From a virus: 64,000 nucleotides of DNA. A model generated the notes under the pieces. It was not told the origin of the DNA. It made no database searches and was given only the letters and a program-made list of their open reading frames with translations. The stretch is taken from positions 47,180-111,179 of IMG/VR virus record IMGVR_UViG_3300045049_000234. One strand, given 5' to 3'. Both the position numbers and the translations under genes were made by a program. Positions within the stretch are counted from its first letter, which is position 1, and every line of letters begins with the position of its first letter. Shown one piece after another: positions 1 to 64,000 of the stretch.

Positions 1-1593
1 GTCGATCGACGCCTTGGAGTAGCCCGTGGTGTCGATCCCGAACAGCGGCACCGACGCCGGGACCGCGTCGGACACCGACGTGGCGCGCGGCGCGACCAGC
101 CCGGACCGGCGCACGCCGTACCCGCCGCTGTAGTACCCGCCGTACGCGAACGCCTGGCCGTCGGTGACCACGATTACCCGGTCGTGGCCCTTGAACGTGG
201 CCTCGATGGCGCCGATGGTCTGCGTGCCGTGGCCCACCTCGCCGATGCGCTTGGTGAACCGGTCGATCTCGCGCAGCATGCTGCCGCCCAGCGCGATGTC
301 GTGCTGGAACACGCCGTCCGCGTAGCCGTACAGGCTCACTTTGCCGCCGGTGCGGTACGCCAGCGCCACGCCGATCAGCGCGCCGATGTCCACGTGCCGG
401 ATCTGCGACTTGCCAGACACCGGGGACTGCATGGAGCTGGAGGTGTCCACCAGCACCAGCGTGCGCCCGTCCAGGAGCGGGATGTTCGCCGTGGCCGCTG
501 CCAGCGCCTGCTCCAGCGCGTGACCCCACCGCAGCGACGGTGCGGCCTTGTACGCCGACAGGAACCGGTACGGGAACTGCCGAGAGCGCGCCACTTCCGC
601 CGGGTCGGCGATCTTCGCCGCCACCTGCGCCGCGACCTTGTCAGAGACCTTCGCCTCGTCGAAGTTGCGCAGGTTGCGGATCAGCGCCATGTAGCCCATC
701 GACGGGATGATCGCCTCCCACGCGGCGCGGTCCATCGGACCCTGAAGCCAACCGGCCAGGATCTCCCACGTGATGCCCGCGTCGTTCAGACGCTGCGCCC
801 CGCCGTCGGCCAGCAGGACCGCACGGCGCTCCGCCACCGGCAGCGCCATCAGATCGCGGTTCGCGCGCAGGATGCGCAGCGACTCGGGAACGTCCAGCTC
901 CGGCTCGTGCGGCTTGGACACCACGTAGTCGAACAGGTCGTGCTGCCACGGCGCCTTGATGGTCTGCGCGGAGTCGTCGCGGTCGCCCGAGTGCGTCAGG
1001 TCCAGCACGCGGCGCCACGAGAAGCCGGGGTGCGCCACGTCGCCGTACTTGATGAAATTGCGCTCGTTGCCCATGCGGATCATGGCGTCGGCGATACCGC
1101 GCTTGAGCGGCTTGGGCAACGCCATCCCGTAGCGCGACGTCCAGTACGCCAAAAGCTCGCCGGGCTCGTCCGGGCGCTGGAGCGCGTCGCGCACGACGCT
1201 GCGCGCGGAGATGGTCGGCAGCGGGTACTGCGTGCCGGTGCGGCCGGTGCCCATCTCGTCGCGGCGCGCGTGGACGTACTCCGCCGCCGCGACGACCGAC
1301 GCCGAGCGCATCAGGCCCTCGCTGCGAAGCCACTTGATGAACCGCGCGGTCCAGTCGGGGTGCTGGACGGCGCACTGACGCACCAGGTTGCGGAACCGGA
1401 CGTCGCGGTCGCCCGCCTTCTCGTAGAACGTGTCCTCGCCGACCATGTTCGTCACGGCCAGCAGGAACAGATCGGACTGCGGGGTGCGGGTCCACGCGGC
1501 GCCGCCCTCGTGGGTGGTGGTGCGCTCGTCGGTGGTCCGGATGACGCCCGGCGCAGTGGTCTGCTTGCCGAGCTGCTTGGTGAACTTCGCCAC
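1..1593 (-). CDS. rsr: Ro60/Rsr TROVE-domain RNA-binding protein (C-terminal end cut by window)
   Basis: Reading from a GTG preceded by GAGAGGAACCC, 531 residues are visible and the frame is still open at the window edge. The first ~360 residues read as a TROVE/HEAT-like ring domain. A von Willebrand A domain follows, with the MIDAS motif DTSSS near residue 383 and a second acidic motif (VVTDG) further on. Ro60 proteins are rings that bind Y RNAs and misfolded RNA ends; bacterial Rsr works with Y RNA and exoribonucleases such as PNPase. Family length is about 530-540, so little is missing. It lies 49 nt downstream of, and in the same direction as, nine structured RNA units with tRNA-like domains, the expected place for Y RNA partners. 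Family call is from motifs read by eye; function is inferred from the family and context. Confidence 0.9.
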   Translation of the reverse strand, partial: MAKFTKQLGKQTTAPGVIRTTDERTTTHEGGAAWTRTPQSDLFLLAVTNMVGEDTFYEKAGDRDVRFRNLVRQCAVQHPDWTARFIKWLRSEGLMRSASVVAAAEYVHARRDEMGTGRTGTQYPLPTISARSVVRDALQRPDEPGELLAYWTSRYGMALPKPLKRGIADAMIRMGNERNFIKYGDVAHPGFSWRRVLDLTHSGDRDDSAQTIKAPWQHDLFDYVVSKPHEPELDVPESLRILRANRDLMALPVAERRAVLLADGGAQRLNDAGITWEILAGWLQGPMDRAAWEAIIPSMGYMALIRNLRNFDEAKVSDKVAAQVAAKIADPAEVARSRQFPYRFLSAYKAAPSLRWGHALEQALAAATANIPLLDGRTLVLVDTSSSMQSPVSGKSQIRHVDIGALIGVALAYRTGGKVSLYGYADGVFQHDIALGGSMLREIDRFTKRIGEVGHGTQTIGAIEATFKGHDRVIVVTDGQAFAYGGYYSGGYGVRRSGLVAPRATSVSDAVPASVPLFGIDTTGYSKASID

Positions 1594-1642
1594 GGTCGGG
1601 TTCCTCTCTACGTGCGTGTGCTGTGCGGGAGGAACCGGCAGG

Positions 1643-1782
1643 GGTGACCCGAGATTGAAGCGACGGCGGCTGTTTTGACTGATGCTCTACCAAGTGAGCT
1701 ACCGAGGGTAAAGCCCCCCGGATTGGGATCGAACCAATAACCTTCAGTTCCGAAGTATCCGCCATCAGGGCACCGGGTCACC
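1643..1782 (-). ncRNA. Y-RNA-like tRNA-mimic unit 9 (tRNA opened in the anticodon loop)
   Basis: Outer stem GGTGACCCG/CGGGTCACC (9 bp), then GTGCC, inner helix GATGGCGG/CCGCCGTC, then TACTTC. Inside, the tRNA 3' half comes first: anticodon-stem strand ACTGA, T arm with TTCGATC, acceptor strand CCGGGGG. A 6-nt linker follows, then the 5' half: CCCTCGG, D arm, TCAGT. The halves pair correctly only if the tRNA is read as circularly permuted with its opening in the anticodon loop. TTCAATCT precedes the closing outer stem. It cannot act as a normal linear tRNA as written. Last unit before the Ro60 gene. Confidence 0.85.
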
Positions 1783-1790
1783 GGTGCTGG

Positions 1791-1921
1791 ACCTCCCGAG
1801 GTTGGGGTGTGCGGGACTAAGTTGCCTTAGACCATCTCGGCCACACGCGGCGGACCGCGTGACAGGATTCGAACCTGCGTTCGTTTGCACGAAGTAAGTT
1901 CCGCACGGGGCACCGGGAGAT
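1791..1921 (-). ncRNA. Y-RNA-like tRNA-mimic unit 8 (leucine/serine-type tRNA body)
   Basis: Outer stem ATCTCCCG/CGGGAGGT with one G-U pair, GTGCC, inner helix GTGCGG/CCGCAC, TACTTC. The domain holds a short variable-arm-like hairpin (TTCG/CGAA), a T arm with GGTTCGAATCC, acceptor CACGCGG paired with CCGCGTG through a 4-nt linker, and a D arm of the long-variable-arm tRNA type. No anticodon stem-loop can be drawn; the inner helix takes its place. CCAACCT precedes the closing stem. Confidence 0.8.
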
Positions 1922-1956
1922 GCCTTTACTGTCAGTGTTCAGTTGTCAATGGGGTC

Positions 1957-2098
1957 GCGCCCGAGGTTGAGTCGGTGATCGTTGTTCTCTGTTGTGCTGC
2001 CGTTACACCACACGCCCCAGGTGGGGGGCGCGCCGGATTCGAACCGGACCTCCGGTTCCCTAGACCGGTGAAGTAACGATCTCCTTGGCACCGGGCGC
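1957..2098 (-). ncRNA. Y-RNA-like tRNA-mimic unit 7 (proline-type anticodon arm)
   Basis: Outer stem GCGCCCG/CGGGCGC (7 bp), GTGCC, inner helix GATCGTT/AACGATC extended by GG/CC, then ACTTC. The 3' part contains a full anticodon arm CCGGT-CTAGGGA-ACCGG, whose loop is of the proline type (AGG at 34-36). A T arm with TTCGAAT and acceptor GCGCCCC follow. A 6-nt linker joins acceptor GGGGCGT and a D arm. The order is permuted, opened between D arm and anticodon arm. Confidence 0.82.
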
Positions 2099-2112
2099 GA
2101 TGTCTGTGGGCC

Positions 2113-2253
2113 GTGTCCGAGATTGAGGTCGGACGATCGTGACGTTAGGTGCTCTGGGCCACTGAGCCACAGGGGACACAGTCCCCCGCCGGGATTCGAA
2201 CCCGGGTCACCCGCTTAAGAGGCGAAGTAACGATCATCCTGGGCACCGGACAC
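2113..2253 (-). ncRNA. Y-RNA-like tRNA-mimic unit 6 (lysine-type anticodon arm)
   Basis: Outer stem GTGTCCG/CGGACAC, a different sequence from its neighbours but still fully paired. GTGCC and inner helix GGATGATCGT/ACGATCGTCC (10 bp, one G-U) follow, then TACTTC. The anticodon arm is TTCGC-CTCTTAA-GCGGG; the loop is the canonical lysine CTT loop. The T arm (CCGGG, TTCGAAT, CCCGG) and acceptor CGGGGGA come before a 5-nt linker, then acceptor TCCCCTG and D arm GCTC/GAGC. Permuted order, opened between D arm and anticodon arm. Confidence 0.87.
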
Positions 2254-2267
2254 GGCATCCGTTTAGT

Positions 2268-2412
2268 CCACCCCGAGGTTGAATCAGAGACCGGTATTCT
2301 TAAAGAAGGACTCGAACCTTCACCTCCGGCTTTTCAAAGCCAGCGTGCTGCCAATTACACCACTCGGCCATGAGTGGCCGAGGAAGTATCGGTATCAATG
2401 GCACCGGGATGG
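2268..2412 (-). ncRNA. Y-RNA-like tRNA-mimic unit 5 (glutamine-type, opened at the T-stem/acceptor junction)
   Basis: Outer stem CCATCCCG/CGGGGTGG with a G-U pair, GTGCC, inner helix GATACCG/CGGTCTC with one mismatch, TACTTC. The acceptor 3' strand TCGGCCA comes first, then a CTCA linker, acceptor 5' strand TGGCCGA, D arm, anticodon arm carrying the glutamine loop CTTTGAA, and T arm with TTCGAGT. Three extra bases after the anticodon loop enlarge it or let it re-pair into GGCTT/AAGCC. The breakpoint differs from units 6, 7 and 9. Confidence 0.82.
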
Positions 2413-2421
2413 ATGCCTGGC

Positions 2422-2533
2422 CCCTCCCGAGATTGAGGTGGCCGACGGAGAACGGGACTTGAACCCGCAGCGTTTCCTTGGAAGGGAAATTTCGAACCAT
2501 TCGAAGTAACCGTAGACCTGGGCACCGGGAGGG
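2422..2533 (-). ncRNA. Y-RNA-like tRNA-mimic unit 4 (glycine TCC tRNA in normal order)
   Basis: Outer stem CCCTCCCG/CGGGAGGG (8 bp), GTGCC, inner helix GGTCTACGG/CCGTCGGCC. Inside is a tRNA in natural order: D-like arm, anticodon arm TTTCC-CTTCCAA-GGAAA (glycine TCC loop), and T arm GCGGG-TTCAAGT-CCCGT. The acceptor stem is replaced by, or merged with, the inner helix, so the ends are not free to be charged. Confidence 0.8.
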
Positions 2534-2542
2534 AATTCTATG

Positions 2543-2621
2543 GTGTCCCCGAGATTGAAAGCGGCGGCCGGTGTGTTTCCATTTGGAGTGAAGTAACCGA
2601 TTGCCTGGGCACCGGGGACAC
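2543..2621 (-). ncRNA. Y-RNA-like unit 3 (minimal; isolated tryptophan-type anticodon stem-loop)
   Basis: Only 79 nt. Outer stem GTGTCCCCG/CGGGGACAC (9 bp), GTGCC, inner helix GGCAATCGG/CCGGCCGCC with two mismatches, TACTTC, TTTCAATCT. The insert is a single weak stem-loop with loop CTCCAAA, the canonical tryptophan CCA anticodon loop, flanked by TTCA/TGGA. There is no D arm, T arm or acceptor. Confidence 0.75.
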
Positions 2622-2627
2622 GTACGC

Positions 2628-2750
2628 GGCATTCCCGAGGTTCACGGTGGATCGACGACGGGGGTTCTCCGTCCCCACGCTCCGCGTGAGGGTTCCCCCT
2701 ATGGTGCACTGGTGGAGGAAGTATCGCCGGTCCGAGGCACCGGGAATGCC
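2628..2750 (-). ncRNA. Y-RNA-like unit 2 (branched insert without a T loop)
   Basis: Outer stem GGCATTCCCG/CGGGAATGCC (10 bp), GTGCC, inner helix GGACCGGCGA/TCGTCGATCC with one mismatch, TACTTC, GTGAACCT. The insert of about 58 nt has a GC hairpin (CACGC/GCGTG) inside a GGGGG/CCCCC helix, but no recognisable T loop or anticodon loop. Same scaffold, different cargo. Confidence 0.72.
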
Positions 2751-2774
2751 CACTGTTCAGTTATCAAGAAGCGC

Positions 2775-2854
2775 GTCCCCGAGATTAAGGGCGACGTCCG
2801 GAACGGGATTCAAATTTACAGTTTGAAGTAGCCGGTCGTCTGGGCACCGGGGAC
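2775..2854 (-). ncRNA. Y-RNA-like unit 1 (minimal; isolated tyrosine-type anticodon stem-loop)
   Basis: First unit after the promoter, 80 nt. Outer stem GTCCCCG/CGGGGAC, GTGCC, inner helix GACGACCGG/CCGGACGTC with one mismatch, TACTTC, TTAATCT. The insert is a perfect hairpin TTCAAA-CTGTAAA-TTTGAA. Its loop is the canonical tyrosine GTA anticodon loop. No other tRNA arm is present. Confidence 0.75.
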
Positions 2855-2902
2855 AAAGTCGGTGCGTTTCGGCGGGGGTTGGGTTCCCGTTTCAACACGC
2901 AT

Positions 2903-2933
2903 AGCGTAGCACATGCGTTAGACGGTCACGCAA
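2903..2933 (-). promoter_or_regulatory. Promoter for the RNA array and Ro60
   Basis: On the minus strand the -10 is TACGCT. An imperfect -35 (GTGACC, or TTGCGT slightly further out) lies upstream, with the CTAAC spacer motif common to promoters here. It sits between the HAD gene and unit 1 and faces the array. Confidence 0.6.
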
Positions 2934-2939
2934 CACCAT

Positions 2940-3458
2940 TTAGCCGCGCGCCGCGATGTCGGCGAACATGCGCACGCTGTCCACGATGTCGTCCGTCAGC
3001 CCCGTCGCCGGGTCCGCCGTGATCAGCAGCGTGGGCGCGGTGTGCGCCGTGCGCCGGTTGCCGCGCGTGAGCATGCCCATGGTGAACCCGTCGTCGATCC
3101 ACGCGAACGGCCGGATGCCCGCGTACTGCAACACGTGATCCCACTTCCATTCGGCGGTCACGTCGTACTCGGAGAACCGGCGATTCATCGGCGCCACCGG
3201 CATCGGGTCCAGCCCGATCAGCGGCGCCAGGTGGGTGTTCGCGCGGTCGTTCCACGTGGTCGCCCACACGTGTTCCACGATGTCGTCCAGCGACCGCACG
3301 CGCTTGACGTCGCCGGGGTCCAGCACGAGCGGCACCGGGCGCGGCATGCCGGGCAGGTCGATCGTGTGGCGCAGCCACTCGCCGCCGGTCACGTTCTGGA
3401 GCGGGTAGCGGTTGAACACCCCGTCCACATCCCAGAACAGCAGCGGCTTGCCGGTCAC
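2940..3458 (-). CDS. HAD-superfamily protein of the 'Swiss army knife' RNA-repair type
   Basis: 172 residues from a GTG that overlaps the upstream stop (GTGA). The HAD nucleophile motif DVDGV is at residues 10-14. The conserved stretch HVWATTWNDRAN in mid-protein and WIDD later match the HAD domain that Pfam names after Swiss-army-knife RNA-repair proteins, common in actinobacteria. HAD enzymes of this kind are predicted to remove terminal phosphates from nucleic acids. It is translationally coupled to the vWA protein and lies just upstream of the RNA array and Ro60, which supports a role in RNA end processing; that role is inference. Confidence 0.75.
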   Translation of the reverse strand: MTGKPLLFWDVDGVFNRYPLQNVTGGEWLRHTIDLPGMPRPVPLVLDPGDVKRVRSLDDIVEHVWATTWNDRANTHLAPLIGLDPMPVAPMNRRFSEYDVTAEWKWDHVLQYAGIRPFAWIDDGFTMGMLTRGNRRTAHTAPTLLITADPATGLTDDIVDSVRMFADIAARG

Positions 3459-4504
3459 CGCGCCTCGGCCGGGATGATCAGCAGCTTGTCGCCGTCGTAC
3501 ATCTTGCGGTTCACAGACGTGGACTGCACGAAGATCGTGTACTCCGGGTTGATGTCCGGGCTCACCCGCGTGTCGATGTCCGGCAGCCCCAGGATGTCCC
3601 GCGCGCCGTCGCCGACGTACACGACGCCGGTCTTCTTCTCGTGGACGGCGATGCGCTTGGTGCGCTGGATCGTGACACGGCGCTTGAGTTCGTAGAAGGC
3701 CGCGCCGATCCGGTAGTCCATGCGCAACTGATCCACAACCCAGTCACGGATCTCCGCGTCCTCGGTCACCGTGGTCAGCGTGTAGGCGCTGCCAGGCAGC
3801 GGGGTGAGCGTGGAACGTACGGTGTCCCGGTTGACGGCGTCGATGCCGGTGGAGAAGATCGCCCGGCTGCCGCGCACGCCCTGCGCCCGGTTCGCCATGA
3901 ACCGGTCGGTGGCGGCGCGGATCGTGTTGCCGACCTCCCGCACACCGTGCGCGGACGTGGTGTCCCACACGGCGATGTTGTCGGCGGCGAACCCGAACCG
4001 CTTGGCCTCGAACACGCCCATCTGGTTCGGCACCATCACGGCCACCGTCCAGTTGTCCGGCAGTGCGCGCAGCCGCGCGGACAGGTGCGCGGAGGTGTGG
4101 ATGCGGCTGCGGTTCTCCTCGCCGTCGGTGATCACGTAGACCAGGAACGCATGGTCGCCGTAGATCTCCGGCGTCTTGGCCAGATCATCCAGCGCCGTCA
4201 TGGTCGCGTCGATCAGCGCCGTGTTGCGCTCGGCGCGGTAGTGCTCCGCGATCGAAGGCAGGCGCAGCACGTCCCGATCGTAGAACACGCATTCGGCGGC
4301 CTGTTTGACGCCGGGCACGGCCTCGTTGAACACGTAGACCGTCGCCCGCGTCTCCTGGTCCATCACAGTGGACCGTTCGGCCAGGTGGGACACCATGCCA
4401 TCCGTGACGGCCACCACGTCGCGGGCGAACCGGGACATGGACAGCGAGCCGTCCAGCACGATGGCGATGTGGTTGATGTAGCCCTGTGTGGGGTGTTTGT
4501 TCAT
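3455..4504 (-). CDS. von Willebrand factor A domain protein
   Basis: 349 residues. The N-terminal ~210 residues form a vWA domain. The metal-site motif DGSLSMS is near residue 18, and VITDGEENRS near residue 130 is the second acidic element. The C-terminal part is basic and ends in a small beta-rich segment (YTIFVQSTS). The same fold forms the C-terminal half of Ro60, so two vWA proteins flank the RNA array. Start ATG follows AAAGGAACCC. Overlap with the HAD gene by 4 nt implies coupled translation. The ligand is unknown. Confidence 0.75.
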   Translation of the reverse strand: MNKHPTQGYINHIAIVLDGSLSMSRFARDVVAVTDGMVSHLAERSTVMDQETRATVYVFNEAVPGVKQAAECVFYDRDVLRLPSIAEHYRAERNTALIDATMTALDDLAKTPEIYGDHAFLVYVITDGEENRSRIHTSAHLSARLRALPDNWTVAVMVPNQMGVFEAKRFGFAADNIAVWDTTSAHGVREVGNTIRAATDRFMANRAQGVRGSRAIFSTGIDAVNRDTVRSTLTPLPGSAYTLTTVTEDAEIRDWVVDQLRMDYRIGAAFYELKRRVTIQRTKRIAVHEKKTGVVYVGDGARDILGLPDIDTRVSPDINPEYTIFVQSTSVNRKMYDGDKLLIIPAEAR

Positions 4505-4514
4505 GGGTTCCTTT

Positions 4515-4871
4515 TCAGCTCAGATCGACCACGGTAGGCAGGGGATCGGGACCGGTGTACCGCTGGCACGGGCACCGCACGTCGGGGAGCGGCACGATTT
4601 CGACCTGGTACTGCACATAGCCGTAGGAGTCTTTGACCACCCTGCCGTCGTCATTGCGGATGGCGGTCTTCTGCTTCTCATGCCGGGATGCCACGTGCTG
4701 ACACACGCCGCTGTCGGCGGCGTGGAACGCGTACAGGTGACCACACTGGCACACGGGTCCGACAGGGGCGGCCGGTGGCGGCACGGACGCCCTGCGGGGG
4801 CGGCGCAACAGCCATCCGGCGATCACGCCGCCCGCCGCGTACGACAGGTCGATGCCGTGGATGATGATCAC
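4515..4871 (-). CDS. Membrane-anchored small zinc-binding protein
   Basis: 118 residues from a GTG overlapping the upstream stop. An N-terminal hydrophobic segment (residues 8-22) is followed by basic residues, then a Cys/His cluster (CQCGHLYAFH, CQH, CPCQRYTGP) that could hold zinc. Proteins with this CxCGH...CxCxxYxGP pattern recur in actinophages, in my recollection. No function can be assigned. Confidence 0.7.
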   Translation of the reverse strand: MIIIHGIDLSYAAGGVIAGWLLRRPRRASVPPPAAPVGPVCQCGHLYAFHAADSGVCQHVASRHEKQKTAIRNDDGRVVKDSYGYVQYQVEIVPLPDVRCPCQRYTGPDPLPTVVDLS

Positions 4872-5734
4872 GGGATATCCGCCTCATGGCCGCGCATCGC
4901 GCGCCACCGATCCCGCGATCCCGCGATACCCATGACGTCGCCACGGAGCATGTGCAGGAACTCGTATTCGGCTTCCGTGAGTGCGTCCAGGTCCCACCCG
5001 TCGTCCTTCGCTTCCTCGGACGTCTGCGGGTGCGGCGGCCTGCCGATCTTCGGAACGTGCTGCCACATGTCGGACCATCCGCTATCGACGTCGCGTGACC
5101 CTTCGCGTGCGACGTCGATAGCCTTCAGCGCGCCGTTGCGATCCCACAACGCCCACGCGTACGGGATGCGCGGCATGGGCTTCACTACGCCATCCCGCAT
5201 GGCCCGCCACGTGTCGCGGTTGACGACGTGGCTTGGCCTGATGGACAGCGCGGGCAGTGACGCCTTGTGCAGGTGGTAGCGCAGGAACTCCGCCTCGTGT
5301 GCGTTGACGGACTCCATCAGCCCCTTGTGGACCGCGTGATCGCAGTCCGGAACGCGAAGCTCGATGCGGTGTTCGGGTGCCAGCGCGTTCCACGCGTCAT
5401 CAACCTTGCGGCCGTGCGCCACCGCAAGCAGCGTCCCATCGGGGCGCCACACCGCCCACGCGGTCGTCTGGAATCCCTGGAACTTGAACTCGGGACTCTT
5501 CGTGTGGCGGTCTTCCCACTCGAACGCGACGATGACGTCCTCGCCGTCGCCGCCGATCGTGATCATGTTGTCGGGGGCGTCCTTGCCGTCCCGGATGCGT
5601 CCGAGCGCGACCAATTCCTGATGTGCGGCGCGGACCGCCTTCATCACCTCGGCCCACGGGGCACCGTCCCCGCGATCGGGGACGGTGTATTCCGCGCGAT
5701 GGGTGGTGACCTCCCGACGGGAGTAGGTGGCCAC
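4868..5734 (-). CDS. Hypothetical protein
   Basis: 288 residues. The frame is open further upstream, but the GTG that shares its G with the preceding TAG stop gives the natural start. Acidic/aromatic soluble protein with an EWEDRHTKSPEF stretch and a WDLDALTEAE tail. Member of the five-gene run that ends at the HAD gene. No family recognised. Confidence 0.65.
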   Translation of the reverse strand: MATYSRREVTTHRAEYTVPDRGDGAPWAEVMKAVRAAHQELVALGRIRDGKDAPDNMITIGGDGEDVIVAFEWEDRHTKSPEFKFQGFQTTAWAVWRPDGTLLAVAHGRKVDDAWNALAPEHRIELRVPDCDHAVHKGLMESVNAHEAEFLRYHLHKASLPALSIRPSHVVNRDTWRAMRDGVVKPMPRIPYAWALWDRNGALKAIDVAREGSRDVDSGWSDMWQHVPKIGRPPHPQTSEEAKDDGWDLDALTEAEYEFLHMLRGDVMGIAGSRDRWRAMRGHEADIP

Positions 5735-5946
5735 TAATCGACCACCTTGAAACCGGCGGCGACCAGGAACGTCAGGTGTGCGCCCAGCGCCTCCTCGAAG
5801 TCGCCTTCGGGCGTCTGCTCGCGGTACAGCGACACCTGGCCGTCGATGACCTTCTTCGTGACGATCGTGCCGTTCTGCGCGACGACGATCATGGCCTGCG
5901 GGTCGCCGGGACCGACGGCCGTGGGGTTCTCCAATTCGATGATCAC
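5734..5946 (-). CDS. Hypothetical protein
   Basis: 70 residues, GTG start after GAGGAACCC. First gene of the transcription unit that continues through the vWA and HAD genes. Looks like a small beta-rich protein (MIVVAQNGTIVTKK). No family recognised. Confidence 0.65.
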   Translation of the reverse strand: MIIELENPTAVGPGDPQAMIVVAQNGTIVTKKVIDGQVSLYREQTPEGDFEEALGAHLTFLVAAGFKVVD

Positions 5947-5986
5947 GGGTTCCTCCCTCCGCGCGGGTCCTCACCCGCGCGTCCCT

Positions 5987-6015
5987 AAACTACACCCGTG
6001 CGTTAGCGCCGTCAA
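5987..6015 (-). promoter_or_regulatory. Promoter TTGACG-17-TAGTTT
   Basis: Faces the 5734-5946 gene and the vWA/HAD operon. It overlaps the last codons of the rusA-like gene, whose stop TAG lies between the two boxes. Confidence 0.7.
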
Positions 6016-6361
6016 TAGGGTAGATCTCCACGGACAGCCGCAACGGCTTCGCCGGAGAACCGATCACCATAGACACCTCGACCAGGTGTGACGCGTCGTC
6101 GTCAACGAGGACACCCGCCATCACGATCCCGTCGATATACGCCTTGAGCGTGGGGTAGAGGTTGTGAGGGTCGCGCCGCCGCCGGTCCGGCGGATGCACC
6201 ACGCCCACGACCCGTATACGGTCCATACGCGGCACACGGGCGGCACGCGCGACCCGGAATGCATCCGCCTTCAGATCGCGCGTCCTACGCGCCCGTACGG
6301 CCCAATGCAGCCGCTCGTTCGCGTTGATCAGATCTCCCGGCGGAATGTCCAACACCCACAT
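5990..6361 (-). CDS. rusA: RusA-like Holliday junction resolvase
   Basis: 123 residues. The pattern DRRRRDPHNLYPTLKAYIDG followed by GVLVDDDASHL (residues ~58-91) is that of RusA endonucleases, whose conserved aspartates bind metal at the active site. Family length is about 120. RusA resolves recombination intermediates and suits the RecT/exonuclease genes further along this strand. The gene starts right after a terminator hairpin, with very little leader and no clear ribosome site. Confidence 0.82.
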   Translation of the reverse strand: MWVLDIPPGDLINANERLHWAVRARRTRDLKADAFRVARAARVPRMDRIRVVGVVHPPDRRRRDPHNLYPTLKAYIDGIVMAGVLVDDDASHLVEVSMVIGSPAKPLRLSVEIYPIDGANARV

Positions 6362-6372
6362 GCAACGACGCT

Positions 6373-6401
6373 AACGCCCCCGGCACTCGTCCGGGGGCGT
6401 T
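6373..6401 (-). terminator. GC hairpin terminator
   Basis: AACGCCCCCGG/CCGGGGGCGTT, 11-bp perfect stem with a 7-nt loop, downstream of the 6415-6834 gene. Confidence 0.75.
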
Positions 6402-6414
6402 GCGCGGTGCGGGA

Positions 6415-6834
6415 CTACCGGGCCGGAACCGTCTCGATCACGGTGTACGAGCCGTCCGGCAGCGCGGTGCCGATGTCGCCGCGCACGGAGTACGCCAACA
6501 TGTGCTCCTCCATGTACTTGTCCGCCGGAACCATGATCGCGATGGCCGTCTCGCCCTTGGTGAACCGGATGCCGCCCTTGGTGCGGATCTGGCGGCGCAC
6601 GCGGACCAGGTGGACCTCACCGGCGTGCGTGTCGGCGTACTGCGGGTACCCCATGACCACGGACCGGAAGTGGTCCACGAAGTCGGCGGCGGCGCGGGTG
6701 TTGCCCTGCTGGATGGCGGCGTAGTAGGGGAGCATCGGCGCGAACACGGCGCCCGCCTCGTTGGACAGGACGGCGGCGCGGTACGCGTCCTGCATGGCCA
6801 CCTGCGCGGGGGTGAAAGTCAGCGGAGTGTTCAT
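6415..6834 (-). CDS. Hypothetical protein
   Basis: 139 residues, ATG after GGAACCCC. Helical N-terminal half, beta-rich C-terminal half (GGIRFTKGETAIAIMV). Forms its own transcription unit with a promoter and hairpin. No family recognised. Confidence 0.7.
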   Translation of the reverse strand: MNTPLTFTPAQVAMQDAYRAAVLSNEAGAVFAPMLPYYAAIQQGNTRAAADFVDHFRSVVMGYPQYADTHAGEVHLVRVRRQIRTKGGIRFTKGETAIAIMVPADKYMEEHMLAYSVRGDIGTALPDGSYTVIETVPAR

Positions 6835-6881
6835 CGGGGTTCCTTCCGTCCGGGGCGGTTCCTCGTCCGCCCAGCACCTTC

Positions 6882-6910
6882 AAAGTACCGCCATTGGTTA
6901 GCGTTGTCAA
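6882..6910 (-). promoter_or_regulatory. Promoter TTGACA-17-TACTTT
   Basis: Spacer begins ACGCTAAC. Drives the 6415-6834 gene. Confidence 0.75.
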
Positions 6911-6928
6911 GTCGAATGAACTGGAAAG

Positions 6929-6964
6929 ACGCACGCCCCCGGCGGGGAACCCGGGGGCGTGCGT
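6929..6964 (-). terminator. GC hairpin terminator
   Basis: ACGCACGCCCCCGG/CCGGGGGCGTGCGT, 14-bp perfect stem, ends the 6978-7301 unit and lies 18 nt before the next promoter. Confidence 0.75.
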
Positions 6965-6977
6965 TGCGGTGCGGCGG

Positions 6978-7301
6978 TCAGGCGTTGGCGTACGGGCTGT
7001 CGTCGTAGACCATGTAGGCGGTCAGCCCCGCCTCGTACTGCGCCTTCTCGGCGGCATCCCTGTCCGGGAACGCGACCTTGTCCAGCGGGTGACGCTCGGT
7101 CCGGTAAGGCGACTCGCTGATCACCTTGAACGCGCCGCTGACCGCGCCGGGCTCGGCGTCGTTGGTGCTGATGCTCACGTACCAGTCGCCGTTTCGGACC
7201 GTGGCGGGGCCGACGGGGTACGCCGGGAAGTGGCCGAACGGCACGTCCTCGATGGTGTAGAGGGTGTAGGGCTTCCATCCGTCGGTGATGCGGGTGGCCA
7301 T
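6978..7301 (-). CDS. Hypothetical protein
   Basis: 107 residues, ATG after GGAACCCCC. Contains TVRNGDWYVSISTN and a helical AAEKAQYEAGLTAYM tail. Single-gene unit with its own promoter. No family recognised. Confidence 0.7.
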   Translation of the reverse strand: MATRITDGWKPYTLYTIEDVPFGHFPAYPVGPATVRNGDWYVSISTNDAEPGAVSGAFKVISESPYRTERHPLDKVAFPDRDAAEKAQYEAGLTAYMVYDDSPYANA

Positions 7302-7352
7302 GGGGGTTCCTTCCGGTCGCGGTCCGGGTTCCTCTCCCGAACCGACATGTCC

Positions 7353-7382
7353 ATAATACGTCCGACGCGTTAGCGTAGTCAA
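7353..7382 (-). promoter_or_regulatory. Promoter TTGACT-18-TATTAT
   Basis: Spacer begins ACGCTAAC. Drives the 6978-7301 gene. Confidence 0.75.
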
Positions 7383-7404
7383 GGGAAATGTACTGCGGAA
7401 AGAC

Positions 7405-7435
7405 GAACGCCCCGGCGCATCGGCCGGGGCGGTTC
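7405..7435 (-). terminator. Imperfect GC hairpin terminator
   Basis: GAACGCCCCGG pairs with CCGGGGCGGTTC, leaving one bulged G, just after the 7448-7816 gene. Confidence 0.6.
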
Positions 7436-7447
7436 GACGGGGACGGA

Positions 7448-7816
7448 TCACCATCCCATAGCGCGCTCCTCGTCGGCGGTCGGGTAGTGGTCCGGACCCC
7501 AGCACAGATCCGCCGACAGGCCGTGGTCGCACGTGGGGAACAGCAGGTGGTACAGCGCGTCCCACTGGTCCGGGACCGGGGAGTCCTCCAGCACGGACCA
7601 GACGTACCCACCACCGAACACGCCCTCGGCGGTCAGCGCCTCGTTCACTTCCGCGTGCCGCCGGACGAACGCGACCGCGTCGCACTCGCGGTAGAACGTG
7701 ACGATGTAGCTGCGACGCTGGTCGCAGATGTGCATCTCCAGCTTGAACGGTTCGGCGACGGGTGCGCCGGTGGCAACGGTCGGGAAGATGATCACGGGGT
7801 CCTCCTGCGTCGGCAT
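7448..7816 (-). CDS. Hypothetical protein
   Basis: 122 residues, ATG after GGAACCCC. Acidic, aromatic C-terminal region (DHYPTADEERAMGW). Single-gene unit. No family recognised. Confidence 0.68.
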   Translation of the reverse strand: MPTQEDPVIIFPTVATGAPVAEPFKLEMHICDQRRSYIVTFYRECDAVAFVRRHAEVNEALTAEGVFGGGYVWSVLEDSPVPDQWDALYHLLFPTCDHGLSADLCWGPDHYPTADEERAMGW

Positions 7817-7844
7817 CGGGGTTCCTCTCCCCGGTGCGCTACGC

Positions 7845-8531
7845 CTAGACTACGGCGTCCACGTTAGCGTTGTCAAGGGGATCGGCCTGCGAAGTCATCC
7901 GCATTCGCCTGCCCAGTTCGATCCATGCGTGCCGTGGCCACATCGTGCGGCACCCACGGCACTGGATCTTCTGCGCGTACGGGTCCGCCCACAGCGACGT
8001 CCCGCACACCATCCCGTCGTCCGCCGTCTGCGGGCACATCCCGATCATCCGTGACTCGCCGGGACCGTTGACCTGAACGCGGCACGCCGCCGCCCACTCC
8101 CGGATGTTCGCCGCGAACGCGTCCGCCTCGGCGTGCTCATCCGCCGCCCACGTCCAGTTGTTGCGCAGGAACGTCACCGCGCCGACCACCGACTGCTGCA
8201 CCGTCCCCCGGAACGGTCGCGCCGTCCATCCGAGCACCATGCGCCAGTCCGATTCCCAGTAGTGCAGGACGCTGACGATGCCGCCGTGCGCCCGCAGGCT
8301 CAGCGGCTCCAGCCGAACCGGCACCGGCGATCCCACGCGCCCCCCGCCGGACACGCGGGCGTCGGTGCGCATCCCCCACGACGGTTCCAGCATCTCCCCC
8401 AACGCCTCGTACAGCGCCGGTATCGCCGTCAGGTCGGCGTCCACGTGCGCGATGCACAGGCCGCACACGCGGCGGGTGGACGATCGGCGGCAGATCATGC
8501 ACTGGACGGACACGGGCTGGTCAGTGAGCAC
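7845..8531 (-). CDS. Hypothetical protein with two zinc-binding clusters
   Basis: 228 residues, GTG start. N-terminal CMIC...CGLC (residues 11-26) and C-terminal CPQ...C...CRGC (residues ~163-190) could each form a zinc knuckle. Between them is a region with VLGWTARPF that resembles actinophage proteins I cannot name. The stop TAG lies in the -10 region of the promoter at 7847. A long inverted repeat covers its start codon. Confidence 0.7.
   Translation of the reverse strand: MLTDQPVSVQCMICRRSSTRRVCGLCIAHVDADLTAIPALYEALGEMLEPSWGMRTDARVSGGGRVGSPVPVRLEPLSLRAHGGIVSVLHYWESDWRMVLGWTARPFRGTVQQSVVGAVTFLRNNWTWAADEHAEADAFAANIREWAAACRVQVNGPGESRMIGMCPQTADDGMVCGTSLWADPYAQKIQCRGCRTMWPRHAWIELGRRMRMTSQADPLDNANVDAVV
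7847..7876 (-). promoter_or_regulatory. Promoter TTGACA-18-TAGTCT
   Basis: Lies in the 3' end of the preceding zinc-protein gene; spacer begins ACGCTAAC. Drives the 7448-7816 gene. Confidence 0.72.
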
Positions 8532-8571
8532 GGCGCCCCCTCATGGTGTTTTTTATGAGGGTAGCGCCGTG
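8529..8571 (-). promoter_or_regulatory. Long inverted repeat over a start codon
   Basis: CACGGCGC and CCCTCAT pair with ATGAGGG and GCGCCGTG around a T-rich loop. The arm nearest the gene includes the GTG start at 8531. Could be a terminator for transcription from the repeat region, or a translational block. Confidence 0.55.
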
Positions 8572-8572
8572 C

Positions 8573-9700
8573 ATCCATGCCTTGCGCAACGATGCCGAGG
8601 CCAGCGCCGCCATGCCGGGCTCGGCCGTGCCGTGCCACGTCGTGCGGGCAACCACCGACTAGCCGGTGACCACCCGCACGACACGGAACCATGCGTTGCC
8701 AAGCCGCGCGCTGCGCTGCCGAGCCGTTACCTAGCCGGGCCAAGTACCGCCATGCGAAGCCGGACCATGCCGGGCACTGCGTAGCGCCGCCTCGCGTGCG
8801 CGCCGGGGCCTCGAACCCCGGTGACATCCGGTCGCGCGCCATCCATGCCGTGCCGAGACAGGCCGCGCGTTGCACTGCCTAGCCCGGCCGTCCACCGTCC
8901 GTGCCTTGCCGTACCTCGCCATGCGCCGCCACGCCGGACTGAGCCCAGTTCTGCCGAGCATGGGAACCTTGCCGCGCCTCGCATTGCCAAGCCGAGCGAT
9001 GCCCGGTCTGGCCACGCGTCGCCCCGCCGCGACCCCACGGCGGGGTTGTCCTTGCGTTGCCGAGCCACGCCACGCCTAACCAGGCCACGCCGCGCACAGC
9101 CGCGCCCCGACCCCAGAGCGCGGGTATCCGTGCCTTGCCCCGCGTAGTCATGCGTCACCTTGCCACACGGTGCGGCGCCAAGCCATGCATTGCCCGGCCG
9201 GGTCGTGCCGTGCGCAGCTATGCCGAGCGCAGCGCAGCCCAGGGACGGCACGCGGTGGTCCCGCGTACCAACCTTGGGTTGCGCCCTCGCCGCTCGGCCA
9301 TACCCCGCCTAGCATGGCCGAGCGGCGCCGTGCGGCGTCCATGCCTTGCCTGGCGTTGCCACGCCAGTGCCGCGCTCAGCCGAGCGATGCCGGGGCCAGC
9401 CCTGCCATCGCCTCTGCCCAGCCAAGACAGCGACACACCGGTGATGTGCCACCGCCCCGGCTGGGTCCGTGCCTCGCCGCGCGGAGCCAAACCGGGCCAA
9501 ACGTTGCCGGGTCGTGCCCCACCATGCCGCGACCCCACGACATGACGTCCATGCCTAGCCACGCCAGACCTCGCACAGCATCGCCTAGCGTCGCCAGGTC
9601 CTTGCCAAGCCGGGTCGCGCCGCGCTACGTCCAGCGTTGCCGTGCGCTGCCGCGCCGGGCGTTGCGTTGCCACGCCATCGCATCGCGAAGCCAGGCCACG
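8573..9700. repeat. Degenerate pentanucleotide repeat tract (NNGCC / GGCNN)
   Basis: About 1.1 kb without a credible gene. Read in steps of five, the plus strand is roughly NNGCC (TTGCC, AAGCC, CCGCC, ATGCC, TGGCC), with occasional phase slips and substitutions. Long open frames on both strands are by-products: 5 bp against 3-bp codons gives spurious 5-residue periodic proteins rich in Gly, Ala, Arg and Trp. The same pattern recurs at 10863-10978 and 11050-11097. Confidence 0.85.
8641..8680. terminator. Hairpin inside the pentamer tract
   Basis: CGTGCGGG pairs with CCCGCACG, with an inner CACCG/CGGTG helix. It interrupts the 5-bp register close to the downstream (minus-strand) end of the tract and may end a transcript crossing it. 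Confidence 0.5.
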
Positions 9701-10267
9701 TTACGCCGCCGCATCCTCGTCCGGTGCGATGCCCATGGCGCGCATCCGGCGTTCGATGTCAGCGAGACGGCGATCCGTCGCCTCGCTGTGGTTGCGCGTC
9801 TCCGTGCGCAGGTCGTCCAGCGTCTTCTGCATCCGGGCCGTCTTGGACGCCTGCCGCCGGTTGATCTCCATCTGATAGGCGAACGCGGTGGCGACGGTTT
9901 CGAACGCGGCGCGCACCGCCGGGCTTTCGCCGGACAGATCGACGTTGACCGCCTTCGAGTAGGCGCGCTGAAGCTGCCGACCCGCCTTGCGGCCGTGGCG
10001 CCGCGCCAGCCCGAGCTGTGCGACGGCGTCCACGACGACATAGCCGACGCCGCGTACGGCGTCCACGGCGCGCTTCTCGTCCTCCTCGAACCGCCGCGCG
10101 GCGTCCCGGAACGCGACCCGCAGCGTCTGCCGGTCGCGCACAGGGTCCAGCTCCAGCGCTTCGGCCATCTCCTCGAACGTGATCAGATCGCCGATGGCCT
10201 TGGTCCGCAGGAGGCCGTACATCACCTTCCAACGGGCGGTGTCGCCGATGGGGGCGAACGGGCTCAT
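9701..10267 (-). CDS. Winged-helix/coiled-coil protein of the repeat-flanked island
   Basis: 188 residues, ATG. Residues ~20-80 look like a winged helix (GDLITFEEMAEALEL...RRFEEDEKRAV...GVGYVVV). The C-terminal third is a charged coiled coil ending in MRAMGIAPDEDAAA. ATG overlaps the upstream stop (ATGA), so it is coupled to the next gene. The pair is boxed in by pentamer repeats and lies beside recT. Recombination accessory role is inference. Confidence 0.7.
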   Translation of the reverse strand: MSPFAPIGDTARWKVMYGLLRTKAIGDLITFEEMAEALELDPVRDRQTLRVAFRDAARRFEEDEKRAVDAVRGVGYVVVDAVAQLGLARRHGRKAGRQLQRAYSKAVNVDLSGESPAVRAAFETVATAFAYQMEINRRQASKTARMQKTLDDLRTETRNHSEATDRRLADIERRMRAMGIAPDEDAAA

Positions 10268-10848
10268 GCGTTGTCCGGGATGACGGTGACGCTGCCCGCG
10301 AACCGGCCGTACCGGGGGCGCCAGTTGCCCAGGCCGATCAGGCTCCCGGCGATGTCAACGATCTGTTCGAAGTCGCCGAGGTCGATGATCTGCGTGTCCA
10401 CGTAGATGATCGCGGAGGTGGCCCAGTCATGGAAGATCGGCCGCGTGCGGATCACGCGGGCGTTGTTGACCTTCACGGACGCCTGGTGCCGGAACGACTC
10501 GTCGGCCCACAACGCCTCCGGGTCGCGCGGACCCTTGTAGACCAGCGGATTGACGTTGGACAGGACGATGACGCCCGTCTGCACCTTGGGTCCGAGCTTG
10601 CGCTTGCGCGCGGCGTCCAGCAGCGCGCGATAGATGTTGTCGCCCGGCATGTACGGACCCTGCTCCGAGTCGTGGTACAGGCCGCCCAGGAACTCGGCGT
10701 GTGCCATTTCCGCGTAGTCGTCGTCGGTCTTGGACCGCTTGGCGCTGATCTTCTTGATGGACTTCGCGATCGGGTCCAGCGGATTGGACAGCCGCGCGTT
10801 GTGTACCAGCAACGGGCACGTGCCCGTAACATCCAACTTGATATCCAT
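10264..10848 (-). CDS. Conserved phage protein, possibly RAMP/Cas7-like
   Basis: 194 residues. An ATG directly after GAGAGGAACCC is used; the longer upstream frame is repeat sequence. The segment LLVHNARLSNPLDPIAK, a K-rich helix, GPYMPGDNIYRALLDAARKR and RTRPIFHDW recur, in my recollection, in a family next to recT or exonuclease genes in prophages. The PGDNIYRALLDAARKR segment recalls the RAMP-fold loop of Cas7 backbone proteins, a weak resemblance only. If correct it would bind single-stranded nucleic acid. Confidence 0.6.
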   Translation of the reverse strand: MDIKLDVTGTCPLLVHNARLSNPLDPIAKSIKKISAKRSKTDDDYAEMAHAEFLGGLYHDSEQGPYMPGDNIYRALLDAARKRKLGPKVQTGVIVLSNVNPLVYKGPRDPEALWADESFRHQASVKVNNARVIRTRPIFHDWATSAIIYVDTQIIDLGDFEQIVDIAGSLIGLGNWRPRYGRFAGSVTVIPDNA

Positions 10849-10862
10849 GGGTTCCTCTCGAT

Positions 10863-10978
10863 GATGACCGTGCCTCGCGTTGCCAAACCATGCCGGGCGG
10901 TGCCGCGCCTGGCATCGCCGTGCCTCGCGTTGCATTGCGCCGCGACGCCAAACGCAACCGTTGCCACGCCACGCGCTG
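10863..10978. repeat. Pentanucleotide repeat block 2
   Basis: CCNNG in 5-nt register (CCGTG CCTCG CGTTG CCAAA CCATG...) between the RAMP-like gene and recT. Same pattern as the main tract. Confidence 0.75.
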
Positions 10979-11049
10979 ATGTTGACCACACTATCACCGG
11001 TCATGCCATAAATACAAATCCGCAACACGCTGACCTGCGGATATCCCAA

Positions 11050-11097
11050 GTCTTGCCGTGCGGCGCCTGACGCTGCCGCGCATAGCCAAGCGATGCG
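11050..11097. repeat. Pentanucleotide repeat block 3
   Basis: NNNGC in 5-nt register (CTTGC CGTGC GGCGC ... ATAGC CAAGC GATGC), directly abutting the end of recT. The 70 nt between blocks 2 and 3 are AT-richer and may hold a minus-strand promoter. Confidence 0.7.
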
Positions 11098-11952
11098 TTA
11101 CTCTGCGTCGGTGTCGGGTTCCTCGACGTCTTCGACCACATCGCCGTCCACGATGTCGGCGGCGTCCGTCACTTCGGTGGCGTCGGTGCGCGGGTTGACG
11201 TCCAACCGCACGCCGCCGTCCACGGCCAGTCCGCGCACGTACTGCGTGGACCGGGGCGCCGTCTTGAGTACATCGATAAGCGTTGTTTTCAACGCCATGG
11301 CATCAAAGTGATCACGCCACGGGCCGACGATCTCGCCATTCTTGCGGGCCATCGCGAACTTGTCGCGGTGTTCCTCGCAGTCCTCGCGTGTCCACGCGGA
11401 GAACAGCGGCCGGGGACCGCCCACCAGATGAACCACCGAGTAGTAATCGGTCACCGGTCCGCGAGCGGCGCGGGGCGCCCGCGACGGGATGTGCTCGATA
11501 CGGCTGTCCGTTCCGTACCTAACGTCGAAGAAATCACTTTCGTAACGCTTGTGCGCCTCGATCGACACCACGCGGTCCGACCGGTACGCCAGGTTGATCA
11601 ATCCCGGATAGCCGATGATCAAGGTGGCTTCCATGCGCCCCTTGTTGCGCATCGGCAGCAGCCACGCCTCGCCCAGCACCGCCGGGCGCAGACCGAGCTG
11701 TGCGCACGTCATCAGGCCGCCCAGCACGGACATCGGGTCGCACTCCGCCAGGCGCGGCGTCTTGCGCAGGACCGTCATGGCGTCGCGGGCAAGCTGGACG
11801 GCGTCGTGGCCGCGCGGCATGGCCCGCTCGAAATCCGGGATCATCTTCCTGATCTCGTCGGCCAGGGACCGCCGCCCCTCGTCCGGCGTGCGCGGGGTGT
11901 TCGGCGCCAGTTCGCCGCGCTGCGTGCGCATCCGGTTCGCCAGGTCGTTCAT
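11098..11952 (-). CDS. recT: RecT-family single-strand annealing protein
   Basis: 284 residues, ATG overlapping the upstream stop. The sequence DPMSVLGGLMTCAQLGLRP, then LIIGYPGLINLAYR, and later FDAMALKTTLIDVLK are hallmark RecT segments. The last ~40 residues are an acidic tail. RecT coats and anneals single-stranded DNA made by the partner exonuclease, here the YqaJ-type nuclease two genes upstream. Length fits the family. Confidence 0.93.
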   Translation of the reverse strand: MNDLANRMRTQRGELAPNTPRTPDEGRRSLADEIRKMIPDFERAMPRGHDAVQLARDAMTVLRKTPRLAECDPMSVLGGLMTCAQLGLRPAVLGEAWLLPMRNKGRMEATLIIGYPGLINLAYRSDRVVSIEAHKRYESDFFDVRYGTDSRIEHIPSRAPRAARGPVTDYYSVVHLVGGPRPLFSAWTREDCEEHRDKFAMARKNGEIVGPWRDHFDAMALKTTLIDVLKTAPRSTQYVRGLAVDGGVRLDVNPRTDATEVTDAADIVDGDVVEDVEEPDTDAE

Positions 11953-12338
11953 GCGGACTCCTCCTCATCCGGCCAGACGATGTGCGCCTGGACCTTGATC
12001 GCCTTGCCGTCGCGGATGACCACCCGCCAGATGTCTTCGTTGTCCTCGCCGAAGCAGTTGAACCGACCGGTGAACGTGTGATCGGGGAACGCGTCGATGG
12101 CGTCCTGTACGGCGCCGGTCAGGTCGATCTCCCGGTACTCGTCCTGATAGGTGACCTCCAGCCGCGTCGCGTAGCGGCGGGTCAGGATTCCCTGATCCGT
12201 TTCGGTGTCCTCTTCGCGGACCGCCAGGCTGACCTCCGAGTCCCCGTTGACGAACTCAGAGTCTTTCATTTCGCCCCATTCGATCGGCGGATCGATCTCG
12301 ATCGAGTCGGGCGGCCATACGCGGGTGTGATAGCCCAT
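11949..12338 (-). CDS. Hypothetical protein, DUF6205-like
   Basis: 129 residues starting MGYHTRV and containing EIDPPIEWGEMKDSEF, which I recognise as the start pattern of a small actinobacterial/phage family (DUF6205). Acidic throughout. Sits between recT and the exonuclease with short spacing, so presumably part of the recombination operon. No biochemical role known to me. Confidence 0.7.
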   Translation of the reverse strand: MGYHTRVWPPDSIEIDPPIEWGEMKDSEFVNGDSEVSLAVREEDTETDQGILTRRYATRLEVTYQDEYREIDLTGAVQDAIDAFPDHTFTGRFNCFGEDNEDIWRVVIRDGKAIKVQAHIVWPDEEESA

Positions 12339-12345
12339 GGGTTCC

Positions 12346-13350
12346 TCACGTCATGGTTGGGTTGAACCGGCGTGACCGGTAGGCGGTGTAGATGTCGGGG
12401 TGTTCCTTGGCGAACCGGTCCTTGTCGAACTCCACGACGGTGCGCGTGTAGGCGTCGTACAGGCCCGGCTTGTCCTCGCGCAGAGCGTTGACGTTCATCG
12501 GGCCGGTGTTGCGCCATGTGACCACCGGTTTGTCGTCCACGAGCCCCGCATGCGCGGAGCCGAGCGCGGCGCACACGCGCGCCTGCGCGGCGTCCTGCGC
12601 CGCCTTCAGCGCTTTGATCTGTTCGCCCAGCGACCGGTATTCGGCCAGGTCGTACAGCGCGTCGCGGTCCAACACCACGGCCTCGTCAAGGTCCGCCATC
12701 GGATGCAGGCGCTTGATCAGCTCCGGGTCGGCGGCGTGCATCCCGAACTCCGGCGGCACCTGCGGCAGGACGTGCTGATGCCAGAACTCGTCCTCGATCG
12801 CGGTCAGGTCGCTGATCAGCGACTCGTCGCGGTCCACCCGCCGCACCACCAGTTCCACGCCGACCAGCGCGGCAATCCACACGTGGGTGCGGCCGGTGAC
12901 CTTCAGCCCGTGCTGGCCCTGTACCGCCGCGCGGTCCGTCACCGCGCCGTCGGCCCACTCCGAGGCCATGCGGAAGCTCGTGGTCTTCATCTCCAGCAGC
13001 CCGCCGTCCTCGGTCAGGCCGTCGGGCGTGTAGAGCTGCCAGGGGTTCTCACGCGACTGGAGCAGCCCGCACGTGGTCACGCGTACGCCGGTCACTTCGG
13101 TGAACCACTCGCGGATCATCGGCTCGGCGCGGTGGCCGAACGCCATCGCCGGAGTGTAAGGCATCTCCGGAAGCCGCGACGTCTTGTCCAGGTAGACCTT
13201 GAGGCGGGATGAGAACGGGTCCAGACCGGCCACACCGGGCGCGTCCGATCCGCCGATCCCCTGCTGCCGTGCGCGCAGCCACATGTCCCGTGGGGCGCCG
13301 TGGGGCAGCAGCTCCTCACACTCGTCCGTGGAGTTCACACCGGGGGTCAT
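12346..13350 (-). CDS. YqaJ-type viral recombinase/exonuclease
   Basis: 334 residues, ATG. IGGSDAPGVAGLDPF (residues ~31-45), AFGHRAEP (~70), TPDGL and LEMKTT (~107-121), and YYV-like QGQHGLKVTG match the PD-(D/E)XK core of YqaJ/lambda-exonuclease proteins: acidic residues plus the ExK lysine bind metal. C-terminal third is helical. It would resect DNA ends for RecT, as in RecE/RecT or Red systems. Promoter not seen directly upstream; the gene may read through from 13770. Confidence 0.88.
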   Translation of the reverse strand: MTPGVNSTDECEELLPHGAPRDMWLRARQQGIGGSDAPGVAGLDPFSSRLKVYLDKTSRLPEMPYTPAMAFGHRAEPMIREWFTEVTGVRVTTCGLLQSRENPWQLYTPDGLTEDGGLLEMKTTSFRMASEWADGAVTDRAAVQGQHGLKVTGRTHVWIAALVGVELVVRRVDRDESLISDLTAIEDEFWHQHVLPQVPPEFGMHAADPELIKRLHPMADLDEAVVLDRDALYDLAEYRSLGEQIKALKAAQDAAQARVCAALGSAHAGLVDDKPVVTWRNTGPMNVNALREDKPGLYDAYTRTVVEFDKDRFAKEHPDIYTAYRSRRFNPTMT

Positions 13351-13380
13351 GGCACTATCCTCCCCGTCGGCACCGACACC

Positions 13381-13770
13381 TCACCGCCGGTTGGCGCCGT
13401 CCGCAAGGAACGAGTCGGCCAGCTTCCACACGCCGCACGGCCATGCCACCGGCGCCCCGTCCATCGAACACGCCTGGCACAGCACCGCCGACGGGTAGCC
13501 GTTGGCCATCTGCGCGGCGGACGGCATCGGCAGGTGGGTCTGGCGCTGCTTGTCCATCAGCGTCCGGATGCGCGCGATCTCGCCCAAGCACATCAGTCCC
13601 GCTTTGATGGCGTCGTCCGTCTTGCGCCCGAAGTCCGCCACGACGGAGTCCGGCACGTCGCGATCACCGGGGTAGCGGGTGCCGATGGTCAGATAGTCCA
13701 GGGTGAATCCCATCAGCGCCTTGGACGCGAACGCGAGGTCGAAGGGCGGCATCGTGGGGGTTTCGGTCAC
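13381..13770 (-). CDS. Hypothetical protein
   Basis: 129 residues. GTG start is 27 nt downstream of a promoter -10. Contains a possible CQAC...C motif near the C terminus. Leads the recombination operon. No family recognised. Confidence 0.65.
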   Translation of the reverse strand: MTETPTMPPFDLAFASKALMGFTLDYLTIGTRYPGDRDVPDSVVADFGRKTDDAIKAGLMCLGEIARIRTLMDKQRQTHLPMPSAAQMANGYPSAVLCQACSMDGAPVAWPCGVWKLADSFLADGANRR

Positions 13771-13796
13771 GTGATCCTCCTGGGGTGAGGTTCACT

Positions 13797-13825
13797 ATCG
13801 TACGCCACCGGATTAGCATGGTCAA
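13797..13825 (-). promoter_or_regulatory. Promoter TTGACC-17-TACGAT
   Basis: Spacer begins ATGCTAAT. It starts only 2 nt from the terminator hairpin of the upstream gene and drives the recombination operon. Confidence 0.8.
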
Positions 13826-13827
13826 CA

Positions 13828-13870
13828 CGACGGCGCCGGAAGGACGGTGTACGTCCTTCCGGCGCCGTCG
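13828..13870 (-). terminator. 19-bp perfect hairpin terminator
   Basis: A stem of 19 uninterrupted pairs (arms 13828-13846 and 13852-13870, loop GTGTA) right after the ParB-like gene. Longest perfect stem noticed in the window. Confidence 0.85.
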
Positions 13871-13881
13871 TGCCCGGCTGC

Positions 13882-15366
13882 CTACCGGTTGCGCCGCCGG
13901 TTTGCCGAGCCCAACGGGTTGAACGGGACGGGGATGTCCTCGTCCTCGCGCCAGTGGAGCTGTCCGACGCTCTTCCCCGACAGGAACGCGTTCCACGCCT
14001 TGACGTAGAGGGCGTACTGCCCCAGCGTGGTCATGCCGCCTCGGGAGTTGGCCCGCTTCCCGGCGGCGGCGGCGTTGCCCAGTACCCGGATGAGCTTGAG
14101 TGCGGGGGAATTCGCCGACAGGTTCGCGCCGGTGATGAGCTGCTGATGCCAGATCCCGTGCGGGCCGCCGGGGTGCTCGCGGTGCGTCATGAACAACGCC
14201 GCGTACGCGGCCGTGCGGGTCATGTGCACGTGGTGCATCAGCTCGCTTGTCTGGGTGGTGTAGTAGCCCAGGTCGAAGTACGGCCCCTCCTCCCACGGCT
14301 CACCGTCGTCGCCGGGGATGCGCAGCGCGTCTACGATCTCTTCCTTGCTGTACGCGGTGTGCTCCACCTCGTAACGGCCCAGCGGATTTCCGTTGGCGTC
14401 CCGGCGGTCCAGGTTCAGGCACAGCGTGACGGCGGCGGCCAGCGCGGTCCGCGTCGGCTTGATCTCCTTGCGTTCGCCCTTGTCCGTGGTGACGTACCAG
14501 TGGAGGTCCGCCATCGCGATCGAGTCACCGGCGGTGCGCGTCTTGCCGTCGTCCATCGCGAAGAACGCCGCCGGGTCCATCCCGTACGTGGCGTAGATAG
14601 TCAGATTGAACCCCGCCTTGATGGCGGCGAGGAACCGCTGGCGGCCGTCCAACACGCATCCGTGCCAGTCGATCGCAACGCCCTGATGCGTAACGCGCCA
14701 CTGTCCCCGCCGCATGCGGCCTTCGTACTTCTCGACGGTGGAGCGCTGCGGCGGGCGCGTGTTGCACACGCTGACATCCAGCAGCTCCGCCATCTGGGCC
14801 GGGGTGAAGGTGACCAGGCGCGGCGGCTGGAGCACCGGGTAGCGCTTGTTGCCGACCCCCGGCTGCTGCGTCAGCGCAGCGGTGACCGCGTCGTTGACCG
14901 CCTGCTGATCGAGTTCGTCTTTGCTCATCACGGGTGCGCCGTTCATGTTTCGACGTTCGGGGGACTCCAGTGTGGCCTTGAGCGCCGCCACCGATGCCGG
15001 GATCGACACCTGCTCGGCGGCGCGCCTCTCCGCCTCGGCCAGGAGCTTGTCGTTCCTGTTGCGGTCCGCCAGCAGCGCCACCTTGCGCGGGTCGGGCTTG
15101 TCGTCCACCGGGCGCTCGTCCTTCCTCGGGGTCCTGCGCTGGACGCGGAAGTCAACGCCCGTGGTTCTGCGCAGATCCGCGATGGCGTTGTTCAAGCTGC
15201 GCGCGGACGAGGGTGTGGCGGAGAACACGCCGTACATCCGCTCGCCGCCGTCCTCTTCATCCCGTGTGACCTTCCAGTGGCCGCTGCCGTTGAGTTCACA
15301 CGTGAACCCGGCGGCGCGGATGCGGTCCACCAGGTCGAGCGTGTCCTGCGTACTGCCTTTGGTCAT
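13882..15366 (-). CDS. ParB-like DNA-binding/nuclease-fold protein with N-terminal HicA-like segment
   Basis: 494 residues from the ATG after GGAGGACCC; the frame extends further but without a ribosome site. Residues 1-80 (DTLDLVDRIRAAGF, GSGHWKV, SARSLNNAIADLRR) resemble the small HicA/dsRBD-like fold. Mid-protein VEKYEGRMRRGQW, VLDGRQRFLAAIKAG and DGKTRTAGD fit a ParB-like module. The long helical C terminus is unassigned. Own promoter and strong terminator. Confidence 0.72.
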   Translation of the reverse strand: MTKGSTQDTLDLVDRIRAAGFTCELNGSGHWKVTRDEEDGGERMYGVFSATPSSARSLNNAIADLRRTTGVDFRVQRRTPRKDERPVDDKPDPRKVALLADRNRNDKLLAEAERRAAEQVSIPASVAALKATLESPERRNMNGAPVMSKDELDQQAVNDAVTAALTQQPGVGNKRYPVLQPPRLVTFTPAQMAELLDVSVCNTRPPQRSTVEKYEGRMRRGQWRVTHQGVAIDWHGCVLDGRQRFLAAIKAGFNLTIYATYGMDPAAFFAMDDGKTRTAGDSIAMADLHWYVTTDKGERKEIKPTRTALAAAVTLCLNLDRRDANGNPLGRYEVEHTAYSKEEIVDALRIPGDDGEPWEEGPYFDLGYYTTQTSELMHHVHMTRTAAYAALFMTHREHPGGPHGIWHQQLITGANLSANSPALKLIRVLGNAAAAGKRANSRGGMTTLGQYALYVKAWNAFLSGKSVGQLHWREDEDIPVPFNPLGSANRRRNR

Positions 15367-15458
15367 GGGTCCTCCACGGTGTTGCCGGTTCCGGGCGCCG
15401 CCGCCGGTAGGATCGGGCGGCGTTCCCGGACGGTCGGTTCCTCGCGACCGCATCCACT

Positions 15459-15487
15459 ACCGTACGCGTATGGGTTAGCGTAGTCAA
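15459..15487 (-). promoter_or_regulatory. Promoter TTGACT-17-TACGGT
   Basis: Drives the ParB-like gene. Back-to-back with the plus-strand promoter at 15501, leaving 13 bp between the two -35 boxes. Confidence 0.78.
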
Positions 15488-15500
15488 GCGTCAATGTGTG

Positions 15501-15529
15501 TTGACCCTACTATGTCCGGGACGTACCCT
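15501..15529 (+). promoter_or_regulatory. Promoter TTGACC-17-TACCCT
   Basis: Drives the 15565 regulator candidate, divergent from the minus-strand promoter next to it. A control switch could act here. Confidence 0.78.
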
Positions 15530-15564
15530 AGTGATGATCCCGACCACGTACGGAAAGGGGACAC

Positions 15565-16095
15565 ATGACCGCGCGTGAGAACCGCCTGCCCCACCGGGGT
15601 GTTCTCGCCGGTGGCCGCGAACTGGCCGCATACGCCGAGGTCACCCCGGAGCGGGCTCGCCAGCTCACCCTCAAGAAGTGGTGGACGCTGGAACCGCTCG
15701 ACTTCATCGGCGGCCGGTTCGTCTACAGCTACCCGGCGGCCGTCCGGCTGCTGAACGACCACGGCTACCCGCGCCGCCTGCATCCGGATTTCCCGCCGCC
15801 GGTGCGCGCCCGCCGGGGCCACGCCGCGCAGGAGAACCCGCCCAAGCGCGAACACCGGGGGGTGCTGGCCGGTATCGGCGAGATCGCCCGCACCGCGTGC
15901 GTTCCCACATCCCGCGCCACCAAGATGACGCAGGAGAAGTGGTGGACCGCGCAGCCCCTGGACCATCTGGCCGGAGGCACCGTGTATTCATATCCTGACG
16001 TTGCGAAGCTCCTGGAAGACCAGGGCTACCCGCGCCGGTACAAGACGATCGGCGCCCGGATCGAGGCGCAGAACAAGGTCACTCGCGCAGGATGA
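15565..16095 (+). CDS. Duplicated HTH-like DNA-binding protein, candidate regulator
   Basis: 176 residues, ATG after GGAAAGGGGACAC. It contains two copies of one ~62-residue module (about residues 9-70 and 96-157). Each begins HRGVLAG, has a KWWT motif and ends in VYSYP...DHGYPRR or DQGYPRR. The modules look like winged-helix/MerR-type DNA-binding units. It is the only plus-strand gene in the left 20 kb and faces away from the early genes across paired promoters, the usual place for a repressor. Regulatory role is inference. Confidence 0.72.
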   Translation: MTARENRLPHRGVLAGGRELAAYAEVTPERARQLTLKKWWTLEPLDFIGGRFVYSYPAAVRLLNDHGYPRRLHPDFPPPVRARRGHAAQENPPKREHRGVLAGIGEIARTACVPTSRATKMTQEKWWTAQPLDHLAGGTVYSYPDVAKLLEDQGYPRRYKTIGARIEAQNKVTRAG

Positions 16096-16546
16096 GCGAA
16101 TAGCGCCCGTCGTCGGTCAGCAGGACCGGCCCCGCCATGGCGCGAACGTACACCGGCGTGCGGGCCGGTTCCTCATGCGCGCCCAGCAGCCATCCCCGCG
16201 CGTACGCCTCGCGCCGGTTCGACTCGATCCACCCGTGACATCCGGTGGTCCCGCTGCCGCACACGTACATCAGATTGCTGGCCCGGTTGACCGCCGGATC
16301 GGTGGTCCCGCCCGCCCGGCGCGGCTTACGGTGGTGCAGCGACACCGCACCGGCGCCCAACGGCGCCCCGCACCGTTCGCACCGCCCGCCGCACCGTTCC
16401 CACACCATTTCGCGTACGTCCCGGCTCGGTCCGGTGTAGCGGCGCGGCTTGGCGCCGTCGGCGCGGTGCGCGCCCTTGGACTTCAGCGGGGTGCGGCGGA
16501 CAAGTCCTCTGCGTCGCGGGTCTCCGCCCGCCGTTCCCGGTTCCAC
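16079..16546 (-). CDS. HNH endonuclease
   Basis: About 155 residues with an uncertain start: GTG at 16546 overlaps the end of the WhiB gene by 64 nt, and no other ATG/GTG lies close. Core CGGRCERCG ... LHHRKPR ... SNLMYVCGSGTTGCHGWIE is an HNH nuclease with two CxxC zinc knuckles. Its 3' end overlaps the convergent plus-strand gene by 17 nt. HNH proteins in phages serve in packaging or as homing nucleases; this one is not beside the terminase. Confidence 0.8.
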   Translation of the reverse strand: MEPGTAGGDPRRRGLVRRTPLKSKGAHRADGAKPRRYTGPSRDVREMVWERCGGRCERCGAPLGAGAVSLHHRKPRRAGGTTDPAVNRASNLMYVCGSGTTGCHGWIESNRREAYARGWLLGAHEEPARTPVYVRAMAGPVLLTDDGRYSLILRE

Positions 16547-16746
16547 ATCCGACCCCCCGCCACGCCGATGAACTTGCGGTCCCGCCGCGCCCAGTCTAGA
16601 CACTGGCGCGAGACGGGACACCCGTGGCAGTAGCCCATCGCCGCGACGCGGTCCGCCTCGTTCTCCCCGTCGAACAGCCACGGGTCGGCGCCCCGGCACG
16701 CGGCGTCGGCGCGCCAGGGCTCCCGTCCCATCGCGATCGTGATCAC
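16483..16746 (-). CDS. WhiB-like iron-sulfur transcription factor
   Basis: 87 residues, GTG overlapping the upstream stop (GTGA). DAACRGADPWLF, then CHGCPVSRQCLDWA supply the four cysteines (C...CxxCxxxxxC) that hold a [4Fe-4S] cluster in Wbl proteins. GVAGGRMW matches the GVWGG turn and an arginine-rich tail follows. Wbl proteins bind sigma factor region 4 and occur in actinobacteria and their phages, where they alter host transcription. Confidence 0.9.
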   Translation of the reverse strand: MITIAMGREPWRADAACRGADPWLFDGENEADRVAAMGYCHGCPVSRQCLDWARRDRKFIGVAGGRMWNRERRAETRDAEDLSAAPR

Positions 16747-17027
16747 GCGTCCGCCGCCGTGCGCGCCTTGCGGATCTGCGCGCGGGCGCGGGCGATGTGC
16801 ACACGCACCTGATCCGGCCGTGCGCGCTGGTCCCACCGAGGGCGCCCCGGCACGCGGTAACCCTCCGGCAGCGGCGTGCGCCAGCCGTCGGCCTTCAGGC
16901 TGCGCACCACCGCGCGGGCGTACGGCGCGGCCTCAGCCTCGTCGCGCGTGAAGCCCCACACGGTCAAGGCGCGTGCGAACCGCGCCTCCAGGTCTCGCCA
17001 TGCGGCAGCGCTCTGCGGCGCCATCAC
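16743..17027 (-). CDS. Hypothetical basic protein
   Basis: 94 residues, coupled to its neighbours by 4-nt overlaps on both sides. Highly Arg/Ala rich and helical (VHIARARAQIRKARTAADA). May bind nucleic acid. No family recognised. Confidence 0.65.
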   Translation of the reverse strand: MMAPQSAAAWRDLEARFARALTVWGFTRDEAEAAPYARAVVRSLKADGWRTPLPEGYRVPGRPRWDQRARPDQVRVHIARARAQIRKARTAADA

Positions 17028-17482
17028 GTCACCCCTTTCCGTAAGAGTGCTTCCTGGTACATACCCTGGTATTCGTCCATATGCTCGTCGCGCAGTGTGC
17101 GCGCCGCGCGGTACAGCGCCACCGACCGCTTGCCGTCCCCGCGCGCCAGTTCTTCGTCCTTCAGCTCCTCATACCGCTGCGGGTAGCGCGCCTTGAGCCG
17201 GGACAGCGCCTCGTGGTTGGCGTTGGACCGGTCGTTGGCGCGGCGGCGGTTGGCAGGGATCTGCCGGTACGCCGCGACGCGGTCCGCCTCTCGCTGGAGG
17301 TATCCCGGATCGAACGCGATCCGGTCGCGCCGCCGCCGCGCCACGTGCTTGTTGTGGCACTCCTTGCACCGGCCGTAGACGTCGATGCGCCCGTCGGCCC
17401 GGTGGCTGGAGTAGAAACCGGTGTCGATGTCCTTGGGCAGACCGCAGCCGCTGCACACCTTCGTATCCGTCTGCGCGGCCAT
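17024..17482 (-). CDS. Zinc-finger protein with HNH/endonuclease-VII-like N terminus
   Basis: 152 residues from ATG after AAGGGCGGGAT. CSGCG ... CKECHN (residues ~10-42) is the zinc-binding start often seen in recombination endonuclease VII-like phage proteins. The remainder is basic and helical, without the usual second half (CxNCH). May be a nuclease that lost its C-terminal part or a plain DNA-binding protein. Confidence 0.68.
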   Translation of the reverse strand: MAAQTDTKVCSGCGLPKDIDTGFYSSHRADGRIDVYGRCKECHNKHVARRRRDRIAFDPGYLQREADRVAAYRQIPANRRRANDRSNANHEALSRLKARYPQRYEELKDEELARGDGKRSVALYRAARTLRDEHMDEYQGMYQEALLRKGVT

Positions 17483-17564
17483 ATCCCGCCCTTCGTTCCT
17501 GGTCGTTGATCTGTCCCTAGCGTACTGCACGCTTTGCCAGACAGAACAGATCAACGCAGGAACA

Positions 17565-17783
17565 TCAGAACTGCGGATCGGGGTCCAGCGGACCCCACGG
17601 CGGGCGGAACGGCGCCGACTTCGCGCCCACCGCGTCCGCGCGGGACGGATGGACGAACAGCGTCACCGGCTGCTTGCCCCGGCGGCAGGTGATCACCTTC
17701 TCGCACCACTGGCCCGCCGCCGCGCCGCACCACGGGCAGCGCACGCCCAACGCGGGTGGACGTCCAACACCTGTCATCGTCAT
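17565..17783 (-). CDS. Small zinc-finger protein
   Basis: 72 residues. CPWCGAAAGQWCEK followed by H and R residues matches the short bacterial zinc finger CPxCxAxxGxxC common in actinobacteria. Coupled to 17780 by overlap. Confidence 0.72.
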   Translation of the reverse strand: MTMTGVGRPPALGVRCPWCGAAAGQWCEKVITCRRGKQPVTLFVHPSRADAVGAKSAPFRPPWGPLDPDPQF

Positions 17784-18199
17784 TCGCTGCCTCCTGGCGG
17801 GAGCGGGAACATTTTCGACATCAGTGCGCGCAGCGGGCGGGGACGCGCCGTGCCGTCGTCGTACGGCCGCGTGCGCCCCTCGCGCAGCGCGGCCAGGTAC
17901 GCGGGCACGTCGTCCGGATCGGCGTCCGGGATCGCGTCCTCAATCGTTTCCATCATGGTCTTGCCGGGGTCCACCCGCGCCGCCGCGTCGGCCTGCCGGT
18001 TCTTCACGAAGATCACGATGTGGGCGGGCATGATCCGGTCCTGTGACGCCGCGTAGTGCGCGATCACCGCGTCCTTGGCGTCCGCGTAGTCGAACCTCCC
18101 GACGATCATCGACCACGCCGCGATGTCCGATTCCCCGATCTTGCGCTGATCGTACGTCGCCATCAGCGCAAGCAGCTTGCCGACTTCGGATGCGTCCAC
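17780..18199 (-). CDS. Helicase-loader-like replication accessory protein
   Basis: 139 residues. ATYDQRKIGESDIAAWSMIVGRFDYADAKDAVIAHYA followed by IMPAHIV fits a helical family next to replication initiators in actinophages and resembles the phage G39P/loader fold. It lies 3 nt downstream of the initiator gene. Probably assists loading of the replicative helicase; function inferred from context. Confidence 0.68.
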   Translation of the reverse strand: MDASEVGKLLALMATYDQRKIGESDIAAWSMIVGRFDYADAKDAVIAHYAASQDRIMPAHIVIFVKNRQADAAARVDPGKTMMETIEDAIPDADPDDVPAYLAALREGRTRPYDDGTARPRPLRALMSKMFPLPPGGSE

Positions 18200-18202
18200 G
18201 GG

Positions 18203-19237
18203 TCAGAACCCTTCGATCTCACCGCGACGGCGGCGCCGATCCAGCTCGCCGAAATCCACGTTGCCGTACTTCTCGATGAACAGACGGGTGGCCTCCGCCG
18301 CCATGTCCACGCGCTCGTCCGTGGTGGACCGGGGTACCGGCACCGGGTCCGGCTCGTCGTCCCACTGCTCGGCGTTGAGCCACGTCGCGGGGTGCGGAAT
18401 CCACCGCGCCTCGGTGTGCTTGTTCCACACCGCGAACTGCCTGGCGGCGTCGATCATCACCTGTGCCGTGGTCTTGGTCAGCGCCTTCTCCCACGCCTTG
18501 CGCGCGGCGCCCTTCTTCACCCGGCGCGGATACGCCCGCCACCACTCTTCGAACCGGTCCGGGTCGTTCTGCGGCGTCAGGGGGCCGTCCACGATGTCGC
18601 GGATCACATCGACGGGGATCAGTTCGGGCTGCTCGTACACGGGTTCCTCCTGCGGCTCGATGTCGATGGGGTCAATCATGGCAGCGGACTTCCACGGCGC
18701 AACGGCGGGCGCCATGTGGTCCATCCACCCGCCTTTGCGCAGCTCGCGCAGCTCGGTGCGGATCGTGGACGGCTTGCACGGCTTGCCGTTCCAGAACCCG
18801 CACACCGCCGTCATGGCGTCCACCGTCGGGTCCGGCGCGCGGCGCATCCGCGCCTGCCCGACCATCGCCAACACGCGCAGCCCACGGGCCGTGAGCGCCA
18901 TCACGGCGTCCACCGGGACGGGGCACCAGTGTTCGAGGCCGTAGGGCGTCACGCGGCGCGGCAGGGGCTTGAACTTGCGCCTGCGCCCGACGCCGACCAA
19001 CCGGCGGTTCACCAGCCAGGTAAGGCACTGCTTGACGCGCACCGGGTTCATCCGCAACTGCGCGGCGATGGCCAGCGCACCGGAGCGGCACCATCCGTCG
19101 TGGGACGCCAGGTAGCAGTACACGCGCACGGCTTCGCTGGGCGTGGACGGGTCGTTGACCATCCACTGAGGCACCTTGATCCACCGGTTCGAGTGCCGGT
19201 CCTCGCGGGGGCGCCGACCACGGCGCTTGCGCGTCAG
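18203..19237 (-). CDS. Replication initiator/replisome organiser
   Basis: About 344 residues if started at CTG 19237; the first GTG is at 19174 but cuts off RHSNRWIKVPQW. An N-terminal winged helix is followed by an acidic linker. C-terminal FEEWWRAYPRRVKKGAARKAWEKAL ... WIPHPATWLNAEQWDDE is the signature of phage replisome organisers/DnaD-like proteins. A CTG overlapping the stop of a 30-codon leader as CTGA suggests coupled initiation at a rare codon. Start is uncertain; family is clear. Confidence 0.8.
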   Translation of the reverse strand: MTRKRRGRRPREDRHSNRWIKVPQWMVNDPSTPSEAVRVYCYLASHDGWCRSGALAIAAQLRMNPVRVKQCLTWLVNRRLVGVGRRRKFKPLPRRVTPYGLEHWCPVPVDAVMALTARGLRVLAMVGQARMRRAPDPTVDAMTAVCGFWNGKPCKPSTIRTELRELRKGGWMDHMAPAVAPWKSAAMIDPIDIEPQEEPVYEQPELIPVDVIRDIVDGPLTPQNDPDRFEEWWRAYPRRVKKGAARKAWEKALTKTTAQVMIDAARQFAVWNKHTEARWIPHPATWLNAEQWDDEPDPVPVPRSTTDERVDMAAEATRLFIEKYGNVDFGELDRRRRRGEIEGF

Positions 19238-19326
19238 GACGATAAGACAGGCTCCGAACGAGTCTCGGACTCGCGGCCCATAGCAGGGGGGACGGCACCG
19301 GCGCTTGTGGTGATCGCGTCAATCAC
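19234..19326 (-). CDS. Putative 30-residue leader peptide of the initiator gene
   Basis: GTG after AAGGGGATTGTATC, ending TGA overlapping the proposed CTG start of the initiator. Sequence VIDAITTSAGAVPPAMGRES... is unremarkable. It may exist to deliver ribosomes to the CTG. Short, so weakly supported. Confidence 0.4.
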   Translation of the reverse strand: MIDAITTSAGAVPPAMGRESETRSEPVLSS

Positions 19327-19658
19327 GATACAATCCCCTTACTTTGTTGTTGCATATCACCGCCGGTCCGTGCCAACTGATCCGGCGGTGATTTGTTTAG
19401 GTTCGCGCCCACGGGTTATCCGTAGGGATTCGCCCGATGAGCTGGGCGTTCACGTTACCGCCGCCGCTGATCACAGCGCAAGCCCCCCGATCGCCGTGTC
19501 GCTGACACCTCGTCAGTGGCACACGCCGCGCACGCGCGGCAACGCCGCGTGTATTTAGGGGTGGTCTAGTAGTTGTTCTACCTACCTACGGATTAGACGG
19601 GGTACAAAAGCTAACCCCCCGTCGGTACCTAAAAACTGACGGCGTGTGACGTGCAAAA
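19327..19658. other. Gene-free, AT-richer region with hairpins (candidate origin)
   Basis: About 330 bp between replication and small genes with no credible frame. It holds an 11-bp perfect hairpin (19356-19392, ATCACCGCCGG arms), runs such as TTTGTTTAGG and TACAAAAGCTAAC, and short repeats GGTACAAAA/GGTACCTAAAAA. Placement next to the initiator gene suggests a replication origin; no iteron set is obvious. Confidence 0.45.
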
Positions 19659-19686
19659 ACCCCCGCCCGGCGGTGCGGGCGGGGGT
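19659..19686 (-). terminator. GC hairpin terminator
   Basis: ACCCCCGCCCG/CGGGCGGGGGT with a 6-nt loop; on the minus strand no T run follows the AC side except TTTTT (plus-strand AAAAA just left). Ends the 19697-20299 unit. Confidence 0.75.
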
Positions 19687-19696
19687 CGGCGGGTGC

Positions 19697-20053
19697 CTAG
19701 CGGCGGGCCGCGTCGCGGATGATGTCGGTCAGGCGCCACGCGGCGTTGTGCGAGCGGCGACCGAGGGATTCGATCACCGCGCGGGCGACACGGCCGCGCT
19801 CTGGCAGGCGGTGGCGCACGGCTTCGACGATCGAGCACACCAGCGCGTCCAGTTCGGCGTCGCCGGTGCGGTACTGGCGGTGGTGCACTCCGTCCGGCGC
19901 GGCGCGCGCCGCACGGGCGGCCAGGACGCGCAGCACGCGCCGCTGTAGTTCGTCCGTGCGCGCGTGCCACGCGAGGCGGAATGCGTACCGGTCGTCGATG
20001 CCGGTCAACTGGTCGGCGATGGCCTGGACGGCGATGCGTTCGGCGTCGTCCAT
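19697..20053 (-). CDS. Hypothetical helical protein
   Basis: 118 residues, ATG, Arg/Ala rich. ERIAVQAIADQLTGIDDRYAFRLAWHAR suggests an all-helical fold. No family recognised. Confidence 0.65.
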   Translation of the reverse strand: MDDAERIAVQAIADQLTGIDDRYAFRLAWHARTDELQRRVLRVLAARAARAAPDGVHHRQYRTGDAELDALVCSIVEAVRHRLPERGRVARAVIESLGRRSHNAAWRLTDIIRDAARR

Positions 20054-20056
20054 GCT

Positions 20057-20299
20057 CTATGCCGCAGTGCGCAGCGCGCCGTCCGCGTAGTTGTCCACGT
20101 CGCGGAGCACGTCGGCGACCACCCACCCCCCGGCGCACATGTTGGCGACGTCGCTCCACCGCTCGATCGCGACGTACTGGGCGCCGGGGCACTGGCGTAC
20201 GGCGTAGCGCAGTGCGCCGATCAGCGTACTTTCCGGATGGAACGTGCGTGCGTTGTCGCGGTGGACAGCGACCTGATAGACGGCCGGACGGTCGCGCAT
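20057..20299 (-). CDS. Hypothetical protein
   Basis: 80 residues from ATG after AAGGAGGATGT. Contains YVAIERWSDVANMCAGGWVVADVLRDVDNY. First gene of the leftward unit whose promoter is at 20342. No family recognised. Confidence 0.65.
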   Translation of the reverse strand: MRDRPAVYQVAVHRDNARTFHPESTLIGALRYAVRQCPGAQYVAIERWSDVANMCAGGWVVADVLRDVDNYADGALRTAA

Positions 20300-20341
20300 A
20301 CATCCTCCTTGATCGGTGCCGTGGTGGGACACGCGTGTGGT

Positions 20342-20370
20342 AACGTAGCGCGTTGCATTAGCACGCGCAA
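20342..20370 (-). promoter_or_regulatory. Promoter TTGCGC-17-TACGTT
   Basis: Spacer GTGCTAATG keeps the common GCTAA element. Drives 20299 leftward, divergent from the plus-strand block. Confidence 0.65.
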
Positions 20371-20433
20371 TAGCTAAATGAGGATGGATCGGCTAAGCTA
20401 GGCGATCCGCCCCACGGGATACAGGAGGAACCC

Positions 20434-20703
20434 GTGATCATCCCTACGATGGAACCCGACCGTCGCGGCCCGAAACGTTCGATGGACCGCGCGCACACCG
20501 TGGACGCCGCGTGGACGGCGCTGATGCTCGACGTCGAGTTCGGCATGGCGCCGATGCGCCCCGTCGTGCGCAGCGCGGCGTACCGCGCCGGTGAGCTGCG
20601 CCTGGCCGTCCAGTGCCGCCGCCGTGTCGCGTCGGTGCGCCGGTTGTTCGACGCCACATTCCCGCCGTACCGCGCCGCCGCCGCGAAGCTGGCGCACCCG
20701 TGA
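20434..20703 (+). CDS. Hypothetical basic protein
   Basis: 89 residues, GTG after AGGAGGAACCC. Arg-rich, helical (CRRRVASVRRLFDATFPPYRAAAAKLAHP). First gene of the long rightward block. No family recognised. Confidence 0.65.
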   Translation: MIIPTMEPDRRGPKRSMDRAHTVDAAWTALMLDVEFGMAPMRPVVRSAAYRAGELRLAVQCRRRVASVRRLFDATFPPYRAAAAKLAHP

Positions 20704-20924
20704 CCGCCATGCGCCAGGGGCGCAACCAGGACGGCGCGCCCGCGTGGTCGTACACGGACGTGGACGGGGACCTGATGGCCGTGTTCCCCGCGCACCTGCC
20801 CGACGGACGCAAGGGCGTCAACCTGCGCACGGCCGTGCGAGGGTGCACGGTCACCGCCGACGACGTTGAGGACTTCATCGCCTCGGTGCGCGCGGCCGTG
20901 GCGAACGCGCAGGGCGCCCGATGA
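20700..20924 (+). CDS. Hypothetical protein
   Basis: 74 residues from GTG overlapping the previous stop; ATG at 20709 is possible. Beta-rich with DVDGDLMAVFPAHLPDGRKGVNLRT and a helical tail. No family recognised. Confidence 0.62.
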   Translation: MTAMRQGRNQDGAPAWSYTDVDGDLMAVFPAHLPDGRKGVNLRTAVRGCTVTADDVEDFIASVRAAVANAQGAR

Positions 20925-21772
20925 ACCGCAGCATGTACCGCCGCGCCGTCCGACACGCGCGGCGCACATGGGACTGGGACGTCATGGACGCCGGACGCGT
21001 CACGTTCGTCGCGGTGTTCCCGAACACGAACACCGGCTATCTCGGCATCGACGGCGACGGCACTCCGTTCGGCGACTTCGCGGGCGGCCTGGACCTGGAC
21101 GGCTTCCGGCCGATCAGCGACTACTGCTGGTGGCGCCCCGACGGCCCGTCGAACGTGTGGGGTGCGGGCACCGCCGCCGTGGCGCTGCGCGGCTACGACA
21201 TCGACGGGCACGTGAAGCCGGACGAGCTGTGGTACGCGCACTTCGATCCGGACGACGACGAACACCGGTACCCCGGCATCGGGTGGTACGGCGGCATCCT
21301 GGACAAACCGCACCGCATCCGCAGCGCGACCGGCGCGCGCCTGGTCACCGATCCCACGGAGTTCGGCGCCGCCACGGCGTTGTGGGACCTGATCGAGAAA
21401 GATCACGGGTTCGCCCCGTTCATGGACGCGTGGCTGTTCGACTCCCGCGACTTCGGCGGCAAGTGGTACATGCCCCTGGAGTGGGAGGCGGACGAGCGCA
21501 GTTGCGAGCTGGCCGACGTCGTTGAGCTGATGGACGGGTGGCGCCGCCGGTACGGGGCGAAGATCCACGTCTACGGGATGCACGCGCAGAAGCCTTACGC
21601 GGTCCCCGAACCCGGCGGGGGCACCCGCAACGTCAAGCGCGTGCACCACGGCGGGCCGTCCGACGGGCACATGTACCACGCGCAGTCGGCCACCGAATTC
21701 CTGCGCTCATATAAGGCGTGGAAGTCCGGCGACCTCGACAACTGGCATCCGGACTGGCGCAGCTACTGGTAG
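20921..21772 (+). CDS. Hypothetical protein
   Basis: 283 residues, ATG overlapping the previous stop. Trp/Asp/Gly rich and acidic; contains GIGWYGGILDKPHRIRS and ALWDLIEKDHGFAPFMDAWLFDSRDFGGKW. Likely soluble. No family recognised. Confidence 0.68.
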   Translation: MNRSMYRRAVRHARRTWDWDVMDAGRVTFVAVFPNTNTGYLGIDGDGTPFGDFAGGLDLDGFRPISDYCWWRPDGPSNVWGAGTAAVALRGYDIDGHVKPDELWYAHFDPDDDEHRYPGIGWYGGILDKPHRIRSATGARLVTDPTEFGAATALWDLIEKDHGFAPFMDAWLFDSRDFGGKWYMPLEWEADERSCELADVVELMDGWRRRYGAKIHVYGMHAQKPYAVPEPGGGTRNVKRVHHGGPSDGHMYHAQSATEFLRSYKAWKSGDLDNWHPDWRSYW

Positions 21773-21780
21773 GAGGAACG

Positions 21781-22110
21781 TTGTCCCGTCATTTCAAGAA
21801 GTCCGTGAAGGACCCGGCACTGACGATCGGCTACGGCTACGACCGGCCGATGGGCGGGTTCTTCGCGTGGATCGGCCCCGACGGCGGGGACTGCGAGCCG
21901 GAGGAACTGGTGCTGGACGTCGGCAACCTGCCCGGCGAGGTGCCAGACCCCGAGTATCTGTCGGCGCTGATCGATGCCGCCGGGCACGGCGCGCTGAGCG
22001 CGCAGGAGATCGCCGTACTGTACGCCGACGCGAACATGGAAGGACCGCCGCAGCGCACGCCGTCACTTCAGGCGCTGATGGACGCGATGACCGGCGTCAC
22101 GCGCCCGTGA
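21781..22110 (+). CDS. Hypothetical protein
   Basis: 109 residues from TTG 21781, chosen because AGGAGGAACG precedes it and it follows the previous stop by 8 nt. Acidic; PMGGFFAWIGPDGGDCEPEELVLDVG. No family recognised. Confidence 0.62.
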   Translation: MSRHFKKSVKDPALTIGYGYDRPMGGFFAWIGPDGGDCEPEELVLDVGNLPGEVPDPEYLSALIDAAGHGALSAQEIAVLYADANMEGPPQRTPSLQALMDAMTGVTRP

Positions 22111-22159
22111 GTGCGTGTACTGCGGCACTTGCGGTTGCGGTTACCCCGGTGAATATGGG

Positions 22160-22188
22160 TTGTGTCCGCTATCGGATTGCGCTACGCT
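22160..22188 (+). promoter_or_regulatory. Promoter TTGTGT-17-TACGCT
   Basis: CCGCTATC spacer start; drives the 22248 gene. Confidence 0.65.
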
Positions 22189-22247
22189 AGTTAACACGAC
22201 GGGGGGATTGACGAACCCCCGACATCCGACGACATCGGAGGAACCCC

Positions 22248-22505
22248 TTGCACTACTGCACTTGCGGTTGCGGTACGCGGATCACCGGCTACAACTACCG
22301 CTGCCCGCGCGGCCAGGTCTGGACGCGCAGCGCGTTCCAGGACGAGTTCGGATTCCTCGCCGCCATGCAGGAGGTCGAGGTCATCGAAGACCTGGCGCGC
22401 GGCGACTTCGCCGCAGCGGCGTTCGACCAGGCGGCGGCGGACGACTTCGCCAGCGGCGACGTGTTCGGCGGCATCACCGACTCGGCGCTGGGCGACCTGC
22501 TGTAG
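22248..22505 (+). CDS. Small acidic protein with Cys-rich start
   Basis: 85 residues, TTG after GGAGGAACCCC. N-terminal HYCTCGCG...YRCPRG (4 Cys) may bind zinc; the rest is Ala/Asp rich. The upstream stretch 22115-22190 encodes a very similar Cys pattern (YCGTCGCGYPGEYGLCP) but overlaps the promoter, so it may be a decayed duplicate. Confidence 0.6.
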   Translation: MHYCTCGCGTRITGYNYRCPRGQVWTRSAFQDEFGFLAAMQEVEVIEDLARGDFAAAAFDQAAADDFASGDVFGGITDSALGDLL

Positions 22506-22513
22506 CACAGACG

Positions 22514-22534
22514 CGGGTCGCGGCGCGCGACCCG
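22514..22534 (+). terminator. GC hairpin
   Basis: CGGGTCGCG/CGCGACCCG, 3-nt loop, 9 nt after the 22505 stop. Confidence 0.65.
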
Positions 22535-22575
22535 GCGGAACACCTGCGCCACCCCCCCCGGCGCGGTCCCGCGAA

Positions 22576-22609
22576 TCCCCTGGGCACACCCCACCCCGTG
22601 CCCAGGGGA
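22576..22609 (+). terminator. 12-bp perfect hairpin
   Basis: TCCCCTGGGCAC/GTGCCCAGGGGA. Its right arm overlaps the acceptor strand of the tRNA-like element that follows. Confidence 0.7.
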
Positions 22610-22731
22610 CGCGCCATCCATGGACGTGGCTGGTTTCGGCGCGACCTCACCCGCGCCGTCACGCACAGGCGGGGTTTTCTCACCTGCACTTTCTACCCGT
22701 CGCTAAGGGGGTTCGATTCCCCCTGCGTCCG
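22607..22731 (+). ncRNA. tRNA-like element of unclear identity
   Basis: GGACGCG at the left pairs over 7 bp with TGCGTCC at the right, next to a perfect T arm GGGGG-TTCGATT-CCCCC. The ~95 nt between contain hairpins (GGCGCG/CGCGCC) but no normal D arm or anticodon loop. It could be a tRNA with an insertion, a decayed tRNA, or another tRNA mimic. It lacks the GTGCC/TACTTC scaffold of the left array. No coding gene is credible in 22506-22796. Confidence 0.5.
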
Positions 22732-22796
22732 CTGTGGCGTCCCGACCGTTCGCGCCGGGGCGCCCGTCACCCGATTGATGAGAGGAACCCGAAAGC

Positions 22797-24287
22797 GTGG
22801 CCATGCACGAAATCGCAGTCGGCAACATCCCCCCGGCGCTCGCGGCGCTCCTGGTGAGCGGCGGCGTGGTGGGGACGCCGGTGACCGGCGACGACATCAA
22901 GTTCCACAAGGGCAAGGACATCGTCCTGCCGGAGGGGTCCACCTACGAGTGGGCCATCGACACGCTGGAGCGCAAGAAGACGGAGCAGGAGACCGTCATC
23001 TCCTTCCAGCGCGTCTACCCGTTCCGCCCGGACGACGGCGCGCACGCCGTGGCGGCGGTCCTGAAATCCAAGTACGGCGTCACGATCGGCAAGCCCACGC
23101 CGGGATTCTTCTCCTCCCGCCCGCCGGAGCTGCGCGCCATCGCCGTCGGGTTCGGCAAGACCGAACAGGTCCCGTGGGGCAAGATCGAGATCCCGTCGCT
23201 CCAGAGCGCCGAGATCACGCTGCACGAGACCAGCCAGGGCAACGGCCCGGTGTTCGCCGTGTCGGTGCAGGCGGCGCGCAAGTTCAAGGAGGAGATCGAG
23301 TCACTGTTCGGCGCGATCGACGCCGAGCTGCGCGCGAACTCCATCTACCGGGGCAAGGCGCTGATCGGCGCGCACACGCTCCAGTTCTTGGACACCTCCA
23401 AGTTCGACGCCACCAAGATCGTGTTCTCGGACCTGGTGACCGACACGCTCAACGCCGCGCTGTTCGGTGCGATCAAGCACGCCGCCGCGCTCAAGCGCGA
23501 CGGCGTCCCGATCAAGCGCTCCGTCCTGCTCTACGGCCCGTACGGGACCGGCAAGTCCTCCGTCGGGATGATGACGGCGCAGGTCGCTGAGATGAACGGG
23601 TTCACCTTCCTCCAGGCGCGCACCGGCGTGGACTCGCTGGAAGACGTCCTGAAGACCGCGCAGCTCTACCAGCCCGCCGTCGTGTTCGTGGAGGACATCG
23701 ACGGTCCGGCGTCGGTGAGCGACGCGCAGGACGTGGCCAAAATGCTGGAGGCGTTCGACGGCGTGGCCGCCAAGGACTCCCAGATCATCATGGTCGTGAC
23801 CACCAACCACATCGACCGCATCCACGCGGGCATGCTGCGCCCCGGCCGCCTGGACTACATCGTGGAAATCAACAAGCTGGACCGCAGCGGAACCGAACGC
23901 CTGCTGCGCGTCCTGCTGGGCGACAAGCTGGACCGGCATGTGGACTTCGACGCGGTGTTCGCGGAGATGACGGACTTCGAGCCCGCGTTCGCCCGCGCCA
24001 CCGCCGACCGCGCCGCCACGTGGGCCATCGCCCGCACCGGCGGCAAGGGCTCGTACAAGCTCGCCACCGCCGATCTGGTCGGCGCCGCGCGCTCGCTGCA
24101 CCCGCAGCTCAAGCGCTTGCGCGAGGCGTCCGAGGGCATCCCGGCGCCGCAGATCGAGACGGCGCTGGCGGACCTGACCACCAAGGCCGCGCAGGAGGCG
24201 GTCCTGGGCCTGCGCCTGGAGGACGCGTACGGCGACGTGACCCACACGGTCGTGATGCCGGAGCTGAACGGCGCGTCCGCGTCGTAG
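22797..24287 (+). CDS. AAA+ ATPase (FtsH/Cdc48-like)
   Basis: 496 residues from GTG (ATG two codons on). The N-terminal ~220 residues are a separate domain. Then LLYGPYGTGKSS is Walker A (~residue 245), VVFVEDID is Walker B (~300), VVTTNH the sensor-1 and LRPGRLD the arginine-finger region. The C-terminal helical lid includes an Arg/Ala-rich stretch. Such ATPases remodel proteins. A vWA protein three genes on recalls MoxR/CbbQ-type AAA+–vWA pairs, but order and subfamily differ. Substrate unknown. Confidence 0.85.
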   Translation: MAMHEIAVGNIPPALAALLVSGGVVGTPVTGDDIKFHKGKDIVLPEGSTYEWAIDTLERKKTEQETVISFQRVYPFRPDDGAHAVAAVLKSKYGVTIGKPTPGFFSSRPPELRAIAVGFGKTEQVPWGKIEIPSLQSAEITLHETSQGNGPVFAVSVQAARKFKEEIESLFGAIDAELRANSIYRGKALIGAHTLQFLDTSKFDATKIVFSDLVTDTLNAALFGAIKHAAALKRDGVPIKRSVLLYGPYGTGKSSVGMMTAQVAEMNGFTFLQARTGVDSLEDVLKTAQLYQPAVVFVEDIDGPASVSDAQDVAKMLEAFDGVAAKDSQIIMVVTTNHIDRIHAGMLRPGRLDYIVEINKLDRSGTERLLRVLLGDKLDRHVDFDAVFAEMTDFEPAFARATADRAATWAIARTGGKGSYKLATADLVGAARSLHPQLKRLREASEGIPAPQIETALADLTTKAAQEAVLGLRLEDAYGDVTHTVVMPELNGASAS

Positions 24288-24295
24288 TCCAAACC

Positions 24296-24335
24296 AACGC
24301 CCCGCACCTTCGCCGCACCGGAGGTGCGGGGCGTT
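24296..24335 (+). terminator. 14-bp hairpin terminator
   Basis: AACGCCCCGCACCT/AGGTGCGGGGCGTT followed by TCC; ends the AAA+ gene. Confidence 0.75.
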
Positions 24336-24356
24336 TCCGCAGCGATGGAGGAACCC

Positions 24357-24875
24357 ATGACCACCATTGACGAGCAAGTGGACTTGCTCGACGCCGCGCT
24401 GTGTCGCGGCGACAACCTGAACGACCTGAGCAACGCGAACCCCTCCGTGGCGTTCCGCGACCAGGTGCAGGCGGCTGCCGCGCACGCGGGATCGGTGGCG
24501 CAGAGCAACGCGCGTGCGCGGGGACTGCGCGTGCGCGACGGCATCCCGCACGCCGACACCCCGGCGTGGCTGCGCCGTGGGATGCTGCGCGCCATCGTGG
24601 TGTGGATGGGCCGCATCGGCGAGACGTGCCCGCACGCCGCCGACCGCAGCAACGTCCAGCCGATCTCGCTGGCCGCGTGGAACCCGATGCGCGCCACGTG
24701 CCTGGCGTGCACGGCCACGCTGGCGGTGGAACACGGATCGGTGGCGGACCGCACATGCGACGGCTGCGGCACGGTCACCGACGGCAGGGCGGGCATGTAT
24801 CCCGGCACGATGATCTTCGGCCCGTTCACCTACTTCTACGGCACCTGCGCCGACTGCCGTGTGACGGGGGGCTGA
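24357..24875 (+). CDS. Hypothetical protein with zinc ribbon
   Basis: 172 residues, ATG after GGAGGAACCC. C-terminal half has CPHAADR, CLAC, CDGC and CADC pairs fitting a zinc ribbon. N-terminal half is helical. A conserved actinophage type by appearance; function unknown. Confidence 0.68.
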   Translation: MTTIDEQVDLLDAALCRGDNLNDLSNANPSVAFRDQVQAAAAHAGSVAQSNARARGLRVRDGIPHADTPAWLRRGMLRAIVVWMGRIGETCPHAADRSNVQPISLAAWNPMRATCLACTATLAVEHGSVADRTCDGCGTVTDGRAGMYPGTMIFGPFTYFYGTCADCRVTGG

Positions 24876-24880
24876 ACGCC

Positions 24881-25306
24881 GTGGGGTGGATACTCGGATT
24901 CGGCATCCCGGCGGCGTACATGGCGGGGTGGGCGGCGTTCGCCCGCGTCCTGTACCAGCGCTACCGCATTCACGAGGTCGAGAAGGCGGCATGCCCGAAC
25001 CGCCGCACCATGGGCGACCGGCATGACGTGCGCTGTGACCGATGCCTGATCACGAATAAGTTCTGGTGGCAAGAAAAGGACCGTTCTACCACCGCGCACA
25101 CGTACACCGACACCGGATGCCTGGCGCTGGCGTTCCTGCACGCGTTCCCCTGGCCGTTGACCGCTCCGGCGTACATCATGGTGCGTGTGGCCAGCGACCA
25201 TCCGGCGCTCGCGCCCAGCGAGGTCAAGGCGCGCGAAAAGGCGCAGTTGGACCGCATCAAGGAGCTGGAAGACCTCAACCGCAAGCTGTCCGACTCGATC
25301 GGATGA
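24881..25306 (+). CDS. Small membrane protein with Cys motif
   Basis: 141 residues from GTG. Two hydrophobic segments (residues ~3-22 and ~83-102) flank a CPNRRTMGDRHDVRCDRC motif; C-terminal coiled coil (REKAQLDRIKELEDLNRKL). Possibly anchored in the host membrane. No family recognised. Confidence 0.62.
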   Translation: MGWILGFGIPAAYMAGWAAFARVLYQRYRIHEVEKAACPNRRTMGDRHDVRCDRCLITNKFWWQEKDRSTTAHTYTDTGCLALAFLHAFPWPLTAPAYIMVRVASDHPALAPSEVKAREKAQLDRIKELEDLNRKLSDSIG

Positions 25307-25352
25307 CCACCTCCCCACGTGTTCCAGATCAACCGCAAGGAGCTTCACCGCG

Positions 25353-26024
25353 ATGACTGATCCGCATTACGCCCACGTGTTCCTCGTCGCCGACCGGTCC
25401 GGATCGATGGCCGACTGCCGCGAGGCCACGCAGGACGGCATCAACGAGTTCTTCAACGGGCAGAAGACGGTCCCCGGCAAGGTGACCGCATCCCTGTTCC
25501 AGTTCGACGACCACCACGACACCGTGTTCGAGCACCTGCCGATCGGCGACGTCCCGGCGTACGAACTGGTTCCGCGCGGCATGACGGCACTGCTGGACGC
25601 CGTCGGGTTCGCTTTCACCCGCGAGGGCGAATGGCTCGCGTCCATGCCGGAGCACGAGCGTCCTGGCATCGTCACGGCGGTGATCGCCACGGACGGCATG
25701 GAGAACCGTTCGACCGAGTGGAAGGCGGACGGCGCCGATCCCGCCTCGCGCATCCGCGCGCTGATCACCCAGCAGCGCGAGGTCTACGGATGGGAGGTGC
25801 TGTTCATCGGCGCCAACATGGACGCGATCAAGGTGGGCGGCGGGCTCGGCATCCCGGTGTCGCGCTCCATGACCTACAACACCACCGCCACGGGCACCGC
25901 ATCCACGTACGGGACGCTGTCGGCCGTCGGCGCCACCATCTCGTCCGGCGTGGCGTTCGCCGGGTTCACCGATGACCAGCGCGCCGCCGCCGTGGACCAG
26001 GCGCCCGACAAGGACGCGAAGTGA
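25353..26024 (+). CDS. von Willebrand factor A domain protein
   Basis: 223 residues. DRSGSMADC is the DxSxS metal-site motif (residues ~14-19), MTAL supplies the threonine and VIATDGMENRS the second acidic site. Compact vWA domain with nothing attached. Near the AAA+ gene; distinct from the vWA protein at 3455. Role unknown. Confidence 0.8.
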   Translation: MTDPHYAHVFLVADRSGSMADCREATQDGINEFFNGQKTVPGKVTASLFQFDDHHDTVFEHLPIGDVPAYELVPRGMTALLDAVGFAFTREGEWLASMPEHERPGIVTAVIATDGMENRSTEWKADGADPASRIRALITQQREVYGWEVLFIGANMDAIKVGGGLGIPVSRSMTYNTTATGTASTYGTLSAVGATISSGVAFAGFTDDQRAAAVDQAPDKDAK

Positions 26025-26512
26025 CGGCCGGTGACGACGGGGACCAAGCCCCGGCGACACTGGAGAAGGCCATTGAGGACGCCGTGCGGGCGGCGATCGA
26101 CCGCAACCCCGAAGGCGTGCGGGACGCGGTGATGCGCGCCACCGAGGAGAGTTTCCCCGCTGGTCTGGGCTACGCGTGCTTCTCGTGGGCGCGCATCGCG
26201 GCGGCGGCGATCGTCGGTTCCCCGGAACAACTGGAGGAGTACACCGCCAGGGGCATGAGCGCGGGAGTCCAGTTCGCCGACGGTGACGGCGCGATCATGA
26301 ACGCGGAGGACACCCATCCGGCGGTCCGGTTCGTCGGCCGGATGGTGGCGTGCGCGCTGAACGACGACCACCGCGCGGCCATCGACGTGTGGGCGACGCT
26401 GGACGACGACGTGCGCGCCCAGGCGTGCGTGGAGATGGTCAACTTCGCCGCGTCCATGATAGTCCGGCGCGCGCTGGTCGATATGAACGGGACGCCGGGC
26501 AGGCTAATGTAA
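26021..26512 (+). CDS. Hypothetical helical protein
   Basis: 163 residues, GTG overlapping the previous stop. Acidic and helical (LEKAIEDAVRAAIDRN). No family recognised. Confidence 0.65.
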   Translation: MTAGDDGDQAPATLEKAIEDAVRAAIDRNPEGVRDAVMRATEESFPAGLGYACFSWARIAAAAIVGSPEQLEEYTARGMSAGVQFADGDGAIMNAEDTHPAVRFVGRMVACALNDDHRAAIDVWATLDDDVRAQACVEMVNFAASMIVRRALVDMNGTPGRLM

Positions 26513-26517
26513 GGCGC

Positions 26518-27099
26518 ATGGCGACGTTCCTGGGGTATGAAACCCTGCGGCTTGACGAACTGATCCCGTTCCCCGGCAACGCCCGGCGCGGCGACGTGGA
26601 CAAGATCCGCGAGTCCATCCGTGCGCACGACCAGTACCGTTCACTGGTCGTGCGCCGGACTCCCGGCGGCGATGTGATCCTGGCGGGCAACCACACAGCC
26701 CAAGCGTTGATCGCCGAAGGGCGCGCGGACGCGCGGTGCGAGGTGTTGGAATGCTCCGAATCCGACGCCATCAAAATCAACCTCATGGACAACAAAGGTT
26801 CCGACGACGCCACGAACGATGACGACGCGCTGGGCGCGTTGCTGTCAGAACTGGACGGCGACTATTTCGGCACCGGTTTCGACGAAGACGAAGCGAACAC
26901 GATCTTGGCGGCGCTCACCGCCGAGGAGTTGGCCACTACCGGCGGTGGCGACATGAACCCGTTCATCGGGGACGCCCCCGTGGACGAAATGCGCACCTCG
27001 TGGGGCGTCGTCGTCACCTGCCGGGATGAACTTCAGCAGGTCGAACTCCTCCAGCGGTTCACGGCCGAAGGGCTGTCCGTCCGCGCACTCGTGGCTTAG
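26518..27099 (+). CDS. ParB-like nuclease-domain protein
   Basis: 193 residues, ATG. LRLDELIPFPGNARRGDVDKIRESIRAHDQYRSLVVR followed by ILAGNHTAQALIAEG is the ParB/Srx fold with its DNA-binding/CTPase-like motif (GNH replacing the usual GHR). Followed after 8 nt by the ABC-ATPase/GNAT gene; ParB-fold proteins beside Mom-type enzymes recur in phages and are thought to act in DNA modification or packaging. Confidence 0.83.
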   Translation: MATFLGYETLRLDELIPFPGNARRGDVDKIRESIRAHDQYRSLVVRRTPGGDVILAGNHTAQALIAEGRADARCEVLECSESDAIKINLMDNKGSDDATNDDDALGALLSELDGDYFGTGFDEDEANTILAALTAEELATTGGGDMNPFIGDAPVDEMRTSWGVVVTCRDELQQVELLQRFTAEGLSVRALVA

Positions 27100-27107
27100 G
27101 AGCCGCC

Positions 27108-28202
27108 ATGGAATTCGATGTCACCGTAACCACCCCCGTGGCGTCCAGCCCTCGGTTGATGCAGGTGAGCAGCTTGTTCGACGTGCCGTTGGAAGAAAAG
27201 GCCACTAATTCGTGGCACGTGCGCATGCCGATCGGCGAACGACAGTGGGCGGTCGGTCTGATCACCGGGCCGTCCGGTTCCGGCAAAACCTCGGTGGCCC
27301 GCCACGTGTGGCCGGACGCGGTCGCCCGCGTGCCGACGTGGTCGCCCACGGACGCGTTGGTGGACGGCTTCCCGGCCGGTATGTCGATCAAGGACATCAC
27401 GGGCATGCTCACCGGCGTGGGATTGTCGTCCACCCCGGCATGGTTGCGCCCTTATCACACGCTTTCGAACGGCGAGATGTTCCGCGCCGACGTGGCGCGT
27501 ACGTTGGCTGACACGCCTTCCGGATCGTTGTGCGTGATCGACGAATTCACCAGTTTCGTGGATCGGCAGGTGGCCCGCGTAGCGTCGCACACCACGCAGA
27601 AAGTGGTGCGCCGCACTGACCGCCAGCTCGTAGCGGTCACGTGCCATTACGACGTGATCGACTGGCTACAGCCCGATTGGGTCTTGGACATGGCGGACGG
27701 CTCGTTCACCTGGAGGTCGGTTCAACCCCGCCCCAGGATCGACCTCAGCATTCACCGGGTCGGCCGCGAAACGTGGTCCGTGTTTGCACGTCATCACTAT
27801 CTGAGCAGTTTCCTGTCTCCGGCGGCGCAATGTTTCGGCGCGTTCACCGACACCGGGGCCATGGTGGCGTTCACGTCATACTTGCACTTCCCACACCCCA
27901 ACACCAAGAACCTGAAAATGGCGCATCGCATCGTGGTGTTGCCGGACTATCAAGGGCTGGGGATCTCGTTGCCGTTGTCGCAATGGGTCGGCGAATACCT
28001 ATGGTCGCAGGGGAAGCGCTACCGGATCACCACGGCGCACCCGGCGATGATCAATGCCCTCGCGAGGTCGCCCCGCTGGCGCCACGTGTCGGAGCAAAAC
28101 ACCCACCGCAGCGTCCACGTGAAGACGTCCGCCATGCCTTCGAGGCACATGAACCCCCGGCACATGGGGACGCGGTCGTTCGAGTACTGCCCCATGGCCT
28201 AG
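27108..28202 (+). CDS. ABC-type ATPase fused to Mom-like GNAT domain (putative DNA hypermodification)
   Basis: 364 residues. Residues ~45-200 are an ABC ATPase: Walker A GPSGSGKTS, signature-like LSNGEMFRADVARTLA, Walker B LCVIDEFTS, and CHYDVIDWL. Residues ~210-364 look like a GNAT domain: WSVFARHHYLSS, AFTSYLHFPHPN, RIVVLPDYQGLGIS. The latter pattern is that of the phage Mu Mom family, which modifies adenines in phage DNA to block host restriction. It has an upstream ParB partner. Reaction not proved by sequence. Confidence 0.75.
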   Translation: MEFDVTVTTPVASSPRLMQVSSLFDVPLEEKATNSWHVRMPIGERQWAVGLITGPSGSGKTSVARHVWPDAVARVPTWSPTDALVDGFPAGMSIKDITGMLTGVGLSSTPAWLRPYHTLSNGEMFRADVARTLADTPSGSLCVIDEFTSFVDRQVARVASHTTQKVVRRTDRQLVAVTCHYDVIDWLQPDWVLDMADGSFTWRSVQPRPRIDLSIHRVGRETWSVFARHHYLSSFLSPAAQCFGAFTDTGAMVAFTSYLHFPHPNTKNLKMAHRIVVLPDYQGLGISLPLSQWVGEYLWSQGKRYRITTAHPAMINALARSPRWRHVSEQNTHRSVHVKTSAMPSRHMNPRHMGTRSFEYCPMA

Positions 28203-28233
28203 TGAAACGCGGTCCTCGCGGTGATCCTTTAAA

Positions 28234-28246
28234 TTCCCAGGCGGAA
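28234..28246 (+). promoter_or_regulatory. Inverted-repeat element TTCCCAGGCGGAA (copy 1)
   Basis: TTCC/GGAA palindrome 4 nt before a -35 box; an identical 13-mer at the same spacing precedes the promoter at 51600. Candidate operator or upstream activator site. Confidence 0.6.
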
Positions 28247-28250
28247 CAGC

Positions 28251-28279
28251 TTGACGGCGCTATCCCACGCGCGTATTGT
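28251..28279 (+). promoter_or_regulatory. Promoter TTGACG-17-TATTGT
   Basis: GCGCTATCCC spacer start, shared with the promoter at 51600. Drives the 28330 gene. Confidence 0.78.
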
Positions 28280-28329
28280 TTGTGGTGAGGGAACGGAGAG
28301 GACCGGACCCCAAACACTAGGAGCCCGAC

Positions 28330-29259
28330 ATGGCCACGCAGATCACCTACACCGCCACCTACGACAACAACGGCACCGAGATCACCAAGACCCGCACCTC
28401 CCACCGCGCCTACACCCACGCGGCCGTGTACGACTACGGCAAGGGGGACGGCCCGTTCATCGGTTCGTTCCACGGCGACGCCGCGAACGCCGCGAAGGGC
28501 TCCATCTCCGGTATCAAGCCGATCGCCGTCGTGGAGGCGCACCCGGTCACGGACGCCCCCGCCGCCGACGTGGCCCCGGCGGACGCCCCGGTCGAGACCA
28601 AGACCACCCCGCAGGAGCTGTCCGACCGCGTGGACGCGGCTCACGCCGCCGCCGCCGCGAAGAAGGCCGCGCCGAAGAAGACCGCGAAGGTCGCCCCCAA
28701 GGCGAAGGCCGCGAAGACCGACGCCCCGGCCACCCCGTCGAAGGCCGACATCGAGAAGGCCGCCGCCGAACTGGCCGCCGAGGACGGCGAGAAGACCGAC
28801 GCGCCGACCAACGGTCACGCGGTGGTGGAATTCTTCGACCACCTGATCAACACGGACGCGGTGCACGCGACCACCGGCCGCAACTACCGGGGGATCTTCC
28901 GGAAGGTGATGGTCGGCGGCCACGCTCGCGGCCTGAACGCCGACGTCACGAAGATCAACGTGGAGAACGTGTGGGACCGCTACGCGGCGGCCACGCCGAC
29001 GCTGCTCGACTCGACCGCGAAGGTCTACCGGCAGTATTTCCTGCGGGCCGTGAAGCTGTTCCTGGACTACACCGCGAACCCGCAGGAGTGGACTCCCACC
29101 GGCCGCTCCGAGGCCCGGCGCCCGCGCCGCGCGCACCAGGAGTTCACGCTGGCCGACGGCACCACGCTGCGCGTGACCCACACCCCCGGTACCGACCTGA
29201 AGGCGGCGCTGGAGACGGCGCTGGCTTCGCTGGCCGCCCCCGCGCCCGCCGACGCGTGA
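28330..29259 (+). CDS. Protein with Lys/Ala-rich histone-H1-like linker
   Basis: 309 residues, ATG after AGGAGCCCGAC. Residues ~95-160 are a low-complexity KKAAPKKTAKVAPKAKAAK tract resembling nucleoid-associated proteins. The flanking regions are folded, with a C-terminal half containing NYRGIFRKVMVGGHARGLN and YRQYFLRAVKLFLDY. Likely abundant given its own strong promoter; DNA binding is inferred. Confidence 0.65.
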   Translation: MATQITYTATYDNNGTEITKTRTSHRAYTHAAVYDYGKGDGPFIGSFHGDAANAAKGSISGIKPIAVVEAHPVTDAPAADVAPADAPVETKTTPQELSDRVDAAHAAAAAKKAAPKKTAKVAPKAKAAKTDAPATPSKADIEKAAAELAAEDGEKTDAPTNGHAVVEFFDHLINTDAVHATTGRNYRGIFRKVMVGGHARGLNADVTKINVENVWDRYAAATPTLLDSTAKVYRQYFLRAVKLFLDYTANPQEWTPTGRSEARRPRRAHQEFTLADGTTLRVTHTPGTDLKAALETALASLAAPAPADA

Positions 29260-29263
29260 CGGC

Positions 29264-29305
29264 CACACCGCGCGCCGGATGATCACCGATCCGGCGCGCG
29301 GTGTG
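29264..29305 (+). terminator. 17-bp hairpin terminator
   Basis: Arms 29264-29280 and 29289-29305 (CACACCGCGCG.../...CGCGGTGTG) are fully complementary. A TACGCT -10-like box follows at once. Confidence 0.8.
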
Positions 29306-29530
29306 CTACGCTAGTGACATCGCCCCGGGACCGCGACACGTGGACCGGGGCGAATGCCAAGCGCAACGCACCGAGAGGAACCCACCCCACCCCCTAGACT
29401 TCACAGATTCCGCCGTCGAGCGCCACGGTTGGGTTCCTCCGCGCTCCGGCGGGACGCCGTCCCGGTTTCCTCCATTCGCGGGACGGCACCCGATCACCCC
29501 CGGTTTGCACATGGTGCACCGGGGGTGATC
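29306..29530 (+). ncRNA. Possible structured untranslated RNA
   Basis: No credible protein in these ~225 nt. GAGAGGAACCCACC pairs with GGTTGGGTTCCTC about 40 nt later, burying a ribosome-site-like sequence. The stretch ends in a 13-bp hairpin (29492-29530, GATCACCCCCGGT arms). A -10-like TACGCT begins it, but no good -35. Could be a small RNA or a decayed gene. Confidence 0.4.
29492..29530 (+). terminator. 13-bp hairpin terminator
   Basis: GATCACCCCCGGT/ACCGGGGGTGATC followed by GCTTTGT. Confidence 0.75.
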
Positions 29531-29612
29531 GCTTTGTAACCCCTTGATTATGCTAACCTATACGGGAGAACATCGCGCAGCTCAGCGCATGAAACAACCG
29601 GTGAGGAACCCC

Positions 29613-29864
29613 ATGGACTCTGTCCCTTTCGTCGTGAAGTTGGTGGCCGCTGACGCCGTCGCGATGGCCATCTTGGTGCTGGTGATGGCGGCGTACGCGA
29701 TCGGCGCCCTGTGGTACGCCGTACGCCGCGTATGGGCACGCGTCCGGCTGGCGCGCGATGTGCGCAACCTGGAGTTCGGATCGTGCGACGGGTTGCCCCG
29801 GCGCCGCATCCGCTACCTGGTGGACGAGCTGTGGTCCATCGACGATCCGGCGCGCATGGACTGA
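29613..29864 (+). CDS. Small membrane protein
   Basis: 83 residues from ATG after GAGGAACCCC (an ATG at 29589 is possible). One hydrophobic segment (FVVKLVAADAVAMAILVLVMAAYAIGALWY region), then a basic stretch. No family recognised. Confidence 0.65.
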   Translation: MDSVPFVVKLVAADAVAMAILVLVMAAYAIGALWYAVRRVWARVRLARDVRNLEFGSCDGLPRRRIRYLVDELWSIDDPARMD

Positions 29865-29917
29865 CGCGCACCGGCGCGTATGGTACGCTACGGCACCCGA
29901 GCGGAGGAGGAACCGCC

Positions 29918-30274
29918 ATGCCGCTGCCCATCAAGACAGCCGTCCGCATCGGCGGCGCGCACACCGTGCGCGCCGTGCTGGCCACCATGTCGTTCGCCGC
30001 CGACGACGTGTCCAACCTCGTCGGTCAGGACGTGGACCCGCTGATCCGGATCGACACCGCCCCGTCCGACGACGCCTACCCCGCCGCGCGGGTCGTCCTG
30101 ACGTTCTACTACGTGCCGCCCGCCGGTCCGCCGGTGCAGCACCACGTGGAGGTCGGTGTTCCCGGCTACATCTTGTGGGACGGTCACCGCCTGGACGCGG
30201 TGACGCCGCGCGCCTTCGCGCAGCAGTACGAGGTGGTCTCGCGCTACACCCCGCCGCCCCGCCATTTGGGTTGA
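29918..30274 (+). CDS. Hypothetical protein
   Basis: 118 residues, ATG after GGAGGAGGAACC. Beta-rich (RVVLTFYYVPPAGPPVQHHVEVGVPGY). Stop TGA lies within the -35 of the next promoter. No family recognised. Confidence 0.68.
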   Translation: MPLPIKTAVRIGGAHTVRAVLATMSFAADDVSNLVGQDVDPLIRIDTAPSDDAYPAARVVLTFYYVPPAGPPVQHHVEVGVPGYILWDGHRLDAVTPRAFAQQYEVVSRYTPPPRHLG

Positions 30275-30299
30275 CCCTGCTAACACATCGGCGTACGAT
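30271..30299 (+). promoter_or_regulatory. Promoter TTGACC-17-TACGAT
   Basis: CTGCTAACA spacer start. Its -35 contains the TGA stop of the preceding gene. Confidence 0.8.
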
Positions 30300-30342
30300 A
30301 GTCCCGTGCCGCGCGGAGGACCGGCACAGGAGGGAACCCCCG

Positions 30343-30528
30343 ATGAAGGTCAAGATCACGGTGGTGATCGACGTGGACGACGACGCCTGGCGCTGCGAGT
30401 ATGGCACCGACGACGCCACCCCCGCCGGTCTGCGCGCCGACATCAAGAGCTATTTCGAGGGCGAGATCATGTCGAGCTACCCGGTCATGTCCGGGATCGC
30501 CCGCCGCGCCAGCACCACCACCCGCTAG
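30343..30528 (+). CDS. Small hypothetical protein
   Basis: 61 residues, ATG after GGAGGGAACCCCC. Begins MKVKITVVIDVDDDAW. Single-gene unit with promoter and hairpin. No family recognised. Confidence 0.68.
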   Translation: MKVKITVVIDVDDDAWRCEYGTDDATPAGLRADIKSYFEGEIMSSYPVMSGIARRASTTTR

Positions 30529-30540
30529 AACACACCGACC

Positions 30541-30572
30541 GGCCGCACCGGAGCCCCACGCCCGGTGCGGCC
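30541..30572 (+). terminator. 11-bp hairpin terminator
   Basis: GGCCGCACCGG/CCGGTGCGGCC after the 30528 stop. Confidence 0.72.
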
Positions 30573-30595
30573 ACGTATACGGAGGAACCCGCCCC

Positions 30596-30955
30596 GTGGA
30601 CTTCTCGGCATTGGAACTGACGAACGAGGACAAGGATGCCTTGAACGCGTTCGCCGCCGCGTGCGTGCTCAAGGGCATGACGCCGGATCAGATCATCTTC
30701 GCGTTCAAGGCGACCAGGCCGCTCACGCTCCAGTTCGCCAAGCGGTACACGGAGCTGATCCACGACGCCATCGACGGCCTGGGCGCGCGCATCCACCAGA
30801 CGGACGACGTGTGGACGGCGGGATTCCTCGGCGGACTGGCCGCCGCGATGACCATCGTGGACCACGGCCCGGACGCCGCCGACCAGTACACCCCCGGGTT
30901 CATGGCCGAGGCGCGTGCCGCCATCCTGGCCAGCATGGGGGTCACGCAGCCGTGA
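30596..30955 (+). CDS. Hypothetical helical protein
   Basis: 119 residues, GTG after GGAGGAACCCGCCCC. All-helical appearance (DALNAFAAACVLKGMTPDQIIFAFKA). No family recognised. Confidence 0.65.
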   Translation: MDFSALELTNEDKDALNAFAAACVLKGMTPDQIIFAFKATRPLTLQFAKRYTELIHDAIDGLGARIHQTDDVWTAGFLGGLAAAMTIVDHGPDAADQYTPGFMAEARAAILASMGVTQP

Positions 30956-31572
30956 AGAAGCCGAAGATCCTCGACAAGGCGCGCGACGCCGGGATCGGCG
31001 TGCTGCGCACCTACGGCGACATCATCATGCGGTCCGGCATGGGCGGCCGATTCCCCCGGTTCGCGCACTACGCCCGCCGGTTCACTCCGATGATCCTCGT
31101 CGGCGCCGTCGCGTGGTCGTACATCCCGGTGCACGGCAACCCGATGTGGTGGCGCGCGGCGTCCGTCGTGTTCGTGTGGGCGATGGTCTATGCGCTGTGG
31201 AGCGGCTTGGCGCACACGGCCCGCTTGTGCGAGTACTGCATCCGCGAGTTCCCCGTCAACGGTTCCGAGTTGGCGGCGGCGCGCCGTGGACGGCTGCGTA
31301 TGTACCACCGGCACGGAAACAAGTGGCTGATCATCCCCATCGTGTGCGAGCTGGCGATCAACTACACCGGCCCGCACGTGGGACTGCGCGGGATGCCGCT
31401 GGTGGCCGCGTGGACGCCGTTCGGGCTCGCCTACGCCTGGGCGCTGTACCGCTACCACCTCACCCACGACCGGCTCCAGGCGTGGTGCCCCTACTGCCGC
31501 CACAACCGCCCCCCGGAGGACGCGCCGGAGCCGACGCCGGACCCGTCGCAGAATCGGCCGGTGCCCGCATGA
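30952..31572 (+). CDS. Membrane protein with Cys pairs
   Basis: 206 residues, GTG overlapping the previous stop. About four hydrophobic segments; CEYC after the second and CPYC near the end could bind zinc on one face. Pro-rich tail. No family recognised. Confidence 0.66.
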   Translation: MKKPKILDKARDAGIGVLRTYGDIIMRSGMGGRFPRFAHYARRFTPMILVGAVAWSYIPVHGNPMWWRAASVVFVWAMVYALWSGLAHTARLCEYCIREFPVNGSELAAARRGRLRMYHRHGNKWLIIPIVCELAINYTGPHVGLRGMPLVAAWTPFGLAYAWALYRYHLTHDRLQAWCPYCRHNRPPEDAPEPTPDPSQNRPVPA

Positions 31573-31796
31573 AATCGGCGGCGGCGTGGATGGCGGCGGC
31601 CTTCGGGTTCTTCCTCGCGGAGGTCGGTACCGTGAAGATTCCGATGCCGACAGTCGCCCACGTCGTCGTCATGTCGTGGTGTTACTTCCTCATCATGGTG
31701 TGCGTGTGCGTGTCGAATGTCATCGTCGCGCGCACCGTCCGGCAACACGCCCGTATGACCGAGAACGATCTGGATACCGATGAATACGCTCACTGA
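31569..31796 (+). CDS. Small membrane protein
   Basis: 75 residues, ATG overlapping the previous stop (ATGA). Two hydrophobic segments: residues 5-20 and 29-53. No family recognised. Confidence 0.62.
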   Translation: MKSAAAWMAAAFGFFLAEVGTVKIPMPTVAHVVVMSWCYFLIMVCVCVSNVIVARTVRQHARMTENDLDTDEYAH

Positions 31797-32133
31797 CATC
31801 CCGCCGACCGACACCGCCACGCTGCCGACGGTGCCGATCGAGTACACCCCCGCCGAACGGGTGTGGCAGGCGCTGCGCCACATCGAGGCCAACCCGGCGC
31901 AGTGGGATCAGGACAGTTGGACGCGATGCCTGGCCGGATGGACGCTGCGCCTGTCCGGGCGCAACGTCTACCGCATGCACTATGACGAGGTCTACCGGGA
32001 GTTTCGCCGGTTGACCGGACTGGGGCGCTGGCGCGCGAACGCGATCACCCGCGCCCGCAATGACCTGCCGACGCTGCGCCGCCTGACGCGCCGCTACTTC
32101 GGGGACGATCCGTGGCAGACGCCCCGTGGATGA
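31780..32133 (+). CDS. Hypothetical basic protein
   Basis: 117 residues, ATG overlapping the previous gene by 17 nt. Trp/Arg-rich C-terminal half (FRRLTGLGRWRANAITRARNDL), possibly nucleic-acid binding. No family recognised. Confidence 0.62.
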   Translation: MNTLTDIPPTDTATLPTVPIEYTPAERVWQALRHIEANPAQWDQDSWTRCLAGWTLRLSGRNVYRMHYDEVYREFRRLTGLGRWRANAITRARNDLPTLRRLTRRYFGDDPWQTPRG

Positions 32134-32365
32134 CGACACGCGCGCCAGGCGCATGGTCTCGGTGGCGATGGTGGTCTCGATGATGGTCGTGATCATCGCC
32201 AGTTCGGTGTTCGTCTGGATGGTCGCGTCCATCATCGGACTCGGGTTCCCGTGGCGGGAAGTGACGGCGCTGACCTGGGCGACGTGGCACGCCTACCACG
32301 CGCAGCGCGACATGGAGGAGTCCGGGTTCATGTGGCCGTGGCACGAGCAGTACCGTCGTCGTTGA
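32126..32365 (+). CDS. Small membrane protein
   Basis: 79 residues, ATG overlapping by 8 nt. Long hydrophobic segment at residues 11-42. No family recognised. Confidence 0.6.
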   Translation: MDDDTRARRMVSVAMVVSMMVVIIASSVFVWMVASIIGLGFPWREVTALTWATWHAYHAQRDMEESGFMWPWHEQYRRR

Positions 32366-32400
32366 ATACGCTACGTTAGCGGACTTTCGAGGAGGTCCCC

Positions 32401-32886
32401 GTGTTCTGGCTCACCCGCAGGCCGAAGCCCACGCCGCCGCGCCGTCCCGCGCGGATCGGCCGTACCGCCGTGGCCGTACGGCCGCCGGTGGACCCGTCGC
32501 GGCGCCCCACGGCCATTCCCGCGCCCGGCGCGCCGTCCGTGGTCGTCTACGACGCCGGGACCGCATTCGACCCGGAACTGGCCGAAGGCGACACGGCGTT
32601 CTGCTCCGTCGGGTTCCGCATGTTTCTGACCTCCGCACTGCGCGAGATGGACGGCGCGTTCCGCCAAGGCGTGCACTACCGCGCCGGACTGCGCCAGGTG
32701 GAGAACGCCCGGCGCGCCGAACAGTGGGCGCGGCGCACCGCGCGCAACCAGGACGCCGCCGCGCACGCCGCCGGGGGGCTGACGCTGTCCACTTCCCCGC
32801 GCATCGCACAGACCATCGTGGCGCGCGCACTGCATGCCAGCGACGCCACGGCGGATACCGGTCTGCTCCCGGCGGTGGCGCCGTGA
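32401..32886 (+). CDS. Hypothetical protein
   Basis: 161 residues, GTG after GAGGAGGTCCCC. Basic Pro/Arg-rich start, then a soluble domain (VVVYDAGTAFDPELAEGDTAF). No family recognised. Confidence 0.62.
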   Translation: MFWLTRRPKPTPPRRPARIGRTAVAVRPPVDPSRRPTAIPAPGAPSVVVYDAGTAFDPELAEGDTAFCSVGFRMFLTSALREMDGAFRQGVHYRAGLRQVENARRAEQWARRTARNQDAAAHAAGGLTLSTSPRIAQTIVARALHASDATADTGLLPAVAP

Positions 32887-33185
32887 CCCCCATCGAAAAC
32901 TGCCCGCACTGCGGCGTCAGCCTGCTGGGCGACCCGATCGACCCCGCGAAGGTGTACACCGAGGAGGAGTACGCGCTGCCGTGGCACGATCGCCCCGAAG
33001 GCAAGTACTACCCGCCCGGCTCCACCCACTTCAAGCGCACCATCGGCGTGGAGATCCAGGGCGTGTACGACGGCGTCTTGTTCTACAAGTGCCCCGACTG
33101 CAACGGCCGGTGGCACCGGTGGTCCATGGAAACCTGGCCGCAGCGCTACCGCGACGCCGAGCCGTACGTGAACGGGGAGAAGTGA
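32883..33185 (+). CDS. Zinc-ribbon protein
   Basis: 100 residues, GTG overlapping the previous stop. CPHCGVS near the start and CPDCNGRWHRWS near the end form a split zinc ribbon. A widespread actinophage type by appearance. Function unknown. Confidence 0.68.
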   Translation: MTPIENCPHCGVSLLGDPIDPAKVYTEEEYALPWHDRPEGKYYPPGSTHFKRTIGVEIQGVYDGVLFYKCPDCNGRWHRWSMETWPQRYRDAEPYVNGEK

Positions 33186-33775
33186 GCGAGGAAGACCCCC
33201 GCGACACGGTCACGCGCATGGCCGACGCGCTTGACGCGATGCTCGCCGCCGACGATGCCAACACCCAGCGCATCGCAGAGCTGGAGGAGTACGTCAAGGA
33301 GCTGGAGGCGGACAACGTGCGGATGACCACCGGCCGCACCGCCGCCGAGGAACGCGTCAAGGATCTGACCACCGAGCTGCGCGGAGTGAAAAAGGTGCTC
33401 AGCGCGGCGGACAAGCAGCTTGCCGACATCCGCAAGAAGGAGATCGATCCGCTCGCCGAACAGGTCGCGCTGCTGAAAGCCGAGTTGGCCGCGATGCGCG
33501 AGGCGGCCGACACCGCCGATGCCAACGTGATCGCCTACCGGTTCCCGGTGCCGGGCGCGCCGGACATCGTAGTGCGGTGGCGCGGCGGCGCATGGTGGTC
33601 CGTCACGGACGGCCGCAACCACGTGTGGACGGTGGCGCATGGATGGCTTCCCGACACCGTGGAACTGCGTGCGGCACACCCCGAACAGGTGCGGTTCAGC
33701 CGTGCCGACGCATTGATGCACGCGCAGAACCTGATGGAGGCTGCGCGCCGGAAGAACCCTGAGAGGAACCCGTAA
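33182..33775 (+). CDS. Coiled-coil protein
   Basis: 197 residues, GTG overlapping the previous stop. Residues ~25-115 form a long coiled coil (AELEEYVKELEADNVRM, LAEQVALLKAELAAMREA); a small beta domain (DIVVRWRGGAWWSVTDGRNH) follows. No family recognised. Confidence 0.65.
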   Translation: MSEEDPRDTVTRMADALDAMLAADDANTQRIAELEEYVKELEADNVRMTTGRTAAEERVKDLTTELRGVKKVLSAADKQLADIRKKEIDPLAEQVALLKAELAAMREAADTADANVIAYRFPVPGAPDIVVRWRGGAWWSVTDGRNHVWTVAHGWLPDTVELRAAHPEQVRFSRADALMHAQNLMEAARRKNPERNP

Positions 33776-34638
33776 TGCAGGTCGATGTGACGGATGAGTG
33801 CCGCGCGGGGGAGATCATGCGCGGCAACGTGGAACAGGCGGCGAAGGAGGTGATCGACGCCGTGGAGAGCGTCAGCGAGCTGCGCCTGCCCCCGGCGGTG
33901 AACGTGCGGCTGGTCTCGCCTCGATCCCTGCGCCAGGTCAACACGGAGCTGTTCGGCGCGATCTTCGCCACGATCGACCGGCGCCACCCGGAGCTGCCCG
34001 GCGATCAGGTGCAGGTCGCGCGCATCGCGGCCGGTGTCGTGTCCCGGCTGACCATGTCTATGTTCTGGCGCGGTATCGGCGGCCAGTACATCCCGAAGAT
34101 AGGCGACGCCCCGGCGCAGGTGCTGATCATGCCGAGGGCGCTGCGCCTGTCGCGCGCCACCGACCGCGAACTGCGTGTGATCCTGGCTCACGAACTGACC
34201 CACGGCGCACAGGACCGCGCGTGCCCGATGATGACCGTGGACGGCATCGCGCAGGTGATCGCGATCCCGACTAAGGACGTGCGCGCCGCGAAGTCGAAGC
34301 TGGCGCAGATCAGCCCCGTGATCGAAGGGCACGCGCAGTGGGTCCACCTGCGCGTGTGCAACGAGCTGTTCGGGTTGGACATGCGCGGGCGCGAGCACCG
34401 GTTCGACGGCAACGGCGCATGGTCGTACCGCATGTCCAAGGCGATGGCCCGGCACAACCCGGTGATGCGCGCCAAGGCGGGCGACTACGACAAGGGCGAG
34501 TACTTCATCGACTACTTGCATTCGGTCGGCGGCATGCGCATGGTCAACCGGCTGTGGCGCGGCCTGACCTCGATGCCCGACGCCACGGAGCTGACGGTCC
34601 CGGAGATGTGGGTCGATCGGGTGGCGCCTGATGCCTGA
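33775..34638 (+). CDS. Zinc-dependent metallopeptidase
   Basis: 287 residues, ATG shares its A with the preceding TAA. HELTHGAQ (about residue 139) is an HExxH zinc site and EGHAQWVH ~45 residues on supplies a gluzincin-type third ligand glutamate. It resembles actinobacterial zinc-metallopeptidases of the 'coenzyme F420-associated' or Zn-dependent aminopeptidase kind. No signal peptide. Could process phage or host proteins; substrate unknown. Confidence 0.75.
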   Translation: MQVDVTDECRAGEIMRGNVEQAAKEVIDAVESVSELRLPPAVNVRLVSPRSLRQVNTELFGAIFATIDRRHPELPGDQVQVARIAAGVVSRLTMSMFWRGIGGQYIPKIGDAPAQVLIMPRALRLSRATDRELRVILAHELTHGAQDRACPMMTVDGIAQVIAIPTKDVRAAKSKLAQISPVIEGHAQWVHLRVCNELFGLDMRGREHRFDGNGAWSYRMSKAMARHNPVMRAKAGDYDKGEYFIDYLHSVGGMRMVNRLWRGLTSMPDATELTVPEMWVDRVAPDA

Positions 34639-35008
34639 CCGCTCCCGCGCGGAGCTGCTGGCGATCCTGGCCGCGCAGGAACCGCACGACTACCGCGCCC
34701 GCGACCTGCCGTTCCCCGCCGTCGTGATGAACGCCCGGTGCCCCGGCTGCGGCGTCGTGTGGGACTACGACGAGGACGGCGACGGCTACGGCGTGTGGAC
34801 CGTGGACGGCGTCCTGTGGTGTTCGGCGGAGTGCTGGGTCAACAGGTACAGGACGCTGAACCGTGCGGTGAAAGAAGCCATCAAGGCGTTCATCACGCGG
34901 TCCCCGGAAGTGCCCGCCGACGCCGCGATTGGATCGATGCGCAACGCGATCATGAACGCGGCGTTCCCGACGGGAAAGGTCACGGGTGATGGTGGACCTG
35001 CTCAGTGA
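34631..35008 (+). CDS. Zinc-ribbon protein
   Basis: 125 residues, ATG overlapping by 8 nt. CPGCGVVWDY ... WCSAECWVNRY is a treble-clef-like zinc ribbon. No family recognised. Confidence 0.65.
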   Translation: MPDRSRAELLAILAAQEPHDYRARDLPFPAVVMNARCPGCGVVWDYDEDGDGYGVWTVDGVLWCSAECWVNRYRTLNRAVKEAIKAFITRSPEVPADAAIGSMRNAIMNAAFPTGKVTGDGGPAQ

Positions 35009-35576
35009 CGCCGGACGCGCCGGGATCATCCGGCGCAACGCGGCATCGGAACGCCTGTATACCGACGAAGAGTTCGAGGCGGCGCGCCAGGCGTACATCC
35101 GTGAGAGGGGATCGGACCCGCTCATCGACGACACGGCGGTCACCGGCTGGCACAGCGGCACGTACCACCGCACCCGGTGGTGGTGGACGCCGCCATGGCA
35201 GCTCACCCGCCCGTGGCTGCCGTACATCGGCCGTTCCCGTCACGGCGACGAGTGGTGCAACTCAACACTCTTCATCATCCTGCCGTTCATGCTGGGCTCG
35301 CTGACGATCCGCTACGGACGCAAGCTACGCACCCGCGCGGACGGTTCGTGCGACGAGATCGTGGCGGGCAACGGGTACCCCAACTGCCCGCTGTGCGGCT
35401 TCGACCACTGGCCGTCCTGTGTGCCGCAGCGCATCGTGTGCGAACGCTGCGGGCGCAAGTTTGGCGACGTGGGCGACACCGGCAAGTTCGCCCGACAGGA
35501 CGGGCCACACACCCGGGACGGCTTCCTGTACTGCTCCGATAAGTGTGCTGACCACACCACGGCCAGCCTGCTGTAA
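34989..35576 (+). CDS. Zinc-ribbon protein, possibly membrane associated
   Basis: 195 residues from ATG (GTG at 34986 also possible). Trp-rich middle, short hydrophobic segment (TLFIILPFMLGSLTI), then CPLCGF, CERCGRKFGD and CSDKC clusters. No family recognised. Confidence 0.63.
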   Translation: MVDLLSDAGRAGIIRRNAASERLYTDEEFEAARQAYIRERGSDPLIDDTAVTGWHSGTYHRTRWWWTPPWQLTRPWLPYIGRSRHGDEWCNSTLFIILPFMLGSLTIRYGRKLRTRADGSCDEIVAGNGYPNCPLCGFDHWPSCVPQRIVCERCGRKFGDVGDTGKFARQDGPHTRDGFLYCSDKCADHTTASLL

Positions 35577-35597
35577 CCGATTGATGGAGGAACCCCT

Positions 35598-36275
35598 TTG
35601 AAGAAGATCATCATGGCGATCGTCGCCGCGCTCATGGCCGCGTCGGCGCTGACCGCCTGCACCAGCGGCACCACCGGCGGGAATCAGGACACGAACCCGG
35701 CGCCGACCCAGAACTCCGAGTGCCGTGGCTACACCTTCGACCCGCCGGGGTGCCCCGACTCCACGGCCAAGGCCGCGCCGCCGTCGGTGTCCACCGTCAA
35801 GGCCAACCCTCCGGCGACCAACCCCGGCGTGGGCCACGTGTCGGGCATCTGCCGCTTCAGCATCCAGAGCCCGAGCGGCGACAAGGGCGTCGAAGGATCG
35901 GGGCTGCGGCCCAAGAAGATGAACGAGACTCTGATCAACATCGTCGGTTTCGTCTACGGGTACTGCACCGACATCATCCACGACTTTACTCTGGACATGC
36001 ACATCTACGGCGGCCCGCCCGGGACCGCTCAGGGCGGCACCGACTTCACCAAGAACAAGCGCGCGCACGAACTGGTCTACCGGGAAGTGAAGACGCCGAT
36101 TCCCGGACCGATTCCCGTGCCGTACGCCATCACCATGCCGTGCGTGCCCGGACTGGAGATGCAGTTGATTTACACACTGACGGCTCGCGACGACCCGGGC
36201 AACTTCATCGGCGGCGGCCCGTACGGCGGCAACATCGTGTCGTTCACCCGCGAGCAGTGCGGCGCGGCGACATGA
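35598..36275 (+). CDS. Lipoprotein A
   Basis: 225 residues, TTG after GGAGGAACCCC. Signal peptide with lipobox LTAC (Cys ~21), then Ser/Thr/Gly-rich spacer and a folded domain with six further cysteines. Paralogue of the next gene (shared ATNPGVG.VTG.C.FSI and GYCTD...HDF.LD segments). Phage lipoproteins anchored outside the cell membrane often block superinfection; that role is inference. Confidence 0.78.
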   Translation: MKKIIMAIVAALMAASALTACTSGTTGGNQDTNPAPTQNSECRGYTFDPPGCPDSTAKAAPPSVSTVKANPPATNPGVGHVSGICRFSIQSPSGDKGVEGSGLRPKKMNETLINIVGFVYGYCTDIIHDFTLDMHIYGGPPGTAQGGTDFTKNKRAHELVYREVKTPIPGPIPVPYAITMPCVPGLEMQLIYTLTARDDPGNFIGGGPYGGNIVSFTREQCGAAT

Positions 36276-36898
36276 TCAACAAGGCCATCATCGCCATCGC
36301 CGTCGCGGCGACGCTCGCCGCCTGCACCAGCGGCACCGGCGCCACCGGCGGTCAGCAGAACCCCGTTCCGGCCAAGCAATCATGCGCGCCCGGCGATAAC
36401 AACTATTCGTGGTGCATCAACAACCCGGACAACGGTCCCACGCTCTATCCGGCCCCGCTTCCGGCCAACACCGTCAAGTCGAAGGCCACTAACCCCGGCG
36501 TCGGCCAGGTCACCGGCGTGTGCCATTTCTCCATCATCGGTCCGATGCCGGACTCGACCGGCGACAGCGGCATCCGGGTGGAGAAGCAGAGCGTGTTGGT
36601 CTACATCGCCTTCGGCACGATCTGGGGCTACTGCACCGACACGATGCACGACTTCGTCCTTGACGTGTATCTCGCGTACAACGGGAAGCAGGTGGCCCAC
36701 GTCCCGTTCAAGGGATCGCCGGGGCCGGTCAACACGTCACACATCGTGTCAACGCATTGCGTGCCGGGCACCTATCAGATCGCCGCGCAGTACGTCGGCA
36801 AAGACCCTGCGGGCAACATCATCACCGGGCAGCTCGGCGGCAAGCCGAAGTACCTCAGCGCGGCGGACTGCGGATTGAACCCCGCCGGGAGCCACTAG
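36272..36898 (+). CDS. Lipoprotein B
   Basis: 208 residues, ATG overlapping the previous stop. Lipobox LAAC at Cys ~18, same linker and domain order as lipoprotein A. The tandem pair arose by duplication and has diverged strongly. Confidence 0.78.
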   Translation: MINKAIIAIAVAATLAACTSGTGATGGQQNPVPAKQSCAPGDNNYSWCINNPDNGPTLYPAPLPANTVKSKATNPGVGQVTGVCHFSIIGPMPDSTGDSGIRVEKQSVLVYIAFGTIWGYCTDTMHDFVLDVYLAYNGKQVAHVPFKGSPGPVNTSHIVSTHCVPGTYQIAAQYVGKDPAGNIITGQLGGKPKYLSAADCGLNPAGSH

Positions 36899-36901
36899 CA
36901 C

Positions 36902-37145
36902 ATGGATTACGGATCATGGGAGGAGCTGCGCGCCGCGACCGTCGGCGCGCAGCCGCCCCGCGCGCTGGACGTGACCATTTACCCGCCGCACAAGCGCGGC
37001 GACGGGCGCGCACAAGTGCATCGCGGCGTTGCAGCGGGGGGAGGAGTGCAAGGGGACGCGGATGTGCGCGGATGTGGCGGCCAAGGCGTTCATCCCGGTG
37101 ACGTGGGTTCCCGCGCCGCCCGACTCCGCAGGTGGTATCGCTTGA
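36902..37145 (+). CDS. Small protein gene split by a +1 frameshift
   Basis: ATG 36902 gives MDYGSWEELRAATVGA...YPPHKRGDG, after which the original frame becomes Gly/Arg shadow sequence. The +1 frame from about 37008 reads AHKCIAALQRGEECKG and ...AAKAFIPVTWVPAPPD and stops at TGA 37143, inside the next promoter's -35 as for other genes here. No start exists for the second part alone. Mutation, sequencing error or programmed shift cannot be separated. Confidence 0.55.
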
Positions 37146-37171
37146 CTCCGCTATCCGTCCGGGGATAGGAT
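37142..37171 (+). promoter_or_regulatory. Promoter TTGACT-18-TAGGAT
   Basis: CCGCTATCC spacer start. Drives the 37223 gene; the -35 holds the stop of the frameshifted gene. Confidence 0.78.
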
Positions 37172-37222
37172 GTCCGTAGGACGCCGGGACGAGGAACCCG
37201 GCACCGGCGGAAGGAACCCGAG

Positions 37223-37597
37223 ATGGCCACCGAGACGATGGACGCGATCGACCGGGCGCGCAGCTACGGCGTGCGGATGGACGAGGCGCTGAACAGCGCC
37301 GAGATCGACGAGCTGCGCGAGAGCGTCAACCACGGCGTGACCGTGATGTGGAACGACAAGCGGCTGGCCCGGGTGCTGCGACTGCGACTGATCGGCTGCT
37401 CGCGGGACTACCCGTTTTGGGACGTCTCGTACTGCTACGGCGAGCTGAAGGACGGCACCCGCTGCCGCGTGCAGATGCCGGGCCGCATCAACCGGAATTG
37501 GAAGGCGCACCTGGTGCAGATGGCCTGCCGCGACGGCGTGTTCGCCAAGGGGCTGGGCCTGCTGGACGAGGGCGTGGTGAGCCGCCTGTACGGCTAG
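37223..37597 (+). CDS. Hypothetical protein
   Basis: 124 residues, ATG after GGAAGGAACCCGAG. Soluble, with YPFWDVSYCYGELKDGTRCRVQ. Single-gene unit with promoter and hairpin, likely well expressed. No family recognised. Confidence 0.7.
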   Translation: MATETMDAIDRARSYGVRMDEALNSAEIDELRESVNHGVTVMWNDKRLARVLRLRLIGCSRDYPFWDVSYCYGELKDGTRCRVQMPGRINRNWKAHLVQMACRDGVFAKGLGLLDEGVVSRLYG

Positions 37598-37605
37598 GCG
37601 CCCCC

Positions 37606-37646
37606 GACCAGGAACGCCCCAGGCAACCGCCGGGGCGTTCCTGGTC
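37606..37646 (+). terminator. 15-bp hairpin terminator
   Basis: GACCAGGAACGCCCC/GGGGCGTTCCTGGTC then TTTC; 8 nt before the next -35. Confidence 0.85.
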
Positions 37647-37653
37647 TTTCCCC

Positions 37654-37682
37654 TTGACTCTACTAACATCCTGCGGTACCGT
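37654..37682 (+). promoter_or_regulatory. Promoter TTGACT-17-TACCGT
   Basis: CTACTAAC spacer start. Drives the 37732 gene. Confidence 0.8.
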
Positions 37683-37731
37683 AGTACCAACGGACCGGGA
37701 GAGGAACCCGGACCCGACGGAAGGAACCCCG

Positions 37732-38292
37732 ATGACCGCCACCGCCACGCAGACCGCCGGAACCTACCAGGGCAAGACCGCCGACCAGTGGCGCACCGAG
37801 GCCCGCGAGATGATGGCCCGCCGCGAAGAGTCGTGGGAGCGCAGCGACACCGACGGATTCGTCAGCCAGTGGGCGCTCGGCTCGCTGTCGGAGAACTACC
37901 GCCTGTGCGCGCAGCTCGCCGAGGCCGACGGCCTGACCGAGGTGTGCGCGCTGTTCGACCTGGAGGGCAACCTGGTCCCCTCGGTCCACGGATGGGGCCA
38001 GTACGGCGAGTACTTCGCGATCCTGGACAACGACGAGCGCGGCTGCGCCCGGTTCTTCAACCCCTCCCGCGCCAGGAACGAGGCGACCGCGCGCAAGAAC
38101 AACGCGACCAAGGGCTTCTACATCGGCACCGTGCGCACCGCCGGGAAGGTCGAACTACTCGGCGGCGGCACCGGTCTGAGCGGATGCGCCAGTTCGTACA
38201 ACGCGATCGTGGCGCAGACCTACAGCAACAAGAACGGTACGACGCTGATCACCGCCGAGCAGGTCGTGGAGGTCATCGACAACGGCCGGTGA
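37732..38292 (+). CDS. Hypothetical protein
   Basis: 186 residues, ATG after GGAAGGAACCCCG. Soluble, acidic; GRCA-like ARFFNPSRARNEATARKNNATKGFYIGTV. Two GGAACCC sites in the leader. Single-gene unit. No family recognised. Confidence 0.7.
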   Translation: MTATATQTAGTYQGKTADQWRTEAREMMARREESWERSDTDGFVSQWALGSLSENYRLCAQLAEADGLTEVCALFDLEGNLVPSVHGWGQYGEYFAILDNDERGCARFFNPSRARNEATARKNNATKGFYIGTVRTAGKVELLGGGTGLSGCASSYNAIVAQTYSNKNGTTLITAEQVVEVIDNGR

Positions 38293-38298
38293 CAAGCC

Positions 38299-38339
38299 GG
38301 ACGGCCCGCGTTCCGAACAGGGGGGAACGCGGGCCGTCC
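38299..38339 (+). terminator. 16-bp hairpin terminator
   Basis: GGACGGCCCGCGTTCC/GGAACGCGGGCCGTCC; a second GC hairpin follows near 38350-38384. Confidence 0.8.
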
Positions 38340-38433
38340 CCACCATCGCCGCCCGCCCCGGTTCCACCACGCCGGGGCGGGCGGTTCGCCGTTTGACACG
38401 CCCTGACCTGTACCGAAGAATCAGATCCAGAGT

Positions 38434-38469
38434 GGCACCCCTTTGACCACGGCACCTTGAAGGGGTGCC
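38434..38469 (+). terminator. Hairpin with T run
   Basis: GGCACCCCTT/AAGGGGTGCC then TTTCG, 20 nt before the HTH gene. May attenuate its transcript. Confidence 0.7.
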
Positions 38470-38489
38470 TTTCGCATGCGTGGGGGTAT

Positions 38490-38681
38490 ATGGATCACTA
38501 CTTCACACCCGGCGAACTCGCGCAGTTCTTCCACATCCCCACCGGCACCGTCTACCGTTGGGCCAGCGAGGACGGCATCACGCGCCGCCGCATCAACCCC
38601 GGCAACCGCGTGGTCTACCGGTTCGAGGACTTCCGCACCGCCTACGAGAAGAGGCACAGAGATGAGCAACCTGCTGCATGA
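38490..38681 (+). CDS. Excisionase/MerR-type HTH protein
   Basis: 63 residues from ATG 38490 (TGGGGGTAT precedes). FTPGELAQFFHIPTGTVYRWASEDGITRRRINPGNRVVYRFED is the winged-helix pattern of excisionase-like proteins (helix-turn-helix around residues 6-25). Could regulate the downstream genes; no integrase is seen in the window. Confidence 0.8.
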   Translation: MDHYFTPGELAQFFHIPTGTVYRWASEDGITRRRINPGNRVVYRFEDFRTAYEKRHRDEQPAA

Positions 38682-38877
38682 CCTGGGCGACGTGTTCCAC
38701 AAGGTCGCCGACGAGATCAAGTCGCTGGCGGACAAGATGGAGACGGCGATCAAGGCCGACGCCAAGCCGATGGAGCGCGGCGCCGAACACGTCGCCGAAC
38801 AGGTCGCCGAACAGGTCGCCGACGCCGCGCTCAAGAGCGCCGAATCCGCCGTCGAATCGAAGGTCGAGAAGGGCTGA
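38662..38877 (+). CDS. Amphipathic helical protein
   Basis: 71 residues, ATG overlapping by 20 nt. Continuous helix with a repeated AEQVAEQVADAALKSAESA pattern, resembling LEA/apolipoprotein-like helices. Followed at once by a two-segment membrane protein. Possibly binds membranes; no family recognised. Confidence 0.62.
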   Translation: MSNLLHDLGDVFHKVADEIKSLADKMETAIKADAKPMERGAEHVAEQVAEQVADAALKSAESAVESKVEKG

Positions 38878-39035
38878 TGTTCGCCATAGCATCGTTCGCG
38901 CTGGCGCTGCTGGGCTACGTCCTGGACGGCGTGCACGCGCAGACTAACGCGTGGTTCTCCCCGTTGGCACTTGGCCTGCTGTCCCTGGCCGCGCTGGCGC
39001 TGCATGTGATCTCACCTCTGTGGCCGCGCCGATGA
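38877..39035 (+). CDS. Small two-segment membrane protein (holin-like size)
   Basis: 52 residues, ATG overlapping the previous stop. Two hydrophobic segments (residues 2-18 and 29-46) and a basic end PLWPRR fit a class II holin in size and layout. Followed by a cell-wall-peptidase-like gene, so a lysis role is possible but unproved. Confidence 0.55.
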   Translation: MFAIASFALALLGYVLDGVHAQTNAWFSPLALGLLSLAALALHVISPLWPRR

Positions 39036-39538
39036 CCACCGGCCGCTATCCCAGTGCCGGGCTGTACGGCTGTGTGCGCACGCCGGGATTCGGCTCCTGG
39101 TTGATCCGCGTGGGTACCCGTTCGTGGGCCAATCACGTGTTCATCACGCTGGACGACCGGGGCACCATCGCCGAGGCGGAGCCGGGCGGCCTGCGCAAGG
39201 CGCACCTGGACGAGTACGAGGGCTACCGGTGCTCGCTGAACCTGCACGAGATGTACACCCCGGATCAGCGCCAGAAGGTCGTGGACGGCACCACGGCGCT
39301 GATCGGCGTGCCGTATGACGATCTGGCGATCGTCAACGACGGCTTGGAAGTGCTGCGCGTGCACTGGCGGTGGCTGATCAAGGCCGCCAACAGCGACCAC
39401 GAGCTGATGTGCTCGCAGGCGGTTGCGGTGGTCGGCGCGCAGGCGGGGTTCGACTGGCTGTGCGGCCGGTCCGCCGCCGTGGAGGTCACGCCCGCCGATC
39501 TGGCCAAGCGCGATGTGATGGTGCCGTGGCAGTGGTGA
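39032..39538 (+). CDS. Permuted NlpC/P60-like (YiiX-type) hydrolase
   Basis: 168 residues, ATG overlapping the previous stop. SWANHVFITLDDRG places a histidine early (~residue 34) and ELMCSQAVAVVG a cysteine late (~residue 130), the order found in circularly permuted papain-fold proteins. GVPYDDLAI is also typical of the family. May cleave cell-wall peptides or other amide bonds. Confidence 0.65.
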   Translation: MTTGRYPSAGLYGCVRTPGFGSWLIRVGTRSWANHVFITLDDRGTIAEAEPGGLRKAHLDEYEGYRCSLNLHEMYTPDQRQKVVDGTTALIGVPYDDLAIVNDGLEVLRVHWRWLIKAANSDHELMCSQAVAVVGAQAGFDWLCGRSAAVEVTPADLAKRDVMVPWQW

Positions 39539-39687
39539 GCACGGACTGCTGCTGCCCGATGTTCCAGGCGGAGGGATCGGGTCGGCACGTGACGTTCATG
39601 GCGTGCTGCCCGACGCACGCCCCGGACGCGCCGCCTGCCGTGCGCCCGCGCCCCGGTGGTGTTCCGGTGCGTCCCCGGTCCGGATAG
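39535..39687 (+). CDS. Cys-rich microprotein
   Basis: 50 residues, GTG overlapping the previous stop. DCCCP ... MACCPTH, then a Pro/Arg-rich tail. Possibly metal binding. Short, moderate support. Confidence 0.5.
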   Translation: MSTDCCCPMFQAEGSGRHVTFMACCPTHAPDAPPAVRPRPGGVPVRPRSG

Positions 39688-39743
39688 GCCGCCCACGGGC
39701 CGCGCAAGCCGTGTGGCGCGGCACTGGTTCGCTAAGGTAGCGT

Positions 39744-40058
39744 ATGCGCATGGAACCCCCCGCCTGGCCGAATCGCTACGTGTCCGACTGCGATCACACG
39801 CGCTTCGACGGGAACCTGTGCCGGGACGCCGACTGCGTGTGGCCGTGCGACCTGTGCGACGCCGACGGCTACGAGAACGACCACGTCCACTGCGACGGGT
39901 GCGCCGCCACCCGGTGCCACGGATTCTGGTGGCGGCTGAAGAAACCGATGCCGCCGAAAGACCCGAACGACACGCGCAGCGGCCTGGGCAAGGTGCGTGA
40001 CGCCGTCCGCGCGTCACGCGGCGGGGACGCCCCGGTGCAGATCCGGGGCTACGCGTGA
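39744..40058 (+). CDS. Cys/His-rich zinc protein
   Basis: 104 residues, ATG. CDHTRFDGNLCRDADCVWPCDLCDADGYENDHVHCDGCAATRCHG could hold two or three zinc ions (RING/treble-clef-like spacing). Basic C terminus. No family recognised. Confidence 0.65.
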   Translation: MRMEPPAWPNRYVSDCDHTRFDGNLCRDADCVWPCDLCDADGYENDHVHCDGCAATRCHGFWWRLKKPMPPKDPNDTRSGLGKVRDAVRASRGGDAPVQIRGYA

Positions 40059-40357
40059 TGTACGACGTCTACGCGAGTATGGCCGCGACGCTGCGCCGCC
40101 GGTGGCGCCCCCCGTACTGGCTGGTACGCGACCGCGAGAAGACCGCGCGGTGGCAGGAAACCGGCCGTGACGCGTGGACGGCGGACGTGGCGCGCAAGCT
40201 GGCCTACGCGGTGGCCGACGTGCGTCGCGGGTCGTGCTGCCCGTCGTGGGGCGACCCGCGCGTGGACGGCGACGCGCGGTTCCTGACCTCGCCGGGCCAC
40301 CCGCGCGACCCGGTCCACCAGCCGAGTTGGAAACGGCCCATGGAAGGGCTCGAATGA
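40055..40357 (+). CDS. Hypothetical basic protein
   Basis: 100 residues, GTG overlapping the previous stop. Arg/Trp rich. No family recognised. Confidence 0.6.
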   Translation: MMYDVYASMAATLRRRWRPPYWLVRDREKTARWQETGRDAWTADVARKLAYAVADVRRGSCCPSWGDPRVDGDARFLTSPGHPRDPVHQPSWKRPMEGLE

Positions 40358-40713
40358 TGCAGTACATTGCGATGCTGTGGACGGAGAAGAAGGGCAAGCT
40401 CCTTCAGACCTTCGGTCCCTACCCCACCGAGAAGGCCGCATGGGACGCCACCGAGCGGCTGAACGACTGGCCCGCGATCCGCGATGGGCAATGGGACGTG
40501 GTCGCGCTCTACTCAAACCCTAAGCAGCCGGTCCAGCAGACGTCTGCGACGCAGGTCTGGACCGGAGGATCGATCACATTGTCGGGCGCGATCGTCAGCC
40601 AGCCTGTCGGGCAGTGGACGCTGCGATCCGATCAGTACATGCCGTACGCGTCGGTATCGGTCGCGGTGCCGGTGGCCAACGCGGCGATCACCGTCAACCG
40701 GCCGATGTACTGA
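40354..40713 (+). CDS. Hypothetical protein
   Basis: 119 residues, ATG overlapping the previous stop. KLLQTFGPYPTEKAAWDATERLND start, then a beta-rich half. No family recognised. Confidence 0.6.
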   Translation: MMQYIAMLWTEKKGKLLQTFGPYPTEKAAWDATERLNDWPAIRDGQWDVVALYSNPKQPVQQTSATQVWTGGSITLSGAIVSQPVGQWTLRSDQYMPYASVSVAVPVANAAITVNRPMY

Positions 40714-40714
40714 C

Positions 40715-40909
40715 ATGGCCACGCGCGTCGTCAGGGACGCCACGCACACGCCGTGGGGTGCACTGATATGGAACCACGCACCGTGCAACCGCTTCGGCTG
40801 GGCCGGACGGTGCGTGCACTGCGGCGGCAACGCGATGCTGCGCCACCCGCTGACGAACCAGCCCTGTCACAAAAGCTGTCAAGATCGGATCGACCGTGCT
40901 GCTGGATGA
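40715..40909 (+). CDS. Small zinc-ribbon protein
   Basis: 64 residues, ATG 1 nt after the previous stop. CVHCGGNAM ... CHKSC. No family recognised. Confidence 0.6.
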   Translation: MATRVVRDATHTPWGALIWNHAPCNRFGWAGRCVHCGGNAMLRHPLTNQPCHKSCQDRIDRAAG

Positions 40910-40985
40910 CAGGTTCTGCCGATGTGGCGCGCTAGCCGCGCGCCGCCGCCGCGCCACAGACAAGGCGAACGGACATGGCAACTGA
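40896..40985 (+). CDS. Possible 29-residue microprotein
   Basis: GTG within the previous gene's end; VLLDDRFCRCGALAARRRR... ends overlapping the next start by 11 nt. It bridges a gap of 65 nt in an otherwise gapless run, which is the main support. Confidence 0.35.
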   Translation: MLLDDRFCRCGALAARRRRATDKANGHGN

Positions 40986-41418
40986 CACGTGGGACCTGAC
41001 CCCCATCGGCCGGTTCATCCTCGATCGGCTGGACGAGGAGAACGCCGCCGCCACCGCCGCCACGCCCGACGGCGAGACGTGCGCCGCGTGGCCGCCCCCG
41101 GCGCTGAGGCGCTACGAGATCGCCGACGTGCCGTTCGACGACTGGCAGCGCGCCCGCGTGCCGTTCATCAAGTACTGGTCGCCGCTGCGGGTCATGGCGG
41201 AGCTGAACGTCATCCGGACGTTGGTGATCGCGCACGAGGGCGAGCACTACTGCCCCACGCCCGACCACGATCAGCCGTACTTCAACTACCTGCAAGGGTG
41301 GGAAGAAGAACGCGAGCACCCGCAGATATGCCCGGTGCACCGCCTGGTCGCCGCACTGTGGAGCGATCACCCGGACTACCACGCGAAGGAATGGGAGCCG
41401 GTGTATGACCTCGACTGA
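40975..41418 (+). CDS. DUF6221-like protein
   Basis: 147 residues, ATG. IGRFILDRLDEENAAA, RVMAELNVIRTLV and the C-terminal CPVHRLVAALWSDHPDYHAKEW match a family (DUF6221) common in Streptomyces and its phages, in my recollection. Function unknown. Confidence 0.72.
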   Translation: MATDTWDLTPIGRFILDRLDEENAAATAATPDGETCAAWPPPALRRYEIADVPFDDWQRARVPFIKYWSPLRVMAELNVIRTLVIAHEGEHYCPTPDHDQPYFNYLQGWEEEREHPQICPVHRLVAALWSDHPDYHAKEWEPVYDLD

Positions 41419-41677
41419 CGATGGCGTGGACGGCGAGTGGTACGAGGTTGACCGCTCCGCCCCGTGGTACGACGAAGACCGCTGCCATCAGGCCGACCAC
41501 CACGAGCGCCTGCACACGCAGGGCGCCGCCCACGCCAAGGCCATCGACCTGCTGCGCGAGATCTACGACGAGCCCGACGTGCGGCTGGGCTACCACCTGC
41601 ACAACAAGGTGCAGACGTTCCTGCGCGGCATCGACTGGCACGACGCGATGAAGGACTTCACGGAAGGCGCCGAATGA
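41405..41677 (+). CDS. Hypothetical acidic protein
   Basis: 90 residues, ATG overlapping by 14 nt. His/Asp rich. No family recognised. Confidence 0.6.
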   Translation: MTSTDDGVDGEWYEVDRSAPWYDEDRCHQADHHERLHTQGAAHAKAIDLLREIYDEPDVRLGYHLHNKVQTFLRGIDWHDAMKDFTEGAE

Positions 41678-41916
41678 ACGTGGCCGACATCCCGGTGGCG
41701 CTGGAGGCCGTGCGCATCAGCCCCCGACCGGGCGACGTGATCCTGGTCAAACCGCAGCGGGACTTCCTGACCACGTATCAGGCGCGTGCGATTCAGGAGA
41801 CGTTGGAAGCGTACCTGCCGGACCACCGCGTGTGCCTGATCCCGTTCAGCGCCGACCTCGCGGTACTGAGCGCCGAAGACCTCAAATACCTGATGGAAGA
41901 GGACGACACGCAGTGA
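41674..41916 (+). CDS. Hypothetical protein
   Basis: 80 residues, ATG overlapping the previous stop. PGDVILVKPQRDFLTTYQARAIQETLEAYLPDHRV looks like a small alpha/beta fold. No family recognised. Confidence 0.62.
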   Translation: MNVADIPVALEAVRISPRPGDVILVKPQRDFLTTYQARAIQETLEAYLPDHRVCLIPFSADLAVLSAEDLKYLMEEDDTQ

Positions 41917-42476
41917 CCGCCATCGCGGCCATCGCCAGCCAGTCCTCCGGCCGCGTCTACATGGCCGGAGACAGCGCGATCACCTCCGGGTGGAACATCA
42001 GCTCCCGCTACGGCGGCAAGGTGTTCCGCACCGGCCCGTACGTCATGGGCGTGTCCGGCGGGCTGCGCGGCGCGCAAATCGTCCAGTACCACCTGGACGT
42101 CCCGGAACCGGCGCACCCGGACGGCCTGGGCGCGTTCATGGCCACCGTGTTCGTGGACCGGCTGCGCAAGGCGTACAAGGACGCCGGGTACGCGAAGAAG
42201 GAATCAGACCGCGAGACCAGCGAGGACAACATCCTGGTGGGCGTGCGCGGGCGGATCTTCACGATCTGGGGCCAGTACGCCGCCGAGGAGACCACGCTGC
42301 CGTACGCGACGATCGGCAGCGGCGGCGAATACGCGCTCGGCTCGCTGCACACCACCCACGACCTGCCGATGCGTCCGCGTGTCCGCCTGGAGCTGGCATT
42401 GCTGGCCGCTGAGCAGTTCAACGCCGCCGTGCGCGGCCCGTTCACGTTCGCATCGACACCACGGGACGATGACTGA
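41913..42476 (+). CDS. HslV/proteasome-beta-like Ntn hydrolase
   Basis: 187 residues, GTG; removal of fMet would expose Thr2 (MTAIAAIAS), the catalytic nucleophile position. VYMAGDSAITSGW, GKVFRTGPYVMGVSGGL and YATIGSGGEYALGS follow the proteasome/HslV beta-subunit pattern, including the GDSA and GSGG motifs. HslV is about 175 residues. No ATPase partner lies next to it. May degrade or process phage or host proteins, or be an inactive relative. Confidence 0.78.
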   Translation: MTAIAAIASQSSGRVYMAGDSAITSGWNISSRYGGKVFRTGPYVMGVSGGLRGAQIVQYHLDVPEPAHPDGLGAFMATVFVDRLRKAYKDAGYAKKESDRETSEDNILVGVRGRIFTIWGQYAAEETTLPYATIGSGGEYALGSLHTTHDLPMRPRVRLELALLAAEQFNAAVRGPFTFASTPRDDD

Positions 42477-42742
42477 TGCCAGCCGTAGGGTTCGTCACCG
42501 ACCGGCCCGGCGGCGGCAGCCGCGAGATCCTGCTGTCCCGTCACGCGCACATCGACTTGGCGCGCGAGCTGGCTGTACGCGGCAAGGACGGCGTGGCCAA
42601 GCTGACGATCCGGTGGGGCATCAAGCCCCCTGAGATGTTCAGCTTCGAGATCCACGCTGACGGCAGCGTGCACTGCTCGGACGGGTACGAGGCGATCGTC
42701 CAGGACGGCAAGATCACCGGCTTCCGCAAGACCCTGCCATGA
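42476..42742 (+). CDS. Hypothetical protein
   Basis: 88 residues, ATG overlapping by 1 nt. Beta-rich (FSFEIHADGSVHCSDGY). Follows the HslV-like gene. No family recognised. Confidence 0.6.
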   Translation: MPAVGFVTDRPGGGSREILLSRHAHIDLARELAVRGKDGVAKLTIRWGIKPPEMFSFEIHADGSVHCSDGYEAIVQDGKITGFRKTLP

Positions 42743-43089
42743 GGATCAAGGGCATCGCGTACCTGCCGGAGCCGGAGGAGTACCCGCAGACGTGGGAGGT
42801 CCCGGACGGACCCGTGCCGCTGCGCGTCGAGTTCAACCCGGTCCGCATCCCCATCGGCACGGCCCGGCTGACCAAGCATCCGGACGGCACCATCACCTGC
42901 ACCGCGCAGATCGCCGAAGGCGAGGAGCAGTTCCTCGGCTCGTTCCCGAAGCTCGCGGTCAGCCTGGCGTTGCGGCCCGGCGCGGTCGAGGACCGGCTGA
43001 CGGAGCACGCGCGGGTCCTCGGGGTCAGCGTGTGCCACGAGAACCAAAACCGGGACATCCCGCCGTACAAGATCCTGGAGGACGAGTGA
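42739..43089 (+). CDS. Hypothetical protein
   Basis: 116 residues, ATG overlapping the previous stop. Beta-rich. No family recognised. Confidence 0.6.
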   Translation: MRIKGIAYLPEPEEYPQTWEVPDGPVPLRVEFNPVRIPIGTARLTKHPDGTITCTAQIAEGEEQFLGSFPKLAVSLALRPGAVEDRLTEHARVLGVSVCHENQNRDIPPYKILEDE

Positions 43090-43262
43090 ACACGTACAGC
43101 GTGATCTGGTACCCGCCGACCGCGACCGCCGGGACGCAGGCTACGGTGCAGGCCGCGCAGTTCATTGTGAACGAGGACTACGTCCTGTTCGTGGACAGCG
43201 CCGGGGATCCGCTGCTCGCCATCCCGCGCAGCCTGAGCCCCGTGGTGACGAAGACCGCCTGA
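43086..43262 (+). CDS. Small hypothetical protein
   Basis: 58 residues, GTG overlapping the previous stop. Beta-rich. No family recognised. Confidence 0.58.
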   Translation: MNTYSVIWYPPTATAGTQATVQAAQFIVNEDYVLFVDSAGDPLLAIPRSLSPVVTKTA

Positions 43263-43561
43263 TGCCGTACACGCACCGGATCAACCCGGAGCCGTATCCG
43301 GCCGGGACCGTCCTGACGTCCGGCGACCTAGAGCCGTGCGGCGGGACGATGGTGCGGGACGCCGCCGGTACCGAGTGGATCCGGGACAGCCTGTACGAGG
43401 GACCGGCGAATTGGTATCCGCTCATCCCAGCAGAGCCGGGGTGGTACCGGGATGCGGACGTGGAGACATGGACGCACGTGGCGGGTAATCACGGGCCGGT
43501 GACCGTCACCGAGGCCCCTAGCGATGACGATGTAGAGACGGCGCGCAGATGGCTGACATGA
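43262..43561 (+). CDS. Hypothetical protein
   Basis: 99 residues, ATG sharing a base with the previous stop. Trp/Pro rich. No family recognised. Confidence 0.6.
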   Translation: MPYTHRINPEPYPAGTVLTSGDLEPCGGTMVRDAAGTEWIRDSLYEGPANWYPLIPAEPGWYRDADVETWTHVAGNHGPVTVTEAPSDDDVETARRWLT

Positions 43562-43890
43562 GCGAGAAGCAGATCACGTACCACGCCGCCGCGCAGTTCG
43601 ACCAGATCGAGCCCGCACCGTTCGACGAGATCACCGCGCTGGTCGTCCCGACCCGCGCGGACCGGTTCACCCCGCACGTCGGGCGCGATGTACTGGTGAG
43701 TGTGCACGACCTGACGGACCCGCGCAGCGGGCTGATCCCGGTGGCCGCACAGGTGACCGGCGTCGCGGCGGCGGCGGGCATGGGCGACGGGTACGGCACG
43801 ATGGTCACGTTCACGCACCCGATCATCGTGCCCCGCTCGCCCCGCCTGATGTACACGATCTGCGACGAGTACGGGTCGCTCATCCAGTGA
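43558..43890 (+). CDS. Hypothetical protein
   Basis: 110 residues from ATG overlapping the previous stop (ATG 43549 also in frame). Beta-barrel-like appearance (HVGRDVLVSVHDLTDPRSGLIPV). No family recognised. Confidence 0.6.
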   Translation: MSEKQITYHAAAQFDQIEPAPFDEITALVVPTRADRFTPHVGRDVLVSVHDLTDPRSGLIPVAAQVTGVAAAAGMGDGYGTMVTFTHPIIVPRSPRLMYTICDEYGSLIQ

Positions 43891-44186
43891 ACGCGCACGA
43901 GCGGCTGTACGTGATCGCGGGAACGTACCGGGAGTACTTGGACTGGTGCGCCGATCTGCCGATCGGCCGCAACGATCCGCGCGTGCGGTGCGTGCTCGAT
44001 TCCTGGGCGTTGCAAGGCGCGCCGCGCGGTCTGTGGTACATCAAGATCGGAACATGGGAACGCTGGTCCAGCCGGGCGCACATCGATGAGATGCTGTACT
44101 GCTGCGAAGCCCGCGACGCGGACGCGGCCATGGGTCGGATGGGCTCGGAGCGGAGATCGGCTGTAAACCGGTTGCCATCGGCATAG
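43887..44186 (+). CDS. Hypothetical protein whose end overlaps a tRNA gene
   Basis: 99 residues, GTG overlapping the previous stop. The last 18 codons lie inside tRNA-Tyr, so the C terminus (MGRMGSERRSAVNRLPSA) is encoded by tRNA sequence. The first ~80 residues (YREYLDWCADLPIGRNDPRVRCVLDSW) look genuine. Either the original stop was lost or the gene tolerates the overlap. Confidence 0.6.
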   Translation: MNAHERLYVIAGTYREYLDWCADLPIGRNDPRVRCVLDSWALQGAPRGLWYIKIGTWERWSSRAHIDEMLYCCEARDADAAMGRMGSERRSAVNRLPSA

Positions 44187-44210
44187 CAGGTTCGACACCT
44201 GCCCGACCCA
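44132..44210 (+). tRNA. tRNA-Tyr(GTA)
   Basis: Acceptor GGGTCGG/CCGACCC, anticodon arm ATCGG-CTGTAAA-CCGGT, long variable arm TGCC/GGCA, T arm GCAGG-TTCGACA-CCTGC, discriminator A. No CCA is encoded. D arm is weaker. Followed by CGCGGAGGAACC, the ribosome site of the next gene. Confidence 0.85.
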
Positions 44211-44223
44211 CGCGGAGGAACCA

Positions 44224-44448
44224 GTGAGCACCGTAGATCGGATACGTCGGTATCTGGAGAACACCCGCCACTACGGCGGCAACGGCGACGAACCGCTGAT
44301 CGACGCGCTGTCCGACGTCGTGGGATTGTGGTCCCCGCCGGATGAGGACGCGGGCGATGACCTGATGGCGTGGGATGAGGGCTATCAGGAGGCGATGGAC
44401 GAGGTTGTGGACGTCATCGCCAACGCACTCGGGATCGCCCGTGAATGA
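44224..44448 (+). CDS. Hypothetical acidic protein
   Basis: 74 residues, GTG after GGAGGAACCA. Acidic and helical. No family recognised. Confidence 0.62.
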   Translation: MSTVDRIRRYLENTRHYGGNGDEPLIDALSDVVGLWSPPDEDAGDDLMAWDEGYQEAMDEVVDVIANALGIARE

Positions 44449-44746
44449 CGTCACCACGGCCATAGGCGAGCGTTTGGCGGCGTTGGACGGGATAGACGTC
44501 ACCGCCGAGCCGGAACGCTCCTTGCGGGCGATCCTGGCCCTACGCGAGGCCGCCCGCGCCGTGGTGGACCTGCACTGCCCGCGCGAGCCGACGCAGATCG
44601 AGGCGGCCGGACTGCCCTCGTACGAACGTGGAAAGATGGTGTGTACCGTGTGTATGCCCAGTGGTGGAGCGCTGGGTCCACGCGAGGTCTACCCATGCAG
44701 AACGGTGCGCGCCATCATGGGAATGATCGGGGTGAAAGAACCGTGA
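44441..44746 (+). CDS. Hypothetical protein
   Basis: 101 residues, GTG overlapping by 8 nt. LRAILALREAARAVVDLHCPREPTQ ... MVCTVCMP has a CxxC pair and a helical start typical of small actinophage proteins. No family recognised. Confidence 0.62.
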   Translation: MNDVTTAIGERLAALDGIDVTAEPERSLRAILALREAARAVVDLHCPREPTQIEAAGLPSYERGKMVCTVCMPSGGALGPREVYPCRTVRAIMGMIGVKEP

Positions 44747-44793
44747 TCCGTCCGCGCAGCATGAGCGTGTTCCGCCGCATCAAGGAGGACCCC

Positions 44794-45108
44794 ATGGGAT
44801 TGACCACCAACCCGGACGATCCGCGCCTGACCCACGGCACCGACGAACACCCGGTGCCGCAGGCGGAGGCATACCTGGTCATGTCGCGGGCCGAACGCGC
44901 GAAGGGTTTCGTGCGGCCGGTCCGGCAAAGCTACGTCCACATGGTGTGCGGCGGCATCACCACCATGGGCAGTGCACTGGCCGAGACGTACGCCCGCGAC
45001 CCCTCGTTCTACGGCGCCACGTACTGCGCGAAGTGCCAGATGCACCGGCCGGTGGGCGCGGACGGCGAATTCGTGTGGCAGGGCACGGACCAGCGAGTCG
45101 GCACGTGA
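44794..45108 (+). CDS. Hypothetical protein with Cys pair
   Basis: 104 residues from ATG 44794, preceded by AAGGAGGACCCC; the frame also opens at GTG 44743. HMVCGGITTMG ... YCAKCQMHRP is a possible zinc site. No family recognised. Confidence 0.62.
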   Translation: MGLTTNPDDPRLTHGTDEHPVPQAEAYLVMSRAERAKGFVRPVRQSYVHMVCGGITTMGSALAETYARDPSFYGATYCAKCQMHRPVGADGEFVWQGTDQRVGT

Positions 45109-45446
45109 CCACGATCGACTATCCGGGGTTCCTGAACCTGCTGCCGGGTGACGGCCGCCCGTGCTCGATCCACCCGGGGCACTACATCACCGGCGACGGC
45201 TGCGACCGGTGCGCGGAGATCAACTTGGTGCGCAGACTGCGCCGGGAGATCCAATCGCTCATCGAACTCGCGAGCTGCTATGAGGACATGGTCTGCGTGT
45301 GCCGGGAGTCGTGCGGCGACCACTTGGACGCGTCCGCGATGATCCACATCCAGAACCTCATCAGCGACCTGCGGTTGCGATGGGACTGCGACAACACGGA
45401 CCCGGACGAGCCAGAAGGCGGGTTCGTCCAGGACGCGCCGCTGTGA
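45105..45446 (+). CDS. Hypothetical Cys-rich protein
   Basis: 113 residues, GTG overlapping the previous stop. PCSIHPGHYITGDGCDRC and MVCVCRESCGDH. No family recognised. Confidence 0.6.
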   Translation: MTTIDYPGFLNLLPGDGRPCSIHPGHYITGDGCDRCAEINLVRRLRREIQSLIELASCYEDMVCVCRESCGDHLDASAMIHIQNLISDLRLRWDCDNTDPDEPEGGFVQDAPL

Positions 45447-45655
45447 CACCCGTCGCGGGCGCGCGGATCCGGTTGACCCCGGCCGAACGCGAAGCGCTGG
45501 CACGGTGGATCGTGCGCGCGGTGGTGTGGTTGTCCGAGCGGATGGGCGTCCCGCCGTGGGGCGCGGTGCTGATCGTCACGGGGCTGATAGTGGCCGCCGG
45601 TGTGGTGTACGCGTTTTGGGACGACATCATGGATTGGATCGGCCAATGGGTGTGA
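45443..45655 (+). CDS. Small membrane protein (paralogue of 63429)
   Basis: 70 residues, GTG overlapping the previous stop. LTPAEREALARWIVRAVVWL then PPWGAVLIVTGLIVAAGVVYAFWDD: amphipathic helix plus one membrane helix. The minus-strand gene at 63429 has the same layout and near-identical motif order. Confidence 0.62.
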   Translation: MTPVAGARIRLTPAEREALARWIVRAVVWLSERMGVPPWGAVLIVTGLIVAAGVVYAFWDDIMDWIGQWV

Positions 45656-45825
45656 TCATCGTCCCCGTGGTCCCGGCGTGCACCCGGTACCACACGTGCA
45701 AGCCGGTGACCGAGCATGACCTGATCGTCGCGGTTCTCACGGCGGTCGGCGGGTTGGCGGCACTCGCTGTTCTCGCGGCCGGGGTGATGTGGGCGTTCGG
45801 CCGGGATTGGAGGCGCCGCCGGTGA
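45646..45825 (+). CDS. Small membrane protein
   Basis: 59 residues, ATG overlapping by 10 nt. Hydrophobic segment DLIVAVLTAVGGLAALAVLAAGVMWAF then WRRRR. No family recognised. Confidence 0.58.
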   Translation: MGVIIVPVVPACTRYHTCKPVTEHDLIVAVLTAVGGLAALAVLAAGVMWAFGRDWRRRR

Positions 45826-46067
45826 CGTATGAACTCGACACGCGGGCCGTGTTCGTCGGCGGACCGATCGACGGGCAGGTGCAGATCCTGCAAGGCAGGC
45901 CGTACGCATGGTTCGTCGCGCAGGCGCCCGGCATCCCCTCCGCGCTGACGGCCGACGTCGGGTGGCCGAACATCGTCAATCACATGTACCGGATCAAGGT
46001 CGTGGACGGACATCCGTCCATCACCGACGACGGCCTGACCAGGTACGAGTACGTGGGGGACCGCTGA
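45822..46067 (+). CDS. Hypothetical protein
   Basis: 81 residues, GTG overlapping the previous stop. VFVGGPIDGQVQILQGRPY is a start I associate with small phage/host proteins of unknown role. No family name. Confidence 0.6.
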   Translation: MTYELDTRAVFVGGPIDGQVQILQGRPYAWFVAQAPGIPSALTADVGWPNIVNHMYRIKVVDGHPSITDDGLTRYEYVGDR

Positions 46068-46495
46068 TGAAAGCGCTGTTCCACAGCACAGGCGGCTGCG
46101 GGTCGATCCGGTCCCCGCGCGCCGACGGGACATGGACGTTCTGCGACTGCGGCCAGGCCGCTATGCGCTGGACCGATCCGGCACGGGGACTAGCCGAAGT
46201 GTGGGCGGCCGACCCCGGCAGTGCCCGCGTGATCGGCATGAACAACGCGATGCTGCTGGCCGACCCCCCGAACGGCAGCCGTGCGGAGCAGGGCAAATCA
46301 TGGCGCGACATGCACGAGCTGAGCATCCGCGCCGTCAGCCCGCACTACCTGTTCCACGCGGACGACCGCGCGTGCTGGGCCGTGGTCATCCGCCCCGGCG
46401 AGACCGGCGACATCAAGCGCGTGGTCGAAAAGCCCTTCGATCCATCGCGTGCCATGATCGACGAGACGGAACTGTTCACGGGAGGCGACGCATGA
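46067..46495 (+). CDS. Hypothetical protein
   Basis: 142 residues, ATG sharing a base with the previous stop. Possible Cys site near the start (GCGS...FCDCGQ). No family recognised. Confidence 0.6.
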   Translation: MKALFHSTGGCGSIRSPRADGTWTFCDCGQAAMRWTDPARGLAEVWAADPGSARVIGMNNAMLLADPPNGSRAEQGKSWRDMHELSIRAVSPHYLFHADDRACWAVVIRPGETGDIKRVVEKPFDPSRAMIDETELFTGGDA

Positions 46496-46752
46496 GGTTC
46501 CACCGCAGGCCCGACGCCGTGGACGCGATCCACTACATCGGCGTCAACGAGGAGCAGGTCATGGAGTTCGTCGGGCGCGGCAAGCTGGCGCACTACGGCA
46601 ACGGCACCCAACTGATGATCCCGATCGGCGGCAACACCGGCGTGATGATCGTGTCCGTGGGGGATTGGGTGATCAAGCACCCCGACGGCACCGTGAGCAC
46701 TGCCAGCGATGCCACGTTCACCGCCACCTACGAACCCAGTGAGGCATACTGA
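46492..46752 (+). CDS. Small beta-rich protein
   Basis: 86 residues, ATG overlapping the previous stop. FHRRPDAVDAIHYIG ... GDWVIKHPDGTVSTASDATFTATYEP resembles the widespread phage 'GDWI(I)..G' domain that often precedes DUF2829 genes. Function unknown. Confidence 0.65.
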   Translation: MRFHRRPDAVDAIHYIGVNEEQVMEFVGRGKLAHYGNGTQLMIPIGGNTGVMIVSVGDWVIKHPDGTVSTASDATFTATYEPSEAY

Positions 46753-46970
46753 TGGACTTCTCCGCAGCGCTGCACGCGCTGAAGAACGGATCACGCGTCC
46801 ACCGTGCGGGATGGAACGGCGCCGGGCAGTGGATCGCGATGCAGACGCCTGACGAGAACTCGAAGATGAGCCTGCCGTACCTGTACATCAGCACGGTGGG
46901 TGGCGCACTGGTTCCGTGGCTGGCGTCACAGACCGATCTGCTTTCCGAAGACTGGGAGATCGCCGAATGA
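46752..46970 (+). CDS. DUF2829 / Tad2-like anti-Thoeris protein
   Basis: 72 residues, ATG. MDFSAALHALKNGSRVHRAGWNG, then WIAMQTPD and LVPWLASQTDLLSEDWEI are the start, middle and end of DUF2829. Tad2, a phage protein that sequesters the cyclic ADP-ribose signal of Thoeris defence, belongs to this family. The copy is shorter than most (about 90 residues), with a compact middle. Sponge activity here is inferred from homology. Confidence 0.85.
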   Translation: MDFSAALHALKNGSRVHRAGWNGAGQWIAMQTPDENSKMSLPYLYISTVGGALVPWLASQTDLLSEDWEIAE

Positions 46971-47227
46971 TCCACCGCGAACCGCACACACTGTCCGGCA
47001 AGACCGTGACCGCGAACTGGCGCGGCGAGACCGAGGAATACGACGTCGAAGACTACTGGGACCGTGTCGCCGGTGCCTCGTGGATGGACATCGCGGGCAA
47101 CCCGGCGGTGATCCACTACGAGGTGCGCCACCGTACCAAGCCGTTGCCCGACGGCGACGACGTCCTGTACGGCAAGGACCGCTACGGCCTGGGCCACCTG
47201 GTGCACATCAGCGAACTGGCCGCGTGA
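46967..47227 (+). CDS. Hypothetical protein
   Basis: 86 residues, ATG overlapping the Tad2-like gene by 4 nt. EEYDVEDYWDRVAGASWMDIAGNPA. Typical small phage protein. No family recognised. Confidence 0.62.
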   Translation: MIHREPHTLSGKTVTANWRGETEEYDVEDYWDRVAGASWMDIAGNPAVIHYEVRHRTKPLPDGDDVLYGKDRYGLGHLVHISELAA

Positions 47228-47649
47228 GCGACGGCCCGCACTGCCGCCTGTGCGGCGACCCGCTCCACCTGGTCGCGATGGCCGACATGGACGAGTACGT
47301 GTGGGTGGACGATCACGGCGACACGACCGGCATCGACCGGGACCTGCGCGTGTACGGCGAGGGAACAGGCGACGCGTACACGCGGATCGGACGGCTGTTC
47401 CGCACGGTGCGCGAGCACCAGCAGTCGCGCAAAGGCACACTGACACCCGCCGAGTACAAGCGATTGATGGGGGAGTACATCGGATTGAACGTCCGGCTGG
47501 GCAACGGCACATGGCACACCCACGTGGCCACCGGCACCCCGGTCAACACGGCCCCGGTCCCGCACCACTGCGAGCGCCCGATGTGGCACCGCCCGTCCGG
47601 CTGGCACTGCCGCGCGGGATGCGGCCACGTACAGCACAGCGGCCAGTAG
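47224..47649 (+). CDS. Zinc-binding protein
   Basis: 141 residues, GTG overlapping the previous stop. CRLCGDPL at the start and HHCERPMWHRPSGWHCRAGCGH at the end. No family recognised. Confidence 0.63.
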   Translation: MSDGPHCRLCGDPLHLVAMADMDEYVWVDDHGDTTGIDRDLRVYGEGTGDAYTRIGRLFRTVREHQQSRKGTLTPAEYKRLMGEYIGLNVRLGNGTWHTHVATGTPVNTAPVPHHCERPMWHRPSGWHCRAGCGHVQHSGQ

Positions 47650-47693
47650 ACTGACTACCACTACGCACCATCCACCACACACCGAGGACCACC

Positions 47694-48242
47694 ATGACCA
47701 CCGACAGCAAGATCGGCAAGCCCCACAACCCGTTCAACCCCCCGCGCCCGCCCATGCGCGTGTTCGAAGTGCGCTACAGCGTTCCGTCGCAGAACCCGAA
47801 CCACACCGTCCCGGACGTGGTGCGCACCTTCGACGCCGCATATTGGGACACCGACGGCGACGCCCGCAGCATCACCAGCGAGGGCCACGGGACGTACGAC
47901 TTCATCAGCTTCAAGGACAGCGACGGCAAGCGCGTGTTCTCCGTCCGGCGCGACCTAGTGCAGTACATCGAGATGGTGGGCGAACCGCAGGACGACCGGC
48001 CCGCATTCCAGGACATCATCGACGCCGACCCGTGGAAGACCGAGACCGGCACGGCGTGGGACGAGGGCAAGATCTTGCGCGGGGTGCTGCGCGGACGCCT
48101 GGCGATCGACAGCGCACGGGTGCTGCTCGGATACGAGCCCTTCCACCTGCCCGAAACCCTGCACCCGTTCACGTACACGCGGTGCCCCAACGGCTGCGAC
48201 GGCGTGAAGACCGGATGCTCCGACTGCCCCCCACGGAAGTAG
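47694..48242 (+). CDS. Hypothetical protein
   Basis: 182 residues, ATG after GAGGACCACC. Ends with a Cys cluster (CPNGCDGVKTGCSDCPPRK). Contains a split of beta-rich and helical parts. No family recognised. Confidence 0.65.
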   Translation: MTTDSKIGKPHNPFNPPRPPMRVFEVRYSVPSQNPNHTVPDVVRTFDAAYWDTDGDARSITSEGHGTYDFISFKDSDGKRVFSVRRDLVQYIEMVGEPQDDRPAFQDIIDADPWKTETGTAWDEGKILRGVLRGRLAIDSARVLLGYEPFHLPETLHPFTYTRCPNGCDGVKTGCSDCPPRK

Positions 48243-48324
48243 GCTCACACCCATGCCGTAAGGACGAGTAGAACCGCCCCCGCCGGGCATCCGTGCGCAC
48301 GACCGGCTACGCGAAGGAGCATCG

Positions 48325-48537
48325 GTGAAGATTCAACGGCGCGACCCGATCCCGATCACCTGGGGCGGCCCCGGCGGAACGGTGGTGGGGTACGCCACCG
48401 TCGTCAACAACGAGATCATGATGAAGATCGAGGACGAGAGTGTGATCAACGTCCTGTACCCCCGGTCCCTGAACGGATTCAGCGTCAGCGCGGACGACGT
48501 CGGCGTGCACGTCCACATCCGCGACGAACGGCAGTAG
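48325..48537 (+). CDS. Small beta-rich protein
   Basis: 70 residues, GTG after GAAGGAGCATCG. No family recognised. Confidence 0.62.
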   Translation: MKIQRRDPIPITWGGPGGTVVGYATVVNNEIMMKIEDESVINVLYPRSLNGFSVSADDVGVHVHIRDERQ

Positions 48538-48598
48538 CATGGCCCCGAGGCGGGATGAGCCTCCTTCCCCACCACCGAATGCAAGGAATCATCCCCGC

Positions 48599-48817
48599 AT
48601 GTCGAACATCACCATCGGCCGGTACGGCAAGGATGAGGCGAAGAACCTCGAAGCCGGGCGCGGCTTCAGCGCCTGGATCGAAGGCACCGACGACGACGGG
48701 GCGGGCTGGATCTTCTGGCTGGACGAGAAGGGCCGCCCGGTCGTGTACTACGGCCAGCGCGAGGAGTCCGGCGCGGTCAAGGGTCTGCCGGTGACGCTGG
48801 CCCCGTATCCGGCGTGA
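48599..48817 (+). CDS. Hypothetical protein
   Basis: 72 residues, ATG; weak ribosome site. GAGWIFWLDEKGRPVVYYGQREESGAVKG. No family recognised. Confidence 0.62.
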   Translation: MSNITIGRYGKDEAKNLEAGRGFSAWIEGTDDDGAGWIFWLDEKGRPVVYYGQREESGAVKGLPVTLAPYPA

Positions 48818-48828
48818 GTGTTCGCTGT

Positions 48829-48858
48829 TCGGTCATTCCCGAACACCGAACAGCAGTA
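48829..48858 (+). promoter_or_regulatory. Inverted repeat CTGTTCGGT/ACCGAACAG
   Basis: 9-bp arms around TCATTCCCGAAC, which itself repeats TTCGG. In the gap before the terminase genes; may be an operator or a hairpin. Confidence 0.45.
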
Positions 48859-48909
48859 GGCTGAAGGAGCCAGCGACCAACTGGTTGGCGGCTGACCCCC
48901 GCACAGCAC

Positions 48910-48942
48910 GGCCCCGCACGGTGTGTGAGCACCGGCGGGGCC
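48910..48942 (+). terminator. GC hairpin terminator
   Basis: GGCCCCGC-CGGTG pairs with CACCG-GCGGGGCC (one bulge each side), 70 nt before terS. The remaining gap up to 49012 has no gene. Confidence 0.6.
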
Positions 48943-49012
48943 GTTGCGTTTCCATGATCATATTAACGTACACCGTCACGATAGCGAAGAACACAGTCAC
49001 AAAGGGGGGCAC

Positions 49013-49603
49013 ATGCCGTCATCCCCACACCCCGACGTCACCGAACGGCGCGCCAAGGTCATCGCCCGCATCTCGCGCGGCATCCCGCCCGGCATCGTCG
49101 CCAGGGAACTGGGCGTGTCCGCCGACGTCGTCCGCCAAGACCTCCACCGCGAACTGGCCAGGCGCAAGCAGGAACTTGACGAATACCGCGACCTGCTCAT
49201 CGCCCAGCAAGTCGAAGAACTCGACCAGGTCCGCATGATGGCGTGGAAACACGCGATGATGCGCCACTACCACGTCAGCCAGTCCGGCGCGATCACCAAG
49301 GACCCCGATACCGGGCAGCCCCTGCTGGACACCGGCCCCAACGACCGCGCGCTGGCGCTGGTGGTCAAGGCGCAGGAACGCCTGTCCAAGCTGCTGGCAC
49401 TGGACGAGGCCAAGAAGATCGAAGTAAAGGCGGAGGTGGTCAGCGTTGAAGCCTTCCGGGGAACCGTCGAACAGCTCCGAGAAGCCGTCGCGCGAGAACG
49501 AGCTGCTAGCGGAGGCGGAATCGCTGCTGGCGGAGTACCTGGCCTTACAGCAGGAACTGGCGAGCCTGCGAGCCGGACGATACCCGGAGAACTTCCGTCC
49601 TAA
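49013..49603 (+). CDS. terS: Terminase small subunit
   Basis: 196 residues, ATG after AAAGGGGGGCAC. N-terminal HTH (RISRGIPPGIVARELGVSADVVRQDLHREL, residues ~15-45), a helical middle and position directly before TerL identify it as the DNA-recognition subunit that picks the packaging site. The last ~50 residues overlap the TerL start in another frame and are low-complexity. Confidence 0.82.
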   Translation: MPSSPHPDVTERRAKVIARISRGIPPGIVARELGVSADVVRQDLHRELARRKQELDEYRDLLIAQQVEELDQVRMMAWKHAMMRHYHVSQSGAITKDPDTGQPLLDTGPNDRALALVVKAQERLSKLLALDEAKKIEVKAEVVSVEAFRGTVEQLREAVARERAASGGGIAAGGVPGLTAGTGEPASRTIPGELPS

Positions 49604-50918
49604 GCAGCTCCCCCCGGACCACCCGCAGCACCACCTGCCCGACGCCAAGGGGTTCGCCTGCGGATGCAGCGGCGGGGACGACGCGTACAACATCTGGCTG
49701 CTGCTCTCCGGCCGTGGATTCGGCAAGTCGCTGGTCGGCTCCACGTGGCTGGTGCGCCAGGCGCTGACGCATCCCGGCAGCGAGTGGGCGGTGTTCGCGC
49801 CGACGTTCCGCGACGTGCGCAAGACGTGCATCGAAGGCAGCACCGGCATCCTGGCGGCGATCGGGGAGGGGCAGCTCGGCAACTACCGGCGCAACGAGTT
49901 GCAGATCACGCTGGCCAACGGCTCGGTGATCTACGGCTACTCGGCTGACCAGCCGGACCGCGCGAGAGGCGCGAACCTGTGGGGCGCGTGGTGCGACGAG
50001 CTGTGCGCCTGGCGGTATGAGACCACCTGGCATGAGGGTCTGGTGCCCGCGCTGCGCAAGGGCGAGAAGCCGCGCATCGTGGTCACCACGACCCCCCGCC
50101 CCACGAAACTGATCAAGGACCTGCTGGGCCGCAACGACGGCAGCGTGCACGTCACGCGCGGGTCCACGTGGGAGAACGCGGCGAACCTGTCGGCCACCGC
50201 GCTGCTGGAACTCAAGCGCCGGTACGAGGGCACCCGCCTTGGGCGCCAGGAGCTTGAAGGCGAGGTGCTGGAGGACATCGAGGGCGCGCTGTGGCAGCGC
50301 AGCCTGATCGACGCCGACCGCGTCAAGCCCTCGGACGTGCCGGACCTGTCCCGGATCGTGGTGGCCATCGATCCGGCCGTCACCTCCACCGAGGACAGCG
50401 ACGAATCGGGAATCGTGGTGGTGGGCTACTCCGGTGACCACGGCTACGTGCTGGGCGACTACTCGCTGCAAGGCACGCCGAACGAGGTGATCAACAAGGC
50501 GATCCACGCCTACCACGCGCACAGCGCGGACGTGATCGTGGCGGAGGTCAACAACGGCGGCGACTGGATCGGCAGCCTGCTGCGGACGGTGAACACGAAC
50601 ATCCCGTACGACACGGTCCGCGCCAGTCGCGGCAAGGCGATCCGCGCGGAGCCGGTCAGCTCCCTGTACGAGCAGCACCGGATGCACCACGTGGGCAGCT
50701 TCCCGGAGCTGGAGGACCAGATGTGCGGGTTCGTGCCGGGCGTCAAGGACGATTCGCCGGACCGGATGGACGCGCTGGTGTGGGCGACCACGGCGCTGAC
50801 GGGCATCGTGGCGGGGGACTGGAACGACGCGTACGGCACGGTGAAGTGCTTCACATGCGGCCACACGTACGTGCTCAAGGCGCACGAGAAGTGCCCGAAG
50901 TGCGGCACGATGAATTGA
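49446..50918 (+). CDS. terL: Terminase large subunit
   Basis: 490 residues from TTG 49446 (CGGAGGTGG precedes), overlapping terS by 158 nt. Walker A LLSGRGFGKS (~residue 86), Walker B-like WCDELCAW (~185), VVTTTPRP coupling motif (~217), then the nuclease domain with VVAIDPAVTS (~307), AEVNNGGDW (~365) and SPDRMDALVWA (~436). The end is unusual: CFTCGHTYVLKAHEKCPKCG forms a zinc ribbon after the nuclease. It drives DNA packaging. No portal gene follows. Confidence 0.95.
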   Translation: MKPSGEPSNSSEKPSRENELLAEAESLLAEYLALQQELASLRAGRYPENFRPKQLPPDHPQHHLPDAKGFACGCSGGDDAYNIWLLLSGRGFGKSLVGSTWLVRQALTHPGSEWAVFAPTFRDVRKTCIEGSTGILAAIGEGQLGNYRRNELQITLANGSVIYGYSADQPDRARGANLWGAWCDELCAWRYETTWHEGLVPALRKGEKPRIVVTTTPRPTKLIKDLLGRNDGSVHVTRGSTWENAANLSATALLELKRRYEGTRLGRQELEGEVLEDIEGALWQRSLIDADRVKPSDVPDLSRIVVAIDPAVTSTEDSDESGIVVVGYSGDHGYVLGDYSLQGTPNEVINKAIHAYHAHSADVIVAEVNNGGDWIGSLLRTVNTNIPYDTVRASRGKAIRAEPVSSLYEQHRMHHVGSFPELEDQMCGFVPGVKDDSPDRMDALVWATTALTGIVAGDWNDAYGTVKCFTCGHTYVLKAHEKCPKCGTMN

Positions 50919-50962
50919 ATCCCTGCTATACGGCACGTGACCGCTATGCTACACTAGGGAAC

Positions 50963-51136
50963 ATGCCACGACACAAGGAACCCACCGGCGTGTGGCCGCT
51001 GCCCCGCCGCAAGGACACACCGCACGAGGCCATCCCGCACGACGGCCCCCGCTGGATCGCCACCGGCAGCGCCAAAACCATCTCCTGCTTCCGCTGCGGC
51101 AACGCCGCCTGCACCTGCCCGCCCAAGTCCGACTGA
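50963..51136 (+). CDS. Small zinc-finger-like protein
   Basis: 57 residues, ATG; TACACT at 50950 may be its -10, giving a very short leader. CFRCGNAACTCPP near the end. A family I recall as common near actinophage terminases. Function unknown. Confidence 0.6.
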   Translation: MPRHKEPTGVWPLPRRKDTPHEAIPHDGPRWIATGSAKTISCFRCGNAACTCPPKSD

Positions 51137-51144
51137 CCACGTCC

Positions 51145-51182
51145 AACGCCCCCGCCCGTCCACGTGACGCGGCGGGGGCGTT
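51145..51182 (+). terminator. 12-bp hairpin terminator with T run
   Basis: AACGCCCCCGCC/GGCGGGGGCGTT followed by TCGTGTTT, 26 nt before the next -35. Confidence 0.8.
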
Positions 51183-51208
51183 TCGTGTTTCCCGGCAGGT
51201 CATTCCCC

Positions 51209-51238
51209 TTGACGATGCTAACCACGGTGCGGTACCGT
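51209..51238 (+). promoter_or_regulatory. Promoter TTGACG-18-TACCGT
   Basis: ATGCTAACC spacer start. Drives the 51271 gene. Confidence 0.8.
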
Positions 51239-51270
51239 GGTCACACCCAACCGCACCACGAGGAGGATCG

Positions 51271-51528
51271 ATGACCGAAGGAACCGACGAGCGCCGCGAG
51301 CGGCTGTACACGGAGCTGTGGACGCAGGAGATGTACATCCACTCCGAGCGCGCCGCCGCCGCACGCGCCACGATGCAGAACGTGCGCGACGCCGCGTCCC
51401 GCGCCGCACGCGTGGCGATGTCCCACCTGACCGCGCTGGTCGCCGCGATGGACGAGGACGAGATGGAGGGCTACCGCCAGTACCGCGAGGCGCGCCTGGC
51501 CGAGATCCGGGACATGCCCACCGAGTAG
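51271..51528 (+). CDS. Hypothetical helical protein
   Basis: 85 residues, ATG after GAGGAGGATCG. Fully helical, Arg/Ala/Glu rich. Single-gene unit. No family recognised. Confidence 0.68.
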   Translation: MTEGTDERRERLYTELWTQEMYIHSERAAAARATMQNVRDAASRAARVAMSHLTALVAAMDEDEMEGYRQYREARLAEIRDMPTE

Positions 51529-51535
51529 CACCCGC

Positions 51536-51571
51536 GCCGCGCCCCCGGTCCCACCACGCCGGGGGCGCGGC
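51536..51571 (+). terminator. 13-bp hairpin terminator
   Basis: GCCGCGCCCCCGG/CCGGGGGCGCGGC. Confidence 0.78.
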
Positions 51572-51582
51572 TTCGGCGTAAT

Positions 51583-51595
51583 TTCCCAGGCGGAA
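51583..51595 (+). promoter_or_regulatory. Inverted-repeat element TTCCCAGGCGGAA (copy 2)
   Basis: Identical to 28234-28246 and again exactly 4 nt before the -35 box. Confidence 0.6.
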
Positions 51596-51599
51596 TGCC

Positions 51600-51629
51600 T
51601 TGACAGCGCTATCCCTGCGGGCATACTAT
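51600..51629 (+). promoter_or_regulatory. Promoter TTGACA-18-TACTAT
   Basis: GCGCTATCCC spacer start, as at 28251. Near-consensus boxes suggest a strong promoter for the 51672 gene. Confidence 0.82.
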
Positions 51630-51671
51630 GGACTTGTTGGGAACGAGGAACCCCGCCGGAAGGAACCCGAA

Positions 51672-51926
51672 ATGACCGCCAAGCCCACCGCCTCCCAGAC
51701 CAAGGCCCTCACCCTGATCGCCGAGAACCCCGGCCGCGTCGTGGCGTGGCAGCGGGCCAAGGTGGACAACTACCTGAAGATCAACGGCAACGTCGAATGC
51801 GCCCTCGCCCGCACCGGCTATGCCCGCACCGTCGTCGCCGGGACCCGCACCGACTCGTACGGCAACACCTACGACCTGGCCGTCTGGGAGATCACCGACG
51901 CCGGTCGCGCCGCGCTGGCCGCCTGA
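51672..51926 (+). CDS. Putative winged-helix protein
   Basis: 84 residues, ATG after GGAAGGAACCCGAA. TASQTKALTLIAENPGRVVA ... GNVECALARTGYARTV ... WEITDAGRAALAA follows a winged-helix layout; the ITDAGRAAL end is typical. Likely DNA binding. Confidence 0.68.
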   Translation: MTAKPTASQTKALTLIAENPGRVVAWQRAKVDNYLKINGNVECALARTGYARTVVAGTRTDSYGNTYDLAVWEITDAGRAALAA

Positions 51927-51944
51927 ACCACACCCCCCCCCACC

Positions 51945-51973
51945 GCCCCCGGCCCGCACACGCGGCCGGGGGC
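51945..51973 (+). terminator. 10-bp hairpin terminator
   Basis: GCCCCCGGCC/GGCCGGGGGC, directly abutting the next -35-like box. Confidence 0.75.
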
Positions 51974-52002
51974 TTGGCTTGTCTTGCCGACAAAGCTAGG
52001 AT
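51974..52002 (+). promoter_or_regulatory. Promoter TTGGCT-17-TAGGAT
   Basis: Differs in spacer from the other promoters. No gene starts until 52203, so it would produce the structured RNA that follows. Confidence 0.62.
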
Positions 52003-52004
52003 CA

Positions 52005-52113
52005 TGGCGGCGGGTGGGGAGGAAGGGGCGGGCGCGGCCTGCCACTGCTCTGTACGGGGACAGCGGCGCGGGAGCACCGGTGAATCGGTGGCGGACGCCA
52101 CCGCTGTCTCTTC
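52005..52113 (+). ncRNA. Candidate small structured RNA
   Basis: Between a promoter-like site and the next TTGACT promoter, with no protein frame. GACAGCGG (52059) pairs with CCGCTGTC (52101) over 8 bp. The enclosed part has hairpins CACCG-GTGAAT-CGGTG and GGCG-GA-CGCC, forming a three-way junction. A purine-rich 5' region (GGGGAGGAAGGGGCGGG) precedes. No known class recognised. Confidence 0.55.
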
Positions 52114-52120
52114 CATTGGC

Positions 52121-52150
52121 TTGACTCTGCTAACGCGCCGGGTCTATACT
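52121..52150 (+). promoter_or_regulatory. Promoter TTGACT-18-TATACT
   Basis: CTGCTAACG spacer start. Drives the 52203 gene. Confidence 0.82.
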
Positions 52151-52202
52151 GGTAACACCAGCCGGGAAGAGGAACCCGGCCAGCAGCCCAGGAGGACCCC
52201 AA

Positions 52203-52379
52203 ATGACCATCTCCCGCCGCTACTCGTACGCAGGCCAGGGCGTCGTCGTCACCACCCGCGACGGCGAAAGCTTCCAGGGCACCCTGATCGGCTGGGGCCC
52301 CCGGGTGCTGCGGATGGAGACCCTGGACGGGACCTGGAAGGAATTCGCGAGCGTCGGCCTGATGGTTACGTCGGCCTGA
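52203..52379 (+). CDS. Small beta-rich protein
   Basis: 58 residues, ATG after GGAGGACCCCAA. GQGVVVTTRDGESFQGTLIGWGPRVLRMETLDG has the strand pattern of an Sm/SH3-like barrel; that is a weak guess. Last rightward gene before the convergent hairpin. Confidence 0.6.
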   Translation: MTISRRYSYAGQGVVVTTRDGESFQGTLIGWGPRVLRMETLDGTWKEFASVGLMVTSA

Positions 52380-52402
52380 TCCCACCCTTCGCGCGGTGCC
52401 AC

Positions 52403-52438
52403 AAAACCGCAGGTCGCATACAGCCGACCTGCGGTTTT
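52403..52438. terminator. Bidirectional terminator between convergent blocks
   Basis: AAAACCGCAGGTCG/CGACCTGCGGTTTT: 14-bp perfect stem with T runs on both strands. Separates the rightward block from the leftward block. Confidence 0.88.
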
Positions 52439-52527
52439 GCGTTGAGGCGACGCGCCGTCCCCTCCGCCGGTACCGTGAAATGCGCACGAACCAGGACATC
52501 TATGTGCTGCGGCGCTGGTGGCACCCA

Positions 52528-52737
52528 TCATTCGATCCGCAGGAAGCGCACGGGGTGAGCACCGTTCCACCGCCCGTGATCGGCATCCCACCGAACCCAG
52601 TAGCGCGTCTCCCCGGACGGCAGCTCCTCCAGCATGGCCACCGTGCCGTGCTCGCAGACACACCCCATCGGGTTCCTGCTCCAGACCACGCGGTCGCCGA
52701 CGCTGAACGCCGGGAACAGCTCGGCCTCACCGGTCAC
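52528..52737 (-). CDS. Small beta-rich protein
   Basis: 69 residues, GTG overlapping the upstream stop. FPAFSVGDRVVWSRN ... ETRYWVRWDADHGRW looks like a small SH3/Tudor-like barrel. No family recognised. Confidence 0.62.
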   Translation of the reverse strand: MTGEAELFPAFSVGDRVVWSRNPMGCVCEHGTVAMLEELPSGETRYWVRWDADHGRWNGAHPVRFLRIE

Positions 52738-52934
52738 GGCAGCCACCACCACGGCGCCGGTAGACCAGGCGCGCCCGGCTTGACCGCCGGACAGGCGAAC
52801 GACGCGGCGTATTCGTGGAAGCACACAGGACACTTCCACACCCACGCGCATTCCCGCCCGGCGCCGGTGTGCCAGTGCCGCACATCGTCCCCCATACGTC
52901 CGTGGCCGACCGGACACGTACGCAGCCACCCCAT
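52734..52934 (-). CDS. Small zinc-binding protein
   Basis: 66 residues, ATG. CPVGHGRM, H, CAWVWKCPVCFHEY. Chained by 1- and 4-nt overlaps. No family recognised. Confidence 0.6.
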   Translation of the reverse strand: MGWLRTCPVGHGRMGDDVRHWHTGAGRECAWVWKCPVCFHEYAASFACPAVKPGAPGLPAPWWWLP

Positions 52935-53473
52935 CAGGTGTACGCCTCGTTCGCTAGTTCGACCGCCTTCCGCAGAATGGCCACGCGGGTACCGGGTGAC
53001 AATCCCACCCCGAAGTGCGATGTGGCCCAGTCGAACGCCTTGCGCATGTACGGCCTTATGGCATCGAAACCGTGGTCATCGCACAGCCGCGCCAGTTCGG
53101 CAGTCTCGGGAACCTGTGCGAATGCATCCGTCCACAGTTCCATGTGGATTTCGCCGCGCGGCTTGCGTGTGGCGATCCATGCCGCCATTGCTGTCGAGTC
53201 GATCCAGTCGGGCGATTCGCGATGGCACTGCTTGCACAACAGGATGACGTTGGACGCGTCGTCACTTCCGCCTAACGCGCCGGGGACGATGTGCGCCCTT
53301 TCTAGTTCCGCGCGGTTCCACCGGTCTTGCGAAGTCTGCGGCCGGTCCCATCGCTCGTCGTACGTACCGCAGGCAAAACAGTGCGGCTCGCCTAGATCGA
53401 TATGCATGGGCGCGAACACATCGTGATCTTCATGTCCGTACCAGTACTGTGCAATCTCCCACCGGGACCTCAT
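52934..53473 (-). CDS. HNH endonuclease
   Basis: 179 residues from ATG overlapping the upstream stop. CFACG ... ELERAHIVPGALGGSDDASNVILLCKQCHRESPD is a complete HNH motif with two CxxC zinc pairs (residues ~33-85). The helical C-terminal region is unique. Either a homing-type nuclease or a host-DNA nuclease. Confidence 0.85.
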   Translation of the reverse strand: MRSRWEIAQYWYGHEDHDVFAPMHIDLGEPHCFACGTYDERWDRPQTSQDRWNRAELERAHIVPGALGGSDDASNVILLCKQCHRESPDWIDSTAMAAWIATRKPRGEIHMELWTDAFAQVPETAELARLCDDHGFDAIRPYMRKAFDWATSHFGVGLSPGTRVAILRKAVELANEAYT

Positions 53474-53853
53474 GCGGGTGCCCCGGCGTCGGTGCATCCC
53501 GACGCGGCCCCAGGATCGCCGTCAGGCGGCCGTACGACGACGCCCCCTACCGGCATGCGCCCACACGTCAGATCGCGCGCCACGCGGTCCACCGTGGCGT
53601 TGCAGCCGTCCAGTACCTCGGACAGCGGCGTCCCGTCAAACGGCCGACCGGGGAACGGGTACTCCTCGATCGTGATCGGGTCGGACATCCCGGCGTCACG
53701 GTACGGCAACACCGCACTGTGGCCGCAGTCCTCACAGCACAGCCCGTCGTGGTTGCCGTTCGCGTCCGTGTTCCAGTGCGCCCACGGATCGGACACCGGG
53801 CAGTCGTAGTACGGCGTACCGCACGTCGTGCACGGACCGAGGTCACTCGCCAC
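53470..53853 (-). CDS. Zinc-binding protein
   Basis: 127 residues, GTG. CTTCGTPYYDCP and CCEDCG pairs, then an acidic Pro-rich tail. No family recognised. Confidence 0.62.
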   Translation of the reverse strand: MASDLGPCTTCGTPYYDCPVSDPWAHWNTDANGNHDGLCCEDCGHSAVLPYRDAGMSDPITIEEYPFPGRPFDGTPLSEVLDGCNATVDRVARDLTCGRMPVGGVVVRPPDGDPGAASGCTDAGAPA

Positions 53854-54076
53854 CGCGCGCCTCCGGCCGCAGCAGTTCCGGTGCCTCCGCGCGGATGCGC
53901 GCCATGATCAGGTCGTAACAGTCATCGCAGATGACTTCCATCTTGTCCCCCGCCACGTCGGCGATGTGCTCGGCGGTGAACGTGTCCAAGTACTCGTCCA
54001 TCGCGTCGTACTTCGACCACTCGGATTCGAACGTCTCCCCGCACGACGCGCACACCACCAGGCGCCCCTCACCCAT
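53843..54076 (-). CDS. Small zinc-ribbon protein
   Basis: 77 residues, ATG. CASCGETF ... CDDCYDLI. No family recognised. Confidence 0.63.
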   Translation of the reverse strand: MGEGRLVVCASCGETFESEWSKYDAMDEYLDTFTAEHIADVAGDKMEVICDDCYDLIMARIRAEAPELLRPEARGGE

Positions 54077-54281
54077 CGCCGCCCACCTTCCGAATCCGGA
54101 ACGTGAACCAGTGCACCGACATGCATTGTCCGCAGGTGATCGCGATCTGCTGGCCGTCTTCCGGCATGGCGTCGAACTGGACGTTCGTGGCCATGGCGCA
54201 GTCGCAGCCGAACTCGATACCGCACGGCGCAGCGAACTTCACGTACACCAGCGACCGGCCCGGCGGGTCGTTATGATCCAC
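54069..54281 (-). CDS. Small Cys-rich protein
   Basis: 70 residues from GTG overlapping the upstream stop by 11 nt. CGIEFGCDC and CGQC. No family recognised. Confidence 0.6.
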   Translation of the reverse strand: MDHNDPPGRSLVYVKFAAPCGIEFGCDCAMATNVQFDAMPEDGQQIAITCGQCMSVHWFTFRIRKVGGDG

Positions 54282-54630
54282 GGCGCGCCGCCTTCTCGTA
54301 CAGGTGTTCCGCGATCCGTGCGGAACAGGCGTCGCACACCAACCCCACCGCCTCCTGTGCCTCAGCCAGGTCGTCCCGCAACCGCCCGCACTCCGTGGCG
54401 TAGTGACGCGCCTCAGCCTGTGCGCTGTTCGCACGCCCCGTCTGGCGCACCACCTCGCGTTTCAATTCCAGCAGCATGTGTTCGAGCACCGACACGCGCC
54501 GCGCCGCAGCCAGTTCCCGCGCGACCGCTGCGCGCCACTTGCGGTCCGTCTCATCCCACCGCGCCCGCCGCCTGTCCCGGCGACGGGTCATCTCCTCCAG
54601 CGTCACCGGCTCGCCACGATGGTCATTCAC
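54271..54630 (-). CDS. Coiled-coil protein with CxxC
   Basis: 119 residues from GTG 54630, chosen because it opens NDHRGEPVT, parallel to the SEHRGEPTV opening of the next gene upstream. Long basic coiled coil, then CDACSARIAEHLYE. The frame also opens at ATG 54639-54672. No family recognised. Confidence 0.6.
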   Translation of the reverse strand: MNDHRGEPVTLEEMTRRRDRRRARWDETDRKWRAAVARELAAARRVSVLEHMLLELKREVVRQTGRANSAQAEARHYATECGRLRDDLAEAQEAVGLVCDACSARIAEHLYEKAARRGS

Positions 54631-54826
54631 GAGGCGCATCCGCTTCGCACTCAGGATCATGCTCAGGATCATGATCCTCCGGAATCCCGACCCACCCGCA
54701 CGTGCACTCCGTCACGGCGTAGACGGGGCGGCGGAACATCACGCCGAACGTGCCGTCAGCGTGGAGCGTGACGGCTTCAATGGTGGCGTCCGTGATCACA
54801 GTCGGCTCGCCGCGATGCTCGCTCAC
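54623..54826 (-). CDS. Hypothetical acidic protein
   Basis: 67 residues from GTG overlapping the upstream stop (GTGA). CTCGWVG and a repetitive DHDPEHDPEC end. No family recognised. Confidence 0.6.
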   Translation of the reverse strand: MSEHRGEPTVITDATIEAVTLHADGTFGVMFRRPVYAVTECTCGWVGIPEDHDPEHDPECEADAPRE

Positions 54827-55014
54827 TGTGGCCTCAACCCCGTCCGGTGGCGCAGCTCGGCCAGCCCGACCGCGTGGGTTATGCATGTCTCCCATGATCC
54901 GAACCCGATGAACACGCGGTCGTGGGGGTCATCGGTGTCCACCTCGAACAGGTTCCAGTGGAACCCGGCGTGTGTCGCCTCGTCGCGGTCGTGCTTGACG
55001 ATGTAGCGCTTCAC
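54823..55014 (-). CDS. Hypothetical protein
   Basis: 63 residues from GTG overlapping the upstream stop. RYIVKHDRDEATHAGFHWNLFEVD. No family recognised. Confidence 0.6.
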   Translation of the reverse strand: MKRYIVKHDRDEATHAGFHWNLFEVDTDDPHDRVFIGFGSWETCITHAVGLAELRHRTGLRPQ

Positions 55015-55163
55015 GCGCCACCCCGTGCACGCATGCACGCCTCGCGCCACAGCACGTCGGCGGTCTTGCGGGTGAACCCGATCGGCCCGAATCCGGTGTA
55101 ACGCTGCCAGAACCGCACCCGCCTGCCGCAGTCACGGCACAGCGGGGGCGCGTGGTCACTCAT
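55011..55163 (-). CDS. Microprotein with Cys pair
   Basis: 50 residues, ATG overlapping the MazG-like stop by 8 nt. CRDCGRRVRFWQRYTGFGPIGF. Fills the only gap in this overlapping run. No family recognised. Confidence 0.58.
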   Translation of the reverse strand: MSDHAPPLCRDCGRRVRFWQRYTGFGPIGFTRKTADVLWREACMRARGGA

Positions 55164-55479
55164 CGGGCTGCCGCCATGCCAGCATCGTGTGAAACCCGCC
55201 CTTCTGCGCGTACTTGGCCCGCCGCGCCGCGTCCACGTCGCCGGGCGCCACGCCGTAGAAGTCGGCGATATCGAAGACCACCTGCATCACGTCGGCCAGT
55301 TCCCCGATAACGTCGCCGTCGAAGCACACTGCGTCAACGACTTCGCCGGTCTCCTCGATCAGCTTGCCGATCAGCGCGCGGATCTGTTCCGACGCGTCGG
55401 CCACCGGCCGCGTGTACGGCGTCACACGGTTGATCTTCTCCCGCATGACGTCGCGCACCAGGCGCCCCTCGCCGGTCAC
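55156..55479 (-). CDS. MazG-like nucleotide pyrophosphohydrolase
   Basis: 107 residues from GTG (GGAGGG precedes; ATG 55491 possible). KLIEETGEVVDAVCFDGDVIGELADVMQVVFDIADFYGV gives the EExxE...ExxD metal-binding helices of all-alpha NTP pyrophosphatases. Such enzymes hydrolyse (d)NTPs or alarmones; phage versions may counter stringent-response signals. Specificity not visible. Confidence 0.8.
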   Translation of the reverse strand: MTGEGRLVRDVMREKINRVTPYTRPVADASEQIRALIGKLIEETGEVVDAVCFDGDVIGELADVMQVVFDIADFYGVAPGDVDAARRAKYAQKGGFHTMLAWRQPDE

Positions 55480-55526
55480 GTGACCCTCCATTCAACGTGT
55501 TTATCCCCTAGTGTACCATAGCGACA

Positions 55527-56000
55527 CTACACCCCCGGCCGCTCGACCTCTTCCAAGTCCTTGATCCGGATACGGCACCGCTGGCGCCGGGCCACGTGCA
55601 CCCGCCACAGATGCCGGGGGAACACGAGCCGCCGCGCCGGGGTAGTGGTGTGGCGCCCGCCGTGGACGGCCGTACACCCTTCCACGTCATGCAGGCACAC
55701 TACGCAGTACGACGTCCGGTGGTGCTCGCGGTGCCGGGTGACGCTGGCCCATATCTCAGGCTTTTGATCCGACAGCACCCACTTCGCAACCTGCTCCCGC
55801 TCGTACGGGCTCGGTCCCTGCCGGGTCTCAAACCACGCGTTCTCGCCGCGCCGGTCACCCCCCTGCGCGAAGTTGCTGAACGGCCGCACCATCAGCACCC
55901 ACTCACGGCGGTGCACAATGATCTCGATCGGACAGCCGTACACGTGGTGGTCCACGTCCCACCACGGCGTCCAGAACACGTGCGCATAACCGACTTTCAT
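55527..56000 (-). CDS. Hypothetical protein
   Basis: 157 residues, ATG overlapping the upstream stop. Trp/Arg/His rich with CVVCLHDVEGC. Followed by a TACACT -10-like site for the MazG-like gene. No family recognised. Confidence 0.62.
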   Translation of the reverse strand: MKVGYAHVFWTPWWDVDHHVYGCPIEIIVHRREWVLMVRPFSNFAQGGDRRGENAWFETRQGPSPYEREQVAKWVLSDQKPEIWASVTRHREHHRTSYCVVCLHDVEGCTAVHGGRHTTTPARRLVFPRHLWRVHVARRQRCRIRIKDLEEVERPGV

Positions 56001-56212
56001 TCCGGCTCACCGCACACGTCGCACTTGGTGGTGATCAGGTAGCCGTCCCAGGTCTCTTCGAAGAACTCCGCATGCACCAGCCCGGAACACCCCTCGCGCT
56101 CGCACGGATGCGGGTACGGCCCCACGCCGCGCGTGCACCACCCCACGAAACAGTCCGCGTCCCCCACGGTGTGCGGATCGTCGTACTCGCCTACCGTGAT
56201 CGTGTCGGCCAT
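55997..56212 (-). CDS. Small zinc-binding protein
   Basis: 71 residues, ATG. CFVGWCTRGVGPYPHPCEREGC and a final CDVC. No family recognised. Confidence 0.6.
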   Translation of the reverse strand: MADTITVGEYDDPHTVGDADCFVGWCTRGVGPYPHPCEREGCSGLVHAEFFEETWDGYLITTKCDVCGEPE

Positions 56213-56532
56213 CAGTGATCACCCGCCCGCGTGGCGAGGAACGCGATCTCGTCCTCGCGGTCCGCCGCGATGTCCTGCCACCCACGGCGCACCGGATTCC
56301 AGTCCAGTCCCGGCGCACCGGCGCCCGCGCATTCCCCGTCGTCCTGCGGCGTACGGTGCCACAGCACGATCCGGTCCGTGTCCGCGCAGCGCGGCGTGCG
56401 GCACGCCATGCACAGCAGCGTCAGCGGCGCCGGACGCGCCAGCGACGCCACGAACGTGGCCGTGGGCTCGGTCCCGCGCGGACGGCGCTTGGACGGGGGG
56501 ATGACCGGCTTACTCTGCTTCCCGGTCGGCAC
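56212..56532 (-). CDS. Hypothetical protein with Cys pair
   Basis: 106 residues from GTG, overlapping the upstream gene by 23 nt; basic start, then LLCMACRTPRCADTDRIVLWH. No family recognised. Confidence 0.58.
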   Translation of the reverse strand: MPTGKQSKPVIPPSKRRPRGTEPTATFVASLARPAPLTLLCMACRTPRCADTDRIVLWHRTPQDDGECAGAGAPGLDWNPVRRGWQDIAADREDEIAFLATRAGDH

Positions 56533-57025
56533 CGGCGTCCCCCTCCCGCAACTGCGCCAAGTGCGCCGCCATCTGCTCGCGCAACGCCGTACGGCCCTCG
56601 TCGGTAGCCAGCAGACCGGCGCGGGACGGCGCACGGCCGTCCGGGTACGGCCCGTCCGCCTCGCAACCGGGGCAGCACCACTCCTTGCCGCCGGTGAACA
56701 TCCGGTACATCGTGGCCGTCCCACAGTGCGGGCACATGTGGGTGGACCCGGCGTTGACGAACTCGCCGTGCTCCCGGTGCGCCCGCATCAGCTCCTCGTC
56801 CATCGGCCCGTCCGCCACCGGCTGCGCCACCGGCGCCGGGGATGTCTCGTCCGGGTACATGGCGGCCAGCCACCCCGCCAGCGCCCGTGCGCGCCCTTCG
56901 TCGATGACGTTGCTCACCCGCTGCCCGCCGCCCACGGCGGTGAACGCCAGCGCGCCGTTCGACCCGTGGGTGAACGTCACGCTCTCCCCGTCGGTGTCGC
57001 TGATCTGCAAGAACGGCCGTGTCAC
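56510..57025 (-). CDS. Zinc-ribbon protein (paralogue of next gene)
   Basis: 171 residues, GTG. The N-terminal ~55 residues (NGALAFTAVGGG...RARALAGWLAAMYPDE) resemble the neighbour at 57022. MCPHCGTATMYRM ... WCCPGCEADGPYPDG is a zinc ribbon. No family recognised. Confidence 0.65.
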   Translation of the reverse strand: MTRPFLQISDTDGESVTFTHGSNGALAFTAVGGGQRVSNVIDEGRARALAGWLAAMYPDETSPAPVAQPVADGPMDEELMRAHREHGEFVNAGSTHMCPHCGTATMYRMFTGGKEWCCPGCEADGPYPDGRAPSRAGLLATDEGRTALREQMAAHLAQLREGDAGADREAE

Positions 57026-57471
57026 TCGAATCCCTCCCGCTGCGACAGGTCCGCCGGACCGTCCTGGCCCATGCCGAGCGACCGGGGACGGCGGGCGCGG
57101 CGGTGCGCCTCATGGTCCGGGCAGCACTCCTGGCCGCCGTACGCGACGTCCGGCCACGTGGCGTGCACCTCGTCCAGCATGGCGCGGTCCAACGGCCCGT
57201 ACTCGCGTTCGTACTCTTCCACGAGGTCGCGCAGCGCGGTGATCCGTTGTTCATGCGTCGGCGCGTCCAGGTCCATCTTGCACAGCCAGTCGCGCAGCGC
57301 ACGGCCGCTCTCGCGGTCCATCAGCACCGCCAGCGCGCTGTTGCCGCTGCGCACCCCGATCTGCAACGCCCCGGTGGTGTGGCACACGACCTGCACGCTC
57401 TGCGGCGAGAGCCCCGGCACGGGCGCGGCGGTGCGCTCGAACATCGTCGGCGGATCGATCTCACGCGGCAT
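57022..57471 (-). CDS. Hypothetical protein (paralogue of 56510)
   Basis: 149 residues, ATG. TGALQIGVRSGNSALAVLMDRESGRALRDWLCKM matches the neighbour's N-terminal part; CCPDH later. Tandem duplication with divergence. Confidence 0.63.
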   Translation of the reverse strand: MPREIDPPTMFERTAAPVPGLSPQSVQVVCHTTGALQIGVRSGNSALAVLMDRESGRALRDWLCKMDLDAPTHEQRITALRDLVEEYEREYGPLDRAMLDEVHATWPDVAYGGQECCPDHEAHRRARRPRSLGMGQDGPADLSQREGFE

Positions 57472-57955
57472 CGGCCGCCTCCTTCTGCTTCTTCACCTCG
57501 GCGTACACGCGCGCCTGCTCCATGGTCATCCCGGAGCACACGCACCGCTTGCCGCCGTTGTACCCGCCCAGGTAGTGCACCCGGATCAGGCCGTTCGGGG
57601 TGGTCATGTACTCGCGCTCGCACGCCGGGCACTTGATCCGCTGCGAGACCGGATGCTGCCCGTCGCCGCGCAGCGCGGCACGCGTCGAGACGGGGCCGCC
57701 GGTGTCAATCCAGTGGTTGTGCGCCGCCGCGATGTGCTGCGCCATGCGCCGCGTCAGGCCGTCCAGCACCGGCGGGTGGTCCTCGGTGGGCGACCGGTCG
57801 GCGTCCATGACGCACCAGTAGCCGTCGCTGTCGCTGCGCGCGTACCACCGCGAGACGATGGCTTCCATGTCCATCACCTCGCGGGTTTCGCGCAGCAGCA
57901 TCTCAGCCGTCTTGGTTGTCTCGTGGAACCACGAGTCAGTGGGTTCCGGCTCCAT
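57461..57955 (-). CDS. Zinc-binding protein
   Basis: 164 residues from ATG. CPACEREYMTT ... CVCSGMTMEQARVYAEVKKQKEA. Leads the leftward unit whose promoter is at 57985. No family recognised. Confidence 0.65.
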   Translation of the reverse strand: MEPEPTDSWFHETTKTAEMLLRETREVMDMEAIVSRWYARSDSDGYWCVMDADRSPTEDHPPVLDGLTRRMAQHIAAAHNHWIDTGGPVSTRAALRGDGQHPVSQRIKCPACEREYMTTPNGLIRVHYLGGYNGGKRCVCSGMTMEQARVYAEVKKQKEAADAA

Positions 57956-57984
57956 CACTGCCTTCCACGGTGGGTTGTTGATCT

Positions 57985-58013
57985 AGCGTACACCCGTTGG
58001 TTAGCAGGGTCAA
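57985..58013 (-). promoter_or_regulatory. Promoter TTGACC-17-TACGCT
   Basis: CTGCTAACC spacer start. The -35 contains the TGA stop of the preceding gene. Confidence 0.82.
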
Positions 58014-59002
58014 GCGGATGGATCGTTCCGGATGGATCGTTCCCAACCGGCAGCCGCGAACCTGTCCCGCGCCTCCAATGCCGCGTACGTCGCCACCTTC
58101 ACACGGTACTTGGCCACCCGCTCCATCAGCTCAACGTCGCCCGCCACCACGTCCGCATGGCGCACGAACCCCGGCGTCCAGTCCGGCGCCAGGATACGCA
58201 CCTCCGGCGGCATCGACGACACCCGCCGCTCACCCGGCTGGCACTTGCCGCGCATCCACGCGTAGCAGGCGCGCTCGCAGATCCCCGCCGCGTCCATCGC
58301 CGTGTACCGGCCCGCCTTCGCCAGATCGTGCGTGTAGCCGATCCGGCGCGGACCCCACCACGCGCCGTGCTGGTGCGACCAGACCAGCCACTCCGGGACC
58401 TCGACCATGCGCGGACCCGAAGCGGCCTCCGCCGCGTCCAGCGCCTGCACGAACCGCCGCGTCAACTCGGACGGCTGCGGCATCCGGCCGTCCGGCGTGT
58501 ACGCGAACGCCGTCAACCCCCTGTCCGGATCGCCCCCGTAGAACGGGTCGGCCAGCACGCGGGCGGAGAACTGCTCCCAACTCTCCCCGTCGGCGTCCAC
58601 GCGCACCGCGCCGTCCGCGTTCAGCCGCGCCTCGATGTCCGGCCAGTCGCGCCGTTCGGTGGCGCGCGGCGTCATGATGTACCGGTACCCCGGCTCGGCG
58701 TGCTGCGTGTGCTTGCGCAGCCACCGGCCGTCCGGGACGTAAATCCAGTCGCGCCGCTCGAAGTCGTAATCGTTGGCGAAGCACCACTGCAAGTACTCGC
58801 GCCGGTTGAACGCGATGACGTACACCGGCTGCGGCGGTGAGTCCGCGTCCGCGTCGTCCCCGCCGTCCGCGTCCGGCACGCCTTCGGGGTTCTTGCGCTC
58901 GGCGTTGCGGTCGCGTTCCTCAGCGCCCTGCGTCTCACGTTCGGGCGTCTGTTCCCGGCGCGTGCCCGACGGGTCGATGTGGTCGGCGTCACGGTTGCTC
59001 AT
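58010..59002 (-). CDS. Hypothetical protein
   Basis: 330 residues, ATG after GGAGGACCC. The first ~70 residues are charged and disordered; the rest is folded with VYVIAFNRREYLQWCFANDYDFERRDW and VADPFYG-like segments. It follows the tRNA cluster. No family recognised. Confidence 0.68.
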   Translation of the reverse strand: MSNRDADHIDPSGTRREQTPERETQGAEERDRNAERKNPEGVPDADGGDDADADSPPQPVYVIAFNRREYLQWCFANDYDFERRDWIYVPDGRWLRKHTQHAEPGYRYIMTPRATERRDWPDIEARLNADGAVRVDADGESWEQFSARVLADPFYGGDPDRGLTAFAYTPDGRMPQPSELTRRFVQALDAAEAASGPRMVEVPEWLVWSHQHGAWWGPRRIGYTHDLAKAGRYTAMDAAGICERACYAWMRGKCQPGERRVSSMPPEVRILAPDWTPGFVRHADVVAGDVELMERVAKYRVKVATYAALEARDRFAAAGWERSIRNDPSA

Positions 59003-59094
59003 GATGGGTCCTCCGTTCACGTGTCAGCGCCCCCGGCAAGGTCATCCGATTACCGACCGGGGGCGCCGTGATGCGCGGTTTCCGTCACGCATCG

Positions 59095-59168
59095 CACCGG
59101 CGGCAGGACTCGAACCTGCGACTCTGAGATTCGTAATCTCAAGCTCTTTCCAGCTGAGCTACGCCGGT
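59095..59168 (-). tRNA. tRNA-Arg(ACG)
   Basis: Acceptor ACCGGCG/CGCCGGT, D arm GCTC/GAGC, anticodon arm TGAGA-TTACGAA-TCTCA, T arm GCAGG-TTCGAGT-CCTGC, discriminator G. No encoded CCA. Confidence 0.93.
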
Positions 59169-59286
59169 TAGCGGCGGGATGCTTCTTCCGGACGAACCGA
59201 CGCTCACGCGAGGACCCGCCTGCAACCCGCCTGCCACACGCGGCACCGGCTTCCAGGGGCAGCCGTACTGGTGCGTTGCGTGGTCG

Positions 59287-59360
59287 TCGCCCCGAGTGGA
59301 ATTGAACCACCGGCCTTTCCCTTATCAGGGGAACGCTCTGACCAACTGAGCTACGGGGCA
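59287..59360 (-). tRNA. tRNA-Ile(GAT)
   Basis: Acceptor TGCCCCG/CGGGGCG (U-G first pair), D arm GCTC/GAGC, anticodon arm TTCCC-CTGATAA-GGGAA, T arm GGTGG-TTCAATT-CCACT. No encoded CCA. The 118 nt to tRNA-Arg hold no convincing gene. Confidence 0.93.
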
Positions 59361-59468
59361 TTGCGGGTGCGCTTTCGAAACAACGAGGTGCGCACCGCTG
59401 ACGCGGGAGGACTGCCATCCTGCCCCGCGCCCCGAGACGAGCGCTGGCAGGCGCCTGTCTCTACCTCG

Positions 59469-59540
59469 CTCCCGATCGAGGATTCGAACCTCGTATGCCG
59501 CGTCCAGAGCGCGGCGTGTTGCCGATTACACCAACCGGGA
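59469..59540 (-). tRNA. tRNA-Gln(CTG)
   Basis: Acceptor TCCCGGT/ATCGGGA, anticodon arm CCGCG-CTCTGGA-CGCGG, T arm CGAGG-TTCGAAT-CCTCG. No encoded CCA. The gap to tRNA-Ile (108 nt) shows no convincing gene. Confidence 0.9.
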
Positions 59541-59640
59541 TCGGTTGTCCTACACGTCCTGTTTCACCCACCGGCCGTTGTGGCGGACCTCCACCACCAC
59601 GTCCGGCGAACCGCCCACGGGCCAAGAGGCGGCGGTGCCC

Positions 59641-59771
59641 TAGTGGAACCGGGGGGAGTCGAACCCCGTGCGCGCGCTCGTGGCTACCCGCCACGGCCGA
59701 TCCCATGGTGGTCGGTCTTTCAGCGCACACGTGCCCGGGACGCGTCCGGGTTTGGTGCCGACCAAGCGCCG
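59641..59771 (-). other. Orphan T arm / tRNA remnant
   Basis: GGGG-TTCGACT-CCCC followed by CCGGTTCCACT has the look of a tRNA or tmRNA 3' end. GTGGC-GGGTA-GCCAC just before it could be a variable arm. No complementary 5' acceptor strand (GGAACCGG type) is found up to tRNA-Val, so it cannot fold as a complete tRNA. The next 100 nt toward tRNA-Gln may encode a 22-residue peptide from a GTG ending GRWVKQDV. Confidence 0.4.
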
Positions 59772-59844
59772 TAGGCCCACGAGGACTCGAACCTCGAACC
59801 CGCTGCTTGTAAGGCAGCCGCTCTCCCAATTGAGCTATAGGCCC
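59772..59844 (-). tRNA. tRNA-Val(TAC)
   Basis: Acceptor GGGCCTA/TGGGCCT, D arm GCTC/GAGC, anticodon arm GCTGC-CTTACAA-GCAGC, T arm CGAGG-TTCGAGT-CCTCG. No encoded CCA. Confidence 0.92.
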
Positions 59845-59908
59845 AGGTCACCGGACACAGCCATGGCCTAACGCCGGTGCCTTAGTCGTGAAGTTGTCAA
59901 ACAGTCAG

Positions 59909-59981
59909 TTGCGGAGACGGGAGTCGAACCCGCAAATGCAAGGGTTATGAGCCCTCCGGCTTACCGTTGGCCTACTCCGCG
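59909..59981 (-). tRNA. tRNA-Met(CAT), initiator-like
   Basis: Acceptor CGCGGAG/CTCCGCA with an unpaired C1-A72, anticodon arm GAGGG-CTCATAA-CCCTT with three G-C pairs next to the loop, T arm GCGGG-TTCGACT-CCCGT. Both features mark bacterial initiator tRNA. D arm GGC/GCC. No encoded CCA. Confidence 0.88.
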
Positions 59982-60064
59982 TTGATGTACTTATGGAATG
60001 CCCCGCGTTGAGCGGCCACTCGGCGGTGACAGTTGGCGCAACGCACGTCGCAGCGCAGCGTGCG
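59972..60064 (-). pseudogene. Remnant of an endonuclease-VII/HNH-like gene end
   Basis: A frame after an in-frame stop encodes RCDVRCANCHRRVAAQRG..., the CxNCHRR end of phage HNH/endonuclease VII proteins, and its last codons run into the initiator-like tRNA. No start codon and no upstream half in frame; looks like a decayed gene or a fragment carried with the tRNA cluster. Confidence 0.5.
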
Positions 60065-60073
60065 CTATCGCGG

Positions 60074-60223
60074 TCAGACCGAGGAGTTGAACTCGCCCGC
60101 GTCGGTCTCGCGCTCCGGCTGGCGGATCTGCGCCTTACGCGCACGGATCAGCTCGCTGAGCGGTACATGCTGCAAGTTCGCGACGCCCGAGACGATCTCG
60201 GTGTCCTGCGGTACCTCGTCCAT
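60074..60223 (-). CDS. Small hypothetical protein
   Basis: 49 residues, ATG after GGAGGACCCC. VSGVANLQHVPLSELIRARKAQIRQPERETDAG. A TACGCT -10-like site lies just upstream at about 60256. No family recognised. Confidence 0.6.
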   Translation of the reverse strand: MDEVPQDTEIVSGVANLQHVPLSELIRARKAQIRQPERETDAGEFNSSV

Positions 60224-60364
60224 GGGGTCCTCCCGTCGTCCAACCGATGTCCCTAGCGTAGCATAGTCAACCGATCAGCGCATCCCCCATTCACGGCGCA
60301 ACGCTGTAACCTGCGAGAAGTCACCACCTGCCACCGGCGGGTAAGAATGATCATGGGAGACGCC

Positions 60365-60739
60365 ATGCAGGACACCCGCGTCATCGCCTTCGACTCCGCC
60401 GACCCCGGCGCCGTCACGTACATGGGCATGGAGACCATCAAGGACGTCACCACCACCGTGGCCACCACCACGCAGAACCCGATCACGCGGTCCGTGGTCA
60501 AACTCGACCCGCCGCTGCCCGTCGCCGACCTCGGCACGTTCCGGGCGCGGTTCGCGCAGTTCTGCGACGACGCGTGGATGCTGCCGACCCGCCGCGACCC
60601 GCAGCGGGTGAACCCGCATCGCGTCATCGACGGCACCGAACCCGTGGACGTCCTGAACGACACCGTGGCGCGCCTGGTCGCAGAGCACGGCCCGTGGGCG
60701 GTGAGCGCCGCCGTGGCGAAGCTGATGCCGGAGCACTGA
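60365..60739 (+). CDS. Hypothetical protein
   Basis: 124 residues from ATG after GGGAGACGCC (ATG 60353 and 60347 also in frame). Thr/Val-rich start, helical end. One of two rightward genes inside the leftward block. No family recognised. Confidence 0.65.
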   Translation: MQDTRVIAFDSADPGAVTYMGMETIKDVTTTVATTTQNPITRSVVKLDPPLPVADLGTFRARFAQFCDDAWMLPTRRDPQRVNPHRVIDGTEPVDVLNDTVARLVAEHGPWAVSAAVAKLMPEH

Positions 60740-60864
60740 TCCCGCAGGCGCGTGTGGTCCCGGCGACCGAATCCGCGCCGCCTACGTGCGTGCGGGCCGT
60801 GTCCCGCACTACGGTGTGTCGTTAGGCACGGCGTGTAGCGGCCCCACGACCCGAGGCGGTCACC

Positions 60865-61161
60865 GTGGATTACAGCGAGTCCATCGCGCTCCTGGAGCGC
60901 CGTATCGCGCAGCTCGAAGAGTTCATGATCCCGGCGATACTGCCGATCAGGGTCACCGAGGAAGTGATCACGATCCCCGGCGACCCGCCCCGCTACCACA
61001 TCCGGTGGACCGACAGCCGGATGGGATTCGAGGCGGCGGTGACGACGATCGATCCGACCACAGCGCGGATCATCAACCGTCGCCTGTGGAACGAGGCGCT
61101 AGACCAGTTCCTTGACGAGAAGTTCGGCCCTCGCGAGGAGATCGCGCCCCCGCAGGAGTGA
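60865..61161 (+). CDS. Hypothetical protein
   Basis: 98 residues, GTG; weak ribosome site. Coiled-coil start (SIALLERRIAQLEEF) then a beta-rich part. Convergent with the next gene. No family recognised. Confidence 0.65.
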   Translation: MDYSESIALLERRIAQLEEFMIPAILPIRVTEEVITIPGDPPRYHIRWTDSRMGFEAAVTTIDPTTARIINRRLWNEALDQFLDEKFGPREEIAPPQE

Positions 61162-61187
61162 ATCCCACGGGGGCACGCATCCCATTC

Positions 61188-61216
61188 GCAGTGCGGCCAG
61201 TCTACGGCCGCACTGC
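61188..61216. terminator. 11-bp hairpin between convergent genes
   Basis: GCAGTGCGGCC/GGCCGCACTGC. The loop carries the stop codon of the minus-strand gene. Confidence 0.72.
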
Positions 61217-61486
61217 CATGCGGGCGCGCACGGGAACGCGCAGCGCCGCGACCACGCGGGCGTCGGCCCGGCGCTGCGCCCGGACCTCGCGCGCCCAGTC
61301 GATCAGGATCAACGCGCGGTCCATCACCAGGTACGCCGCCAGTCCGGTGACGAACCCCGCCGGGACGGAGTACGTCACCCACGCCATCGCGGTCACCACC
61401 AGCATCGTGACGACCGTGCGCGCCAGTACCGTCTCCGCTATCGACAGGGGCTCGCCCCGGCGCGATGTCCACACCGACCGTCTCAC
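61202..61486 (-). CDS. Small membrane protein
   Basis: 94 residues, ATG. About two hydrophobic segments (VLARTVVTMLVVTAMAWVTY, FVTGLAAYLVMDRALILIDW), basic tail. No family recognised. Confidence 0.63.
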   Translation of the reverse strand: MRRSVWTSRRGEPLSIAETVLARTVVTMLVVTAMAWVTYSVPAGFVTGLAAYLVMDRALILIDWAREVRAQRRADARVVAALRVPVRARMAVRP

Positions 61487-61522
61487 GGCCGTCCTCCCAT
61501 CCGTATCTGCGTCTTGATTCGT

Positions 61523-61551
61523 ACGGTACCGTAGCGCGTTAGCGCCGTCAA
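61523..61551 (-). promoter_or_regulatory. Promoter TTGACG-17-TACCGT
   Basis: GCGCTAACG spacer start. Drives the 61486 gene; begins 2 nt after the stop of the upstream gene. Confidence 0.8.
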
Positions 61552-61552
61552 G

Positions 61553-61906
61553 TCATTCCAGGTCTTCCCGCGCCGCATCCTGAATCATCCGGATCGCGGC
61601 CAGGCAGTCCCCGTCCGAGATCGCGTCGTCGCCCTTGTTGCACCGGATGTGGTCCAGGATCGCCCGCGCGTCCATGCTGTACGGCGAGTTCGTGTTCCAT
61701 TCGTCCTCCACCAGGAACCCGATGCCGATGGTGAAGAACTTGCGGAACCCGATGATTGCCTGTACGGGGCTCAGGACCACCCGGTACGACCACTCCTCGT
61801 CGCCACCCGGACCGCCGACCATCACCGCCACGCCGCCCGGCGTCACACCGGCCACCGACGGGTCCGCCGCCTGACGGCGGCGTTCCAGAACCAGTTCAGT
61901 CGGCAC
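61553..61906 (-). CDS. Hypothetical protein
   Basis: 117 residues, GTG or ATG overlapping the upstream gene by 11 nt. MVGGPGGDEEWSYRVVLSPVQAIIGFRKFF. No family recognised. Confidence 0.63.
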   Translation of the reverse strand: MPTELVLERRRQAADPSVAGVTPGGVAVMVGGPGGDEEWSYRVVLSPVQAIIGFRKFFTIGIGFLVEDEWNTNSPYSMDARAILDHIRCNKGDDAISDGDCLAAIRMIQDAAREDLE

Positions 61907-62192
61907 CGTCCACCTCCGGGTTGAACGCCTGGTACGTCACCTCGCTCGGACATGGGATCGTCATGCCGAGCACGATCGTCCCCGTCGCCGCGCACTCCGT
62001 TACGCACTGGTCGCAGATGTTGCACTCCAGGAACTGCCGCGAATGCGGCGACGGGTCGAACACCGTAGACCCGTACTGGCCGTGCGCCAGGAACACCGTC
62101 GCCGCGTACGGCTGGCGCGGCGCGTGGTCGGCCATCACCGACTCCAGCTCGCGCCCGCACCGCACGCACGGCAGCGGCGAATCGCCGGTCAC
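61896..62192 (-). CDS. Zinc-binding protein
   Basis: 98 residues, GTG. CVRCGRE, CNICDQCVTEC. No family recognised. Confidence 0.62.
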   Translation of the reverse strand: MTGDSPLPCVRCGRELESVMADHAPRQPYAATVFLAHGQYGSTVFDPSPHSRQFLECNICDQCVTECAATGTIVLGMTIPCPSEVTYQAFNPEVDGAD

Positions 62193-62455
62193 GGCGTCGG
62201 CCCCAGCGGCACCGGCGACGTCGCCTTATACAGGTCGTCCAGCGTGGTCGCGCACGACTCGCACACCCACACCTCCACGCCGTCGCCGTAGAACTTGTTG
62301 TCCGGCGTGGTCAACGCCACGAACCGGCGCACCAACGTGTGATCCGGCAGCGTCATGACGTGGATCACCAGGTTCTGCGTGAACGGGTTGCGCTTGACGA
62401 ACGCGCACTGCCGCAACTCCACCACGCCGTCGTCCCGCACGATGTTGTCCGTCAC
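62189..62455 (-). CDS. Hypothetical protein
   Basis: 88 residues from GTG overlapping the upstream stop (GTGA). Beta-rich with a CESC pair. No family recognised. Confidence 0.62.
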   Translation of the reverse strand: MTDNIVRDDGVVELRQCAFVKRNPFTQNLVIHVMTLPDHTLVRRFVALTTPDNKFYGDGVEVWVCESCATTLDDLYKATSPVPLGPTP

Positions 62456-63429
62456 TTGGCCTCCTTCTCCCGGCGGATCTCCGCCTTGGTCTTGGCGCGC
62501 ACGATCAGGTACCCCTCGCGCCCCGGCTGCGTGTTCCACCACACCGCCCACCCCTTGCGCGACGCGGCCTGTTGGAACACGGCTTCGCGGTACTCGTCCG
62601 GGATGAACGTGGCGTACTTGTCGTCGATCTCGCGCCAGCCGACCACCGCGTACCCGGGCTGCACGTCGAACGTGGTCGGCGACATGAACACCAGGCCGTC
62701 CCGGTTGTACCGGCACCACGGTACGCCCGTGATCGTCTTCTTGAGCTGGTCCAGCGTGACGTTCACCAGCTTGGACTCACGCACGGACCGCTCAGTGCGG
62801 ATCTTCTCGCCGTTGACCGGATCGGCGGCCATCGTGTCGTCCGACTTGCACCTGCCGCAGGCCAGCGCGCCGCCCAGGTACAGCCCACACGCGTCGTCCA
62901 TGCGGATGCCGTCGGCGTTGTTGCGGGTGACATCCTGCGCATGGCGGCACCCCTTCACGTGGATGCGCCACCGCGCGGGATCGCCCCACGCGTACCGCTT
63001 GCGCTCGTGTACGGGCCGTTCGACCTGGACGAACAGGCGCTGACCCAGTTCGGCGTCCTCGGCGGCGATGCGCTCGCAGCGCGCCTTCCACTCCGCGTCG
63101 GCCTTCGCCTTCCACTCGGCTTCCTCGCGGTCCAGTTCGGCCTGTACGCCGTCTTCCCACGCCGGTTGGAGCCATGCCGCCGTCGCCGCGCGGTAGGCCG
63201 CGCTCGCGGCGTTGATGGCGTTGATGGCGGCGTTCAGGTCGGCCATCGCACCGGCCACCTTCACGCGGTACTCGTCGAACGCCCGCGTGGCGATGGCGGC
63301 CTGTTCCTCGCTCAGGTCCACGTCCACGACGTCGCTGGTTTCCTTGGGGTCGATGCCGTCGGTGACGCCCATCAGCGCCGTCAGTTCCGGGCCGCCCTCG
63401 TCGCAGTAGATCATGCCTACCTTGGGCAC
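62452..63429 (-). CDS. Hypothetical protein with coiled coil and zinc cluster
   Basis: 325 residues from GTG sharing bases with the upstream TAG. Residues ~45-140 form a helical/coiled-coil region (QAELDREEAEWKAKADAEW). HVKGCRHAQDV ... CGLYLGGALACGRCKSD is a possible zinc site. Beta-rich C terminus. No family recognised. Confidence 0.66.
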   Translation of the reverse strand: MPKVGMIYCDEGGPELTALMGVTDGIDPKETSDVVDVDLSEEQAAIATRAFDEYRVKVAGAMADLNAAINAINAASAAYRAATAAWLQPAWEDGVQAELDREEAEWKAKADAEWKARCERIAAEDAELGQRLFVQVERPVHERKRYAWGDPARWRIHVKGCRHAQDVTRNNADGIRMDDACGLYLGGALACGRCKSDDTMAADPVNGEKIRTERSVRESKLVNVTLDQLKKTITGVPWCRYNRDGLVFMSPTTFDVQPGYAVVGWREIDDKYATFIPDEYREAVFQQAASRKGWAVWWNTQPGREGYLIVRAKTKAEIRREKEAK

Positions 63430-63707
63430 TACTCGTCCTCCATCCAGTTCGGCGGAACCGCGTCCTGCGGCTCGCCGGGCTCGTCGGGTGCGGCCGTCAG
63501 CGCGGGCGCCGCCGGGCCGGTGGACAGGCCCTGCGACACCGCGTACGCCACGAATGCGCACACACCGGCGCCCCCGATGCCGATCCACCACTGCCACGGC
63601 AGCACGTGGATCAGGTAGGCGATCAGGCGCGCCACGGCGCGTTCCTCGGCGGGGCTCAGGTGCACCGAACCCCGCCCGGCGAATCCGGTCAGTCGTCGTC
63701 CCCCCAA
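63429..63707 (-). CDS. Small membrane protein (paralogue of 45443)
   Basis: 92 residues from TTG, overlapping the upstream gene by 19 nt. HLSPAEERAVARLIAYLIHVL then WIGIGGAGVCAFVAYAV: the same amphipathic-plus-membrane-helix layout as 45443, with a longer acidic tail. Confidence 0.62.
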   Translation of the reverse strand: MGGRRLTGFAGRGSVHLSPAEERAVARLIAYLIHVLPWQWWIGIGGAGVCAFVAYAVSQGLSTGPAAPALTAAPDEPGEPQDAVPPNWMEDE

Positions 63708-63901
63708 TACGGCTCGTCGCTGTTGTCGTTCTCCCCTTGCTCAGCCTGGTGGATCGCGCAGTACTCGCTGTCTTCCTCGGCGCCCAGGTCGCAGTACTCC
63801 GGCGCGTGGTCGTAGCTGCCCTGGTAGTACACGTACGCGCACTCGCGGGGCATATCGTCGCCCCGCGAGTGCGCGCGGTCGGTGGCCGCCTCGGTGTCCA
63901 T
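63689..63901 (-). CDS. Small acidic protein
   Basis: 70 residues, ATG overlapping the upstream stop (TGATG). CAYVYYQ ... EYCDLGAEEDSEYCAIH may bind a metal; very acidic tail. No family recognised. Confidence 0.6.
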   Translation of the reverse strand: MDTEAATDRAHSRGDDMPRECAYVYYQGSYDHAPEYCDLGAEEDSEYCAIHQAEQGENDNSDEPYWGDDD

Positions 63902-64000
63902 CACCGCATCCACTTCGGCTTGCGGTTGCGGAACCGCAGGTCGTCCCAGTCGATCAGGTCCAGCTCGTTCATCCGCTCCAGTTCGTCCACCGTCAGGCGC
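63901..64000 (-). CDS. C-terminal end of a gene cut by the window
   Basis: 33 codons in frame to TGA: RLTVDELERMNELDLIDWDD ... KPKWMR. Upstream part lies outside the window. No family recognised. Confidence 0.55.
   Translation of the reverse strand, partial: RLTVDELERMNELDLIDWDDLRFRNRKPKWMR

What the first reader, a model, noticed from the sequence alone, without database searches (positions are those of the whole stretch)
2422..2854. Units display intact anticodon loops of distinct tRNAs: possible anticodon-nuclease decoys
Canonical 7-nt loops are visible for Tyr (CTGTAAA), Trp (CTCCAAA), Gly (CTTCCAA), Gln (CTTTGAA), and in units 6-7 Lys (CTCTTAA) and Pro (CTAGGGA). Units 1 and 3 carry nothing but the anticodon stem-loop. 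Several defence and toxin nucleases cut tRNAs in the anticodon loop (PrrC and PARIS on Lys; retron-associated PtuAB on Tyr; various VapC toxins on Trp, Gln, Gly). A set of loops on a Ro60-binding stem could act as decoys or sensors. Purely inference beyond the loops themselves.
Basis: inference. Interest (0 to 1): 0.87.

Follow-up and report, generated by a model that had tools for sequence, protein, structure and literature searches.

The report
Y RNAs displaying switching anticodon loops
A virus of soil bacteria, like many actinobacteria and their phages, carries a row of small RNAs built to sit on the Ro60 protein and hold up copies of tRNA anticodon loops; in the bacteria the three-letter anticodon changes from species to species while the rest stays fixed, which suggests the loops are exchangeable bait for something that reads anticodons.

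Summary
On the minus strand, 2852→1645, just upstream of a Ro60/TROVE gene, lie nine Y-RNA units. Six contain canonical anticodon stem-loops (Tyr GTA, Trp CCA, Gly TCC, Gln TTG, Lys CTT, Pro AGG). Units 5-7 are complete tRNA mimics in circularly permuted order with a capped acceptor stem. I collected 405 such units upstream of Ro60 in 152 actinophage and actinobacterial loci. Of hairpins chosen by stem alone (5 bp, 7-nt loop), 87% have U33 and 52% are exact copies of a real host anticodon loop (chance under 1%). In 72 Streptomyces genomes one orthologous unit changed its anticodon at least 34 times; positions 34 and 35 took 22 and 17 steps against a median of 0 elsewhere. Only real tRNA anticodons occur there, never A34. 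Chance, relic and hidden-functional-tRNA readings are therefore unlikely. The anticodon looks like a switchable specificity element. Bait or decoy for anticodon-reading nucleases is the best explanation (about 0.45) but untested; no cognate nuclease was found (PrrC above cut-off in 0 of 60 genomes checked). The tRNA-mimic Y RNA fold is known (YrlA); intact, hypervariable anticodon loops on it appear new.

The parts
2775..2852 (-). Unit 1: Y stem capped by a bare anticodon stem-loop, Tyr (GTA); loop CTGTAAA at 2815-2821, 6-bp stem TTCAAA/TTTGAA
2631..2745 (-). Unit 2: Y stem with a long hairpin, no anticodon loop and no tRNA body
2545..2617 (-). Unit 3: Y stem capped by a bare anticodon stem-loop, Trp (CCA); loop CTCCAAA at 2582-2588
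   Evidence: RNAfold alone prefers a shifted hairpin
2423..2530 (-). Unit 4: Gly (TCC) anticodon stem-loop (loop 2478-2484) plus T arm in normal tRNA order, without a separate acceptor stem
   Evidence: Rfam tRNA 32.2 bits; fold
2269..2409 (-). Unit 5: Gln (TTG) tRNA mimic, permuted at the T-stem/acceptor joint: acceptor 3' strand, CTCA cap, acceptor 5' strand, D arm, anticodon arm (loop 2333-2339), T arm
   Evidence: Rfam tRNA 36.7 bits over model positions 6-65; sequence CTCGGCCA-CTCA-TGGCCGAG read directly
2113..2251 (-). Unit 6: Lys (CTT) tRNA mimic in permuted order anticodon arm (loop 2215-2221), T arm, acceptor hairpin, D arm
   Evidence: un-permuted sequence is called tRNA-Lys(ctt) by ARAGORN; fold; partial YrlA match 29.8 bits
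1957..2096 (-). Unit 7: Pro (AGG) tRNA mimic, same permuted order; loop 2057-2063
   Evidence: un-permuted sequence is called tRNA-Pro(agg) by ARAGORN
1792..1918 (-). Unit 8: permuted tRNA body with a degenerate Cys-like anticodon hairpin (GTGCAAA at 1884-1890)
1645..1778 (-). Unit 9: classical YrlA-like unit (T arm, acceptor, D arm), no anticodon loop
   Evidence: Rfam RF02553 YrlA 45.7 bits over model positions 1-114
1..1594 (-). Ro60/TROVE gene (572 aa, GTG start), continues beyond the window start (L009:2555-4273)
   Evidence: Pfam TROVE E 7.9e-15; homologues in viral contigs, phages and actinobacterial genomes

Best explanation
The array encodes a set of Y RNAs for the neighbouring Ro60 protein. 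Each has a Ro60-type stem (CCGGUGCC...UACUUC / AAUCUCGG) that holds up a tRNA mimic: a bare anticodon stem-loop, or a circularly permuted tRNA with its acceptor end capped by a short loop. The anticodon loop is the recognition element and the anticodon is its switchable specificity. The most likely use is bait: the RNA binds, and may be cut by, anticodon-recognising nucleases (toxins, defence or competitor tRNases), sparing real tRNAs or delivering the nuclease to Ro60 and its partners. Shown here: architecture, exact mimicry of host loops, anticodon hypervariability limited to real anticodons, capped acceptor ends, conservation in phages and hosts. Inferred: Ro60 binding (from homology and position), expression, and the nuclease target.
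For: 7-nt loops in 5-bp stems: 120 of 405 units against a shuffle mean of 15. Of 124 loops picked by stem alone, 64 exactly copy a host tRNA loop; U33 87%, A34 only 10%. The tRNA 36/37 rule is obeyed (mutual information 0.55, shuffle max 0.15). Fifty-seven units are minimal: an anticodon stem-loop without a tRNA body, so the loop can be the only tRNA part kept. In one orthologous Streptomyces unit (72 genomes) positions 34/35/36 took 22/17/1 steps, median elsewhere 0, with at least 34 triplet switches; 17 of 23 sister pairs differ in anticodon, 0.32 per site against 0.053 elsewhere. All 8 real non-Thr NNU anticodons occur and no non-existing one does. Lentzea shows the same pattern. Acceptor capped: 7/7 bp in 150 of 233 units, most common cap 4 nt. 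RNA ligase or kinase genes lie near some phage Ro60 genes. Published precedent: the YrlA tRNA-like domain was proposed as a competitive inhibitor of an anticodon nuclease (PMC7790460).
Against: No nuclease partner was identified: PrrC (PF13166) is above cut-off in 0 of 60 Streptomyces genomes carrying the unit, including Lys-anticodon ones. The host loci examined sit among ordinary chromosomal genes (PhoX, GntR, PALP), not an evident defence island. About half of the units lack a recognisable anticodon loop. Salmonella YrlA, which lacks an anticodon loop, is not cut by the nuclease active there. No expression or binding data.
Confidence: 0.45

Rival explanations
1. Ro60 targeting adaptor: the displayed loops dock the Ro60 (possibly Ro60-PNPase) particle onto another anticodon-reading partner, such as ribosomes at particular codons, synthetases or modification enzymes, to direct RNA decay or sequester that partner.
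For: In cells Y RNAs tether Ro60 to PNPase and tRNA-modifying enzymes act on YrlA. Loops keep the full 32-38 context of real tRNAs. In Streptomyces U36-A37-A38 are kept, which could also serve t6A37 modification.
Against: Does not by itself predict near-random switching of 34/35 between sister species. A modification-only requirement would leave 34 free, yet A34 and TAT never appear in 72 genomes. Other units carry G36-G37 loops, so t6A cannot be general.
Confidence: 0.25
2. Sensor or trap: cleavage of a displayed loop by an anticodon nuclease releases or activates the Ro60 particle or a downstream response, rather than merely competing for the enzyme.
For: Ro60/Y-RNA operons with RtcBA are switched on by tRNA fragments in Salmonella; RNA-repair genes lie near several phage Ro60 genes.
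Against: No signalling component was found next to the host or phage loci looked at.
Confidence: 0.15
3. Concealed functional tRNAs: the permuted units are processed into working tRNAs for the phage or host.
For: Un-permuted units are recognised as tRNAs by ARAGORN. In the window's virus the unit anticodons barely overlap its ordinary tRNAs (only Tyr GTA). Permuted tRNA genes exist in some algae and archaea (own knowledge; a review is cited).
Against: Acceptor strands are joined by a cap of usually 3-8 nt, often UUCG, UCCG or CUCG; many units lack acceptor or body; the anticodon switches while the body stays constant; other phages duplicate anticodons they already have, e.g. Ser GCT in Alone3 and Ile GAT in BRock.
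Confidence: 0.05
4. Relics or neutral loops: tRNA pieces captured by Y RNAs and now drifting.
For: Units differ widely in completeness; some have no tRNA feature.
Against: Loops are exact host-loop copies far above chance; 31-39 pair compensation (A-U 65, G-C 6); fast change is confined to 34/35 and to real anticodons.
Confidence: 0.05

Closest known systems
YrlA bacterial Y RNA (Rfam RF02553; Salmonella, PDB 6CU1)
   Same: Ro60-associated RNA next to the Ro60 gene; Y stem; tRNA-like T arm, acceptor and D arm in circularly permuted order
   Different: YrlA as described has no anticodon arm. Here many units have one with a real, switching anticodon; some units are only that arm; they occur as arrays of up to nine units
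Phage-encoded tRNAs that evade anticodon nucleases (T5 against PARIS and retron-Eco7; mycobacteriophage C1)
   Same: Phage RNAs with anticodon loops of nuclease target tRNAs
   Different: Those are functional tRNAs, often with cleavage-resistant loops. These are mimics with a capped acceptor on a Ro60-type stem, often with loops identical to the host's, and they also occur on host chromosomes
Circularly permuted tRNA genes of algae and archaea
   Same: Permuted order of tRNA halves
   Different: Permutation joint near 26/27 (unit 5: T-stem/acceptor), ends sealed by a Y stem, acceptor capped by a short loop, no sign of processing to a mature tRNA
rsr-yrlBA-rtcBA RNA-repair operon
   Same: Ro60 with Y RNAs; a link to tRNA damage
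   Different: No RtcB or RtcA was found among the genes examined beside the actinobacterial loci

Membership tests
Bacterial Y RNA (Ro60-associated) | Encoded next to a Ro60/TROVE gene | tested here: met
   TROVE E 7.9e-15; units upstream of Ro60 in 81 viral and 71 genome loci
Bacterial Y RNA (Ro60-associated) | Terminal stem with conserved Ro60-binding sequence | tested here: inconclusive
   Conserved TGC-N-AG...UACUUC / UCUCGG with a closing stem in 405 units; protein binding not measured
YrlA (RF02553) | Rfam gathering score of 69 bits | tested here: not met
   Best unit 45.7 bits, unit 6 29.8 bits; no YrlA match above threshold in eight relatives. Resembles YrlA but not filed as a member
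YrlA-like tRNA mimic | T arm, acceptor, D arm in permuted order | tested here: met
   acceptor 7/7 bp in 150 of 233 units against 2.8 in shuffles
Functional tRNA | Free acceptor end for CCA | tested here: not met
   Acceptor strands joined by a 3-8 nt cap in most units; processing in vivo not testable here
Anticodon-nuclease decoy | Carries the loop that a nuclease recognises | tested here: inconclusive
   Loops copy host tRNA loops, but no cognate nuclease identified
Anticodon-nuclease decoy | Binds or inhibits the nuclease | not testable with these tools
   Needs an experiment

The most novel reading that the evidence does not exclude
Actinobacteria and their phages use Ro60 as a platform for interchangeable anticodon bait: tRNA-mimic RNAs whose anticodon evolves by rapid switching, in an arms race with tRNA-cutting toxins and defence nucleases.
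Probability: 0.35. Interest if true: 0.95.

Novelty: new variant of a known kind. Interest (0 to 1): 0.85.

Why it matters
The role of bacterial Ro60 and its Y RNAs has been open. A Y RNA whose only fast-changing structured part is a genuine anticodon, confined to anticodons that exist in the host, gives that question a concrete handle: the anticodon names the tRNA being mimicked, so the partner can be sought directly. If bait is right, it is a non-protein defence or counter-defence layer against tRNA-cutting enzymes, shared by hosts and phages.

Tried and rejected
Motif from the window (CGGTGCC...ACTTC) used on relatives: finds only a few loci, because the 5' stem sequence differs between groups. 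First loose unit finder was too noisy and was replaced. 'Ser CGA' loops in the first anticodon table are mostly misread T loops (TTCGANT) and were removed before the final counts. A promoter/terminator scan of the array found nothing above chance. RNAfold alone gives unremarkable z-scores for single units, so the case rests on comparative evidence. PrrC as partner for the Lys loops: no support. Kissing between loops of one array: no complementarity seen by eye. Key Y-RNA papers (Chen 2014, Sim & Wolin 2018, Sim 2020) were not held, so novelty is judged without their full text.

Full report
WHAT IS THERE. The window is bases 47180-111179 of a 111-kb virus record. On its minus strand, between an open reading frame with a HAD 'Swiss army knife' RNA-repair domain (2940-3458) and a Ro60/TROVE gene that runs off the window start (572 aa in L009), lie nine repeated units. 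Each begins CCGGTGCC, has a conserved TACTTC about 12 bases later, and ends AATCTCGG or AACCTCGG, which closes a stem with the start. What sits on the stem varies. Units 1 and 3 have only an anticodon stem-loop (Tyr GTA; Trp CCA). Unit 4 has a Gly TCC arm and a T arm. Units 5-7 are complete tRNA mimics (Gln, Lys, Pro). Unit 8 is a permuted body with a degenerate loop, unit 9 is YrlA-like, unit 2 has neither.

PERMUTATION. In units 6-9 the order is anticodon arm (where present), T arm, acceptor 3' strand, short cap, acceptor 5' strand, D arm: a tRNA opened between the D and anticodon arms. In unit 5 it is opened at the T-stem/acceptor joint. Swapping the halves back makes ARAGORN call tRNA-Lys(ctt) and tRNA-Pro(agg) for units 6 and 7, and Asn, Gln, Glu, Pro, Ser, Thr, Arg, Ile and others for units of relatives. 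After the T arm, a 7/7-bp acceptor hairpin is found in 150 of 233 units against 2.8 in shuffles; the most common cap is 4 nt (TCCG, TTCG, CTCG). Such an RNA has no free CCA end. Circular permutation relative to tRNA is already known for the Salmonella Y RNA YrlA (PMC11472068), which mimics only D, T and acceptor arms (PMC8394870).

HOMOLOGUES. Ro60 relatives were found in viral contigs, Streptomyces, Gordonia and Arthrobacter phages and actinobacterial genomes. Scanning 2.5 kb upstream of Ro60 gave 405 distinct units: 223 in 81 viral loci and 182 in 71 genome loci. In the two Streptomyces loci examined the neighbours are ordinary chromosomal genes.

THE LOOPS ARE ANTICODON LOOPS. Hairpins anchored at TACTTC with 5 perfect pairs have a 7-nt loop in 120 units, against 13-39 for every other loop length and a shuffle mean of 15 (max 23); 109 have U33 (shuffle 3.4) and 94 have U33 with a purine at 37 (shuffle 1.7). 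Choosing by stem only, 64 of 124 loops are letter-for-letter copies of one of 53 anticodon loops taken from three actinobacterial genomes; about 0.2-0.6% would match by chance. U33 is 87%, A38 77%, A34 only 10%. Position 37 follows 36 as in real tRNAs (mutual information 0.55, shuffle max 0.15). Fifty-seven units have a loop but no tRNA body, and in Streptomyces 23 of 31 small units have a 7-nt loop, all with U33.

THE ANTICODON SWITCHES. In an orthologous unit of ten Lentzea genomes the anticodon arm is invariant except 34-36, which read TTT, GTT, GTA, GCA or CCT; only the anticodon itself reaches its step count among 125 three-base windows. A pattern search found one Streptomyces unit in 86 of 392 genomes. 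For 72 genomes mapped on a Ro60 gene tree, 34/35/36 took 22/17/1 steps, 32 took none, the median of 133 other columns is 0 and the mean 2.6; columns as fast as 34-35 are few and lie in the acceptor cap and linkers as far as I could tell from the step string. The triplet changed at least 34 times, close to random tip labels (mean 39.5). Seventeen of 23 sister pairs differ at the anticodon, 0.32 per site against 0.053 elsewhere; one pair differs nowhere else in the unit. The states are CAT, GAT, CTT, TTT, GTT, GCT, CCT, TCT (all real non-Thr anticodons ending in T) and one CAA; AAT, ATT, ACT and TAT never occur. Caveats: the search pattern itself fixed 33, 38 and the GGGG, so their invariance is by construction, and genomes whose unit differs were not sampled; recombination between array and Ro60 could inflate step counts, but not the near-identical pairs that differ only in the anticodon.

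WHAT IT MEANS. The loop is selected to look like a real anticodon loop, the body and acceptor end are not those of a working tRNA, and the identity of the tRNA mimicked turns over quickly. That fits bait for proteins that read anticodons, with nucleases the obvious class: tRNA-cutting defences and toxins are common, and phage tRNAs counter them (PMC10264068, PMC12409363, PMC11555353). For YrlA, competitive inhibition of an anticodon nuclease was already suggested (PMC7790460). The partner is not shown: PrrC is not above cut-off in 60 of these genomes. Docking to ribosomes, synthetases or modification enzymes, or a cleavage-triggered sensor, are not excluded.

NOVELTY. The Ro60/Y-RNA kind and its permuted tRNA mimicry are known. 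Anticodon arms on them, units that consist of nothing else, and anticodon hypervariability were not found in the papers I could search. The main Y-RNA reviews and Chen 2014 were not held, so this is provisional.

Noticed in passing
L042:5650-5721; L045:5769-5843; L046:5774-5847; L047:5745-5835: GenBank tRNA annotations upstream of Ro60 in phages VanLee (Arg), GiJojo (Arg), Alone3 (Ser) and Frankenweenie (Pro) overlap Y-RNA units and are probably not real tRNA genes.
   Followed up: partly
window 2767 and 1949 (minus strand): Spacers between units carry TTGA(C/T)AACTGAACA; GACAACT occurs in 12 of 267 inter-unit spacers of all loci against about 0.6 expected. Possibly a promoter or processing signal.
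   Followed up: partly
window 2940-3458 and 3455-4504 (minus): A HAD_SAK_2 RNA-repair-type ORF lies directly upstream of the array, preceded by a 349-aa ORF without a Pfam match.
   Followed up: no
L048:5229-5981; L044 and L050 near position 1; L042:1-422: RNA ligase directly before Ro60 in phage JustBecause, RNA ligases about 5 kb upstream in Rabbitrun and Neville, and a polynucleotide kinase upstream in VanLee.
   Followed up: no
window 2057-2063; L164, L168, L171, L177: Pro-like loops with anticodon AGG recur although A34 is rare in these loops and AGG was not among the host tRNA loops collected.
   Followed up: no
Streptomyces units L409-L468: Thr anticodons (NGT) never appear in the switching Streptomyces unit although Thr loops occur in viral units; unexplained.
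   Followed up: no

What the first reader, a model, noticed from the sequence alone, without database searches (positions are those of the whole stretch)
26518..28202. ParB-like protein plus ABC-ATPase/GNAT fusion: candidate DNA hypermodification pair
The second gene joins an ABC ATPase (GPSGSGKTS, LCVIDEFTS) to a GNAT segment with RIVVLPDYQGLGIS, reminiscent of the Mom protein that modifies adenine in phage Mu. The ParB-like gene ends 8 nt before. ParB-fold and Mom-like genes are discussed together in surveys of phage DNA modification. If active, phage DNA would resist restriction.
Basis: partly seen in the sequence, partly recalled or inferred. Interest (0 to 1): 0.72.

Follow-up and report, generated by a model that had tools for sequence, protein, structure and literature searches.

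The report
Phage ParB-guided ABC-acetyltransferase, probable DNA modifier
A virus of high-GC bacteria carries a two-gene unit, a ParB-like adaptor and an ATP-driven acyltransferase, that gene neighbourhoods strongly suggest decorates viral DNA so that bacteria cannot cut it; the enzyme type was predicted before, but I found no report that it has been shown to work.

Summary
In detail: a 193-aa ParB-like gene (26518-27099) and, 8 nt on, a 364-aa ABC ATPase-GNAT fusion (27108-28202). AlphaFold gives a confident two-domain model; both active sites are invariant among 58 relatives. The enzyme is not a Mom-family member: Mom's Pfam model does not match it, and the profile comparison with Mom is weak (both carry an invariant His-Tyr). 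It belongs to the ABC-coupled GNAT family that Aravind's group predicted to acylate DNA bases.

New support comes from the ParB partner. ParB lies beside the ABC-GNAT in 76 of 80 viral loci. In a ParB-centred sample, ParBs partner almost only with DNA-modification enzymes: 49 of 80 fused to N6/N4 methyltransferases, 12 beside ABC-GNAT, 8 beside Mom, others beside D12 methyltransferase or TET-associated glycosyltransferase. Partner swaps are frequent (at least 13 on the ParB tree), and the ParB tail changes with the partner each time. The ABC-GNAT-type tail also occurs as a free peptide before ABC-GNAT in two ParB-less phages, and one genome fuses ParB, tail, ABC and GNAT.

Best reading: ParB plus tail delivers an ATP-gated acyltransferase to phage DNA. 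The modification itself is untested. New member of a predicted kind; the adaptor logic I did not find described.

The parts
26518..27099 (+). ParB-like adaptor gene, 193 aa: N-terminal ParB/CTPase-fold domain (about residues 1-125) and partner-type tail
   Evidence: phrog_723 E 4e-36; profile A2 of its family matches Noc, Spo0J and ParB in the PDB; position of the phosphate-motif Arg is Thr here (Arg or Thr in the family: 47/14 in ABC-GNAT-partnered, 27/15 in Mom-partnered ParBs)
26998..27096 (+). C-terminal tail of the ParB (residues 161-193), the tail type found with ABC-GNAT partners
   Evidence: aligned tail in the 9 ParBs of A2; a tail HMM built from 61 ABC-GNAT-partnered ParBs including this one hits 12 of 12 ABC-GNAT-partnered and 0 of 68 other ParBs of the ParB-centred set
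27108..28202 (+). ABC ATPase-GNAT fusion, 364 aa
   Evidence: phrog_11143 E 4e-96; AF2 model pLDDT 91.9
27108..27716 (+). ABC ATPase domain, residues 1-203: Walker A G54-S56-G57-G59-K60, signature L119-S120-G122, Walker B D145-E146, H-loop H180
   Evidence: these residues invariant in 58 of 58 aligned proteins; VIA Z about 14-15 to ABC ATPases
27732..28199 (+). GNAT domain, residues 209-364: invariant H230-Y231, R274, V276, P279, Q282-G283, G285
   Evidence: invariant in 58 of 58; domain modelled alone, pLDDT 88.8; Z 14.8 to 1y9k, 14.4 to RimI
27100..27107 (+). 8-nt gap between the genes (most relatives overlap by 1 to 25 nt instead)
   Evidence: distances

Best explanation
The pair is a phage DNA-modification unit. 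The ABC-GNAT is the enzyme: its ABC domain dimerises on ATP, as ABC ATPases do, and gates access to DNA; its GNAT domain moves an acyl group from acyl-CoA to an exocyclic amine of a DNA base (adenine N6, cytosine N4 or guanine N2). The ParB-like protein is the delivery factor: its N-terminal ParB fold binds DNA and perhaps a nucleotide, and its C-terminal tail docks the ABC-GNAT. The modified phage DNA then escapes host restriction. Shown here: the two folds (as confident models), intact active-site motifs, the conserved pairing, the exchange of partner enzymes on one ParB chassis, the tail that follows the partner, and natural fusion of all parts in one ORF. Inferred: DNA as substrate, the acyl group, docking by the tail, the role of ATP, protection from restriction.
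For: Both catalytic sites invariant in 58 of 58. ParB close upstream in 76 of 80 viral loci, 72 of them within 25 nt, 53 of 57 after clustering. Same ParB family beside true Mom (PF25680, E 4e-61) in 76 of 80 loci. Slot swap: Arthrobacter phages Sonny and EastWest share gp68/73 (64%), ParB N-domain (57%), DNA-binding protein (80%) and clamp (45%) around Mom in one and ABC-GNAT in the other. ParB-centred sample of 80: 49 fused to PF01555 methyltransferase, 12 ABC-GNAT and 8 Mom beside, 1 PF01555, 2 D12 methyltransferase, 2 TAGT beside. Tail follows partner in 13 of 13 independent pairs, p 0.00024. Stand-alone tail peptide directly before ABC-GNAT in two ParB-less phages. ParB-tail-ABC-GNAT in one ORF of a Gemmataceae MAG. 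Family member QAX98348.1, named in PMC7824862 as a predicted base acylator, is matched at 36.8% and E 4e-56.
Against: No modified base seen. The closest solved GNATs include protein acetyltransferases (RimI, Naa50). 8 of 17 phage loci examined lack a full ParB, so ParB is not essential to the family. Pairing counts rest on sets seeded from this protein. The tail abuts the enzyme gene, so the two could move together by linkage alone. This ParB has Thr where the phosphate-motif Arg usually sits, so NTP use is doubtful.
Confidence: 0.66

Rival explanations
1. Protein acetyltransferase: the GNAT acetylates a host or phage protein (RNA polymerase, ribosomal or DNA-binding protein) to redirect the host, with ABC and ParB as regulators.
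For: Nearest solved folds are RimI, Naa50 and other amine or N-terminal acetyltransferases. PMC7824862 and PMC5512222 describe phage GNATs predicted to modify proteins (passages seen).
Against: The ParB partner otherwise goes with DNA methyltransferases, Mom and a TET-associated glycosyltransferase, and ABC-GNAT takes Mom's slot.
Confidence: 0.14
2. DNA replication or packaging factor: ParB and ABC-GNAT act in segregation, nicking or terminase loading, with any acyl mark serving that step.
For: Often a few genes before the terminase (Sisko, LE4, Pmp13, P335, MismyG; prophages L220 and L221). A ParB-methyltransferase, BCE_0392, showed DNA nicking-associated concatenation (PMC3459991, passage).
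Against: In the window the terminase is 21 kb away (49428-50915); in EastWest, pT24 and 9184 the neighbours are not packaging genes. BCE_0392 also makes m6A.
Confidence: 0.1
3. Restriction-like or toxin unit: ParB nicks unmodified DNA while ABC-GNAT marks self, or the GNAT is a toxin held by ParB.
For: ParB-fold proteins with nuclease activity are reviewed in PMC5512222; jumbo-phage Mom domains are fused to endonucleases (PMC7824862).
Against: No nuclease or antitoxin-like gene is constant in the neighbourhoods read; in 2 of 17 phages only the ParB tail is kept.
Confidence: 0.06

Closest known systems
ABC ATPase-coupled GNAT, predicted DNA-base acylation system (Iyer 2013, paper not held; restated in PMC7824862, passages read)
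   Same: Homologous protein: QAX98348.1 and the pT24 locus, both named there, are tblastn hits of P0002; same ABC+GNAT architecture.
   Different: The jumbo-phage members fetched lack ParB; the window's is ParB-paired with the tail. The 2021 passage does not mention ParB.
Mom of phage Mu (PF25680, PDB 8bv8 'Methylcarbamoylase mom')
   Same: GNAT superfamily; invariant His-Tyr in the same place (H58-Y59 in Mom, H230-Y231 here); in many phages the same ParB partner and once the same genomic slot.
   Different: No Pfam Mom match, weak profile score; extra ABC domain; the ParB tail is a CxxC ribbon with Mom, another type here.
ParB-methyltransferase fusions of phages (phrog_498, PF02195+PF01555; BCE_0392)
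   Same: Same ParB N-domain (phrog_498 matches P0001 at 7e-20).
   Different: Enzyme is a SAM methyltransferase in one polypeptide instead of a separate acyltransferase.
ParB-CTPase fold survey, PNAS 2025 (PMC12704722, passages read)
   Same: Reports ParB fused to phage methyltransferases and one bacterial ParB-acetyltransferase fusion that binds GTP.
   Different: 'GNAT' has 0 occurrences in its main text; ABC-GNAT pairing and partner-typed tails are not in the passages I read.

Membership tests
ABC ATPase-coupled GNAT (predicted base-acylating family, PMC7824862) | ABC ATPase domain with Walker A, signature, Walker B and H-loop | tested here: met
   invariant in 58 of 58; fold match
ABC ATPase-coupled GNAT (predicted base-acylating family, PMC7824862) | GNAT domain with acyl-CoA motif A, fused to or beside the ABC | tested here: met
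   PF00583 22.5 bits on the domain; fold match
ABC ATPase-coupled GNAT (predicted base-acylating family, PMC7824862) | Homology to the named members | tested here: met
   QAX98348.1 in AsFcp_2 36.8%, E 4e-56; pT24 36.4%, E 1e-52
ABC ATPase-coupled GNAT (predicted base-acylating family, PMC7824862) | Acyl modification of a DNA base | not testable with these tools
   needs LC-MS; not shown for any member in the passages read
Mom (PF25680) | Match to the Pfam Mom model above 27.1 bits | tested here: not met
   no Mom match at E <= 10; 1 of 58 GNAT domains, E 0.027
Mom (PF25680) | Closest solved fold is Mom 8bv8 | tested here: inconclusive
   8bv8 exists; the rows shown do not settle it
Mom (PF25680) | His-Tyr in the N-terminal helix region (H58-Y59) | tested here: met
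   H230-Y231 invariant; aligned by hhalign; role of the residues in Mom is recalled, not read
Mom (PF25680) | Makes the Mom adenine modification | not testable with these tools
   needs LC-MS of virion DNA
ParB/Srx fold proteins | Profile match to ParB | tested here: met
   phrog_723 E 4e-36; family profile hits Noc 7nfu E 5e-13
ParB/Srx fold proteins | Conserved Arg of the phosphate motif | tested here: not met
   Thr at this position; 29 of 103 family rows share Thr
Chromosome or plasmid partition ParB | Match to TIGR00180 and the HTH/dimerisation architecture | tested here: not met
   TIGR00180 11.5 bits against cut-off 58.45; 193 aa with another tail

The most novel reading that the evidence does not exclude
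Phages use one exchangeable ParB-fold chassis as a universal delivery clamp for DNA-modifying enzymes, with partner-specific tails as plugs: methyltransferases by fusion, Mom by a CxxC ribbon, ABC-GNAT by a short tail that can act even as a 42-49 aa free peptide. The ABC-GNAT then makes an ATP-gated acyl mark on DNA that is chemically unknown today.
Probability: 0.4. Interest if true: 0.8.

Novelty: new member of a known kind. Interest (0 to 1): 0.55.

Why it matters
A DNA-acylating ATPase-GNAT was predicted over a decade ago and, in the papers I could search, has not been tested. The partner swaps give that prediction independent support and name cultured phages in which it can be tested at once: EastWest against Sonny (same slot, ABC-GNAT against Mom), Jace, Sisko, LE4, P335. 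If true it adds an anti-restriction base modification and a general adaptor rule that would explain many ParB genes annotated as partition proteins or nucleases in phages.

Tried and rejected
Mom membership: rejected on Pfam and profile evidence. Mom's structure 8bv8 does not appear among the rows shown; that absence is told here only and proves nothing.

ABC transporter: rejected, because the NCBIfam transporter hits are far below their cut-offs and the ABC domain is followed directly by a GNAT.

Canonical partition ParB: rejected (TIGR00180 far below cut-off).

Tail as a feature of all ParBs without a fused methyltransferase: rejected. D12-methyltransferase-partnered ParBs L316 and L358 have a tail that looks similar by eye, but the tail HMM does not hit them at E 1e-3. 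My first regex for the tail caught only 68 of 77 viral and 52 of 62 genome ParBs; the HMM replaced it.

Formyltransferase (PF00551) as a general part: found beside ABC-GNAT only in Sisko, Komp_PAO1_1 and Porphyromonas phage007a among the 98 viral and phage loci plus 80 genome loci searched.

Led nowhere: ParB scan with P0001 (no relatives); ParB scan with the Sonny ParB (6 loci, not used further); COG2401, recalled as 'ABC ATPase fused to acetyltransferase' (0 papers); megablast for the phage's identity (no match); Mom search in the own genome (control rang nowhere, so inconclusive).

Rows dropped before counts: L001 (copy of the window); Komp L006 from the ParB tree; rows with over 35 gaps and rows over 80% identical (163 to 103 rows); five long-branch rows for the careful tree (103 to 98). 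With all 103 rows: 7 of 7 pairs, p 0.016.

Full report
OBSERVATION. The window holds, on the + strand, a 193-aa ParB-like ORF (26518-27099) and 8 nt later a 364-aa ORF (27108-28202). The first matches phrog_723 (ParB-like, E 4e-36), the second phrog_11143 (unknown function, E 4e-96). The window is part of a 111,179-base virus record with one copy of the gene, 68% G+C in the window, with no near relative among 50,697 phage records for the 12 kb around the pair. A terminase lies at 49428-50915. No N6/N4 methyltransferase (PF01555) was found in the record.

ANATOMY. The second protein is an ABC ATPase joined to a GNAT. The AlphaFold2 model has mean pLDDT 91.9 and pTM 0.86; residues 1-203 align with ABC ATPases (1f3o MJ0796, Z 14.8, rmsd 3.2, 181 aligned) and 209-363 with the GNAT 1y9k (Z 14.6, rmsd 3.5, 133 aligned). 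In 58 aligned relatives Walker A, signature, Walker B with catalytic Glu, H-loop, GNAT R274-x-V276...P279..Q282-G283-x-G285 and H230-Y231 are invariant. Both halves are therefore probably active. The GNAT domain modelled alone (pLDDT 88.8) is closest to ordinary GNATs: 1y9k Z 14.8, RimI 14.4, Naa50 13.9, which are tied within 1.

SPREAD. tblastn finds it in 78 of 50,697 phage records, all under 60% identity. I read 17 of those 78 loci: fused in 11, split into adjacent ORFs in 6 (Lactococcus P335, Javan523, MismyG, TR-TP2, 9184, and pT24, where the break falls inside the GNAT). Relatives lie in Streptomyces and Nonomuraea (55-60% identity), planctomycetes and others (425 relatives, 80 kept); two of these loci that I checked look like prophages, with terminase and portal genes downstream.

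PAIRING WITH ParB. In the 80 viral-contig loci kept of 215 relatives, a ParB lies within 1 kb upstream on the same strand in 76, in 72 of them within 25 nt, commonly overlapping by 22 nt (37 loci) or 4 nt (13); 53 of 57 after 85% clustering. In 80 genome loci, 62 by a strict rule; a tail-bearing ParB ORF lies next to ABC-GNAT in 67 of 80 and elsewhere in the locus in 9, one of which is the fusion described below. Against: of the 17 phage loci, only 9 have ParB directly upstream; 8 do not. The viral and genome sets are seeded from this protein or its profile and favour its near kin.

THE SAME ParB GOES WITH OTHER DNA-MODIFYING ENZYMES. Mom-like genes of Arthrobacter phage Sonny and Microbacterium phage Antuna match Pfam Mom (PF25680, E 4e-61 and 1e-46) and have a ParB beside them. 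Of 80 viral loci around Sonny-type Mom (80 kept of 357), 76 have ParB within 800 nt; 3 of the 4 others lack room at a contig end; of 32 loci around Mu-type Mom, none has. Sonny and EastWest show a swap in place: gp68/gp73 64% identical, ParB 57% over the N-terminal 118 aa only, DNA-binding protein 80%, sliding clamp 45%, gp74/gp80 32%; between ParB and the DNA-binding gene one has Mom, the other ABC-GNAT. Sampling by ParB instead of by enzyme (Pasteurella phage Pmp13 ParB, itself ABC-GNAT-partnered; 80 kept of 591 relatives): 49 of 80 ParB ORFs carry PF01555; 12 have ABC-GNAT and 8 Mom beside them; of seven unclear loci checked, the neighbour was PF01555 in 1 (L334), D12 methyltransferase in 2 (L316, L358), TET-associated glycosyltransferase in 2 (L318, L348, the latter followed by a Tet/JBP-like oxygenase just under its cut-off), a PLP enzyme in 1 (L324), and a terminase small subunit in 1 (L371, whose ParB ORF ends in a methyltransferase-like stretch). 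One ParB is fused to DUF4417 and a few are unresolved. So at least 74 of 80 sit with an enzyme of DNA modification, counting ABC-GNAT as one, or 62 of 80 leaving ABC-GNAT out.

THE TAIL FOLLOWS THE PARTNER. Mom-partnered ParBs end in a CxxC ribbon (76 of 76), ABC-GNAT-partnered ones never do (0 of 77 viral, 0 of 62 genome); in the ParB-centred set 7 of 8 Mom-partnered do (L356 is the exception). On a tree of the ParB N-domain (98 rows, 108 columns, many forks unresolved) the two partner classes interleave, with at least 13 changes forced by supported branches; in 13 of 13 independent pairs the tail changes with the partner (p 0.00024; 7 of 7, p 0.016, on the quick tree of 103 rows). The window's own ParB groups (99/99) with two Mom-partnered and one other ABC-GNAT-partnered ParB, nearest L175 at 51%. 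A 42-position tail HMM from 61 ABC-GNAT-partnered ParBs hits 12 of the 80 ParB-centred loci, exactly the 12 with ABC-GNAT, and no ORF of the Mom loci. At least one ParB-centred contig is also in the training set (that of L095 and L321), so the samples are not wholly independent. In two ParB-less phages the ORF that overlaps the start of ABC-GNAT is the tail alone: Komp_PAO1_1, 49 aa, E 1.4e-9, and Porphyromonas phage007a, 42 aa, E 2.7e-4. Six other ParB-less phage loci (L008, L012, L013, L014, L016, L017) show no tail. In a Gemmataceae MAG one 613-aa ORF carries ParB (59-225, with tail at 191-221) and ABC-GNAT (247-566). Linkage could explain part of the tail pattern, because the tail abuts the enzyme gene; the free tail and the full fusion favour a functional link.

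MECHANISM. Best reading (0.66): ParB binds phage DNA, its tail holds the ABC-GNAT, ATP closes the ABC dimer on DNA, and the GNAT acylates a base amine; restriction enzymes then fail. Only folds, motifs, pairing and swaps are shown. NTP use by this ParB is doubtful, as Thr replaces the usual phosphate-motif Arg; Thr occurs in 29 of 103 family rows.

AGAINST THE KNOWN. PMC7824862 (passages) says that a GNAT coupled with an ABC ATPase was predicted to make an uncharacterised acyl modification of a nucleobase, citing a 2013 paper that the library does not hold; its example accession QAX98348.1 is listed as an AsFcp_2 protein, and both AsFcp_2 and pT24 are hits of this protein. So the kind is in print. 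Mom membership fails; a shared invariant His-Tyr is suggestive only, with no control GNAT family compared. PMC12704722 (passages) reports ParB fused to phage methyltransferases and one ParB-acetyltransferase fusion binding GTP. PMC3459991 (passages) reports that the ParB-methyltransferase BCE_0392 makes m6A, and cites nicking. I found no paper on ParB pairing with Mom or ABC-GNAT or on partner-typed tails in the searches (listings, and passages of the papers named); the library lacks most subscription papers, and the 2013 paper may contain part of it.

Noticed in passing
L007:4876-5004 (Porphyromonas phage007a_Bg4) and L006:4855-5004 (Pseudomonas phage Komp_PAO1_1): Small ORFs annotated 'acr candidate protein' or hypothetical are stand-alone copies of the ABC-GNAT-type ParB tail, overlapping the ABC-GNAT start.
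   Followed up: yes
L005:1814-2464, L006:6113-6730, L007:6131-6604: A formyltransferase-fold gene (PF00551) lies directly after ABC-GNAT in one subgroup (one copy is annotated tRNA-methyltransferase), hinting at a different or further processed acyl group.
   Followed up: partly
L002:6101-6526 (Jace): Aspartate decarboxylase (PF02261, E 2e-33), a beta-alanine/CoA-pathway enzyme, 14 nt after ABC-GNAT.
   Followed up: no
L020:5986-7092 and 8029-9252 (also L021-L025, L028): Two ABC-GNAT ORFs about 0.9 kb apart in one set of related viral contigs.
   Followed up: no
L348:2989-5131: ParB, TET-associated glycosyltransferase and a Tet/JBP-like oxygenase in a row.
   Followed up: no
window 22797-24287: AAA ATPase gene (PF00004, E 3e-15; phrog_10440 unknown function, E 5e-78) upstream of the pair.
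   Followed up: no
window 25350-26024: Protein of phrog_7371 (unknown function, E 5e-53); its N-terminus reads like a von Willebrand A domain (FLVADRSGSM; motif recognised from memory).
   Followed up: no
window 59094-59981 (-) and 44132-44211 (+): Cluster of five tRNA genes and a separate tRNA-Tyr in the phage.
   Followed up: no
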